Below the pieces are notes generated by a model, which saw only the letters and a list, made by a program, of their open reading frames with translations, had not been told where the DNA came from and did no database searches. Of a stretch of 35,928 bases of DNA, positions 1 to 35,928 are shown piece by piece (position 1 is the stretch's first letter; every line of letters begins with the position of its first letter). Origin of the DNA: a virus; the IMG/VR virus record IMGVR_UViG_3300021061_000040, positions 1 through 35,928 of that record; one strand, given 5' to 3'. Both the position numbers and the translations under genes were made by a program.

Positions 1-2
1 TC

Positions 3-344
3 GACAAATACCGCGCGGACTTCGCGTTGGTGCGGATGTTCCAAGGGCCGTACGCGCACGAGGATGAGTTCGACGGCCCGCTCATCATCGAGTGCGACGG
101 CAAGGCATTCCACGACGCGAACAACGAGCAACTGACCCGCGACCGGAAGCGGGACCGCGACATGACGCTGGCGGGGTATCAGGTGCTCCGGTTCACCGGG
201 TCCGAGTTGCACCGCGACCCGATGGCCTGCGCCCGCCAGGTGTGGGATTGGTTCGAGGCCCAAGACGAGAAGCGGCATCAGGCCATCCGGGCGCGGAACG
301 CCGCAGCGCGGAAGTCTCGGGAGACGCAGGAGGCGCCGGCTTGA
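3..344 (+). CDS. DUF559/Vsr-like endonuclease domain protein, 5' end outside the window
   Basis: The frame is open to the left edge, so the gene starts upstream and 113 residues are visible. The first residues read DKYRADFAL, then LIIECDGKAFHD, a stretch with RKRDRD, and GYQVLRFTGSEL. This series (acid in a YR.DF strand, IE.DG, Q..D..RD, G..VLRFT) is the core of the DUF559 / very-short-patch-repair-like fold of the PD-(D/E)XK superfamily. The family is thought to cut or nick DNA; substrate and role here are unknown. The C-terminus is a basic, Arg/Ala-rich tail. The stop overlaps the TTG start of the replisome-organizer gene, so the two are probably co-translated. An inner TTG at 27 is unlikely to be the start because the conserved YR.DF strand lies before it. 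Confidence 0.75.
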   Translation, partial: DKYRADFALVRMFQGPYAHEDEFDGPLIIECDGKAFHDANNEQLTRDRKRDRDMTLAGYQVLRFTGSELHRDPMACARQVWDWFEAQDEKRHQAIRARNAAARKSRETQEAPA

Positions 345-1204
345 AGCACAACACCCACGGCCACGTCAAGATGCGACGGCTCGCCCGTCTGCTGGGCATC
401 CCTCGCATGCACGCGGTCGGCATCATGCAGGTGCTTTGGGATACCGCGGCCGACTGCTACATCGCGGGCGACATCGGCCGGCTGAGCGACGACGAGATCG
501 CGGACATCGTGGACTGGCCGGACGATCCGAAGAGACTGGTGAACGCGCTGGTGGAGGCCAAGTGGCTGGACCGGGACAACGCCCACCGGCTCATCATCCA
601 CGACTGGGACGACCATGCGGAGGGGTGGGTCAAGAAGCGGGCCGCGAGCCGTGGCGTGACGCTACTGCACCGCGGCGACGGCGACATTAAGACGCCCGCC
701 GCCAACGGCGGAGTCGCAGTCTCCCAAAGTCTGACTCCCACTCCGACGGCGTCTGACTCGCACTCCGACGACGGGAGCGTCGCCGGGGATGGGATGGGTA
801 GGGATGGGATTGGCTCTGGCGAGGCGTTCGGACGCGCGGGCGCGCGCGAGGTGCGGCTGACCTGGCCGGAGGTCGCGGGGCTGTTCGCCGACTACCCCCG
901 GCTGCGGCGCGGGACCAAGGGCATGGCGCTGCGGCTGTTCGAGCGGGCGGTGGGCGACATCGCCGCCAGCGGCAGGGCGGACCCGATCGGGTATTTGCAC
1001 GGGCGAATCAAGGCGTACGCATCGTCTTGGGTGGGGTCTCGCGAGGACGGGCAATACGCCGTGGGGCTTGACCGATTCGTGGACGAGCGGGTGTACGAGA
1101 GCGACGACGGCGACTGGGCAGCACCGAAGCCCAACGGCCACGCCAACGGCATCGACGTGGGCGCCCTGGTGTCCAAGGCGTTCGGCAAGGGGACCAAGAC
1201 ATGA
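341..1204 (+). CDS. Replisome-organizer-like phage replication protein
   Basis: 287 residues. The start is a TTG (341) that overlaps the previous stop as TTGA and has AGGAGG seven bases upstream; the longer upstream frame is Arg/Pro/Gly-rich noise. Residues 1-95 (HGHVKMRRLARLLGIP, LWDTAADCYIAGDIG, DEIADIV, IHDWDDHAEG) match the N-terminal winged-helix pattern of phage replisome organizers of the DnaD/GP36-like kind, including the typical IHDW..HA motif. A low-complexity Ser/Thr/Asp/Gly linker follows. The C-terminal part (LFADYPRLRRGTKGMALRLFERAV, then a strand near SREDGQYAVGLDRFV) resembles the C-terminal domain of phage replication proteins. It probably binds the origin and helps load the host helicase. 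Domain assignment is by motif reading only. Confidence 0.65.
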   Translation: MKHNTHGHVKMRRLARLLGIPRMHAVGIMQVLWDTAADCYIAGDIGRLSDDEIADIVDWPDDPKRLVNALVEAKWLDRDNAHRLIIHDWDDHAEGWVKKRAASRGVTLLHRGDGDIKTPAANGGVAVSQSLTPTPTASDSHSDDGSVAGDGMGRDGIGSGEAFGRAGAREVRLTWPEVAGLFADYPRLRRGTKGMALRLFERAVGDIAASGRADPIGYLHGRIKAYASSWVGSREDGQYAVGLDRFVDERVYESDDGDWAAPKPNGHANGIDVGALVSKAFGKGTKT

Positions 1205-1623
1205 ACGAGATGGACGTTCGGGCGACCGTGGAATACACGCAGCGGATGTTCCCCGCGAGCGACTGGACGGCGGAGATCACCACGCTGTTCATCGACCGGC
1301 TCCGGCGCATCGAGATCACCGACGAGCAGGCCAAGGCCGTGGTGGGCGAGTACCGCATGGGCTACCGGGGCAAGACGCCCGACGCCGGCACGCTCATCCG
1401 CCGGATGCGGGAGGTGGAGGCCAAGCCCAGGCCGACGCCGCGGCTGGCGGTGGACGGGATCGACACGGGCCGTGCCCCGGTCACGGGGTACGAGCGCGAG
1501 CTGGTGCGGCGGTTCCGCGAGAACCGCGACGACCCGATCTTCGCCCGGCTCAAGGACAAGCACGCCCGATGCGGGACCACGGAGGCGTTCCGTGCCCGGT
1601 GGCGGGAGATCGCGGGGGCCTAA
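1201..1623 (+). CDS. Small replication-module protein, possibly helicase-loader-like
   Basis: 140 residues, starting at the ATG of an ATGA overlap with the replisome-organizer gene. The N-terminal half is helical, with the pattern of the G39P/gp59-like helicase-loader N-domain: a YTQRMFPASDW segment, an LFIDRL.RIEIT helix, GEYRMGYRGKTPDAGTLIRRM. The C-terminal half is charged, with RFRENRDDPIFARLKDKHARCG. Partner loaders are commonly encoded next to the organizer, which supports the guess. The similarity is weak and not proven; it could equally be an unrelated small replication accessory protein. There is no ATPase motif, so it is not a DnaC-type loader. Confidence 0.5.
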   Translation: MNEMDVRATVEYTQRMFPASDWTAEITTLFIDRLRRIEITDEQAKAVVGEYRMGYRGKTPDAGTLIRRMREVEAKPRPTPRLAVDGIDTGRAPVTGYERELVRRFRENRDDPIFARLKDKHARCGTTEAFRARWREIAGA

Positions 1624-1650
1624 CCCCGCCGCGGCAGCAAGGAGACGACG

Positions 1651-2031
1651 ATGGACGAAGCGAAGAAGCCAACTGTGCATGTGCTCGTACGGCGGGGCGA
1701 CCCAGCGCCGACATGGCGGGAGAAGGCCGACGCGCTGGCCGAACGGCTCCGTACGGCCAAGCAGGACGACGTTGACCCTCAACCCCTGTCGATGAACCAG
1801 TGTCTGCAAGCGGCACAGATGATCGACTCGTGGCCGGACATGCTGGCGGTTCTCCAGCAGGTCGAGTGGTCGGCCACTGAGACAGATGACGAGAACAACG
1901 ACTGCGAGGCGTGCCTGTGGTGCGGCAATCCAAGGCCGGATGGCATGACCGCCGATCCGCACGGAGGGCACACGAACGACTGCAAGTTGTTCATCGCCAT
2001 CGCCAAAGCCACGGGCACCCCCACCCCCTGA
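1651..2031 (+). CDS. Hypothetical protein with a C-terminal Cys/His cluster
   Basis: 126 residues, ATG preceded by AAGGAG eight bases upstream. The N-terminal 60 residues are charged and helical. The C-terminal third carries C..C..C (DCEACLWCGNPRP) followed by HGGHTNDCKLF, a CxxC..H...C arrangement that likely binds one zinc ion. Small phage proteins ending in a similar WCG...H..DC motif are common in actinophage and proteophage early regions; their function is unknown. It sits between replication genes and small accessory genes, so a DNA- or protein-binding role is possible but not shown. Confidence 0.7.
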   Translation: MDEAKKPTVHVLVRRGDPAPTWREKADALAERLRTAKQDDVDPQPLSMNQCLQAAQMIDSWPDMLAVLQQVEWSATETDDENNDCEACLWCGNPRPDGMTADPHGGHTNDCKLFIAIAKATGTPTP

Positions 2032-2041
2032 AAGGCCCCCC

Positions 2042-2260
2042 ATGCGATCGACACCGACGACGGCGAAGGCGAGGAAGGCGAAGGCGAGAGCAGAGGCCAA
2101 GAAGGAGAGTGTGCGCAGAGCGGCGGCGCACATGGCGGCGTACATCCGCGAGTGCATGGACGCACGCTTGCGGGCAAAGGACTACGCGGAGATCAAGCGG
2201 CGCATCCTGGCCGAGATCGTCCGCATCGTCCCGTGCGCGCGGAAGGGGGGGAGGTCGTGA
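2042..2260 (+). CDS. Small basic helical hypothetical protein
   Basis: 72 residues, very rich in Lys, Arg and Ala (TAKARKAKARAEAKKES...). It is predicted by eye to be one or two long helices with a short C-terminal CARKGGRS tail. There is no clear Shine-Dalgarno before the ATG at 2042; the stop overlaps the GTG of the next gene (GTGA), which supports this frame. The charge suggests nucleic-acid binding, but nothing specific is recognised. Confidence 0.5.
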   Translation: MRSTPTTAKARKAKARAEAKKESVRRAAAHMAAYIRECMDARLRAKDYAEIKRRILAEIVRIVPCARKGGRS

Positions 2261-2514
2261 CCAGGGATCTTCTGGACATTCTGCGGCACACGCTCGGTCT
2301 CGACCGCTCTGACATGCCGTTCCGCAACCACTTCGCCGCTGCGACAGGGACTCCCGACTACGCGCGGTGCGAGCGGTTGACGACGGCCGGCATGATGAAG
2401 AGGGGCGCGGCCTTGTCGTACGGGCACTACTTCCACGTCACCGAGCAGGGCTTACGCGCCCTTGATCCCGCCCTTGCCCCGCTCTCCCCCGATGGCGCGC
2501 GAGGGGAGGGGTGA
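2257..2514 (+). CDS. Small phage protein, paralog of the gene at 5193-5468
   Basis: 85 residues from a GTG (2257) that overlaps the previous stop and has GGGGGAGG just upstream; the longer frame upstream is noise. Landmarks: LRHTLGLDRSDMPFRNHFAA, a DYARCERLTTAGMM segment and GYGHYFHVTEQG (written here as SYGHYFHVTEQG). These match the second copy at 5193-5468 almost motif for motif. The pattern (LGL..., YRNHF, C..L...G.M, YFHVTE.G) is known from many phage hypothetical proteins and has a winged-helix look: the final strand-turn-strand precedes VTE.G. The function is unknown. Confidence 0.7.
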   Translation: MTRDLLDILRHTLGLDRSDMPFRNHFAAATGTPDYARCERLTTAGMMKRGAALSYGHYFHVTEQGLRALDPALAPLSPDGARGEG

Positions 2515-2681
2515 TGGCAGAGTTCGAATTGCAGGCCGCTATCCGCGCTTCAGAAGCGGTGCGAGACGCCAAGATCGCGTCCGCCAAAAGGGAACACGAG
2601 CAGCGCGTGAGAGGATTGCGATGGGTTGCGGAGCACATAGCGAAGCCAGAGCCGGTCGCTACAGAGGAGCGCAAGCCGTGA
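2514..2681 (+). CDS. 55-residue hypothetical protein
   Basis: A short gene read directly from the sequence: ATG at 2514 overlapping the previous TGA (TGATG), GAGGGGAGGGG just upstream, and a stop at 2679-2681 that overlaps the GTG of the methyltransferase gene. The product begins MAEFELQAAIRASEAVRD and is a single charged amphipathic helix with a short acidic/basic tail ending TEERKP. Coupling at both ends and the strong Shine-Dalgarno support it as real. No function can be assigned. Confidence 0.6.
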   Translation: MAEFELQAAIRASEAVRDAKIASAKREHEQRVRGLRWVAEHIAKPEPVATEERKP

Positions 2682-3208
2682 GCCGAGGCGTCGGCGGACA
2701 CCAGCGGGCCTATCGCGGCTTCACCGATGACTGGCTGACGCCGCCCGAGATCATCGCGGCACTGGGTCCGTTCGATCTTGATCCCTGCGCGAGCGAGCCA
2801 ATGCCGTGGCCGACCGCATCGACCATGTGGACGAAGGCGGACGATGGGCTTGCCCGCGAGTGGTTCGGTCGCGTGTGGCTGAATCCCCCGTATGGACCCG
2901 AGACGGGGCGGTGGCTCAAGAGGCTGGCCGATCATGGGACCGGCACGGCCCTGATCTTCGCTCGCACCGAGACAGCGATGTTCCACGATCATGTGTGGCA
3001 GCGGGCCACGGCGGTTCTGTTCCTGCGCGGCCGCCTGCACTTTCACTATCCATCCGGGGAGCGGGCATCGTTCAACGCCGGAGCGCCATCGGTGCTGGTG
3101 GCCTATGGGGCACGCGACGCCCAGGCTCTACGGGCAGGGCCGAAAGGCAAGATCGTGACCATTGGAGAAGCCGCATCCCCCCACCCCCTGACCGGAGCCC
3201 CACGATGA
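2678..3208 (+). CDS. dam: Phage DNA N-6-adenine methyltransferase (Dam-like)
   Basis: 176 residues from a GTG (2678) in a GTGA overlap, with GAGGAG seven bases before it. It matches the phage Dam family (DNA_N-6-Ade-Mtase): DDWLTPPEIIAALGPFDLDP near residues 18-36, the DPCAS motif, and the catalytic NPPY at about 69-72 within WLNPPYG, followed by RWLKRLADHG, a strand ALIFARTET, and RGRLHFHYPSG near the end. It would transfer a methyl group from S-adenosylmethionine to the N6 of adenine in phage or host DNA, probably protecting against restriction or tuning replication and packaging. The family is often found in phage early modules. Length fits the family. The target sequence cannot be read from the gene. 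Confidence 0.9.
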   Translation: MSRGVGGHQRAYRGFTDDWLTPPEIIAALGPFDLDPCASEPMPWPTASTMWTKADDGLAREWFGRVWLNPPYGPETGRWLKRLADHGTGTALIFARTETAMFHDHVWQRATAVLFLRGRLHFHYPSGERASFNAGAPSVLVAYGARDAQALRAGPKGKIVTIGEAASPHPLTGAPR

Positions 3209-4155
3209 CGACGACGACCGCGCCCGCCATGCTCCTCATCCCCTGCGGCGCACGCGGCAGCGCCGGGCCGCAGAACCCCAGCGGCCACGCCTGGGCCTTC
3301 CGGCGGCACACGGCCAACGGCGTCACCGACTACCGCGCCGCCCTGGGCTCGGACCTGTACGACGCCGCCGACTACCGCGGCTCGCTCCGGTCCATCGCCG
3401 TCGCCCACCCCCGCCTGCTCTTGATGGACCTCTTCGGCACGCCCAAGGCCGGGACGCAGTACCCGGTCTCCCCGGGCTGGGGGGCCGACATGCTCCCGGC
3501 GCTCCTGCCGCTGGCCCAGCGGCCGGCGTTCGTCGCGGCCTTCCGCGAGCTGCACGACCAGATGGCGGCGGTCGATCCCAGCTACGTCTCCATCGTCTAC
3601 GCCGCGTCCTACGGCGAGCGCGAGTCGCACGCGGCGATCCGGGCGGGGCTCAGGATGCTGGTGGAGGCGGGCTTCACCGGGCTCGGCCAGGACGTGTCCG
3701 GGCCGCAGGGGGCCAGGAGCAAGGCGCGGTACGCCGCGGACTACGGGGACGGGCTGGGCCTGGACATGTACGTCGAGGCCGCGGAGCGGATCAGGCCCGA
3801 GACCGCGCACTGGTGCTGCGGCAAGTTCGGGCTGATGTCGCCGGCCGGGGAGCCCCTGGTCACGGCGGAGGGGACGAAACTCAGCCGCATGGACGAGTCG
3901 TTCAACGGGGCGGGGTGGATGAACCAGCAGTGCCAGGGGTGCTTCCCGCTGGGCTCGGTGGCGCAGGTGCAGTTGAACTCCGCGCCAACGCCGCAGCGGC
4001 GGGCGGAGTACAGCCGGGGGTGGGCCGAGCGTGGGGTGGTCCCGGCGGTGGACCCGTACGGGCTGGGGCCGCACCGGGCTTCGGTGGGGATCAGGTGGGC
4101 AGCGGCGGCCCCGGCCGGCGGGGGAAGCGAGCCGAACAACGGAGACTCACAGTGA
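3205..4155 (+). CDS. Hypothetical protein, 316 residues
   Basis: Starts at the ATG of an ATGA overlap with the methyltransferase gene. I do not recognise the family. Visible traits: an N-terminal LLIPCGARGSAGPQN strand-loop, alternating strands and helices through the middle (RLLLMDLFG, VSIVYAASYGERESH, RMLVEAGFTGLGQDVSG) that give an alpha/beta barrel feel, and a C-terminal half with four cysteines (WCCGKFG and QQCQGCF) that could bind a metal. The tail is Pro/Gly/Ala-rich. High G/C at third codon positions supports coding. It lies among early accessory genes, next to the methyltransferase; a nucleotide- or sugar-acting enzyme is possible but unproven. Confidence 0.7.
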   Translation: MTTTTAPAMLLIPCGARGSAGPQNPSGHAWAFRRHTANGVTDYRAALGSDLYDAADYRGSLRSIAVAHPRLLLMDLFGTPKAGTQYPVSPGWGADMLPALLPLAQRPAFVAAFRELHDQMAAVDPSYVSIVYAASYGERESHAAIRAGLRMLVEAGFTGLGQDVSGPQGARSKARYAADYGDGLGLDMYVEAAERIRPETAHWCCGKFGLMSPAGEPLVTAEGTKLSRMDESFNGAGWMNQQCQGCFPLGSVAQVQLNSAPTPQRRAEYSRGWAERGVVPAVDPYGLGPHRASVGIRWAAAAPAGGGSEPNNGDSQ

Positions 4156-4460
4156 TTCCGAGTATCGAGCAACTGTTCAAGGCGTCGAACGAGGGAAGTT
4201 ACGTTCACTTCCCGCAGGCGTTCATGGTGTGGAGGACAGGAGCCGCGTGGGCGGCGGCCATTACGACGGGCGATAAGCCGCCAAGTGCCGTTCGGCCACA
4301 GGGCATGGGTGAGACGCCGGAGGCGGCTGTCGCGGACCTCGTGGCAAAGGTGCGGGAGTCGATTGCCAATCGGCTGTCGTCGCATGAGCGTGACGCGAGC
4401 AAGATGCGGGAGGCGTTGTCACTTGTCCCGGCCGGCGGGGGCGGGGAGGAGCCGCGATGA
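4152..4460 (+). CDS. Hypothetical protein, 102 residues
   Basis: GTG start (4152) in a GTGA overlap with the 316-residue gene, GGAG upstream. The N-terminal half reads FPQAFMVWRTGAAWAAAITTG with a GETPEAAVADLVAKVRESI helix after it. This strand-strand-helix order, with an E(T/S)PEAAV motif, recalls small HicB-like or phage DUF folds of the kind that carry ETPEAAVA, but no partner toxin is present and the protein is short. The C-terminus is a charged helix then a Gly-rich end. The stop overlaps the ASCH gene start (ATGA). Confidence 0.6.
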   Translation: MIPSIEQLFKASNEGSYVHFPQAFMVWRTGAAWAAAITTGDKPPSAVRPQGMGETPEAAVADLVAKVRESIANRLSSHERDASKMREALSLVPAGGGGEEPR

Positions 4461-5200
4461 CGACGACAGCGGTGAAAGAGCGGCCGATCTTGTTCTCGGG
4501 CGAGATGGTCCGCGCGATCCTCGACGGTCGCAAGACGCAGACGCGGCGGGTGGTGAAGCCGCAGCCGGTGCCAGCCGAGAAGGCGGAGCCGGGCGAGGTG
4601 GTCTGGTTCGGCGGAGAGCTGCAGCGCGTCCGCGAGAGTCGCGGGCGGAACAAGCGGGCGGCCGGGCACCTCAACGCGCACGACTGGAGGCCCTATGGCC
4701 AACCCGGCGACCGATTATGGGTGAAGGAGACGTTTCGGTTTACATCGGAATGGGATGACCTCCCGCCCGGGGATGTTCCAGCCGGACAGGACGTGTGGTT
4801 CGAGGCCGATGGCAAGCACCCGATGGGCTGGGGCGACGGGCGACTCCGCTCATCCATCCACATGCCTCGATGGGCCAGCCGGATCACGCTGGAGATTGTG
4901 GGCGTTCGAGTGGAGCGGCTGAAAGACATCAGTGCGAAAGACTGTCTAGCAGAAGGCATCGACCTACCGCCGATCCCCGTGCCCGCGGGCACGAGCGTTG
5001 CCGATGCTATCAAGTGGGCTGAGTCACGCCCGCAAGCAGTGAAGGCCCGCGAGTGGGCTGGTGGTTTTGACGCGGGGCACTGCCAGTTGGTCCGCGTTCA
5101 CTACTCGGAGTTGTGGGATCGCATCAACGGCGCAGGCTCATGGGACGCGAACCCGTGGGTGTGGGCGCTCACGTTCCGAAAGGTGGACCCCCATGCCTGA
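4457..5200 (+). CDS. ASCH-domain-like phage protein
   Basis: 247 residues, ATG in an ATGA overlap. The pattern is that of a widespread phage protein: PILFSGEMVRAILDGRKTQTRR near the N-terminus, GDRLWVKETF in the middle, SSIHMPRWASRITLEIVGVR, and a C-terminal YSELWDRING...NPWVWALTF. The first block is the ASCH (PUA-like beta-barrel) signature, with the conserved GRKTQTRR loop. ASCH domains are thought to bind RNA or modified nucleotides; the phage version has no established role. An insertion between residues 45 and 80 is Glu/Arg-rich. It lies with the small paralog that follows, with an 8-base overlap, so they are likely coupled. Confidence 0.85.
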   Translation: MTTTAVKERPILFSGEMVRAILDGRKTQTRRVVKPQPVPAEKAEPGEVVWFGGELQRVRESRGRNKRAAGHLNAHDWRPYGQPGDRLWVKETFRFTSEWDDLPPGDVPAGQDVWFEADGKHPMGWGDGRLRSSIHMPRWASRITLEIVGVRVERLKDISAKDCLAEGIDLPPIPVPAGTSVADAIKWAESRPQAVKAREWAGGFDAGHCQLVRVHYSELWDRINGAGSWDANPWVWALTFRKVDPHA

Positions 5201-5468
5201 CCCCCAAGCCACGCCCGCGACGATAGCGGAGAGGCTGAGCCCTGATCTTGTGGATGTGCTGCTGCACACGCTGGGGCTCGACCGTGCGGCGGAGCCGTAC
5301 CGCAACCACTTCGCGGCCGAGTCGAGTTCAGACGACTACCGGCGGTGCGAGGAACTGGCGGCGATGGGGCTGATGTGGAAGGGCCTAGCGACCGGCTACG
5401 GGCACTACTTCCATGCGACCGAGACTGGCAAAGCCGCCGCGGCAAAGGGGGTGGGGCGTGGAGGGTGA
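5193..5468 (+). CDS. Small phage protein, paralog of the gene at 2257-2514
   Basis: 91 residues, ATG at 5193 overlapping the ASCH stop, with AAAGGTGG upstream. It shares with the 2257 gene the line LLHTLGLDR...YRNHFAA...DYRRCEELAAMGLM...GYGHYFHATETG. An extra N-terminal segment (MPDPQATPATIAERLSPDLV) is absent from the other copy. Function unknown; the two copies are probably a duplication within the phage or independent acquisitions of a common phage gene. Confidence 0.75.
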   Translation: MPDPQATPATIAERLSPDLVDVLLHTLGLDRAAEPYRNHFAAESSSDDYRRCEELAAMGLMWKGLATGYGHYFHATETGKAAAAKGVGRGG

Positions 5469-5655
5469 GAAGGCGAAGGACACCCGGTGCGAGTGTGTGC
5501 AGTGCTGCGACGGTGAGCACCCCGGCGATTGCGCAGGCTGTGGCGGTTGGGGCGATCAAGACGGCGAGGAGTGCGAGCACTGTGAGGCAACGGGCGTGTG
5601 CCCGATGTGCCACGGCGCGTTGAAGCCGCAGAGTGAGGAGCACCGCAATGGCTGA
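5458..5655 (+). CDS. Cysteine-rich small zinc-knuckle protein
   Basis: 65 residues from a GTG at 5458 with GGGGGTGGGG upstream. It has eleven cysteines, mostly in CxxC or CxxCxG pairs: CECVQCCDG, DCAGCGGWG, ECEHCEATG and VCPMCHG. This pattern resembles the zinc-binding cysteine-rich region of DnaJ-type co-chaperones, but without the J domain. It probably binds two zinc ions and makes protein contacts. The start overlaps the previous gene by 11 bases and the stop overlaps the next gene, as elsewhere in this operon. Confidence 0.65.
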   Translation: MEGEKAKDTRCECVQCCDGEHPGDCAGCGGWGDQDGEECEHCEATGVCPMCHGALKPQSEEHRNG

Positions 5656-6220
5656 CGTGACCGAGAGGGTGGGGGAGATTGAGGCGCGGGCGAGGGAAGC
5701 GCGGCCCGGCGAAATCGACATGGGCGCACTGAGCCCATTCAACGACTGGAGCGCCGAGGATGCGTACCGCGATGGGTTCAAGCAGGGGGTGTACGAGCAG
5801 GCGTGCGAGACACTGGAAGTGATCGACGCCTGCCGCACCCTCCAGCGCGAGCGTGACGCGGCGAGCGCGGAGGCGGGGAGGCTGAGGGAGGCGCTGGAAG
5901 TCGAGCGGGCGGACCTCATGCGGCGGACGGATGGCAGTACCCACTACGACGGGTGCGAGGCGTTCCACCCGAAGTGCGCGGCACTGCGACGGATCAACGC
6001 CGCCCTCTCCGCCCCAGGCCAGCCGCAAGAGCCAGCGGCCGAAGCCGAGTCGGCCATGCTGACAGTGGCGGGCCAGCGGTTTCGGTGCGAGTGCAAGTGC
6101 GACGTGTTCACGAAGATCGGCGGGCTGCGGTATCGGTGCAATGCGTGCGGCGCTGAGTACCAGGGCGAGAAAGCCGCCCCGGGCCAGGCGCGCGACGCGA
6201 GCGAGGGGGGTGGGGCTTGA
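5648..6220 (+). CDS. Coiled-coil protein with a C-terminal zinc ribbon
   Basis: 190 residues from the ATG at 5648 with AGGAG eight bases upstream. After a short N-terminus there is a conserved-looking segment (FNDWSAEDAYRDGFKQGVYEQACETL), a heptad-like helix (LQRERDAASAEAGRLREALEVERADL), then a CEAFHPKCAALRRIN helix. A Pro/Ala linker leads to the last 40 residues, which carry CECKCDVF...YRCNACGAEYQG, a CxC...CxxC zinc ribbon. Likely a DNA- or RNA-binding or scaffolding accessory factor; no family is recognised. Confidence 0.65.
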   Translation: MADVTERVGEIEARAREARPGEIDMGALSPFNDWSAEDAYRDGFKQGVYEQACETLEVIDACRTLQRERDAASAEAGRLREALEVERADLMRRTDGSTHYDGCEAFHPKCAALRRINAALSAPGQPQEPAAEAESAMLTVAGQRFRCECKCDVFTKIGGLRYRCNACGAEYQGEKAAPGQARDASEGGGA

Positions 6221-6453
6221 GCAGCGTAAAGGACGACGTGCGGCGGTTCATGCAGAGGCGGGGTAACGGCTGGGCAGGCTGGGTCTCTGTCCAGATTGCG
6301 AACGCCCTGTACCGGGACATCAGCAATGCCAAGGTGCGGCAGGTCATGAAGGCACTGGACGCGCTCGAAGCGGAGGGGCGACTCAAAGCGGAAGGCGGCG
6401 AGTGGTACTGGGTGCCGCGCAAGGACCGGAAGGCCAAGCAACTGACGGCGTGA
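6217..6453 (+). CDS. Small winged-helix-like protein
   Basis: 78 residues, TTG start in a TTGA overlap with the previous stop and GAGGGGGGTGGGG upstream. The line KDDVRRFMQRRGNGWAGWVSVQIANALYRDISNAKVRQVMKALDALEAEGRLKAEGGEWYW (shown in parts: QVMKALDALEAEGRL, then EGGEWYWVPR) has the helix-helix-recognition helix-wing order of a winged helix, ending in a beta hairpin. It may bind DNA as a small phage regulator. The basic tail RKDRKAKQLTA follows. Specific target unknown. Confidence 0.6.
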   Translation: MSSVKDDVRRFMQRRGNGWAGWVSVQIANALYRDISNAKVRQVMKALDALEAEGRLKAEGGEWYWVPRKDRKAKQLTA

Positions 6454-6472
6454 CCGTCACACGGAGACGACG

Positions 6473-7249
6473 ATGGCGAGTGAACTGGAGTCGTTGGGAC
6501 GGATCATGTACAACGGCCACACGCCGACACCGAACGACTACTACCGCGTCTTTCAGGAGTTAGAGCAGCGGGTGAAGGCCCTCGAAGTCTACGACCTGCC
6601 CCGGCTGCAAGAGTTGGAGAGCACGGTGCTCGTGATGCGGGCCGAACTGAACGCGATGCTGGGCGAGGGCAAGGAAGCGGCCGAAGCCTGTGCCCCCGCG
6701 CCCCGCCCGCAACCGGACGGGTGGAGGGACGCGGAGGAACTGCTGAGGCTCATCGCGAGCAAGTTGCGCAACGCCGCATTCCCCAGCCTGGACACCATGT
6801 TCTGGAAAACCACGCTGCGGCGGATCGACCTCCTCATTGGGGTAGACCCGCCCGCCCCATCGCCCACCGCCGCCGGGGAGGGGAAGGCCGGCGAGGCAGA
6901 GGCCGCGTTCAACCGACTACTGGCGGACGCGAGTGAGATGCAGGGCCTTCTCGACTGGATTCTCGCCAAAGCGAAGGACACTGGGTGCGATCCGGCTGCG
7001 TTCAAGGCACGGGTCGCGGAAATGATTGAGCAGTACGAGGCGAAGGCGGAAGCCCAGCCCGCGCCCGGCGAGGCCAAGGGGACGGAGGGGGTGAGGGAGA
7101 GGGCGGAGGTACAGAAGGTGATCGAGGAACAGACGCAGCGATGGCTCACGCCGTGGTCCGCGTCGCCAGCCGAGTACGAGCGGAGAGTGCGGGAGACGCT
7201 GTGGGCTGTCGCCGAGGTCGCCCACGCCGAGCGGGAGCACAAGCCATGA
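6473..7249 (+). CDS. Coiled-coil hypothetical protein, 258 residues
   Basis: ATG at 6473 with GGAG nine bases upstream (GGAGACGACG). The N-terminal 65 residues hold ELEQRVKALEVYDLPRLQEL and more heptads, a likely coiled coil. Two Ala/Pro/Glu-rich linkers separate further helical blocks (RDAEELLRLIASKLRNAAFP; FKARVAEMIEQYEAKAE; ERRVRETLWAVAEVAHAER). There is no enzyme motif. Multi-domain helical proteins with Pro/Ala linkers are frequent in phage early regions and have no known role. The stop overlaps the next ATG (ATGA). Confidence 0.6.
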   Translation: MASELESLGRIMYNGHTPTPNDYYRVFQELEQRVKALEVYDLPRLQELESTVLVMRAELNAMLGEGKEAAEACAPAPRPQPDGWRDAEELLRLIASKLRNAAFPSLDTMFWKTTLRRIDLLIGVDPPAPSPTAAGEGKAGEAEAAFNRLLADASEMQGLLDWILAKAKDTGCDPAAFKARVAEMIEQYEAKAEAQPAPGEAKGTEGVRERAEVQKVIEEQTQRWLTPWSASPAEYERRVRETLWAVAEVAHAEREHKP

Positions 7250-7473
7250 CCATCCCCCTGCTGATCTTCCTGATCGTGCTGGGCCTGATCCTGCTGGTGG
7301 GGCTGGCCATAGCCGGAGACGGACGAGACGGCACGCCGTTCGTCATCGCCCTGGTGATCGTGATGGTGCTGATCATCGCCTTCCTCGCCGGCCGCCTGCA
7401 CATGAAGTCACCCGCCCTGCAACTGGCGCCCGAAGCCCAGTCCGAGCGGGCACGCGGGGGGGAGGGTTCGTAG
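7246..7473 (+). CDS. Small membrane protein with two predicted helices
   Basis: 75 residues, ATG in an ATGA overlap. Residues 2-23 (TIPLLIFLIVLGLILLVGLA) and 31-48 (TPFVIALVIVMVLIIAFLAG) are strongly hydrophobic, joined by a short acidic loop (GDGRDG). The C-terminal tail is polar. It would insert in the inner membrane as a hairpin. It is the last gene before the packaging module. A holin is possible by shape, but the position is far from other lysis candidates, so superinfection exclusion or another membrane role is as likely. The TAG stop lies inside the first palindrome. Confidence 0.65.
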   Translation: MTIPLLIFLIVLGLILLVGLAIAGDGRDGTPFVIALVIVMVLIIAFLAGRLHMKSPALQLAPEAQSERARGGEGS

Positions 7474-7504
7474 CAGAGGCTACATTTTCAGTAGCACAGG
7501 CTAC
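7470..7504 (+). promoter_or_regulatory. Two tandem GTAGC-N4-GCTAC palindromes before the terminase genes
   Basis: Site A is GTAGCAGAGGCTAC (7470-7483) and site B GTAGCACAGGCTAC (7491-7504). Their centres are 21 bp apart, about two helical turns, so proteins on both would face the same side. Each is followed by ACAT. The same element occurs before the capsid gene and before the beta-helix gene. It is likely an operator or promoter element of the packaging operon. The 5-bp arms are too short for a convincing terminator, though TTTT follows site A. Confidence 0.6.
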
Positions 7505-7514
7505 ATCGGCGTGG

Positions 7515-7520
7515 TACAAT
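7515..7520 (+). promoter_or_regulatory. Candidate -10 element (TACAAT) of the terminase operon
   Basis: TACAAT lies 10 bases after palindrome B and 25 bases before the terminase small-subunit TTG. The matching -35 position is occupied by palindrome B rather than a TTGACA-like box. This fits a promoter that needs an activator or an alternative sigma factor, but no transcript evidence is available. Confidence 0.35.
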
Positions 7521-7545
7521 CCGGGGGCGGCTCAGGGACGGGCAT

Positions 7546-7959
7546 TTGCTCAACGAAAACCGACACCCCAAAAAGGCGGCCTTCCTCGCGGCGTTCGCCG
7601 AGACCGGCAACGTCACCGCCGCCGCCGCCGCCGCGGACATCAACCGCACCCTGCACTACGACTGGCTGGAGAAAGACCCCGAGTACGCGGCGGCCGTTGA
7701 GGACGCGAGGGCGCAGGCCGTCGAGCGGATGGAGCGCGAAGCCCTCAAGCGGGCGGTTGAAGGGTGGGAGGAGCCGGTGTTCCACAAGGGCAGCGTGTGC
7801 GGCACCGTCCGCAAGTTCAGCGACACCCTGCTCATCTTCCTGCTCAAGGGCAACGCGCCCCACAAGTACCGCGAGCGGCACGAGGTGACGGGCGCGGGCG
7901 GCGGGCCGGTGAACGTGCAGTACAAGTGCATCAGGGGCGACTGGGCGGAGAACGTGTGA
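7546..7959 (+). CDS. terS: Terminase small subunit-like protein
   Basis: 137 residues from a TTG at 7546 with AGGGACGGG upstream. The N-terminus (HPKKAAFLAAFAETGNVTAAAAAADINRTLHYDWLEKDPEY in parts: AFAETGNVTAAAAAADI, then YDWLEKDPEYAAAV) is the helix-turn-helix DNA-binding domain typical of small terminases. A helical oligomerization region follows (ARAQAVERMEREALKRAVEG), and a C-terminal segment LLKGNAPHKYRERHEVTG matches many phage small terminases. It recognises the packaging site and regulates the large subunit at the portal. The next-but-one gene is the large subunit, which supports the call. Confidence 0.8.
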   Translation: MLNENRHPKKAAFLAAFAETGNVTAAAAAADINRTLHYDWLEKDPEYAAAVEDARAQAVERMEREALKRAVEGWEEPVFHKGSVCGTVRKFSDTLLIFLLKGNAPHKYRERHEVTGAGGGPVNVQYKCIRGDWAENV

Positions 7960-8165
7960 TGGACCCAATGCAGAAGTGGGAAATGCGGTCTCGGATGCGC
8001 GAGATGGAGCATCGCATCAAGGCGCTGGAGTCGAGGCTCGAAGCGTATCACCTCCAGTTGGGGCGGCTCCGCACGAGACCCCTGTCGTCTATGGCAGCGT
8101 TCGATTTCGAGGTAATGAATCCCCACGCTCGGCGGGACGCCTTCACCAGCGTGAAGCCACTGTGA
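7959..8165 (+). CDS. Small coiled-coil protein between the terminase genes
   Basis: 68 residues, ATG overlapping the previous TGA (TGATG) and stop overlapping the large-terminase GTG. Residues 5-37 (KWEMRSRMREMEHRIKALES, then RLEAYHLQLGRL) form one charged helix with heptad leucines, a likely coiled coil. The C-terminus (SMAAFDFEVMNPHARRDAF) is less regular. Small genes between terS and terL are usual in phages; no role is known. Confidence 0.6.
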   Translation: MDPMQKWEMRSRMREMEHRIKALESRLEAYHLQLGRLRTRPLSSMAAFDFEVMNPHARRDAFTSVKPL

Positions 8166-9514
8166 CCACCGCCGCCCCCGAAACCCCGCTGGAACTCAAG
8201 GGCGCGGCCCTGAAGGTCGCCACCTTCAAGGGGGCCATCGTCCTCATCGACGGTCCCGCCGGCACCGGCAAGACCAGGGGCGTGCTGGAGAAGGTCTACG
8301 CCTGCGCCCACAAGTACGCGGGGTGCCGCATCCTGCTCGTCCGCAAGACCCGCGCCAGCCTCACCGAGTCCGTGCTGGTCACGTTCGAGAGCAAGGTGGC
8401 GCTCCCCGGCGACCCCTGCCTCAAGGGGCCGGGGCGGGCGCACCGCCAGGCGTACCACTTCGCCAACGGCTCCACCATCGTCTGCGGGGGCATGGACAAC
8501 GCCGACCGCGTGATGTCCACCGAGTACGACCTCATCGTGGGGTTCGAGGCCACGGAACTCACGGAGGACGACGCGGAGAAGTTGCTCACGCGCCTCCGCA
8601 ACGGCGTCATGCCGTACCAGCAGGCGATCTTCGACTGTAACCCCGGCGCCCCGACACACTGGCTCAAGAGGTGGGCGGATGCAGGCAGAGCGACCCGATT
8701 CCCCAGCCGTCACGAGGACAACCCCAGCGTCACACCGGAGTATCTTGCCGTGCTTGATGGCCTTACTGGCCATCGCCACGCTCGCCTCCGGCTGGGCCTG
8801 TGGGCCGCCGCTGAGGGCGTGGTGTACCCGGAGTGGGACGCCAGCGTTCACCTCGTGGACCGATTCGATATCCCCGCCGACTGGCGGCGGTTCCGTTCCA
8901 TCGACTTCGGCTACACCAACCCCTTTGTATGCCAGTGGTGGGCGGTAGACGGGGACGGGCGGGCGTACCTGTACCGGGAGCTGTACCACACGCGGCGGAC
9001 GGTGAGGGACCATGCGCAGGACATCAAGCGGCTCAGCCAGGGCGAGCGGTACGAGGCGACAGTCACAGACCACGACGCGGAGGACCGCGCCACGCTCGAC
9101 CAGGAGGGCATCGGGAGCATCCCCGCCCGCAAGGATGTCACCGTGGGCATCCAGGCGGTGGCCGCGAGGCTGCGGCCGGCCGGGGACGGGCGGCCTCGTC
9201 TGTTTGTCCTACGCGACAGCCGGGCTGGTCTCGATCCCTCTCTCACCGAGGCGAAGAAGCCCACCTGCACCGCCGAGGAGTGGGACGGGTACTGCTGGAA
9301 CGAGAGCAAAGAGGGCAAGCCGGTCAAAGAGGAGCCGGTGAAGGTGGACGACCACGGCATGGACGCCGTGCGGTACTTCGTGATGCACCTGGACGGCGGG
9401 GTGAGCGTGGGGGCCAGCGTGATCGCGGCGGTCGCGCCCCCGCCCAAGCCTGTGTCCGTGTCGTGGGACGAGCGGCGGAAAGACCCTAACTTCGGCTTCG
9501 GGCCGGTGAGGTGA
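8162..9514 (+). CDS. terL: Terminase large subunit
   Basis: 450 residues, GTG start in a GTGA overlap. The ATPase domain has Walker A GPAGTGKT at residues 31-38, an RKTRASLTESVL arginine-containing block near 61-72, and a Walker B-type YDLIVGFEATEL at 122-133 whose Glu is the expected catalytic acid; the usual Glu-Glu pair is Phe-Glu here. FDCNPGAPTHW near 158-167 is the coupling motif. The C-terminal RNase H-like nuclease has acidic residues in RSIDFGYTNP (Asp 248), TVTDHDAEDR (about 303) and VDDHGMDAVRYF (396-401). It pumps DNA into the prohead through the portal and cuts it. The form is that of the PBSX/terminase-6-like group. Confidence 0.93.
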   Translation: MTTAAPETPLELKGAALKVATFKGAIVLIDGPAGTGKTRGVLEKVYACAHKYAGCRILLVRKTRASLTESVLVTFESKVALPGDPCLKGPGRAHRQAYHFANGSTIVCGGMDNADRVMSTEYDLIVGFEATELTEDDAEKLLTRLRNGVMPYQQAIFDCNPGAPTHWLKRWADAGRATRFPSRHEDNPSVTPEYLAVLDGLTGHRHARLRLGLWAAAEGVVYPEWDASVHLVDRFDIPADWRRFRSIDFGYTNPFVCQWWAVDGDGRAYLYRELYHTRRTVRDHAQDIKRLSQGERYEATVTDHDAEDRATLDQEGIGSIPARKDVTVGIQAVAARLRPAGDGRPRLFVLRDSRAGLDPSLTEAKKPTCTAEEWDGYCWNESKEGKPVKEEPVKVDDHGMDAVRYFVMHLDGGVSVGASVIAAVAPPPKPVSVSWDERRKDPNFGFGPVR

Positions 9515-9750
9515 GCATGGGCGAGATGCGTGACGCAACCCAATGCACCGGGCAGATCGTGGGAACTCGCGTGAGCCCGTCCGAGTGCGTCCTGACGTGG
9601 GAGGGAGGAAGCACGGCCCCAATCTCGAACGCGATATGGGAGGACTGGTTCCGCGACTTGTTTTACATGGACGCGCTGCCTTGGCCGGTGGCAATCGCTG
9701 GCGAGGATGTGTTGCGTGACTGCGTGATCGTGCGACGGGGGGACATGTGA
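9511..9750 (+). CDS. Hypothetical protein, 79 residues
   Basis: GTG at 9511 overlaps the large-terminase stop (GTGA); an ATG at 9517, with GGTGAGG just upstream, is an alternative start two codons in. The sequence reads as a small beta-rich domain (QCTGQIVGTRVSPSECVLTW, then LPWPVAIAGEDVLRDCVIVRR). The stop overlaps the next GTG. No family is recognised. Confidence 0.55.
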   Translation: MSMGEMRDATQCTGQIVGTRVSPSECVLTWEGGSTAPISNAIWEDWFRDLFYMDALPWPVAIAGEDVLRDCVIVRRGDM

Positions 9751-10457
9751 CACCCGACCCCGCCGCCCACGTCCACATCGCCCAGCAGGAGGCCGCCATC
9801 GCCGCCCGCAAGTGGCGCGAGGACCCCGCCGAGTGGCTGGGCCTGTGCTACCTCTGGCTCACCGAGGCCGCGGAGCGGTACAGGCCGGACGGGGGCGCGT
9901 CGTTCCCGGTGTACGCCTCCAAGTACATCAAGTGGCGGGTGGTGGACGAGCGGTACAGCCGGAACCTGGGGCGGCAGACCAACAGCAAGGTGAAGCGGCG
10001 TGGCCCGATCGAGAAGCCGGTGGACGAAGAGGTGTGGACCCGCCGCCGGGACGCCAGCGCCCCCTGCCCCGTGGCGTCAGCCATCATGCATGAGGAACAG
10101 GAGCGGCAGCACGAGCGGGTCACGGCCAACCAGAGCGACCCCGGGCTGGCCCTGCTCATGGCCCGCGGGTTGACCCCCAAGCAGATCACGGCCGCCGAGG
10201 GGCGCACCGAGTCCCGTATCTGGCAGCGCATCTCCGTGCTGCGGCATGGGCACGGCGAGAAGATCGGACAGAGTTTCCTCTGGCTGGTGGACCCCGAGGC
10301 GGCGCGGCAGAAGCGGAACAGGCGCAAGGTGTGCCCCCGCGGTCACGCCCTCACGGGCGACGGTGTGTACATCACCAAGGTCGGGAAGCGGCGGTGCCGG
10401 GCCTGCGCCGTGATCCGCCAGCAGTTGTACCGCCTGAGGCGCAAGGAGGCCGCGTGA
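9747..10457 (+). CDS. Sigma-70-like phage transcription factor with C-terminal zinc motif
   Basis: 236 residues, GTG start in a GTGA overlap. Residues 29-70 (EWLGLCYLWLTEAAERYRPD, GGASFPVYASKYIKWRVVDE) follow the sigma-70 region 2 pattern: L..L..AAE.Y.P..GA.F..YAS..I...V.DE. Residues 134-166 (LALLMARGLTPKQITAAEGR and the next helix) fit a helix-turn-helix like region 4. The last 45 residues hold C196-PRGH200 and C217-RAC220, a C..H...C..C zinc motif also seen at the ends of phage HNH-type and regulatory proteins. It probably directs RNA polymerase to phage late promoters or acts as a sigma-like regulator. Its place between terminase and portal is unusual. No region 1.1 or 3 is obvious. Confidence 0.65.
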   Translation: MTPDPAAHVHIAQQEAAIAARKWREDPAEWLGLCYLWLTEAAERYRPDGGASFPVYASKYIKWRVVDERYSRNLGRQTNSKVKRRGPIEKPVDEEVWTRRRDASAPCPVASAIMHEEQERQHERVTANQSDPGLALLMARGLTPKQITAAEGRTESRIWQRISVLRHGHGEKIGQSFLWLVDPEAARQKRNRRKVCPRGHALTGDGVYITKVGKRRCRACAVIRQQLYRLRRKEAA

Positions 10458-10687
10458 GCGTCGGGGCCATCGTCAAGACCAGGGGCGGGTATCGGTGCGC
10501 CAAGATCAGCGACAGCGGCGGCGTCACCATCCTCTCTGCCTGCGCCAAGATCAGGGTCTGCGACGGGACGGAAAAGGCCCAGCTCATGAACGCCGCCGAA
10601 CTTGAGCGGCTGCTGGAGATGGAGAACCCCTGGGTGACGGAGCACGTCCTGCCCGCCAGCCTCTACCAGTCTACGGAGCTTCAGTAA
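10454..10687 (+). CDS. Hypothetical protein, 77 residues
   Basis: GTG (10454) in a GTGA overlap with the sigma-like gene; its stop is directly followed by the portal ATG. It has two beta-rich segments (VGAIVKTRGGYRCAKISDSG, then VTILSACAKIRVCDG) and a C-terminal helix with NAAELERLLEMENPWV. Unrecognised. The tight spacing suggests co-translation with the portal. Confidence 0.5.
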   Translation: MSVGAIVKTRGGYRCAKISDSGGVTILSACAKIRVCDGTEKAQLMNAAELERLLEMENPWVTEHVLPASLYQSTELQ

Positions 10688-13198
10688 ATGCCCTCCCTCC
10701 CCTCCCGCCTCGCCGCCGCGGCCCGCGCCTTCATGAAGCCCACGCCCGGCCTGCGGCAGTACTCCGCCGCCACCGTCCGACCCGCCGAGGTCGGCATCCA
10801 CTACGGGCGGCAGGGCCAGTACCGCGCCGCCGAACTCATGGCCATGTTCTCCGGCACCGTCAAGGTCGCCACCACCCGCAACAGCGCGGGCGTGGCCACC
10901 AACCCGCTCCGGGGCTACCGGATTGTGGGCCGGGGCAAGAGCATGGCGTTCGAGGGACGCCGCCTGTCCCGCCGCCGCCGGGAGCGGCTGGTGAAGTCCG
11001 CCGGCCACTGGGCGCGCAAGGCGATGGACGTAGACGACGAGGTGGAGGAACTGACGGACGACCTGCACCCGGTCAACGTGTTCCTCCGGCGGCCCAACCC
11101 CCTCATGAGCCTGTACGAGATGCTGGAGGCCACGCAGAACTGCCTCGGGCTGGCCGGGAACTTCTACTGGAAGATCGCGACCGACCAAGCGGGAACCCCC
11201 GTGGAGGCGTGGCCCCTGTTCCCCCAGTTCGTCCACCCCGTCCCCGACCGGGAGCGGGTGATCGGCGCGTACGTCTACGGACGCGGCACGGAAACGGAGC
11301 AGACCTTCTCCCCGGAGGAGGTCGTGCCGTTCCGCTACTTCAACCCTCGCGGTGATCCGTACTTCGGGGCCGGCGACCTTGCCGCGTGCGTCGCCGAGGC
11401 CCGCCTGGGGTTCCAGTTCGTGGCCATCGCCCAGGCCATGATCGACAACGGGGGCATGCCCGGGGGCATCCTCTACGGCAACTTCACAGAGAACCAGCGC
11501 ACCCAGATGGAGGTGTCGCTCCAGGCCAAGGTCGGCGGGGCGCACAACACGGGCCGGTTTATCGTCGCGTCCACCCCGGAGGATGCGAAGTTCGAGCGGC
11601 TGGACGTGGGGAAGGACGCGGCGGAGATCCTGACCAACGGCGAGCGGGTGGACGAGGTGGTGGCCAACTGCTTCGACCTGCCCATCGAGATGCTGCGGAT
11701 GCGGCCGGGCGGGCTGGAGGGGGACAGCCCCGCGATCCACCAGTGGCAGACGTACGGGCTCCAGCCCCGGGGCCGGAAGATCGAGGACACGCTCAACGCG
11801 CTGCTCATGCCCCGCTTCGGGGACGAGTCGGTGTTCCTGGCGTTCGACCCGTGGGTGGACGAGGACAGCGTGGAGGGCACCAAGGTCGTGGTGGAGATGT
11901 GGAACGCGGACCTGTTGACGAAGAACGAGGCCCGCGCGGAGGCGGGCTGGGACGCGGTAGACGACGACACGGGCGACAAGTACAAGAGCGAGACACAGCC
12001 GGAGCCGGACCCGATGGGATTGGGGGGAATCGGAGGCGGAAATGGCGCGATTGGTAGTGGAAATAGAAGTCCGCCCGCATCTGATGACGCCGGAGCAGCC
12101 AAGGCAGATCTACGTTCTGGATTTGGTGCGGATGCTGGGGGTGCTGGCTCAGCCGGCGGCGATGGTGCGGGCCACGCTGGACGGGGCGGACATCACGCCA
12201 AGTCCAGCCCAGATCATCCGTTGGGATACCGAACGGGAGTAAGCAATGGGCGAGTATCTGACGATGCCGCTGGGCGCGTTCCAGCGGCCACAACTGGCGG
12301 GGGACGGGCTGAGGCTGGACGTGCAGTTCGAACTGACGCCTTGGCAAAGGCAGATGCAGGAGGACATGCGGATGCACCGAACGCTCGGGCCGTACAGCAG
12401 AGAGACATGCTCCTATCCCCTGTGGGCCACGCCTGCTGCTCCGGCCCACCCCGCAAAGACGACCGATTCAGTTCCACCTTCTCCATCGGCGAGCGGGAGC
12501 TAGAGGCCGCCCTCCGCGCCCTGTTCGACAGCATCGGCCCGCAGGTGGTCGCGTCCGTCACCCCCGAGGGGGGCGTGGTGTCGCTGGTGGGCAACCCGGT
12601 GTTCGCCCAACTGTTCAGCCAGACGGCCAGCCCCATCGTGCAGCGGATGTTCCGCGAGGGGCTGGACAAGGGCGTGGCCGACCTGGGGGCGCGGGTGGAG
12701 CCGGCCAGACTCAACGAGGCCCTGACGGCGGGGGCGACCGAGTACCTGCGCGAGTTCGAGGGCAAGCTCATCCGCACCGTGCCCGACACCATCGACCAGG
12801 CGGTGCGGTCCCAGCTCGCGGACGGCATCGCCAGGGGCGAGTCCCTGCCGCAGCTCCAGGCCCGGGTGCAGGACACGATGACGAGCGTGAGCAACTACGG
12901 GGCGGAGCGGATCGCGCGGACGGAGACGGCGCGGGCCATGCTCACGGGCCGGGAGCGGGCGTGGCAGGAATCGGGGGTGGTCAAGGGCAAGAAGTGGCTC
13001 CTGTCCAGCGACCCCTGCGAGTTCTGCGAGTCGATGGCCCGGAAGCACAACGAGGCGGCGCTGGGCCAGCCGTTCCTGGGGCTGGGGGAGACGCTGGAGG
13101 GGAGCGAGGGCGGGCAGTTGAAGATCGACTACGCGGCGTTGGAGACGCCGCCCCTGCACCCGTCGTGCAGGTGCTCGATGGCGGCGGTGTTTGAATAG
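10688..13198 (+). CDS. Portal protein continuous in frame with a MuF-type head morphogenesis domain
   Basis: One open frame of 836 residues. Residues 1 to about 445 are an HK97-family portal (NVFLRRPNPLMSLYEMLEAT; GLAGNFYWKIATD; the FNPRGDPYFGAG loop; VDEVVANCFDLPIEMLRM), the dodecameric DNA gate at the capsid vertex. Residues about 574-836 are a MuF minor head domain (AERIARTETARAML; SSDPCEFCESM; LHPSCRCSM). The stretch between, residues 450-573, is Gly/Ala/Arg/Asp-rich, with poor third-position G/C, and looks like a non-native frame. In that stretch two small genes with good Shine-Dalgarno sequences lie in another frame. The MuF part may instead start at the ATG at 12407, giving 263 residues. 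So this could be one long fusion, or two proteins whose separating stop is missing. Confidence 0.8.
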   Translation: MPSLPSRLAAAARAFMKPTPGLRQYSAATVRPAEVGIHYGRQGQYRAAELMAMFSGTVKVATTRNSAGVATNPLRGYRIVGRGKSMAFEGRRLSRRRRERLVKSAGHWARKAMDVDDEVEELTDDLHPVNVFLRRPNPLMSLYEMLEATQNCLGLAGNFYWKIATDQAGTPVEAWPLFPQFVHPVPDRERVIGAYVYGRGTETEQTFSPEEVVPFRYFNPRGDPYFGAGDLAACVAEARLGFQFVAIAQAMIDNGGMPGGILYGNFTENQRTQMEVSLQAKVGGAHNTGRFIVASTPEDAKFERLDVGKDAAEILTNGERVDEVVANCFDLPIEMLRMRPGGLEGDSPAIHQWQTYGLQPRGRKIEDTLNALLMPRFGDESVFLAFDPWVDEDSVEGTKVVVEMWNADLLTKNEARAEAGWDAVDDDTGDKYKSETQPEPDPMGLGGIGGGNGAIGSGNRSPPASDDAGAAKADLRSGFGADAGGAGSAGGDGAGHAGRGGHHAKSSPDHPLGYRTGVSNGRVSDDAAGRVPAATTGGGRAEAGRAVRTDALAKADAGGHADAPNARAVQQRDMLLSPVGHACCSGPPRKDDRFSSTFSIGERELEAALRALFDSIGPQVVASVTPEGGVVSLVGNPVFAQLFSQTASPIVQRMFREGLDKGVADLGARVEPARLNEALTAGATEYLREFEGKLIRTVPDTIDQAVRSQLADGIARGESLPQLQARVQDTMTSVSNYGAERIARTETARAMLTGRERAWQESGVVKGKKWLLSSDPCEFCESMARKHNEAALGQPFLGLGETLEGSEGGQLKIDYAALETPPLHPSCRCSMAAVFE
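12042..12242 (+). CDS. Small gene overprinted inside the portal-MuF frame
   Basis: 66 residues, ATG with GGAGG five bases upstream (12032-12036). The product (MARLVVEIEVRPHLMTPEQP, then IYVLDLVRMLGVLAQ, ITPSPAQIIRWDTERE) has a normal protein composition with strand and helix patterns, unlike the portal-frame reading of the same DNA. It lies wholly within the 10688-13198 frame, in a different phase. The spacing to the following ATG is only 3 bases after the stop. It is probably a true gene that separated portal and MuF genes in an ancestor; function unknown. Confidence 0.6.
   Translation: MARLVVEIEVRPHLMTPEQPRQIYVLDLVRMLGVLAQPAAMVRATLDGADITPSPAQIIRWDTERE
12246..12503 (+). CDS. Second small gene overprinted inside the portal-MuF frame
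   Basis: 85 residues, ATG at 12246 with GGAG six bases upstream, in the same phase as the preceding small gene. The N-terminal 55 residues (MGEYLTMPLGAFQRPQLAGD, LDVQFELTPWQRQMQEDMRM) look like real protein. The last 35 (from YSRETCSYPLW) are Pro/Ser/Thr-rich and overlap a region where the MuF frame takes over with high third-position G/C, so the coding overlap is probably real only in part. No family recognised. Confidence 0.55.
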   Translation: MGEYLTMPLGAFQRPQLAGDGLRLDVQFELTPWQRQMQEDMRMHRTLGPYSRETCSYPLWATPAAPAHPAKTTDSVPPSPSASGS

Positions 13199-13207
13199 GA
13201 GAATGGC

Positions 13208-13660
13208 ATGAAGAGTTGTCGTTTACCGGACGGATCGAGACTCCCCTTGGTCTACACCCTGCCCGCGGCGACCGCGTGCAAGGCGGGGACCACCCGCTAC
13301 TGCCAGCACGCGAACGGGCTGCGCGCCGCGGGATTCCGAGACCCGCAGGTCATGCCGAACGATGAGCCGATCATCAAGGCGGCGTTCGGCGACTTTCGCC
13401 TGACGTTCGTGTGCAACGCGGCGCACCGGCACTCCATCGCCGGCTTCGACGCGGGCCACGCTGATCCAGAGGGGACGGAGTATGTGCTTCCCAAGCCTGT
13501 ACAGATCGTCCCGATCAAGCGGCACAACACCGTACGGCGCAAGAAGCGCCGGGACGCTGGCATGACGAAGGCGGAGGCGGACCGGCGGTTCAAGCGTCAG
13601 CCGGGCGAGCACGCGGGCCGGCGTTACCACACCATCAAGTACCTTGAGGCCACGCCATGA
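13208..13660 (+). CDS. Hypothetical protein, 150 residues
   Basis: ATG at 13208 after an AGGAGA Shine-Dalgarno that overlaps the MuF stop. The N-terminal 60 residues have three cysteines, two in TACKAGTTRYCQHANGLR. The middle reads FGDFRLTFVCNAAHRHSIAG, with a Cys and two His that could bind metal. The C-terminal third is strongly basic (RRKKRRDAGMTKAEADRRF). It lies between head morphogenesis and protease genes. No family is recognised. Confidence 0.65.
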   Translation: MKSCRLPDGSRLPLVYTLPAATACKAGTTRYCQHANGLRAAGFRDPQVMPNDEPIIKAAFGDFRLTFVCNAAHRHSIAGFDAGHADPEGTEYVLPKPVQIVPIKRHNTVRRKKRRDAGMTKAEADRRFKRQPGEHAGRRYHTIKYLEATP

Positions 13661-13848
13661 GACTTGACCCCATGATTCCCTGCCAGCCGCCTTGGCCCAA
13701 CAAGCCGCCGCATGATGCGCGGCAGCAGATTGAGGCATGGGCAAGCCGCCTGGCCCGCCAGTTGTGCGACGAAGAGGAGCACGCTGAGGCCAAGACCATT
13801 TGCGCCAACGACCTCCCGCCCGGTCCTCTGGTGGTGCCCACTCCATGA
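13657..13848 (+). CDS. Small hypothetical protein, 63 residues
   Basis: ATG in an ATGA overlap, GAGG upstream. A Pro-rich start (PMIPCQPPWPNKPP) is followed by one helix (DARQQIEAWASRLARQLCDE) with acidic residues and a Pro-rich end. The stop overlaps the next ATG. A short linker-like protein of unknown role in the head operon. Confidence 0.5.
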   Translation: MRLDPMIPCQPPWPNKPPHDARQQIEAWASRLARQLCDEEEHAEAKTICANDLPPGPLVVPTP

Positions 13849-14123
13849 CCGACTCCCCCTACTACATCCCCGGCCGGTCCTGGGCCGACCCGCCGCCGCC
13901 GGCGCCCAAGCCCGCCCGCCCAGACTTCAACCTACCCGTTCAGGACGGACGCCTGGCCCGCATCGAGGCCATGCTCATCTACCTCATGGGCCTTCTGGAG
14001 AAGCCGCCATGCCCACCGAACCCGTCACCCTCTGCCGCAAGACCTACGCCCTCGCCGCGCCGACGGAAGCGGTCAACATCGACCAGCGGCTCGTCTCCGG
14101 GTACATCTCCACCACCGACGTAG
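13845..14123 (+). CDS. Small hypothetical protein overlapping the protease gene
   Basis: 92 residues, ATG in an ATGA overlap. The first 55 residues (YYIPGRSWADPPPPAPKPAR, then LARIEAMLIYLMGLLEK) look real: a Pro-rich arm and a hydrophobic helix. The rest is Pro/Ser/Arg-rich and is read through the start of the protease gene (115 bases of overlap), where the protease phase is clearly the coding one. The C-terminal part may be tolerated overlap. Confidence 0.45.
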   Translation: MTDSPYYIPGRSWADPPPPAPKPARPDFNLPVQDGRLARIEAMLIYLMGLLEKPPCPPNPSPSAARPTPSPRRRKRSTSTSGSSPGTSPPPT

Positions 14124-14710
14124 ACATGATCGGTGACGTGGTGCTCCCCGAGGGCATGGACGACGTGACGTACTTCGCCGGCACCCGTTCGGTGAACCTT
14201 GAGCACGACCCGTCCAAGGCCGTGGGAACCAACCGCCGTCTCACCGTCCACCCCAACGGCGTGTGGGCGACCACCTACATCGGCCGCCACGCGCTCGGCG
14301 AGGACGTGTTCACCATGATCCGCGAGGGCGTGATCCGGGGCATGAGCATCGAGTGGGACCCGCGGTCGCTGGCCTCGTCCGCCCCGACCAAGGCGGAGCG
14401 GGAACGGTACGGGGACGGGTGCAAGCGGGTGTTCAGGAAGTGGACGCTGACGCGGTACGCCTTCACCGCCCAGCCGATGAACCCGTACTGCCTGGTGGAG
14501 GGCGTGAAGTCGGCGGCGTACCTGACGGCGATGACGCCGGTGTGGGAGCAGATGGAGTCCCTGTTCAAGGCGGGCAAGATCCACCGGTCGTCGGCGGTGG
14601 CGGCCGGGTTCCCCGACACCCCCGCGCGCAAGACGTGGGCGGTGGCGGAGCCGGCCAAGAAGCGGGCGATCGTCACGGGAGAACTGGTATGGCGGAAGAA
14701 GGCGGTTTAG
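14009..14710 (+). CDS. HK97-type prohead maturation protease
   Basis: 233 residues from the ATG at 14009, with CTGGAG eight bases upstream; the longer frame is noise. The family signature is present: QRLVSGYISTTDVDMIGDVV, catalytic His in SVNLEHDPSK (about residue 66), GVWATTYIG, and catalytic Ser in RGMSIEWDP (about 113). It is a serine protease of the S78/U35 clan that assembles inside the prohead, cleaves the delta domain of the capsid protein and itself, then leaves. The substrate, the capsid gene at 16580, lies two genes downstream. The C-terminal third is basic and less conserved. Confidence 0.88.
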   Translation: MPTEPVTLCRKTYALAAPTEAVNIDQRLVSGYISTTDVDMIGDVVLPEGMDDVTYFAGTRSVNLEHDPSKAVGTNRRLTVHPNGVWATTYIGRHALGEDVFTMIREGVIRGMSIEWDPRSLASSAPTKAERERYGDGCKRVFRKWTLTRYAFTAQPMNPYCLVEGVKSAAYLTAMTPVWEQMESLFKAGKIHRSSAVAAGFPDTPARKTWAVAEPAKKRAIVTGELVWRKKAV

Positions 14711-15114
14711 TGCCGACGTGGGCGGAGTTGATCGCGCGATGCCCGGAGTTGATGCCCGCCGGGCTCACCTATATACCGCCCGAGCCCTTCCCGGATATGC
14801 CGGGTCGCCCGGCTGGGGTTGTGCCTGCCCGGTGGGCAATCAACGTCGGTCGGTGCCACGATTGCGGCACCAAGTGTGACGGCGGGCCGGGGTGTGGCGA
14901 CATCCTCGATGATGAGCATGCGTACGGCCTCTGCCGCGACCGGGCGGTGGACTGGCTGGCAGAGCAGCGCCCCGGCCTTGTGATCGAGGGACCATATCCC
15001 GATGACGCCGTGTGGGACATTGGTTCGAAGACGACATGGATAGCGTGCAGGACGACCCGCGACGAGGCTCTGCGCGATGCCGTCGCCGCCGTTCTGGAAC
15101 TCCGTGGTGCCTGA
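14689..15114 (+). CDS. Hypothetical protein with a Cys/His cluster, 141 residues
   Basis: The ATG at 14689 has GGGAG eight bases before it; a GTG at 14710 right at the protease stop is an alternative. The middle holds GRCHDCGTKCDGGPGCGDIL, with five Cys and a His that could bind zinc. The C-terminal half reads as a compact alpha/beta segment (VIEGPYPDDAVWDIGSKTTW, then CRTTRDEALRDAVAAVLEL). Unrecognised. It overlaps the Maf-like gene by 38 bases. Confidence 0.6.
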   Translation: MAEEGGLVPTWAELIARCPELMPAGLTYIPPEPFPDMPGRPAGVVPARWAINVGRCHDCGTKCDGGPGCGDILDDEHAYGLCRDRAVDWLAEQRPGLVIEGPYPDDAVWDIGSKTTWIACRTTRDEALRDAVAAVLELRGA

Positions 15115-16402
15115 CCTCCCCGGCATCACCGTCGCCCTCTCTCTGACCCCCGCCGCCGTCCGCGCCGTGGACGAGATCGGGCTGCACGGCTACCTGCTCC
15201 TCTACCACCCCGGGCCGATCCCGCCCGAGCACGCGGCCACGCTGGCGATGCCCAACGTGCGGGTGTGCAAGGGCGTAGAGGGGATCAGGGACGCGGTGCG
15301 GGGGCTGGAGCGCTGGTTCGCCTGCGGCGTGCGGGTGCTGGAGCCACACGCGCGGCTGGACGAGGAGGGGGACCGCTTCCTGTCCGCCCTCAACGAAACC
15401 CTCAAGGCCATGCGGATAGGGCTGGTGACGAACAGCGTGCTCATGCCGCAGTTCTTCCAGAACGCCCTGGACAACCTGCCGGCGTTCGTTGAATGCGGGG
15501 GCGTGGCCGGCCTCAAGGACCGGGCGAAGCACGTCCCGGCCGTGATCGTGAGCGCCGGGCCGTCGCTGGCGAGGAACGTAGACCTGCTCAAGGGCCGGGA
15601 GGACGAGTTCGTTATCGTCGCCGTCCAGACCGCCCTCAAGACCCTGCTCGGTAGGGGCATCCGGCCCCACTACGTCTGCGCCGTGGACTTCCACCCGACC
15701 CTCAGCACGCGGTTCTTCGAGGGAGTGACCGCCGAGATGGTGGAGGGCGTCGAACTCGTGATGATGCCCACGGCCTGCCCCGGGGTGGCGCGGGCGTGGC
15801 CCGGCGCGATGCGGATGACGGGCGACCCTCTGCTCAGCGCGATTCTGGAGGACGACACCGTGGCCAGCCGAGGCATGTTCCCGACCTCGGCCACCGTCGC
15901 CCACTTCGGCTACCACCTGGCCCGCCACCTCGGCTGCGATCCGGTCATCCTCATCGGGCAGGACCTGGGGTTCACGGACGGGGCGTACTACTCGGCCGGC
16001 GCCGCGATCCATCAGGTGTGGGCGGGCGAACTCAACGAGTTCAACACCCTTGAGATGATGGAGTGGCAGCGGGTCGCGCGCGGGCGGGACAGCAACCGTC
16101 TGGTGGAGGACCAGCAGGGGCGGCCCATGTACACCGACGCCCAGATGGCGACCTACCTGGACGTGTTCAACGCGCTGTTCCGGGCCGACCGGGACAAGGG
16201 GCTGACCACCATCGACGCGACGGAGGGCGGGGCGCGGAAGGACGCGGTGGAGCCGATGACGCTGCGCGAGGCGCTGGAGCGGCACGGCGGCGAGTACCAC
16301 TTCCTGCGCTACGTCCCGGCGGAGGCGCGGCCGGACGGGTCGTACCGGCGGGAGGAGCGGGAGGTCATCGCCCTGCTCCAGGCGATGGCGGGCCACGCTT
16401 GA
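15077..16402 (+). CDS. Maf/DUF115-like glycosyltransferase-type protein in the capsid cassette
   Basis: 441 residues. Residues 153-207 show PAVIVSAGPSLARNVDLLKG, FVIVAVQTALKTLLGRGIRP and HYVCAVDFHP, and about 288-308 CDPVILIGQDLGFTDGAYYS. These are the DUF115 (MptE-like / motility accessory factor) motifs: GPSL, G..P..v..vD, GQDL.FTDG. In bacteria such proteins transfer nonulosonic acids to flagellin or act as 6-hydroxymethylpterin kinases. Here the gene sits between protease and major capsid genes, so sugar transfer to a virion protein is an attractive inference. The ATG at 15077 has GAGG about ten bases upstream; GTGs at 15104 and 15107 are alternatives. The N-terminal 150 residues form a Rossmann-like half with no clear name. 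Confidence 0.75.
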   Translation: MPSPPFWNSVVPDLPGITVALSLTPAAVRAVDEIGLHGYLLLYHPGPIPPEHAATLAMPNVRVCKGVEGIRDAVRGLERWFACGVRVLEPHARLDEEGDRFLSALNETLKAMRIGLVTNSVLMPQFFQNALDNLPAFVECGGVAGLKDRAKHVPAVIVSAGPSLARNVDLLKGREDEFVIVAVQTALKTLLGRGIRPHYVCAVDFHPTLSTRFFEGVTAEMVEGVELVMMPTACPGVARAWPGAMRMTGDPLLSAILEDDTVASRGMFPTSATVAHFGYHLARHLGCDPVILIGQDLGFTDGAYYSAGAAIHQVWAGELNEFNTLEMMEWQRVARGRDSNRLVEDQQGRPMYTDAQMATYLDVFNALFRADRDKGLTTIDATEGGARKDAVEPMTLREALERHGGEYHFLRYVPAEARPDGSYRREEREVIALLQAMAGHA

Positions 16403-16409
16403 CCCGGCA

Positions 16410-16425
16410 TGTAGCACAGGCTACA
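16410..16425 (+). promoter_or_regulatory. TGTAGC-N4-GCTACA palindrome before the capsid gene
   Basis: TGTAGCACAGGCTACA, followed by TTTC. The core is identical to site B before the terminase genes. It lies just after the Maf-like stop, in the 177-base gap before the capsid ATG, the longest + strand gap inside the structural genes. Likely an operator or promoter that gives the capsid gene its own transcript. Confidence 0.6.
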
Positions 16426-16579
16426 TTTCAGCGTCTCGACAATGTGACGGTCTTAGCCAGCCCGACACGTTGGTCCCCCGCAGGGTCCGGTCTCACAAAG
16501 GCCCCCATCCTGCCCGGCCAGCGGTCCCAGTTGTGCGAGCCGTGGTATCCACCACTGTTCCTCTACGGGATCGCTACCA

Positions 16580-18076
16580 ATGCCATCAATGACCAAGGCC
16601 CAGCTTGCAGACATCTGCAAGGGGCAGGGCTACGCCGGCGACGAAACGCCGGACGCCATGAAGTCGTGGCTCAAGGCAGAAGGCTTCGAGCCGGTTGACG
16701 CGAGCGGCAAGGTCATCTCCATCGACCAGATCGAGGTGACGGACGCCCAGTCGCGCAAGACGTTCTCCATCCCCGCCAGCGTGGCCCCGGTCAACGCCGT
16801 TGACCCCAAGGCCGCCAAGTCCGCCGACGATGAGGCGTGGAACGCGCTCATCGAGGCCAAGATCGCTGACCGCATGCGCCGCATGGGCCTCCAGCAGGTC
16901 CACGGCCGCCCCGTGCCCATCTCCGAGACGGCCAGCGTCAAGAGCGGCGAGCAGCGGCTCTACGAGGACCGCATCAAGCACGGGCAGGCGTTCTTCAGCG
17001 ACTACGGCGCCGCGGCCATGTGCAAGCACTGGCTCGCCGCCCAGGTCCTGCCCCTCACGGGCCGGATCGAGGAGGCCCAGGCCCAGACCAAGCAGTTCAT
17101 GGAGATGCACGAGAAGGTGACGGGCCAGAAGGCCCTCACCACGCTCAGCCCCACCACGGGCTCGGCGCTCGTCCCCGACGCCTTCATCCCCGACCTGATC
17201 CGCAACGTGACCGACGCGGGCGTGGCCCGCCGGCTCGCCAAGGTCGTGCAGATGCCGGCCGAGGAGATCTACATCCCCCGCCGCACCGGCGGCCTCACGG
17301 GCTACTTCCTCGGCGAGACGGCCACGGCCACCCAGTCCACGGCCACCTACGACAACGTGTCGCTGCGGGCCAAGACCTACATCATCCTGACCCTCGCCTC
17401 CGAGCAGATGTTCCAGGGCTCGGGCCTCTCCATCATGGACCTCACGATGGAGGAGATGGCCACCGCGCAGGCCCAGGCCGAGGACGACTGCGTCCTCGTC
17501 GGCAACGGCACCAGCACCTACGGCCACATGACCGGCTTTGAGTACAAGTACGGCCTGACGGCCGCGAACACCGGCAAGAACGTGACCGGCGGCGCGGACG
17601 CGACGGCCCACACCCAGACCGAGATCATCAACGCCATCGCGCGGGTGCCGTACTACGCACGCCGCAACATGGTCATCACCATCCACCACAACCTCAAGCC
17701 GATCATCTTCGACCGGCTGTCCCAGAGCGTCCCCGGCGGGCTCACGCTCTCCGAGGTCGTGGGCTACGGGCTGGTCCAGAAGTGGCTCAACATCCCCATC
17801 ATCGAGAACAACTCGATGTCGAGCGTCGCGGTGGCCTCCACCACGAACCGCCCCGGCGGCTTCACGGCCGGCGACCAGATCGACTTCCTCATCGGCGACT
17901 TCTCCCGCGCCGCCCTCTTCGGCGACCGCATGGCCGCCGAGGTCTCGGTCAGCCGCGAGCGGTACTTCGACCAGTACGCGGCGGGCATCCGCCTCGTGAC
18001 CCGCTTCCACAACGTCGTCCACAGCGTGGGCGACGACACCACCGCCGGGCCGGTCGTGGCCTTCTGGCAGACCTAA
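16580..18076 (+). CDS. Major capsid protein, HK97 fold, with N-terminal scaffold domain
   Basis: 498 residues. The first roughly 190 residues are helical and charged (AWNALIEAKIADRMRRM; RIEEAQAQTKQFMEMHEKV) and act as the delta/scaffold domain removed by the protease. The mature part begins near LSPTTGSALVPDAFIPDLI, the typical start of HK97-like capsids, and continues with the E-loop (YFLGETATATQSTATYDNVS), spine and P-domain strands (EQMFQGSGLSIMDLTMEEMA; VGNGTSTYGHMTGF) and the end RLVTRFHNVVHSV. Shell subunit of the icosahedral head. No strong Shine-Dalgarno precedes the ATG; a 150-base leader follows the upstream palindrome. Codons are strongly C-biased, as for a highly expressed gene. 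Confidence 0.9.
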   Translation: MPSMTKAQLADICKGQGYAGDETPDAMKSWLKAEGFEPVDASGKVISIDQIEVTDAQSRKTFSIPASVAPVNAVDPKAAKSADDEAWNALIEAKIADRMRRMGLQQVHGRPVPISETASVKSGEQRLYEDRIKHGQAFFSDYGAAAMCKHWLAAQVLPLTGRIEEAQAQTKQFMEMHEKVTGQKALTTLSPTTGSALVPDAFIPDLIRNVTDAGVARRLAKVVQMPAEEIYIPRRTGGLTGYFLGETATATQSTATYDNVSLRAKTYIILTLASEQMFQGSGLSIMDLTMEEMATAQAQAEDDCVLVGNGTSTYGHMTGFEYKYGLTAANTGKNVTGGADATAHTQTEIINAIARVPYYARRNMVITIHHNLKPIIFDRLSQSVPGGLTLSEVVGYGLVQKWLNIPIIENNSMSSVAVASTTNRPGGFTAGDQIDFLIGDFSRAALFGDRMAAEVSVSRERYFDQYAAGIRLVTRFHNVVHSVGDDTTAGPVVAFWQT

Positions 18077-18089
18077 GGAGCACCTACCC

Positions 18090-18566
18090 ATGCGACGCGA
18101 CCGCGCAGACAAAGTCATCCAGATGATCCCGACGCGGAAGATCACCAACGCTTCCGTGTCGGCCGGCACCTACGGCTCCGGCGGCAACGGCACCAAGGGC
18201 ATCGTGGACACCGCCGGGTACGACCTGGTGCGCGTGGAGGTGTCCCACGGCGTGGGCAACACCAAGCTCACCAAGTTCCACCTCGGCTTCCTCTCCGCGC
18301 CCAACTTCGCCATCGCCTCCGCGACTCTGTTCTCGGGGCTCACCTCGGGCATCGTCCTGTCCAACAAGACGGCCTCCCAGTCCGTGTACGGGTTCGACCT
18401 GTACCTCCCGGGCATCACGCACAAGCGGTACATGACGTGCAAGCTGACCAACAGCACCACGTCCTGCCCGTTCAGCGTCACGGCCCGCCTGCGGATGGCC
18501 AACGAGTTCCCGCCGGCCACGACCGGGTTCACCTCGCTCACGCAGTACGGCACGCCGTCCTCGTGA
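18090..18566 (+). CDS. Candidate capsid decoration or minor head protein
   Basis: 158 residues, ATG with AGGAG nine bases upstream, 13 bases after the capsid stop. It is beta-rich with many Thr, Ser and Gly: SAGTYGSGGNGTKGIVDTAG, YDLVRVEVSHGVGNTKLTKF, FGLTSGIVLSNKT-like strands and a final RMANEFPPATTGFTSL. Position right after the major capsid gene and shape suggest a virion surface (cement) protein. No specific family is recognised, so this is an inference from context. Confidence 0.6.
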   Translation: MRRDRADKVIQMIPTRKITNASVSAGTYGSGGNGTKGIVDTAGYDLVRVEVSHGVGNTKLTKFHLGFLSAPNFAIASATLFSGLTSGIVLSNKTASQSVYGFDLYLPGITHKRYMTCKLTNSTTSCPFSVTARLRMANEFPPATTGFTSLTQYGTPSS

Positions 18567-18994
18567 CCGGGTTCGACGACCTCAACGCCACGCTCGCGGA
18601 GACGCGGGCGCGGCTCTTTGAACGGAGGGCTCTCTGTGACGAGCTGGAGTCCATCCCCATGTCGGTTGCCGCGATGCTCGACCGCGAGTCCATCGCGTCG
18701 CTGCGGGCGTGGGGCGAGCCCCAGGACAACCCGGGTCTGCCCAAGCCCGAGCAACGCCGGGCGTTCCGGGTGGTCGGCCTCGTCGTCCCGCCCCACCTGG
18801 CCGGGTCGTACGAGCCGGGCGAGGTGTTCGCGGTCCCGGAGGACTGCTTCGCGGAATCCTGCGCCCGGGGCTGGTGCCGGCCGGCGACCGAGCAAGAGGC
18901 GCGGGACGGCCACGCCCAGGTCCACCCGATCTACCGGCGGCTCCCCCTCCTACGTCGTCTCCTTTTCTCCTCCGCCTCCCGGCCCGGGGCCTAG
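18563..18994 (+). CDS. Hypothetical head-region protein, 143 residues
   Basis: GTG (18563) in a GTGA overlap. The N-terminal 40 residues form a helix (DLNATLAETRARLFERRALC), then an EDNPGL..P.Q region and a beta-rich domain with FRVVGLVVPPHLAGSYEPGE. Two Cys and a Trp lie in FAESCARGWCRPATEQEA. The C-terminus is Arg/Leu-rich. The gene ends just before a probable terminator, so it closes the head transcript. Unrecognised. Confidence 0.6.
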   Translation: MTGFDDLNATLAETRARLFERRALCDELESIPMSVAAMLDRESIASLRAWGEPQDNPGLPKPEQRRAFRVVGLVVPPHLAGSYEPGEVFAVPEDCFAESCARGWCRPATEQEARDGHAQVHPIYRRLPLLRRLLFSSASRPGA

Positions 18995-19012
18995 TGGCTC
19001 CGGGTCGGTTTT
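18983..19012 (+). terminator. Probable intrinsic terminator after the head genes
   Basis: CCCGGGGCC (18983-18991), loop TAGT, GGCTCCGGG (18996-19004): nine pairs with one G.U, then TCGGTTTT. This is a GC-rich stem followed by four T. The ATG of the next gene follows at once, so read-through must supply the tail genes or another promoter exists. Confidence 0.5.
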
Positions 19013-19201
19013 ATGAGCAAAGACCAGAGCGGAAGGCCGTGGTATCCGCACGAGCCCGAACGGCCCAACTGGCCGCCCCGGATCGTCATTCCAGACGACG
19101 CGAAGGTGGGCCGGATGGAAATCCACACCGATAGCCACGGCGGCACCGTGCAGAGTGGTGGTGCGTGTTGCTCTCTCCCCGTGCCCGAGCCCAAAGCGTG
19201 A
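19013..19201 (+). CDS. Small hypothetical protein, 62 residues
   Basis: ATG at 19013 directly after the T-run of the terminator; no Shine-Dalgarno is visible. The sequence (MSKDQSGRPWYPHEPERPNW, PPRIVIPDDAKVGRMEIHTD, GGACCSLPVPEPKA) is rich in Pro with a middle strand region. It is possibly leader-coupled or expressed weakly. Function unknown; lower confidence because of the missing start signal. Confidence 0.4.
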   Translation: MSKDQSGRPWYPHEPERPNWPPRIVIPDDAKVGRMEIHTDSHGGTVQSGGACCSLPVPEPKA

Positions 19202-19202
19202 T

Positions 19203-19517
19203 ATGCCGACCCTCCGACGCGACAACTTCGTGAGCGTCCACCCCATCGGTGAGGACGTGGCCTACTGGCCCCCGCGGTCGTCGCTGGTGTGGTCGGGCGT
19301 CTACTTCGCCCCGGCCCTCATCGACTTCGGGGACCGCCGCCCGGGTGCGTTCACGGTGGACCACTTCCCGGCCCACGGGGAGATGACGGCCGTGATGCCC
19401 GCGCCCGCGGGGATGCGGGCGTACTTCACCGCCCCCTACGGCATGTTCTGGCTGACCGACCCGGCCCAGCGCGAGCAGGGAATGCGAGGCGGGTTCATGG
19501 GGGTGCCCAGTGCCTGA
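19203..19517 (+). CDS. Hypothetical connector-region protein, 104 residues
   Basis: ATG at 19203, one base after the previous stop. Beta-rich, with many aromatic residues: NFVSVHPIGEDVAYWPPRSS, VWSGVYFAPALIDF, GMRAYFTAPYGMFWLTDPAQ. Overlaps the connector gene by 8 bases. Its place between head and connector genes suggests a structural or assembly role; the family is unknown. Confidence 0.6.
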   Translation: MPTLRRDNFVSVHPIGEDVAYWPPRSSLVWSGVYFAPALIDFGDRRPGAFTVDHFPAHGEMTAVMPAPAGMRAYFTAPYGMFWLTDPAQREQGMRGGFMGVPSA

Positions 19518-20208
19518 ACTCACCTCCGTCTCCGCCGTTCAGACGTTCCTTGACGACACCACGCTGACCAGCGGGCAACTCACGCCCGCGATCAACGCCG
19601 CCGAGGACTTCATCGCCCGCTACTGCAACCGCTACGACGAGGCGGGGTTCAACCACTGGCTCACCGCCTCCCGCGTGGAGCGGCTGGACGGCAACCTCTT
19701 CAACCACCTGCTCCTCCGCTGGACGCCTGTGACCGCCATCGCGTCCGTGGCCCTGACCGACACCGCCTCATCGTCCACCAGCATCACCCTGACGGACCTG
19801 GAGTGCGACGGCATCGCCATCGCCAGCCTGTCCACCAGCCCCGGGCGCACCGGCCGGCTGGGCTTCCGGGCCACGCCCAAGGCGTCTGCGGCGGCGTGGT
19901 TCGACAGCGGGTGGCCCCAGCCCTCGGGCCTCTCCTGGGTGCGCTCCCCGAACTTCCGGGGCACCGCCTCCGGCGTCGTCGTCACCTACACCGGCGGGTA
20001 CGCCTCGGCCGGCGTCCTGCCCCGCGACCTGACGTACGTCGCCACCATGATGGCCGCGAGCATGTACCGCCAGCAGACGACCGACCCCGACGTAATCTCC
20101 GAGTCGCTGGGGGAGTGGTCGCAGACGCGACGCAACGGCAAGGAAGAGGACACCACGCTGGGCAGTCCCTTCGCCATTCTGGAGCGCTACCGGAGGTACA
20201 CCGCCTAA
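19510..20208 (+). CDS. Head-tail connector, HK97 gp6-like adaptor
   Basis: 232 residues from a GTG at 19510. The order fits the Ad1 adaptor family: an N-terminal helix pair (SAVQTFLDDTTLTSGQLTPA, INAAEDFIARYCNR), a short strand block with RVERLDGNLFNHLLLRWTPV, an inserted Ser/Thr-rich beta region, and a C-terminal helix (LTYVATMMAASMYRQQ) ending in SPFAILERYRR. It forms the ring below the portal that holds packaged DNA. The middle beta region is longer than in compact adaptors. Confidence 0.75.
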   Translation: MPELTSVSAVQTFLDDTTLTSGQLTPAINAAEDFIARYCNRYDEAGFNHWLTASRVERLDGNLFNHLLLRWTPVTAIASVALTDTASSSTSITLTDLECDGIAIASLSTSPGRTGRLGFRATPKASAAAWFDSGWPQPSGLSWVRSPNFRGTASGVVVTYTGGYASAGVLPRDLTYVATMMAASMYRQQTTDPDVISESLGEWSQTRRNGKEEDTTLGSPFAILERYRRYTA

Positions 20209-20918
20209 TGGGCGTTCCCTCCATCGTCTCCGTGACCCTCGGCTCCGGCGGCTCCCAGTTCACCGTGACCTGGAGCGAGGCCGTGGACCGCGAGCCGGGC
20301 GCGACGATCACCCTGTCGTCCCCCGCGCGGCTGGCGTCCCACACCGCCACCTACCAGTCCGGCACCGGCACCGCCGCGATCGTCTACACCGCCTCGGGGT
20401 TCATCGTCTACCAGAACGAGACGGTGGAGATCCAGGCCGCAGCCGGGCTCGTCTCCAGCGTCTCCACCGACGACCCCAGCGCCGCCTTCGAGGACCAGGC
20501 CGTCACCAACGGCAGCACCCAGACGCTCCCCACCGCCTGCGACGGCCGCGCGCGGGGGATGATGACGCAGAAGTGCATGGTGCTGCGGGAGACGGAAACG
20601 CAGTCGAGCACGAGCGCCGGCGTCAAGACTACATGGGCACCCATCTACTGGCCGGTCTGCTGCTCGATACAGGGCCGGTCGTCGCGGGAGGCGTACGGCA
20701 CCGGAAAGCCAGAGGATGCGGCGTCCTATATCGGGTACTTCCCCGCGAGCCTGGACCTGCGGGCCACTGACCGCATCTGCCAGATCAGCGGCGGTGGCGT
20801 TCGCGGACTCTCTCAGAAGATCCTGACCGTCGTCGGCAAGCCCATCGACCATGCCGGACGTGGCGGGTATCTCGCGGCCCCTCTAGAGACTGTGGAGGGG
20901 AATGATGCTGGCGACTAA
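20208..20918 (+). CDS. Head-closure protein with an N-terminal Ig-like domain
   Basis: 236 residues, ATG in a TAATG overlap. Residues 1-110 form a Big/SwmB-like beta sandwich (SIVSVTLGSGGSQFTVTWSE, a YQSGTGTAAIVYTASG strand pair, VEIQAAAGLVSSVST, AVTNGSTQTLP). The C-terminal half is a head-closure / head-tail joining domain: RETETQSSTSAGVKTTWAPI, PVCCSIQGRSSREAYGTG, a YIGYFPASLDLRATDRI motif and VVGKPIDHAGRGGYL. It closes the head after packaging. Ig-like fusions are common on virion surface proteins; this one would decorate the neck. The reverse-strand HNH gene begins 5 bases after its stop. Confidence 0.65.
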   Translation: MGVPSIVSVTLGSGGSQFTVTWSEAVDREPGATITLSSPARLASHTATYQSGTGTAAIVYTASGFIVYQNETVEIQAAAGLVSSVSTDDPSAAFEDQAVTNGSTQTLPTACDGRARGMMTQKCMVLRETETQSSTSAGVKTTWAPIYWPVCCSIQGRSSREAYGTGKPEDAASYIGYFPASLDLRATDRICQISGGGVRGLSQKILTVVGKPIDHAGRGGYLAAPLETVEGNDAGD

Positions 20919-20922
20919 CCGT

Positions 20923-21768
20923 CTATTCGACGTGCGCCCAGACTTTGCGCTGGCCGATCAGACCTACCAAGGAACGGCTGACTCCGTACCTACCAGCCAC
21001 AGATCGCTGCGACTCGCCAGCAGCAAGCGCCGATCGTATTTCAGCCACTTCGGTTTCTCTGAGCTTGGCCTGAGAGTGCAGTTCTCCGCGAGAAGAAATG
21101 CAGACTCGCACCGGTCCGCCCACATGCTTCCATGTGCGTCCCTGTCTGGCATGGTCAATGGCCGTCTGGGATACGCCAAGCCTGCGAGCCAGGGCCGCGC
21201 TCGATGTGCCGATGTCGGCTCGTATGTGTTGCACCAACTCGTCATTCAGCCTGGCTTTGTGATGACGACCACCGCGATGGTATATCTTCTTGGTACCAAT
21301 GGGGCCAGGCGCTTCTCGGTAGACCAGGCCCTTCCTGATTCGATGTATACAGCCTCGGCTCACGCCGAGAGTATCGGCCCACACTTCCTCGCTGATCTCG
21401 CCAGCACTCAGCCTGACCGCTTCCACTTGCCCGCTGGTCAGCCGCCTGCCAGGACCGTGGCGACCCAAGACTCGGTAGCGGTGCAGATTATTGTCGGCCC
21501 GAGTGGCGTATTCGAGGTTGTCAAGCCTGTTGTCGTGGCGAACGCCGTTCTTGTGATTCACATCCATTCCAGCCGGCGCAGGCCCCACGAAGGCAGCCAT
21601 GACCACGCGATGCGTGAACACGCTTTTGCACTTGTTCCCTGGACGGGGAAAGCTGACGGCCTTATACCCGTTGACGGTGCGCTTCCCGACCACCTTTGCG
21701 ACTCGCCCTTGGCTGCTCACGATGTAGCCGGGTTCGCCAGGCACGTCCTTCCAGACTTCTGTGTCCAT
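20923..21768 (-). CDS. HNH homing endonuclease with NUMOD4 and three HTH repeats
   Basis: 281 residues from the ATG at 21768; a GTG two codons earlier is possible. Order: NUMOD4 (EVWKDVPGEPGYIVSSQGRV), HNH_3 core (FTHRVVMAAFVGPAPAGMDV, then NHKNGVRHDNRLDNLEYATR), and three helix-turn-helix repeats at the C-terminus, each with the core A..LGVS or YGVS (WADTLGVSRGCIHRIRKG; ALARRLGVSQTAIDHARQG; SVAGRYGVSRSLVGLIGQ). A free-standing selfish endonuclease that cuts phage DNA to spread its own gene. It runs against all neighbours and is inserted between head closure and neck genes, without breaking either. Lower G/C at third positions than its neighbours fits later arrival. Confidence 0.9.
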   Translation of the reverse strand: MDTEVWKDVPGEPGYIVSSQGRVAKVVGKRTVNGYKAVSFPRPGNKCKSVFTHRVVMAAFVGPAPAGMDVNHKNGVRHDNRLDNLEYATRADNNLHRYRVLGRHGPGRRLTSGQVEAVRLSAGEISEEVWADTLGVSRGCIHRIRKGLVYREAPGPIGTKKIYHRGGRHHKARLNDELVQHIRADIGTSSAALARRLGVSQTAIDHARQGRTWKHVGGPVRVCISSRGELHSQAKLRETEVAEIRSALAAGESQRSVAGRYGVSRSLVGLIGQRKVWAHVE

Positions 21769-21774
21769 GAGCAC

Positions 21775-21780
21775 ATCTTA
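21775..21780 (-). promoter_or_regulatory. TAAGAT -10 element six bases before the HNH gene
   Basis: On the minus strand TAAGAT is followed by GTGCTC and then ATG, so a transcript would begin at or next to the start codon. This is leaderless promoter geometry. No convincing -35 is visible. Confidence 0.4.
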
Positions 21781-21800
21781 CCAGAGAGGCGGGCCGCGTA

Positions 21801-22469
21801 GTGGCCGACGTACAGGTCACATTCAAGACGGACCAGTTCATGCAGGCGCTGACGCCGGCGGTGAGCAAGGGCTTGTTCGCTGCCGCGACCGTGGGGGCAG
21901 CAAAGGCATCTGAACTCGTGAGTACCAAGTCGTTCCCGGATGTCTCCGCCCCCGGCGAGCCTCCTTCTCGCGACACTGGGCAACTGGAGGAGTCCATCGC
22001 TGCCGTCCACCCCGCGCGCCTCGGCACCCCCCTCAAGGCGTTCTACGGGGCGTCGAAGAGATATGCGCGGAAGCTGGAGTTCGGTGGGATCATCCGGGCG
22101 AAGAAGGGCAAGTTCCTTGTGGTGCCCGTCAACCGGCTGCTCGCACGTCGCGTCATCGCCCGCGGCGGTGGCAAGATCAAGGGCAATCCCCTGCTCCAGT
22201 TCGTCCCTAGCCCGAAAGGCGGCGGGGTTCTCGTTCTAAAGGACAAGGCCCGCATCGGCTATGGCTCAACGTTCAAGAAGATCCGCGGCAAGGCTTCCGA
22301 GACCTTCGCGGCTGGCACCGTCGTGTTCGTGCTCAAGAAGCAGGTGGTTATCCAGCCGCGGCCATTCATGGCACGGTCCGCGCAGCTTGCGGCACCCGCG
22401 ATGAAGGACGCCTTCGTTCGCTCGGCCCGTGAAGAGTTGATGAAGGTGGCGACGGTGGACCGCAAATGA
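21801..22469 (+). CDS. HK97 gp10-like neck or tail-completion protein
   Basis: 222 residues from a GTG at 21801. The N-terminus reads ADVQVTFKTDQFMQALTPAV, followed by ASELVSTKSFPDVSAPGEPP and SRDTGQLEESI, the APG.PP..TG.L..SI motif of HK97 gp10-family proteins, which is clear here. The remainder is basic and beta-rich (FGGIIRAKKGKFLVVPVNR; VIQPRPFMARSAQLAAPAMK), also fitting the family. It links head and tail. It overlaps the following gene by ATGA. Longer than typical members, with an insert in the middle. Confidence 0.8.
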   Translation: MADVQVTFKTDQFMQALTPAVSKGLFAAATVGAAKASELVSTKSFPDVSAPGEPPSRDTGQLEESIAAVHPARLGTPLKAFYGASKRYARKLEFGGIIRAKKGKFLVVPVNRLLARRVIARGGGKIKGNPLLQFVPSPKGGGVLVLKDKARIGYGSTFKKIRGKASETFAAGTVVFVLKKQVVIQPRPFMARSAQLAAPAMKDAFVRSAREELMKVATVDRK

Positions 22470-22936
22470 ACATCGCGGACATCCATCTCGTTCTAAAGAC
22501 TCGCGCGGCCGCGGACACCGGCTCGGGCGGACTGTTCAACGCCGCGTCGCCCCTCATCAATGCGTGGTACCCCAGCCGCATTCCTGCAAGCGTGCAATAC
22601 CCCTACGTGGTCCAGACCGTGACGGGGGTGCCCAACCGGCCGGCTTTCGCCAAAGACGTGGTGAGCGTCACGTTCCGAGCGTCGGTTTGGGTGCCGTGGA
22701 AGTCGCACACCGACACAGACCCAATGCAGACGGCCAGCAACATCCTCAAGAGGATCTACGGCAACTGGAGTAGCAGCGCCCCAAGCACGCAGCCGACCCA
22801 CGGTTTCCACAGGTACAAGCCAACGCTCACTTCCCCGTGGACGGCCACCTTCATCAAGTACGACGACACCTTTGACGAGTCCGACGACCACTACATCAAC
22901 CTCATCCCGCAGTTCTCGTTCACGATGAGCCAATGA
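22466..22936 (+). CDS. Tail terminator-like protein (DUF3168-type)
   Basis: 156 residues, ATG in an ATGA overlap. It follows the pattern of tail-terminator proteins: an N-terminal helix (IADIHLVLKTRAAADTGSGG), LFNAASPLINAWYPSRIPAS, VQYPYVVQTVTG, then strands VVSVTFRASVWVPWKS, a helix MQTASNILKRIYGNW, and a final HYINLIPQFSFTMSQ strand. It would cap the tail tube for joining to the head. The assignment rests on order and fold impression. Confidence 0.6.
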   Translation: MNIADIHLVLKTRAAADTGSGGLFNAASPLINAWYPSRIPASVQYPYVVQTVTGVPNRPAFAKDVVSVTFRASVWVPWKSHTDTDPMQTASNILKRIYGNWSSSAPSTQPTHGFHRYKPTLTSPWTATFIKYDDTFDESDDHYINLIPQFSFTMSQ

Positions 22937-22955
22937 CCTCTACTGGAGCTACATC

Positions 22956-23762
22956 ATGGCAGCAGTCACCGGCATGGCCGGTTCTGTCTCGTGGGCCAAC
23001 GGGTCCACAGGATCGAATCACACTCAGTTCACCAGCAACTCGACTACTGGCGGCGTGCCGATCCGCTTCACGCTGAACCTGAACGCCGACGAGTACGACA
23101 CGACTTCGTTCGCAGCCTCTGATCCCACGTCTCTGTTCCTCAAGGGCCTGTCTTCATGGGATGGGGAGTTCGAGATCCTGACCCCGACCGCCGAGATCGG
23201 CAGCAATGGGCTGGTGACGTTCTCCCCTGGCTACACCGCGAACATCAGCGCGTACGACTTGGAGGTCGAGCGCAACGTTCATGAGGTGACGGCGTTCGGG
23301 GCAACGGCGAAGACCTTTATCCCTGGCGTGTACAGGTGGGGCGGTAGCTTCCGGGGCTTCCTTGACGACACGACCGCCGCCGCAGCCGTGGCCAACAGCA
23401 GCGAGCCCGCGTCGCTCACCCTGAAGTACTCCGAGCGAACCACGACGGACGCGACATTCTCGGGGACTGCCTTCACCACGCGCGCGGACATCGGCGTCAG
23501 TCCGCTTGAGGTCAACACCATCGGCTACTCGTTCCGCGGTAGCGGCGCTCTGACGCACTCCACGCCGACGACGGGCGACAACTTCATCACCACTGGGGCG
23601 CTTACGGGTGACACTGCGGGCACCCTGACGCTCACGTCAACGACCAGCCGCACGTATGCCGGTTCCGCGTTTTGGAAGTCCATCTCGCTCAGTGTGACAG
23701 CGGGCGGCCTCACTGTCATTCGCATCGGCTTTCAGGGCACATCCACACTAACCATCTCATGA
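22956..23762 (+). CDS. Major tail (tube) protein
   Basis: 268 residues, ATG with GGAG seven bases upstream. Beta-rich with two similar halves, each with a W.G.F motif: SSWDGEFEILTPTAEIG and YRWGGSFRGFLDDTTAA. These, and the tail-tube style strands NLNADEYDTTSFAASDPTS, suggest a tube protein with duplicated jelly-like barrel. Its place between tail terminator and tape-measure genes is the expected one in siphophages. Codon use is similar to the capsid gene. The stop overlaps by six bases the stop of the reverse gene that follows. Confidence 0.7.
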   Translation: MAAVTGMAGSVSWANGSTGSNHTQFTSNSTTGGVPIRFTLNLNADEYDTTSFAASDPTSLFLKGLSSWDGEFEILTPTAEIGSNGLVTFSPGYTANISAYDLEVERNVHEVTAFGATAKTFIPGVYRWGGSFRGFLDDTTAAAAVANSSEPASLTLKYSERTTTDATFSGTAFTTRADIGVSPLEVNTIGYSFRGSGALTHSTPTTGDNFITTGALTGDTAGTLTLTSTTSRTYAGSAFWKSISLSVTAGGLTVIRIGFQGTSTLTIS

Positions 23763-23927
23763 ACCCTGCCCGTTCCAATCTGGCACGTACTCGCCTTGGG
23801 GCTGGTTCATCCAGGTGTACACGCCGTACGCGCCCACGCCAAGGCACATCGCCACCAGGAGCACCACCAGTGCGGCCTTGAGGATGCCGTTCGCCACATC
23901 ACCGCTGATATCGCGTGTCTCTTCCAT
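23757..23927 (-). CDS. Reverse-strand single-helix membrane protein (moron candidate)
   Basis: 56 residues from the ATG at 23927; a longer TTG start at 23972 overlaps the tape-measure ATG and is unlikely. Residues about 13-35 (ANGILKAALVVLLVAMCLGV and following) form one hydrophobic helix; the N-terminus is acidic (MEETRDISGD) and the C-terminus is polar with Trp (TWMNQPQGEYVPDWN). It probably sits in the inner membrane. It occupies a gap between tail tube and tape measure with no + strand gene, runs in reverse, and has its own leaderless-type promoter. Such genes often serve in the lysogen or in superinfection exclusion, but the role here is unknown. Confidence 0.65.
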   Translation of the reverse strand: MEETRDISGDVANGILKAALVVLLVAMCLGVGAYGVYTWMNQPQGEYVPDWNGQGS

Positions 23928-23933
23928 GCCGTC

Positions 23934-23962
23934 ACAGTACCTAAGGACTCGACCCCAGGCAA
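23934..23962 (-). promoter_or_regulatory. Promoter of the reverse membrane protein gene
   Basis: On the minus strand TTGCCT (23962-23957), a 17-base spacer, then TACTGT (23939-23934), then six bases GACGGC and the ATG. The -35/-10 spacing is ideal and the start codon lies at the expected transcription start, suggesting a leaderless message. Confidence 0.45.
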
Positions 23963-23971
23963 TCCGTACCA

Positions 23972-25045
23972 ATGGCTAACGACGCATCCCAACCAAATAC
24001 CGGATCGGCTGGCGCAGCGGAAATCGCTTCGGTCGGCATCGGCGTCCATGCCAACATCGTCGGTCTTCAGACCGGCATGGCGCAGGTTCAGTACATCGTC
24101 AACCAGACGGCCGCGCAGGTCCGGGTGGATGCCACCAACATTGAGACGACCATCGAGCAGTCGAGCGCGAAGGCGGCTGCCGCCGCAGCGAGGACGGCCC
24201 AGTCGGTCAAGGTGTCGGCGGCCGACGCGGCCAGTGCCGTGCAGCAGAGTGTCGCAAACGCTGGACACGCCGCCTCGGCCGCGGTGGGCACGACCAGTTC
24301 GTTCGCGAAGCAGTTGAACCGGGCGAAGAAGGCCGCAACCGGCATCTTCAACAGCATGTTCGTAGTCCCCGGCGTCGCGGTGGCTGCGTACGCACTGGGC
24401 AAGCAGATCGGCGAGAGATTATTCCACGGTATCAAGGAGAAGATGCGCGACGAGCAGGTGGGCTTGGTCGTACAGGCCAAGCAACAGATTGCCGAGGCGC
24501 AGAGCGCGCTGGTGCAAGAGATCGCCAAGGCGCAAAAGGAGGCCGGGCAGCCTCCTATTGACTCAAACATCCTGAAGAGTGCCCAATCTGAACTCAAGAC
24601 ACTCGATGAAGAGATTGTGCGGATCAGGAACGGCGTAGAGATGATGCGAGGCGCTTACGCCCGGCTCCGTGCCCAGCAAGACACACTGACAGAGGGCACC
24701 GACGACCACCAGAGTGTTGTGGAACTGACCCAGAAGACGTGGGACGACATTCTGGCCGCCCAAAAGCGGTACGACGAACTAGCACAGCGGCGCGTCGCGA
24801 CCGAGGAGCGGTACAACACGATCTTGGGACGGGGAAAGAACCTCCTGACCGATCAGGCCGAGATTGTCGAAAGGCGTGCCGCCGAGGAGAGGCGTGCCAA
24901 TGCCCAGCGCGAGGTGGCCGCCGAGCGCATGTCCATAGACATCTCCAGAATGCGGTCGCTCATGGAACTGAGCGTGCGCCAGAAGTACCCCGTTGCACCC
25001 GGCGCTCAAGTCATCCGCGGAGGAGAAGGGAACCTCGTTCGATGA
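23972..25045 (+). CDS. Tape-measure-like tail protein, short
   Basis: 357 residues, ATG at 23972. The start resembles tail tape-measure proteins (VGIGVHANIVGLQTGMAQVQ), followed by long Ala-rich helices (VRVDATNIETTIEQSSAKAA; VAAAAARTAQSVKVSAADA), a central hydrophobic stretch (FNSMFVVPGVAVAAYALGKQ), and a charged coiled coil to the end with an ATEERYNTILGRG region. It would set tail length and carry DNA-ejection functions. At about 1.5 A per residue the length gives a tail of roughly 50 nm, short for a siphophage. There is no Shine-Dalgarno. No transglycosylase domain is visible. Confidence 0.65.
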   Translation: MANDASQPNTGSAGAAEIASVGIGVHANIVGLQTGMAQVQYIVNQTAAQVRVDATNIETTIEQSSAKAAAAAARTAQSVKVSAADAASAVQQSVANAGHAASAAVGTTSSFAKQLNRAKKAATGIFNSMFVVPGVAVAAYALGKQIGERLFHGIKEKMRDEQVGLVVQAKQQIAEAQSALVQEIAKAQKEAGQPPIDSNILKSAQSELKTLDEEIVRIRNGVEMMRGAYARLRAQQDTLTEGTDDHQSVVELTQKTWDDILAAQKRYDELAQRRVATEERYNTILGRGKNLLTDQAEIVERRAAEERRANAQREVAAERMSIDISRMRSLMELSVRQKYPVAPGAQVIRGGEGNLVR

Positions 25046-25947
25046 CGGCCACCCTGCAAGGCGTCAAGTCCCACGGCGGGTCAACGGACGGCTCTAAGGC
25101 ACAGATCGTCCTGCGATACCACGTGGACAGTCTTCCGCCTGGTGCTCTCTCCGACATCACCCTGCCGCCTATCGGAACGCCTTATCCGCTACTGCCGCCG
25201 GACCCGTTCTTTCCGATGCTGGCGGATCGGTACGACTGGGAGCCAGTGGGCGACAACAAATCCACCTGGGTGGATGTCGTGTATTCCAACGACCGCTCCG
25301 GCCGGCTCGCGCCTCATCCCGACAAGACGCGACCCGGCTTCCAGAGCGCGAGCGTGGACTTTCAGGACACTCTCGGCGAGTTCCCCGCTGTGCTCACGTA
25401 CCCGGCCAAGGTGCCCGGTACCAACGGAACGACAGCGCGGTTTGGTGACACAACGATTTACAAGCCGGAAGAAACCCGCGTGGTCTATGAGATCAACGTG
25501 GTGTTGCAGGGCTTCCAGAATGCCAACCAGTTCGCTGTGATTGGCCAGCAGAACGGCCGCCTCCACAAGATCCAGGGACGCTACTACCGCTTCAAGGCCG
25601 GACGCATTACGCAGACCGAGAAGACGGCGTGGGAGACGACGTACACGTGGACGGAGGACACGGGTACGCCGCCGCCGCTGGGGTTCACGCCCGGCGGTGC
25701 GTACGTCGCCACCATTCCCATCGGTCCATCCGCTGACGAGCGGACGCTATTCCTCCCTCCGGCCGGTCAGAACAAACTCAAGGAATACGACGCCACTCTG
25801 AACGACAACGCGATCTATGTGCGATCCCCTTACCACTTTGTGTCCTTCTACATGACCAACGCCATGCAGCCGGTGTGGTACCAGATCCTCCAGCATCGCC
25901 TGGACGCGAACGGCTGGCAGGCGCTGCCCGGCAACCTACAACTCTAA
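25042..25947 (+). CDS. Distal tail candidate, 301 residues
   Basis: ATG in an ATGA overlap with the tape-measure gene. Beta-rich, with many aromatic and Pro/Gly turns: LPPIGTPYPLLPPDPFFPML, RPGFQSASVDFQDTLGEFPA, YKPEETRVVYEINVVLQGFQ, and near the end YHFVSFYMTNAMQPVWYQIL. Position after the tape measure suggests distal tail (Dit-like) or baseplate hub, but the primary sequence matches no family that I can name. Confidence 0.5.
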   Translation: MTATLQGVKSHGGSTDGSKAQIVLRYHVDSLPPGALSDITLPPIGTPYPLLPPDPFFPMLADRYDWEPVGDNKSTWVDVVYSNDRSGRLAPHPDKTRPGFQSASVDFQDTLGEFPAVLTYPAKVPGTNGTTARFGDTTIYKPEETRVVYEINVVLQGFQNANQFAVIGQQNGRLHKIQGRYYRFKAGRITQTEKTAWETTYTWTEDTGTPPPLGFTPGGAYVATIPIGPSADERTLFLPPAGQNKLKEYDATLNDNAIYVRSPYHFVSFYMTNAMQPVWYQILQHRLDANGWQALPGNLQL

Positions 25948-26330
25948 TGCCCACGCTCGTCAAGTCATATCCAGGCGAAGTAGTCGCGATCAATGGAACC
26001 TCCACGGGTCCGTGGGCACCAGCGCCGGCAACGTCGTTTACGTACCACGTGGACGTGACGATGGACGACCAGGTGCGTCGGCTTGAGAACATCAAACCGA
26101 ACTGCGAGCGCTGGCCCGATTCACTGAACGTCAGTCCAATCGCTATCGGCACCCTCGTGACCGTGTTCACGGTGGGCACGGCGCACGTTCTTGATGCCCG
26201 CGAACTCCCCCACTTCGCCCCCTGCTCCCAGTCCCGCCCGTCGCTGTCGCCGGGGCAGGGGCTCATCGCCGCCGTCAACGCGATGGACGACGCGGAGAAG
26301 GCGGCCCTACGCAAGGCGCTCGGACTATGA
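25947..26330 (+). CDS. Hypothetical tail protein, 127 residues
   Basis: ATG in a TAATG overlap. The N-terminus reads SYPGEVVAINGTSTGPWAPA, with strands TYHVDVTMDDQVRRLENIKP and IAIGTLVTVFTVGT, likely a small beta barrel (OB-like). The last 20 residues form a helix (VNAMDDAEKAALRKALGL). Likely a baseplate or tail-hub accessory protein; the family is unknown. Its stop overlaps the next ATG. Confidence 0.55.
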   Translation: MPTLVKSYPGEVVAINGTSTGPWAPAPATSFTYHVDVTMDDQVRRLENIKPNCERWPDSLNVSPIAIGTLVTVFTVGTAHVLDARELPHFAPCSQSRPSLSPGQGLIAAVNAMDDAEKAALRKALGL

Positions 26331-26698
26331 AGAACCCCAGCAAGGGCAATCTCAGGGTTATCGACCTGGCCGACCGCAAGGGCCGGGTCGTGGCCATCAC
26401 CGGATGGAAGATCGACACCGTGGACTCGTTCCTCCGCCCGACCGAGGGGTACACGGTCGGGTCGTTCGAGGTCAAGAACGCGGTTGGCACCCTCTCCTCC
26501 GGCGTCATCGCGCTGGTGGTGACGAACGAGCCCGAGGGCACGCAGGGCGTGGCGCCGGCCACGGCCGTGACCAGGAACGCCGCGGGCATGACCGCCCCCT
26601 TCGACATCCGCTCCCCCTTCGCCGGCCTCGCCGTGACCACCACGCAGAGCAACTGCACGGTGGACGCCTTCCTCTACCTCACCAAGACCCACACCTGA
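26327..26698 (+). CDS. Hypothetical beta-rich structural protein, 123 residues
   Basis: ATG in an ATGA overlap. Sequence is strand-rich: LRVIDLADRKGRVVAITGWK, EGYTVGSFEVKNAVGTLSSG, VIALVVTNEP, and a Thr-rich end (VTTTQSNCTVDAFLYLTKTH). No domain is recognised. It comes before the large fibre-like genes and probably belongs to the tail tip. Confidence 0.5.
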   Translation: MKNPSKGNLRVIDLADRKGRVVAITGWKIDTVDSFLRPTEGYTVGSFEVKNAVGTLSSGVIALVVTNEPEGTQGVAPATAVTRNAAGMTAPFDIRSPFAGLAVTTTQSNCTVDAFLYLTKTHT

Positions 26699-26716
26699 CC
26701 TACGGAGTCCTAGATC

Positions 26717-27619
26717 ATGGCACAGACCGTCCGCTACTGGCGTGCGCCCGGCACGCAGCCCGGCGACCTGAACACCGCCGGCAACTACCACGACGGCGTG
26801 TACGGGGCGTCGGCCGTTCCGCTCGCGTCCAACATCGTGTACTTCAACGAGGACTCGGGGACCATCTCCGGCAGCCCCGCGACGCTCAACCTCGCGCTCG
26901 CGCACGTGGGCGTGACCCGGGGCCACACCGGCACCGGCGGGGGGACGGGCACCAGCCTGACCATCGCCGTCAACACCAACGGGACCGGCCAGTACGCCAA
27001 CCACGTCTTTGAGTACGCGGCGGGCGGCGGGCGGTGGTACGTCACCGCGGGCACCAACGGGATCGGCATCGTCCGCGTGGACACGCTGGGCAAGCTGTTC
27101 CTCACCGGCGGCACGATCAACACCCGCCTGGAGGTGGTCGCGGGCGAGGTCGATGTCAACGACTCGGTGGACCTCTCGGGCAAGATCATGGACGTGTACG
27201 GGGGGGCCGTGAACGTCGAGTACAAGGCGGACGGCACGGACCCCACGGTCAACGTCTACGGCGGCGTCACGATCCTGCGCCGGCCCGCGGGCACGATGAC
27301 GGTGAACGGGGGCCGGGTCATCGTGCGCGTGGAGAAGGAGACGGGCGGCGCGGCCACGCTCACCGTGAACAACGGGGAGGTGGACTGGCAGGCCGGCAAC
27401 GTCACCTCGGCGCTCAACCTCAACAGCGGCAGGATGACGTTCAGGAACGCCATCAAGCCCATCGACCTCTCGGGCGCGACGGTCACGGCGGCCGACACCG
27501 ACATCGACATCATGACCGCGCCGGGCTCCAAGATCACCTGGCCGGCCTCAACCTCCATCGTGCTCAAGGCCGGCAAGGCGGCACAGCTCATCGCCCGGGT
27601 GGCCAGCGCGACCATCTAG
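26717..27619 (+). CDS. Beta-solenoid-like virion protein, 300 residues
   Basis: ATG at 26717, GGAG nine bases upstream. The N-terminal block YWRAPGTQPGDLNTAGNYHD and SNIVYFNEDSGTISGSPATL is typical of phage head/tail proteins with a stack of beta turns. Thereafter short strands alternate with Gly/Asn/Asp turns in a regular ladder (GGTINTRLEVVAGEVDVNDS, AVNVEYKADGTDPTVNVYGG, GTMTVNGGRVIVRVEKE), the look of a parallel beta solenoid. It ends with strands like LKAGKAAQLIARVA. Candidate fibre, baseplate or decoration protein. Confidence 0.55.
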   Translation: MAQTVRYWRAPGTQPGDLNTAGNYHDGVYGASAVPLASNIVYFNEDSGTISGSPATLNLALAHVGVTRGHTGTGGGTGTSLTIAVNTNGTGQYANHVFEYAAGGGRWYVTAGTNGIGIVRVDTLGKLFLTGGTINTRLEVVAGEVDVNDSVDLSGKIMDVYGGAVNVEYKADGTDPTVNVYGGVTILRRPAGTMTVNGGRVIVRVEKETGGAATLTVNNGEVDWQAGNVTSALNLNSGRMTFRNAIKPIDLSGATVTAADTDIDIMTAPGSKITWPASTSIVLKAGKAAQLIARVASATI

Positions 27620-29043
27620 TGGCCGACTCGCTCCTCATCGTGGGCTCCGCACTGGCGACCTCCGGCGGTGGGCTCGTCACCACCGCCGGGGGTGCGCCGT
27701 GCTGCTGCGGCCAGGGGGGCTGCGTCCCGCCGAACACGCCCTGTGCGCGGCCCCCGTGCCTGCCCCGGTTGGGGATACACCGGCTCCGGCGGTTCAGCGG
27801 CCCCAGCGGCGAGAACGTCGTCATCGAGTACGACTTCCAGGCCCCCGCGTGCTGCGGCCCGGCGGAGAACTGGACCGGCAGTTACCTGTTCTCCCGCCGG
27901 ACCACGACGTACGCGCAGATCGGCGGGGTGTGGCGCGCGTACTCCTGCGAGAGCCTCCGGGTCGAGGGGGCGGGTGGGATCGGCCACAGCAGTTCGTCGC
28001 TCTCGTGGGCCATCCCCGTGACGTTCACGCGCCGCGACTGCTTCACCGGCCGCGTGGAGGTGTCCCGCGGCACGGTCCCGTTCACGGCCTGCACGGTCGG
28101 CGCCGGGGTGGGCCTGCCCCTCGCCCCGTTTGTCGGCACCTACTTGGAGGGATTCGAGCGCTGGCAGGGGGGGGCGTACGAGGGCCAGCAGTCCTACATG
28201 TCCAGCCAGTTGCCGGGCGGCTCCCCGAACCCCTACGGCGCGGACTACCTGCGGGTGGTCCTGCACCCGGGGCGGGTGCCCGAGTGCGCCACGGGGTGGC
28301 CGCTCGGCGCGTGCTGCTGCCGGGGCAGGTGCTTCGACCAGATGTCGGCCGCCGCCTGCGGCCAGATGGGCGGCGGGTGGCTCGGGCCGGGCACGCGCTG
28401 CGAGTCGCCGAGTTGCGCCACCCTGCGGGGCGCGTGCTGCCTGCCCGATGGGGTGGGTTGTCGGGTATCGACCGAGGAGCAGTGCACGCGTGTCCACGGC
28501 TACTTTCACGGCCCGCTGACGACGTGCGAGCGGGTCATCTGCGCCGGGCCGACGACCGCGGCCTGCTGCCTCCCGAATGCGACCTGTGAGCACCTGACCC
28601 GGCAGGCGTGCGAGGCGCGCCAGGGGGAGTGGCGGAAGGGCCTGACGTGCCAGGACCCCAACGTCTGCGGCGCGCCCGACCGTCACCCGTGCTGCTACAC
28701 CGGGCCGAACGGCGTGGAGTGCGAACTGACCACGCTGGAGGAGTGCAACGCCCGGCAGGGCGAGTACCACCCCGAGAGCGTGGATTGCGAACTCGTGAAC
28801 TGCACGGGGGCGTGCTGCCACCGCCAGCAGCACGGGTGGCAATGCAGCCAGGAACTCCAGTCCCAGTGCGCGATCCTGAACCAGGGGACGTTCTACGGCT
28901 ACGGCTCGGTGTGCGAGGGCGTCCCGTGCCCGCCGGACCCGGGGCGTCTGTTCGTCCCGCCCGCCCGCTCCAGCCAGATCGTGGTGCCGGGGCGGGGCTG
29001 CTCCACCTGCGGCGGCGGGGGGACCGGGGGGCTCACGCTATGA
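27619..29043 (+). CDS. Cys-rich repeat tail or receptor-binding candidate
   Basis: 474 residues, GTG start in a TAGTG overlap. N-terminal 30 residues are Gly/Ser/Ala with CCCGQGGC following, and a Cys-rich linker. Residues 60-225 form a beta-rich domain (VIEYDFQAPACCGPAENWTG; FERWQGGAYEGQQSYMSSQL). From about 230 to 437 there are five repeats of the form CC..G.C....T...C....G.....G..C....C (see the separate repeat entry). The last 35 residues are Pro/Gly-rich with CSTCGGGG. Such repeats are typical of planctomycete surface proteins. A role in host attachment, with disulfide-rigid modules, is inferred from position and repeats. With about 50 Cys the protein must need oxidising conditions or zinc. 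Confidence 0.6.
   Translation: MADSLLIVGSALATSGGGLVTTAGGAPCCCGQGGCVPPNTPCARPPCLPRLGIHRLRRFSGPSGENVVIEYDFQAPACCGPAENWTGSYLFSRRTTTYAQIGGVWRAYSCESLRVEGAGGIGHSSSSLSWAIPVTFTRRDCFTGRVEVSRGTVPFTACTVGAGVGLPLAPFVGTYLEGFERWQGGAYEGQQSYMSSQLPGGSPNPYGADYLRVVLHPGRVPECATGWPLGACCCRGRCFDQMSAAACGQMGGGWLGPGTRCESPSCATLRGACCLPDGVGCRVSTEEQCTRVHGYFHGPLTTCERVICAGPTTAACCLPNATCEHLTRQACEARQGEWRKGLTCQDPNVCGAPDRHPCCYTGPNGVECELTTLEECNARQGEYHPESVDCELVNCTGACCHRQQHGWQCSQELQSQCAILNQGTFYGYGSVCEGVPCPPDPGRLFVPPARSSQIVVPGRGCSTCGGGGTGGLTL
28306..28929 (+). repeat. Five tandem Cys-rich protein repeats
   Basis: Residues about 230-266, 271-308, 314-350, 356-395 and 397-437 of the host protein. Each begins with GACC, AACC or HPCC, then has one Cys about 6-8 later, a Cys after a (T/S)...EE/QA helix-like segment, then GXW/GXY and two more Cys. 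Repeat two (GACCLPDGVGC) is the clearest. Six Cys per repeat suggest three disulfides or metal sites. DNA identity between the units is low, so the repeats are old. Confidence 0.7.
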
Positions 29044-29402
29044 ACCTCGCGCAGTTGACCAGGGCGGCGCTGGTGGGCGTCCACGGCGGCGCCAAGTACC
29101 TGACGGCGCTGGCCACGGGCGACACGGCTGGCGATGCGGCGGTGACGGCCCGGCGGGAGGCGTGCCGGGCCTGCCCCTCGCGGGTGCGGGCGCGGGTGCC
29201 CGGGACGGACGCGGAGTCCGACTGGTGCGGCCCGCCCCTGACGCCGCAGGCGGACCCGCCGACGTGCGGGTGCCTGCTCGCGGGCAAGACGGCCGTGGCC
29301 AGCGAGGAATGCCCGCAGGGACGGTGGCCCGCTTTTGTAGCATCGGCTACAATGGACCGTCGCCCGCTACCGCCACCTACTACGGCTCCGGGGGCTTCTT
29401 GA
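29040..29402 (+). CDS. Small zinc-motif phage protein, 120 residues
   Basis: ATG in an ATGA overlap. Middle motif CRACPSRVRARV, DWCGPPLTPQ, TCGCLLAGKTAVASEECPQG, and RW: C..C...C..C.C...K...CP.GRW, a pattern of a widespread phage protein that probably binds zinc. N-terminal helix VHGGAKYLTALATG fits the family. The C-terminal 25 residues (MDRRPLPPPTTAPGAS) are read through the third palindrome and may be partly spurious. Function unknown. Confidence 0.6.
   Translation: MNLAQLTRAALVGVHGGAKYLTALATGDTAGDAAVTARREACRACPSRVRARVPGTDAESDWCGPPLTPQADPPTCGCLLAGKTAVASEECPQGRWPAFVASATMDRRPLPPPTTAPGAS
29336..29353 (+). promoter_or_regulatory. TTGTAGC-N4-GCTACAA palindrome before the beta-helix genes
   Basis: TTGTAGCATCGGCTACAA, a perfect 7-bp inverted repeat around ATCG, the longest arms of the four copies. 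It overlaps the sequence TACAAT (29348-29353) that could act as a -10, so a bound protein would control the start of a transcript near 29360, about 40 bases before the beta-helix gene. It lies inside the end of the previous coding frame. Confidence 0.55.
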
Positions 29403-30208
29403 CCGCGACTGCGACCATTGAGGTGTGGTCTACCCCGGGTGCGCCCATCCGTGGTCGCACCGTCGTCGGCCAGCCCTTCGGGCTCCTGGCGCAGATCTGG
29501 CCCGAGACGGCCCCGCGGATCGCGCTGGTCGAACTGCTGAGCTGCCGATTCCTCGGCAACGGCGGGGGGCACCGGCAGTCGGGCGCGTTCCTCGCCAACG
29601 TGGACCGGGTGGTGGTCCGCAACTGCCTCTTCGACCACAACGGCTACGACGGCGTGCGCGAGCCCACGGACTGCCACAACCTCTACATCCACGCCACCTG
29701 CGGCGAGATCGTGGTGGAGAACTGCGTCTTTGCCCGGGGCGGCTACCACGGACTCAAGGCGTGCACCGACCAGGCGGGCAAGCGGCTGGTGGTGCGCCAC
29801 AACCTGTTCCTCGACAACCCCTGCCACATCGGCGTGGGCGACTGGGGCAACGAGCCCAAGCAGGCGTTCCGGGGCAAGGCCAGCATCTACGGCAACGTCA
29901 TCGTGGGCGGGCGCGTGCGGCCCAGCTTCGAGACCATCGGGATCAGCGTGTGCCCGGTCCATGCGGACGTGACGATCCGGGACAACGTGTTCGGCCCCGG
30001 GGTGGTCAACCCCTACGCGGTCGATGCCGGGTCGTACCGCCGCAGGGGCATCGCGGAGCCCGTCCGCTCCGCCCGCACCGTGGCCGACTACCTGCTCACG
30101 CTGGGCCTGCGGACGGCGGACCCCACCGCCGCGTTCGTGGCCCTGTGCCTGGAGGACTTCGGGCACCGCGAGCGCTGCATGGGCTTCATCCGCCAAGGAG
30201 CTGCGTAG
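29399..30208 (+). CDS. Right-handed beta-helix tail spike candidate
   Basis: 269 residues. The TTG at 29399 makes a TTGA overlap with the previous stop and has GGGGG upstream; the longer frame is shadow of the zinc-motif gene. The body has ladder repeats of the pectate-lyase-like kind: VDRVVVRNCLFDHNGYDGVR, GEIVVENCVFARGGYHGLKA, KRLVVRHNLFLDNPCHIGVG, ASIYGNVIVGG, VTIRDNVFGPGVV. Each turn has a V.(V/I)RNC.F or V.(I).(N/D)N.F motif. Proteins of this fold bind or cleave surface polysaccharide. It is likely a spike or its accessory; no catalytic residues can be assigned. Confidence 0.7.
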   Translation: MTATATIEVWSTPGAPIRGRTVVGQPFGLLAQIWPETAPRIALVELLSCRFLGNGGGHRQSGAFLANVDRVVVRNCLFDHNGYDGVREPTDCHNLYIHATCGEIVVENCVFARGGYHGLKACTDQAGKRLVVRHNLFLDNPCHIGVGDWGNEPKQAFRGKASIYGNVIVGGRVRPSFETIGISVCPVHADVTIRDNVFGPGVVNPYAVDAGSYRRRGIAEPVRSARTVADYLLTLGLRTADPTAAFVALCLEDFGHRERCMGFIRQGAA

Positions 30209-32023
30209 ATGGCCGAGTTCTATATCAACGGCGACACCGGCGACGACGCCAACGCGGGCACGGAACTCGCCCCGCGCAAGACCCTGCCCACGTCGATCAG
30301 CAGCGGCGACGTTCTGTACCTCGCCGGCACGATCCGGGGCGCGACCACGCCCACCGGGGCGGCCACGGCCAACGCCTCGCTGACCACGTACACGAACAAG
30401 TCCAACGTCACGGTCCAGCAGTGGAAGGGGCAGACGCAGGCGGAACTCCGCGGGGACGTGCAGCTCGTGCAGAGCGGCTGGACCGCCAGCACCAACGCCT
30501 GGCAGAAAACAATCGCCACGGGCCTGACCCTCTCCCACGTCGTCTACAAGTGGGACGCCAACATCGACGGCTCCGGCCGCCACTACGGGTTCCTGCAATC
30601 GGATTCTCTGGCCAACGTCCAGAACGCCACCGGCTCCACCGGCAAGTACCACTACGCCAGCGGCACCGGCGTGCTCAGCGTCTACCTGGGCGGGGACAAC
30701 CCCAACACCAGCGGCTTCCCCGTCGCCTACTGCGCGGTCGATGGGTCCACCGCGATCTTCTTCAACGGCGGCACGGGCAACGTGGTGGACGGCATCAACT
30801 TCGCACTGTACCCCGGGGGCTCGGACTGCTACTGCGTGCGGATGGACGACAACCAGAACTCCATCATCCGCCTGTGCACGGCCCGCGACGCCGGATTCCA
30901 CGCCTTTGGGTTCCTGGGGCAGACGGTCGCCAACGTCAACAACACAATCGAGGGCTGCGCCGGGTACGGGCTCCGCCACGACGGCACCTACACGGTCCAC
31001 TACACCACGAACGCGGCCGGGTCGCTGAGCGGGGCGGTGGTCCGGGCGTGCGCCTTCCACGGCTACCGCTACCTCGGGCTCGACGGCGCCGTGCTCGGGG
31101 GGCTCTCCGCCAACGGGCAGATCGGGTGCTACGCGCACGCGGACACGGGCTCGCCCGTCACCGGCGTTCTCTACGACGGCTGCACCTTCACGTATTACGC
31201 CGGCGAGACGGGGTTCGTCCCCTACGACGCCGCGAACACCACCGCCCCGAGCGACAAGTGGGACTGGTCCACCTACCCGGTGCGGGCCGACCGCTGCACG
31301 GTCACGGGCGGCATCCACTGGCGACTGAGCCAGTACATGGCGTCCCGGCGCTGCACGATCCACATGACCCGCTCGGGGTCGTCGGGCGCCGGCGTCGGCC
31401 AGCCGGGCGTGATCGGCTTCACCGCCACCGGGGGCGCGGCCTACGGCGTCCTCTTCGAGGCGTGCGAGATCATCTTCGACGGCGACGGGCTGGCGGGCGT
31501 CCGGAACTTCGTGGTGCACGGGGCCAACCACGACATCCGCCTGCTCAACTGCTCGGTGTGGGAGGCGGCGACCACGGGCGCGGGCGAGGCCCACATCATG
31601 TTCGCCTGGAACTCGATCAACACCGCCCACATCCGCGCCCGCGGCTGCGTGATCGGGTTCCTCACCGAGGGGTGGTCCACCCTCTGCTGGGAGGACGCGA
31701 GCACCGACGCGGCCCACCACGACTTCCTCGACTGCGCGTACTACTTCCTGCGCTCCGGCGACAACATGAGCGAGAACACGTCGCTGGACTCCAAGAGCGA
31801 GTGGGCGGCCAGCGTGGACACCAGCGCCCGGCAGCTCGCCGCGGCCCCCTTCCCGTCCGCCCCGACCAACCTCTCGCTGACCTCGGCCTCGTCGGTGTGG
31901 TCGGTGCGCCGCGCCACGTCCGACATTATCCCCGCCGTTGGCATCAACGCCGGCTACGCCAGGTTCTACGGCGCGTGGCAGTACCCGCCCCGGGCGGCGG
32001 TGAGCCGGCTTCTTGGCCTCTAA
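30209..32023 (+). CDS. Second beta-helix tail spike or fibre, 604 residues
   Basis: ATG directly after the previous stop, AAGGAG eleven bases upstream. The start (FYINGDTGDDANAGTELAPR) is the standard entry of polysaccharide-binding beta-helix proteins (GDDAN.G....P..T). A solenoid with regular turns follows: GTGNVVDGINFALYPGGSDC, DNQNSIIRLCTARDAGFHAF, NNTIEGCAGYGLRHDG, SGAVVRACAFHGYRYLG, HDIRLLNCSVWEAATTG, AHIRARGCVIGFLTEG. The C-terminus has Ser/Thr-rich strands. It is likely the main receptor-binding spike; with the previous gene it forms a pair. Confidence 0.75.
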   Translation: MAEFYINGDTGDDANAGTELAPRKTLPTSISSGDVLYLAGTIRGATTPTGAATANASLTTYTNKSNVTVQQWKGQTQAELRGDVQLVQSGWTASTNAWQKTIATGLTLSHVVYKWDANIDGSGRHYGFLQSDSLANVQNATGSTGKYHYASGTGVLSVYLGGDNPNTSGFPVAYCAVDGSTAIFFNGGTGNVVDGINFALYPGGSDCYCVRMDDNQNSIIRLCTARDAGFHAFGFLGQTVANVNNTIEGCAGYGLRHDGTYTVHYTTNAAGSLSGAVVRACAFHGYRYLGLDGAVLGGLSANGQIGCYAHADTGSPVTGVLYDGCTFTYYAGETGFVPYDAANTTAPSDKWDWSTYPVRADRCTVTGGIHWRLSQYMASRRCTIHMTRSGSSGAGVGQPGVIGFTATGGAAYGVLFEACEIIFDGDGLAGVRNFVVHGANHDIRLLNCSVWEAATTGAGEAHIMFAWNSINTAHIRARGCVIGFLTEGWSTLCWEDASTDAAHHDFLDCAYYFLRSGDNMSENTSLDSKSEWAASVDTSARQLAAAPFPSAPTNLSLTSASSVWSVRRATSDIIPAVGINAGYARFYGAWQYPPRAAVSRLLGL

Positions 32024-32043
32024 CCCACCTACCGGAGCCACGT

Positions 32044-32391
32044 ATGCACTTCCAGTTCCAGATCGCGGGCCAGGACGCGGAGACGGCCCGCACCATCACG
32101 AAGGCGAACATCGCCGCGTCCCAGACCGCATCCTCCCTCGTCGCCGCCGTGACCGGCAAGAAGATCCGCGTGGTGGCGCTGGCGATGGTCACGGGCGGGA
32201 CGGCCACCGACGTGACCTTCAACAGCGCCAGCACGGCCATCTCGCCCCTGTTCGCCAACGGGGCCAACGGCGGGGCGGTCCTCCCGTTCAACCCGGTCGG
32301 CTGGTTCGAGACGGTGGCGGGCGAGGCCCTGACGGTCACGACCGGCGCGGGCTCCACCACCGGCTTCCTCATCTCCTACGTGCTGGTGTAA
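32044..32391 (+). CDS. Phage structural protein of the AAVTGKKIRV family, 115 residues
   Basis: ATG at 32044 with GGAG eight bases upstream. The pattern SSLVAAVTGKKIRVVALAMV, TDVTFNSASTAISPLFANG, GGAVLPFNPVGWFETVAGEA, LTVTTGAG and a final ISYVLV is shared by a common family of small phage virion proteins of unknown exact place, usually near tail fibre genes. Beta-rich, likely a small trimeric module. Confidence 0.65.
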   Translation: MHFQFQIAGQDAETARTITKANIAASQTASSLVAAVTGKKIRVVALAMVTGGTATDVTFNSASTAISPLFANGANGGAVLPFNPVGWFETVAGEALTVTTGAGSTTGFLISYVLV

Positions 32392-32393
32392 CC

Positions 32394-32762
32394 ATGAAAC
32401 CCATCATCACCCTCCTCGCCCTGTGCCTGCTCGCGGGCTGCACCACGTTCTCGCACCGCTCCAGGACGGGGGCGGACGGGTCCAAGGAACGGTCCACGTC
32501 CTACACCTCGATCCGCGACGACGCGGCGCAGCGGATGGGGTCGATGGTCTCGGACGGCCTGGGCTGGGCCGCGGAGAACCCGCTGGTGTCCGCCGCGGCC
32601 AGCGTCCTGGGCCTCGGCGGCGCGGTCGGCTGGTTCAACCGGCGGGCCGGCAAGAAGGCCGACGCCGCGTGGGACGAGGCCGACCAGAAGCGGAAGGAGC
32701 AGGCGGACAAGGAGCGGGAACTGCTGCTGACGGTGCTCGCCGCGAAGGGGCCGAAGCCGTGA
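32394..32762 (+). CDS. Phage lipoprotein, possible spanin-like
   Basis: 122 residues, ATG at 32394. A clear lipoprotein signal: KPIITLLALCLLAGC, with lipobox LLAGC at about residue 11-15, so the mature protein starts at Cys. After a polar segment there is a weakly hydrophobic stretch (NPLVSAAASVLGLGGAVGWF), then a charged helix (AAWDEADQKRKEQADKEREL). Lipoproteins with a membrane-like segment and coiled coil are found among phage spanins, which join the two membranes in lysis. The adjacent XhlA-like candidate supports a lysis role, but the length and form are not diagnostic. Confidence 0.65.
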   Translation: MKPIITLLALCLLAGCTTFSHRSRTGADGSKERSTSYTSIRDDAAQRMGSMVSDGLGWAAENPLVSAAASVLGLGGAVGWFNRRAGKKADAAWDEADQKRKEQADKERELLLTVLAAKGPKP

Positions 32763-32992
32763 GCCTTCGCTGGCGGGCCGATGGCCGGTTGCTCTGCGGG
32801 GCCAAGAGCGAGGCCCAAGATGGCGATGTGTACTTCGATGACGGTCAGCAGTACGAGATGAGCCGTCGAGGCATCATCGTGCCCGACGCGAACGAGGACG
32901 CCAACGGCCTGTGGCATTGGCAGGCCCCGCCCATTCCGCCGGACTGGGCGACCTTTCACCAACCAGGACTCTCCCGATGGGCCACGCCGTAG
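32759..32992 (+). CDS. Small hypothetical protein, 77 residues
   Basis: GTG (32759) in a GTGA overlap with the lipoprotein gene. The sequence has LRWRADGRLLCGAKSEAQDG, then VYFDDGQQYEMSRRGIIVP and LWHWQAPPIPPDWATFHQP, rich in Trp. The start resembles a repeat-type beta domain. Unrecognised; part of the late small-gene run. Confidence 0.5.
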   Translation: MSLRWRADGRLLCGAKSEAQDGDVYFDDGQQYEMSRRGIIVPDANEDANGLWHWQAPPIPPDWATFHQPGLSRWATP

Positions 32993-33204
32993 CACATCGC
33001 CTGTTCCAGATCACCGAGCCCGACCTGGTGGACTTGGAGCACACCCTCCCGGCGCTGCTTGACCGGATGTACCCGCACCTCGACAACCGCCAGCGCGCCC
33101 AGTGGCGCAAGGTGCAGCGGATCATCACTGACGTGCGGTGGAACTACGGCCCACCCGGGGAGTGCGAGGTTATCCCGGCGGATGGGGATGGGCCGACTCC
33201 ATGA
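32977..33204 (+). CDS. Small hypothetical protein, 75 residues
   Basis: ATG at 32977 with AGGA upstream, overlapping the previous gene by 16 bases. The middle helix-rich region (LVDLEHTLPALLDRMYPHLD, NRQRAQWRKVQRIITDVRW) fits a compact helical fold, with a loop GPPGECEVIP at the end. Function unknown. Confidence 0.5.
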   Translation: MGHAVAHRLFQITEPDLVDLEHTLPALLDRMYPHLDNRQRAQWRKVQRIITDVRWNYGPPGECEVIPADGDGPTP

Positions 33205-33554
33205 CCGCCCGCACCGTCCGCAACCTGTCCCTGATCATGTGTACCGCGTGCGCGGGGGTGGTGTCACATGCGACGGAAGGTCTCTCGCATGATGCCGTCC
33301 GACCCCCGCTCGCCGCGAACGTAACCAAACTCCCCGCCCCGCCAGCCGACGCCCTCATACGACACGACCTCGCCCTCGTCGGTGCGGTCAATGGCGTACT
33401 CGTTGACGCACAGGCCGTTCACGCCACCGTTCTTCTGGAGTGCGTCCCGAAGGGTGGTCAAGGACGCAATGAGCCGTTCGCCCAGTGTTGCCATCCCCCC
33501 ATTGTACCGCCCGGAGCCACCTCGCCGTGCCACCCAAAGACAAAGTTGAACTGA
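33201..33554 (+). CDS. Possible small secreted protein, partly displaced by a reverse gene
   Basis: 117-residue frame with ATG in an ATGA overlap. The first 20 residues (MTARTVRNLSLIMCTACAGV) are signal-peptide-like, and third positions are G/C-rich to about 33265. Beyond that the codon pattern weakens, where the reverse gene at 33264-33494 has the better coding signal. The frame also runs into the next + gene. Most likely an old gene whose 3' part has been overwritten by the reverse gene, or a chance frame. Confidence 0.3.
   Translation: MTARTVRNLSLIMCTACAGVVSHATEGLSHDAVRPPLAANVTKLPAPPADALIRHDLALVGAVNGVLVDAQAVHATVLLECVPKGGQGRNEPFAQCCHPPIVPPGATSPCHPKTKLN
33264..33494 (-). CDS. Reverse-strand hypothetical protein (moron candidate)
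   Basis: 76 residues from the ATG at 33494. The reading has normal composition and G/C-rich third positions: MATLGERLIASLTTLRDALQ, KNGGVNGLCVNEYAIDRTDE, GEVVSYEGVGWRGGEFGYV. It has a helix then a beta domain. It is the second small reverse gene in the late region and starts six bases after TACAAT, as for a leaderless message. It overlaps the + strand frame at 33201 completely. Role unknown. Confidence 0.6.
   Translation of the reverse strand: MATLGERLIASLTTLRDALQKNGGVNGLCVNEYAIDRTDEGEVVSYEGVGWRGGEFGYVRGERGSDGIMRETFRRM
33501..33506 (-). promoter_or_regulatory. TACAAT -10 element six bases before the reverse gene
   Basis: On the minus strand TACAAT is followed by six G and then ATG. The distance places the transcription start at the start codon. 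The G run is too close to serve as a Shine-Dalgarno. There is no clear -35. Confidence 0.4.
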
Positions 33555-33745
33555 TCTACGACGAGGTCGTCACGATCAAGGAACTGCTCACCGGCAACGG
33601 CGAGCCGTCCAAGGGCCTCATCGTGCGCGTGGACCGGCTGGAGCAGGCGGAGCAGAAGCGCGGCGTGTGGGTCGGCGCGGCCGTGGTGGCGGGCGTCGGC
33701 GCGGCCGTCACGACGGTGTGGGCCAAACTGACCGGGGGGCAGTGA
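33527..33745 (+). CDS. XhlA-like holin or membrane-anchoring protein
   Basis: 72 residues from a GTG at 33527, CGGAG about ten bases upstream. The N-terminal 45 residues are a charged helix with heptads (VELIYDEVVTIKELL; LIVRVDRLEQAEQKR), followed by one membrane segment (GVWVGAAVVAGVGAAVTTVW) and a short basic end. Coiled coil plus a single C-terminal helix is the layout of XhlA/hemolysin-like proteins that help phage lysis. The match is in layout rather than in identity, so another membrane role is possible. Confidence 0.55.
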   Translation: MPPKDKVELIYDEVVTIKELLTGNGEPSKGLIVRVDRLEQAEQKRGVWVGAAVVAGVGAAVTTVWAKLTGGQ

Positions 33746-33748
33746 GCC

Positions 33749-34534
33749 GTGCTCACCCGCTGGGCCGCCCTCTTCGACACCCACGGCGACGAGGCGGACA
33801 AGCCCGCGCTGGAGGCGGCCCGCGCGTTCCTGGCCGACTTCAAGCCCACCGTGAGGGTCGGGGGTGGCGACCACTGGGACTTCCGCTGGCTCCGCAAGAG
33901 CGCCAGCAACGACGAAGCGGCGGAGTCCGTCACCGCCGACTTTGAGGCCGGGCTCGACTTTCTCGCGTGGTATCGGCCCACGGTGCTGACGCTCGGCAAT
34001 CACGACATGCGCCTGTGGGACTTGCTCGACAAGCCCACGTCCGGGGCGCTGCGGCACCTGGCCACCCAGTGGATCGACCGTATCGAGGTCACGCTCAAGG
34101 GGTGCCAGATCCTCCCGTACTGCAAGCGCAAGGGCGTCTACCGCCTGGGGGATCATGCAGTTGTGCATGGGTACTCGCACGGGCTGGGGGCGATCAGGAA
34201 GGCGGCGCTGGTCTACGGCAACGTCATCATGGGCCACGTCCACCGGGTGGAGGCGGTGCGGGTGGAGCGGCACGACGGGGCGTGGGGGTACGGGGCGGGG
34301 TGCCTCTGCCGGCTGGACTTCGACTACGCGCGTGCCAACGTCGGCACGCTGGCGCAGGAGCGCGGTTTTGCATACGGGGTCATCACCCCGAGCGGAAGGA
34401 CCATCGTATGGCAGGCTCGCGAAATCGACGGCACGTGGCTGTTCCCCAGCGAACTGACGCCGACCTCATCACCGCCGCGCTCGCGGAACTCGCGGGCCGC
34501 CCGACCGGCGGCGGCGACCCGGGCGCGACGGTGA
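33749..34534 (+). CDS. Calcineurin-like metallophosphoesterase
   Basis: 261 residues, GTG start with GGGGGG upstream. Metal ligands of the family appear in order: FDTHGDE (Asp10, His12), GGGDHWDFRW (Asp41), LTLGNHDMRLWDLLDK (Asn84, His85), VVHGYSHG (His140 and His144), and IMGHVHRVEA (His163, His165). It hydrolyses phosphate ester bonds with two metals. Phage members are thought to act on nucleic acids or nucleotides; the substrate here is unknown. The last 25 residues (Arg/Ser/Pro-rich) are read through the start of the next gene and may be spurious. It is unusual for such an enzyme to sit among late genes. Confidence 0.85.
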   Translation: MLTRWAALFDTHGDEADKPALEAARAFLADFKPTVRVGGGDHWDFRWLRKSASNDEAAESVTADFEAGLDFLAWYRPTVLTLGNHDMRLWDLLDKPTSGALRHLATQWIDRIEVTLKGCQILPYCKRKGVYRLGDHAVVHGYSHGLGAIRKAALVYGNVIMGHVHRVEAVRVERHDGAWGYGAGCLCRLDFDYARANVGTLAQERGFAYGVITPSGRTIVWQAREIDGTWLFPSELTPTSSPPRSRNSRAARPAAATRARR

Positions 34535-34689
34535 TGGAGCTGGTGTCGAGCACGGGCCTCCCGTCCGACAAGGTGCGGGCGCTCTTGGCGGGCCTCAAGG
34601 CGCAGGGGCGGCTCATCGTCGGCCGCCGCCACCGCGAGAACCTGGCGGGCCACCCCTCGCCGGTTCCCGTCTACCGCGTGAAGCCATGA
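34408..34689 (+). CDS. Small winged-helix-like protein, 93 residues
   Basis: ATG at 34408 with GGAAGGA seven bases upstream; it overlaps the end of the phosphoesterase gene by 127 bases, where its own phase has the better codon pattern. The core (ADLITAALAELAGRPTGGGD; VMELVSSTGLPSDKVRALLA; GLKAQGRLIVGRRH) has the helix, turn, recognition helix and wing of a winged-helix domain. It could be a small DNA-binding regulator. The target is unknown. Confidence 0.6.
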   Translation: MAGSRNRRHVAVPQRTDADLITAALAELAGRPTGGGDPGATVMELVSSTGLPSDKVRALLAGLKAQGRLIVGRRHRENLAGHPSPVPVYRVKP

Positions 34690-34946
34690 CCCCGGAGCCC
34701 GCCTTGTCCTACGCCGAGACCAAACTGCTCGGGGAGTACCAGCCCCTCTTCGACCTGATCGGGCAGCCCCCGGTGGGGACGCACCTCGATCTTTTGGACG
34801 CCTATCTGCGGCTCATCGCGCTGGGCATGATCTACCGCGCGGGCGGGCGCGTGGCGGTGAACACGCCGCGGGTCGCGCTGGTCCGACTGGCCTGCGAGAT
34901 GGTGCGGGCCACGCCGAAGGGTGCCGATGGAGCCCGACCCGATTGA
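34686..34946 (+). CDS. Small hypothetical protein, 86 residues
   Basis: ATG in an ATGA overlap with the winged-helix gene. Mainly helical (SYAETKLLGEYQPLFDLIGQ; HLDLLDAYLRLIALGMIYRA) with a strand-like RVAVNTPRVALVRL. The ending is Ala/Asp-rich and overlaps the following micro-gene. Unrecognised. Confidence 0.55.
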   Translation: MTPEPALSYAETKLLGEYQPLFDLIGQPPVGTHLDLLDAYLRLIALGMIYRAGGRVAVNTPRVALVRLACEMVRATPKGADGARPD

Positions 34947-35025
34947 CACCGCCCTGGACGCCGAGCCCGACGCGCCGTGGTGGCTCGGCGGGAGCGACGG
35001 CGACACCGAAAGGACCAGACCGTGA
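34927..35025 (+). CDS. 32-residue acidic micro-gene
   Basis: ATG at 34927 with GAAGGG six bases before it, 33 codons ending at 35025 with a GTGA overlap with the next gene's GTG. The product is acidic with two Trp (DALPDAPWWLGGSDGD-like core; reading TALDAEPDAPWWLGGSDGDT). It bridges two genes of the operon exactly as the other overlaps do. Could be a short coupling peptide or a real small protein. Confidence 0.4.
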   Translation: MEPDPIDTALDAEPDAPWWLGGSDGDTERTRP

Positions 35026-35423
35026 AGCAACTCATCTGCCTGCTCGTGCTCCTGGCCGCCGCGGCCCTGGCCCCGCTCGCCGTGAGCGGCACCGGGAACC
35101 GCCGCACCGACCTGCTCGCGCTCGACCTGCAAGTGGCCGCGTGCGCCGACTGGCCGCTGGAGGGGTACGTCGAGCCCCAGACGGACGTGCCGCCCACGTT
35201 CCCGCCGCGGGGGTTCTGGATCTGGTGGTACTGGCGCTACATGGAGAACCAGTTGCCGCCCGGCCACCGCGTGTACTGCGGCGTGACCTGCCCCGAGTTC
35301 TCCGCCGACCGCGACCTGGCCGCCGAGGTGGCGGACGACCTGGACGTGTCCTATTCCACGTCGGACACGGCGGAGGACATCTGCAACCTGATCGTGGCCG
35401 AGTACTGGGACGAGATTCAGTAG
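35022..35423 (+). CDS. Secreted or periplasmic phage protein, 133 residues
   Basis: GTG (35022) with AAAGGA upstream. A signal peptide is clear (KQLICLLVLLAAAALAPLAV), with a likely cut after AVSG. The mature part has an aromatic cluster (FWIWWYWRYMENQLPPGH), three to four Cys (VAACADW; YCGVTCPEF; DICNL) and an acidic C-terminus (AEVADDLDVSYSTSDTAED). It would be exported to the periplasm with disulfides. It is the last gene of the + strand series before the RNA. Function unknown; a late host-envelope or lysis-related role is possible. Confidence 0.65.
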   Translation: MKQLICLLVLLAAAALAPLAVSGTGNRRTDLLALDLQVAACADWPLEGYVEPQTDVPPTFPPRGFWIWWYWRYMENQLPPGHRVYCGVTCPEFSADRDLAAEVADDLDVSYSTSDTAEDICNLIVAEYWDEIQ

Positions 35424-35464
35424 CCGCCGTCCGCACCGTGCTGCCCGTGGGCAGGTTGTAGGCA

Positions 35465-35470
35465 TATACT
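35465..35470 (+). promoter_or_regulatory. -10 element of the right-end RNA
   Basis: TATACT, five of six matches to the -10 consensus, gives a start near 35476-35478. No good -35 is seen 17 bases upstream, where CTGCCCGTGGGCAG forms an inverted repeat that could be an activator site. Confidence 0.5.
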
Positions 35471-35476
35471 CCTCTG

Positions 35477-35604
35477 TTGCGTGGGTGAAAGTCGGCCTCG
35501 TGCCGGGACGTGCGAAAGCGCGTCTAGCCCACGGACAGAGATTGGAAGCCCCGGCCTGCGTCGCGTTGGCATCAGCCCCGGCGTAGAACCGGGGCTTTCT
35601 CTTT
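35477..35604 (+). ncRNA. Candidate structured non-coding RNA at the phage right end
   Basis: About 128 bases with promoter, fold and terminator. Reading by eye: P1 CGTGGG (35480-35485) with CCCACG (35528-35533), extended at the DNA level by CTCTGT/ACAGAG outside; P2 CGGC (35493-35496) with GCCG (35502-35505), loop CTCGT; P3 GACGTGC, loop GAAA, GCGCGTC (35507-35524), a seven-pair GNRA hairpin. They form a three-way junction with TGAAAGT and TAG linkers. A single-stranded region leads to AGCCCCGG (35547-35554) and the terminator. No open reading frame of use is inside. It matches no riboswitch or tRNA I recognise. Confidence 0.6.
35574..35604 (+). terminator. Intrinsic terminator of the right-end RNA
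   Basis: AGCCCCGG, loop CGTAGAA, CCGGGGCT: eight pairs, then TTTCTCTTT. A classic stem with a T-rich tail on the + strand. The same 8-mer AGCCCCGG occurs upstream at 35547-35554 and could pair with CCGGGGCT in its place. Confidence 0.75.
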
Positions 35605-35609
35605 GGACA

Positions 35610-35631
35610 CACCCCGGCCGGGGCCGGGGTG
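35610..35631 (+). terminator. Second GC hairpin between converging transcripts
   Basis: CACCCCGG (35610-35617), loop CCGGGG, CCGGGGTG (35624-35631), followed by GTTGCTTTATT on the + strand. It has no T-run on the minus strand. It sits between the RNA and the stop of the reverse gene and may work as a backstop for both. Confidence 0.4.
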
Positions 35632-35637
35632 GTTGCT

Positions 35638-35928
35638 TTATTGGTGCCACCCCCTCCGCTCCGCCTCTTCCACCGCCGCCGCCAGGGCATCCACCAGCGC
35701 CGGCTCGCTCACGTCGATGATCTCGTTCGTGCTCGCCGAGTCCCGGATCTTGACCCGCACCCGCCACGCCCGGCGCGTCGGCTGGCCGTCCCGGGTGCAG
35801 ATGGCCGACCAGAACCGGAGGCCGCCAGCGCCGACCGTCTGGTACTCGGTGCACCGATGCATCGAGCAGTCGCACCGGGCGTCCAGGGCGGCGAGCCGGG
35901 ACCAGAGTTCGGGCGGGATGGGCTGGGG
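35638..35928 (-). CDS. Hypothetical reverse-strand protein, 5' end outside the window
   Basis: The frame is open to the right edge, so at least 96 residues are visible. The start seen at 35862 is internal: upstream codons read PQPIPPELWSRLAALDARCD, which continue naturally. Then CTEYQTVGAGGLRFWSAICT, DGQPTRRAWRVRVKIRDSAS, and a C-terminal helix (LVDALAAAVEEAERRGWHQ). Three Cys near CDCSMHRC could bind metal. It may belong to another transcriptional unit, early or lysogenic. Function unknown. Confidence 0.6.
   Translation of the reverse strand, partial: PQPIPPELWSRLAALDARCDCSMHRCTEYQTVGAGGLRFWSAICTRDGQPTRRAWRVRVKIRDSASTNEIIDVSEPALVDALAAAVEEAERRGWHQ

Follow-up and report, generated by a model that had tools for sequence, protein, structure and literature searches.

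Near its right end, the window (the whole 35,928-nucleotide stretch of viral DNA analysed here) holds a gap of exactly 214 bases, 35424–35637, between a plus-strand gene that ends at 35423 and a convergent minus-strand ORF that ends at 35638. The question raised by this locus is what such a gap encodes and why a phage should carry it. The first-pass annotation had described a gene-free region between converging units that contains a TATACT −10 box, a compact three-way junction with a GNRA hairpin and an intrinsic terminator. This description proved accurate: both flanking genes are backed by GC3, and the box, the junction with its GAAA loop and the terminator stem with its T-rich tail are all present, though the box is without a good −35.

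The element and the phage that carries it

The features of the right end are listed below.

35022–35423, plus strand: left neighbour, a small predicted protein whose N-terminal part includes a hydrophobic stretch; no family assigned
35465–35470, plus strand: −10-like box TATACT, 16 nt upstream of the conserved core
35472–35540, plus strand: three-way-junction RNA domain, identified by fold z, covariation and covariance model R3 (51.7 bits)
35472–35478 and 35480–35485 paired with 35528–35540, plus strand: stem P1, with G35479 bulged
35493–35496/35502–35505, plus strand: stem P2
35508–35513/35518–35523, plus strand: stem P3, with a GAAA loop at 35514–35517
Junction strands of the window RNA, plus strand: GAAAGU, GG and CUA(G)
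35487–35527, plus strand: conserved core GAAnGUCGGC-N(4-5)-GCCG-(U)G - P3 - CUAG, from alignments
35544–35603, plus strand: 3′ linker and intrinsic terminator, the terminator at 35574–35603 (stem 35574–35596, then the T-rich tail TTTCTCTTT)
35610–35631, no strand assigned: palindrome CACCCCGGCCGGGGCCGGGGTG with T-rich DNA after it, a possible second terminator
35638–35928, minus strand: right neighbour, a small convergent ORF running off the window; no family, and not DUF3800

On the plus strand, the three-way junction is both the minimum-energy and the centroid fold of 35465–35604, at −77.4 kcal/mol as compared with −52.7 ± 4.1 for 200 shuffles (z = −6.0); the minus-strand fold is weaker (z = −3.2). 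The −10 box begins 41 bases after the end of the left neighbour gene. A promoter scan found no sigma-70 pair at TATACT, the best −35 having three of six bases. An extra copy of AGCCCCGG, at 35548 and thus upstream of the terminator, is also able to pair with CCGGGGCU. Tandem repeats are absent from the right end of the window, and the window RNA matched no Rfam 15 family. A resemblance to segments of group II introns was also weighed, but none of the group II models in Rfam gave a match. The element is best read as a free-standing small RNA consisting of a three-way junction and a terminator.

A twin record of 44,719 bases, which differs from the window by one base in the compared stretches (99.99–100% identity), has ends that overlap by 127 bases, which closes the genome at ∼44.6 kb. 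The window is a fragment of it that lacks 8.7 kb, including the genes for Erf and RusA; TerL, portal and major head protein are also encoded by the phage. Its best cellular TerL relatives lie in Planctomycetota, which indirectly supports the earlier description of a planctomycete phage, and on this relationship the host is probably a planctomycete. Two repeats were recorded elsewhere in the genome: a 71-base repeat, 79% identical, at 2266–2336 and 5244–5314 of the window, and a long imperfect inverted repeat with 34-nt arms (L009, 9341–9439) in the part absent from the window.

Relatives of the RNA and support for its stems

With DNA patterns of the window copy, whether exact or gapped, only the twin was recovered; the same was true of searches with the flanking proteins, and a genome-wide pattern returned nothing. 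BLASTN matches in GenBank phages were chance, and other matches, at L060/L061 and L017, were rejected as such. A covariance model built from the window's single copy (R1) picked out of 392 Planctomycetota genomes a match between genes (L113, 36.6 bits) in which the core is the same and the stems are changed. Core patterns in viral contigs gave L132, L133, L136 and L137, and nine further viral members were found later. Of 15 contigs from the first pattern scan, the twin, L132 and L133 were retained; the other matches appear to have arisen by chance within coding DNA.

Chromosomal members were recovered with a second model, R2, whose structure was one column off; it therefore worked mainly on sequence, and its members were not selected for true pairing. 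Weak R2 matches (L141–L144, L146–L150, L182, L184, L186–L190) have no junction. A third model, R3, made from a correctly structured alignment of 25 members, also detects L169 and L173, both of which lie outside its alignment. Members of the family are found in 14 phages, in genomes of Planctomycetota and Chloroflexota (each draw of genomes being labelled with the phylum of its named central genome) and on a plasmid of a cyanobacterium. Rfam matches to BjrC80 and rnk_pseudo were based on terminator stems and were set aside.

The homologue comparison that the first-pass annotation had called for found the stems kept in relatives, with many compensatory changes. In the 25-member alignment, scored with the correct structure, 14 of 17 pairs change on both sides, and 85 compensatory cells were observed as compared with 31.2 ± 4.8 after shuffling (0/500), or 19–49 when the structure was slid along the alignment; 82.9% of cells are paired, against 67.1 ± 1.4 in shuffles. 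The number of pairs that change on both sides and the excess of compensatory cells indicate that the stems are real. Covariation is strong in P1 and P3, while P2 says little because it is nearly invariant. In the pattern searches of viral contigs the core sequence was prescribed and the covarying stems were left free, so that conservation of the core among viral members is partly a product of selection by the search. What is conserved across the family is the three-way junction: the terminator region of the window lies outside it, and the window RNA has an outer P1 helix that differs in sequence from that of the DUF3800-linked copies described below.

Convergent DUF3800 genes and their absence from most of the phages

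Inspection of the cellular copies identified a common partner. Four chromosomal neighbours are DUF3800 proteins by Pfam, and in all 27 loci scored the DUF3800 gene is antiparallel to the RNA and runs towards it. Its stop codon falls inside the RNA in 21 of these 27 loci, often as a TAG antisense to the conserved CTAG. Approached from the gene, a set of 248 genomes yielded 19 loci with a DUF3800 of this subfamily, spread over 18 genomes; in 17 of the 19 the RNA lies at the 3′ end of the gene (Fisher p = 3e-10 for the association over the 248 genomes). The same convergent arrangement occurs in Chloroflexota, and on the cyanobacterial plasmid AP025634 two copies of the RNA flank DUF3800. The family is thus convergently associated with DUF3800, with chromosomal members L175 and L177 having no DUF3800 neighbour. 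Two copies of the RNA per DUF3800 locus were noted at L212 (AP025634.1; 1494–1562 and 2236–2306) and at L233 (1263–1335 and 1414–1472). The PADLOC label for the four DUF3800 proteins tested is DUF3800_VII, a name used for the effector protein in retrons of type VII. DUF3800 has a VDEAGD motif with conserved Asp and Glu.

Boxes resembling a −10 lie 12–36 nt upstream of the core in the chromosomal copies, and T-runs usually follow close after P1; with these signals of their own the copies look like independent transcripts. The mean −10 score of all members, viral included, exceeds that of every shuffle. Some copies are found among restriction and candidate defence genes. At L202 and L205 the DUF3800–RNA pair lies between the methylase gene (mod) and the restriction gene (res) in a type III system, and at L206 a type IIG enzyme is encoded near the module. 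A chromosomal RNA without DUF3800 (L207, 6000–6060) is convergent to the PADLOC candidate PDC-M31B, and a HEC-01A gene lies ∼5 kb from it. These cases come from 13 chromosomal neighbourhoods that were viewed, of which only those with recognizable candidates were run against the family libraries, and they are not a measure of enrichment.

The phages present a different picture. A DUF3800 gene is absent from 13 of the 14 RNA-bearing phages, the closed genome of the window phage included; a PF12686 search found none in the window or in the closed twin. Records longer than 20 kb are available for nine of the 14, and eight of these nine are without DUF3800; in the remaining phages the absence means little because the records are short fragments. 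The phage of the window therefore holds an RNA of a host-module family while the effector gene is absent from it. In copies without DUF3800 the core and stems are intact, and several retain a −10 box and a T-run. In one viral contig (G612/L168) a convergent DUF3800 gene adjoins the RNA and an integrase is also present; since several records are fragments, some viral copies may be complete modules carried as cargo. A gene-poor segment of ∼1 kb in another phage record (L170, 3447–4480, minus strand) contains this RNA, a DUF3800-VIII RNA, tRNA-Trp and other tRNA-like or folded segments, and the record has no DUF3800 gene. tRNAs lie near the RNA also in L133, L167 and L174.

Possible function and relation to known systems

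These arrangements suggest, with a probability that we put at about one half, that the RNA is the partner in a DUF3800 nuclease module and that the phage has this part alone, as a decoy or antitoxin mimic. The cellular RNA would form a two-component module with the DUF3800 protein, a predicted RNase H-like nuclease; the RNA would bind this protein and restrain it, in the manner of RNA antitoxins, and the module would act in anti-phage defence. Since the protein gene is absent from the phage, its RNA copy would bind the DUF3800 of the host and keep the nuclease off during infection, as a form of counter-defence. The steps are made plausible by analogy with the precedents of phiTE pseudo-ToxI, Racr and AbiF–RCd22. 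Against this reading stand the divergent outer P1 helix of the window RNA, its lack of a good −35, the viral contig that has a convergent DUF3800 gene of its own, and the absence of any known host genome in which this phage and a matching DUF3800 occur together. Extending this to phages at large is a little more tentative: phages might carry orphan DUF3800-class RNAs, sometimes several classes beside tRNAs, as inhibitors of a widespread DUF3800–RNA defence module. The family supplies a concrete hypothesis, in which a nuclease–RNA module is sometimes nested in restriction systems and phages have the RNA only, and it provides matched cognate and phage RNAs. If the hypothesis is true, it would add an RNA-based route by which phages escape defence.

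Among the alternatives, the one that we rate highest, although still unlikely, holds that whole DUF3800–RNA modules were once carried for superinfection exclusion and that the protein gene was then lost, leaving an RNA that does little or that protects against related modules only by chance. The viral contig with a convergent DUF3800 gene beside the RNA, together with its integrase, speaks for such a history; nevertheless, absence of the gene from 13 of 14 phages would demand many independent losses, though some records are fragments, and the intact core and stems, in several copies with −10 box and T-run, also count against it. It is less probable again that the RNA acts on the host DUF3800 nuclease as an activator or guide, and that the phage thereby turns the enzyme on competitors or on host RNA. 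An RNase H fold is predicted for DUF3800, which has been linked in the literature to non-coding RNAs and CRISPR effectors (PMC10910872); retention of the RNA alone by phages would fit this role. Against it, a variable segment resembling a spacer was not seen next to the core, and the modules occur in defence loci, where aiding the nuclease would normally harm the phage.

The remaining alternatives detach the RNA from DUF3800. The first-pass annotation had offered a phage regulatory RNA, a riboswitch-like element or a packaging-related RNA; that it is a phage non-coding RNA stands, given the covariation, its own −10 box and its terminator, while the two more specific roles fared poorly. A regulatory sRNA or a cis element (riboswitch or attenuator) for the phage's own genes, unrelated in function to DUF3800, could exploit the two copies of AGCCCCGG, which can compete for the 3′ strand of the terminator. 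Nevertheless, no same-strand gene follows, the next gene being convergent, and members of the family are free-standing RNAs convergent to a neighbour, so a riboswitch is not supported; the conserved junction is common to the DUF3800-linked copies, and the terminator region of the window falls outside what the family conserves. We regard this explanation as improbable. A packaging-related RNA seems very improbable indeed: at L133 the RNA lies ∼1.1 kb upstream of an ORF taken as a terminase by inspection only, but R1 found no match in ∼1 Mb of homology-fetched, TerL-bearing relatives, and most members are chromosomal and lie beside DUF3800.

The preferred reading, that of a partner RNA borrowed as a decoy, has counterparts of several kinds. 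The closest in kind are the Rfam DUF3800 motifs (DUF3800-I RF02969, DUF3800-VIII RF03075, DUF3800-IX RF02968 and others), likewise small structured RNAs tied to DUF3800; unlike them, the window copy is without a DUF3800 partner. Rfam DUF3800 models had no match at E ≤ 10 in the window, L113, L133 or L136, and in a search of 15 loci against Rfam at E ≤ 1 the sole DUF3800 match was at a separate place in L170. To judge from these comparisons, the RNA appears to be a new class of a known kind, DUF3800-linked RNA, that is absent from Rfam. The literature searched contained no description of this class or of its use by phages as an orphan RNA, and no paper in it gave DUF3800-linked RNAs a function.

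Other systems offer clear precedents. ToxI consists of tandem repeats upstream of toxN, whereas the RNA described here is a single junction that is convergent to its protein gene and whose inhibitory action is proposed by analogy. The pseudo-ToxI of phage phiTE is a type III toxin–antitoxin mimic (PMC3475682) and resembles the window RNA in that a phage has, on its own, the RNA component of a protein–RNA system of the host. AbiF and RCd22 are a toxic protein and the structured non-coding RNA that neutralizes it, located in a prophage (PMC12373285); protein and RNA are unrelated to those described here, where toxicity and neutralization are putative. RNA anti-CRISPRs (Racr) are host defence RNAs that phages have as solitary copies (PMC10651486); the window RNA is likewise solitary, and differs in that the RNA copied is the partner of DUF3800 rather than a CRISPR repeat.
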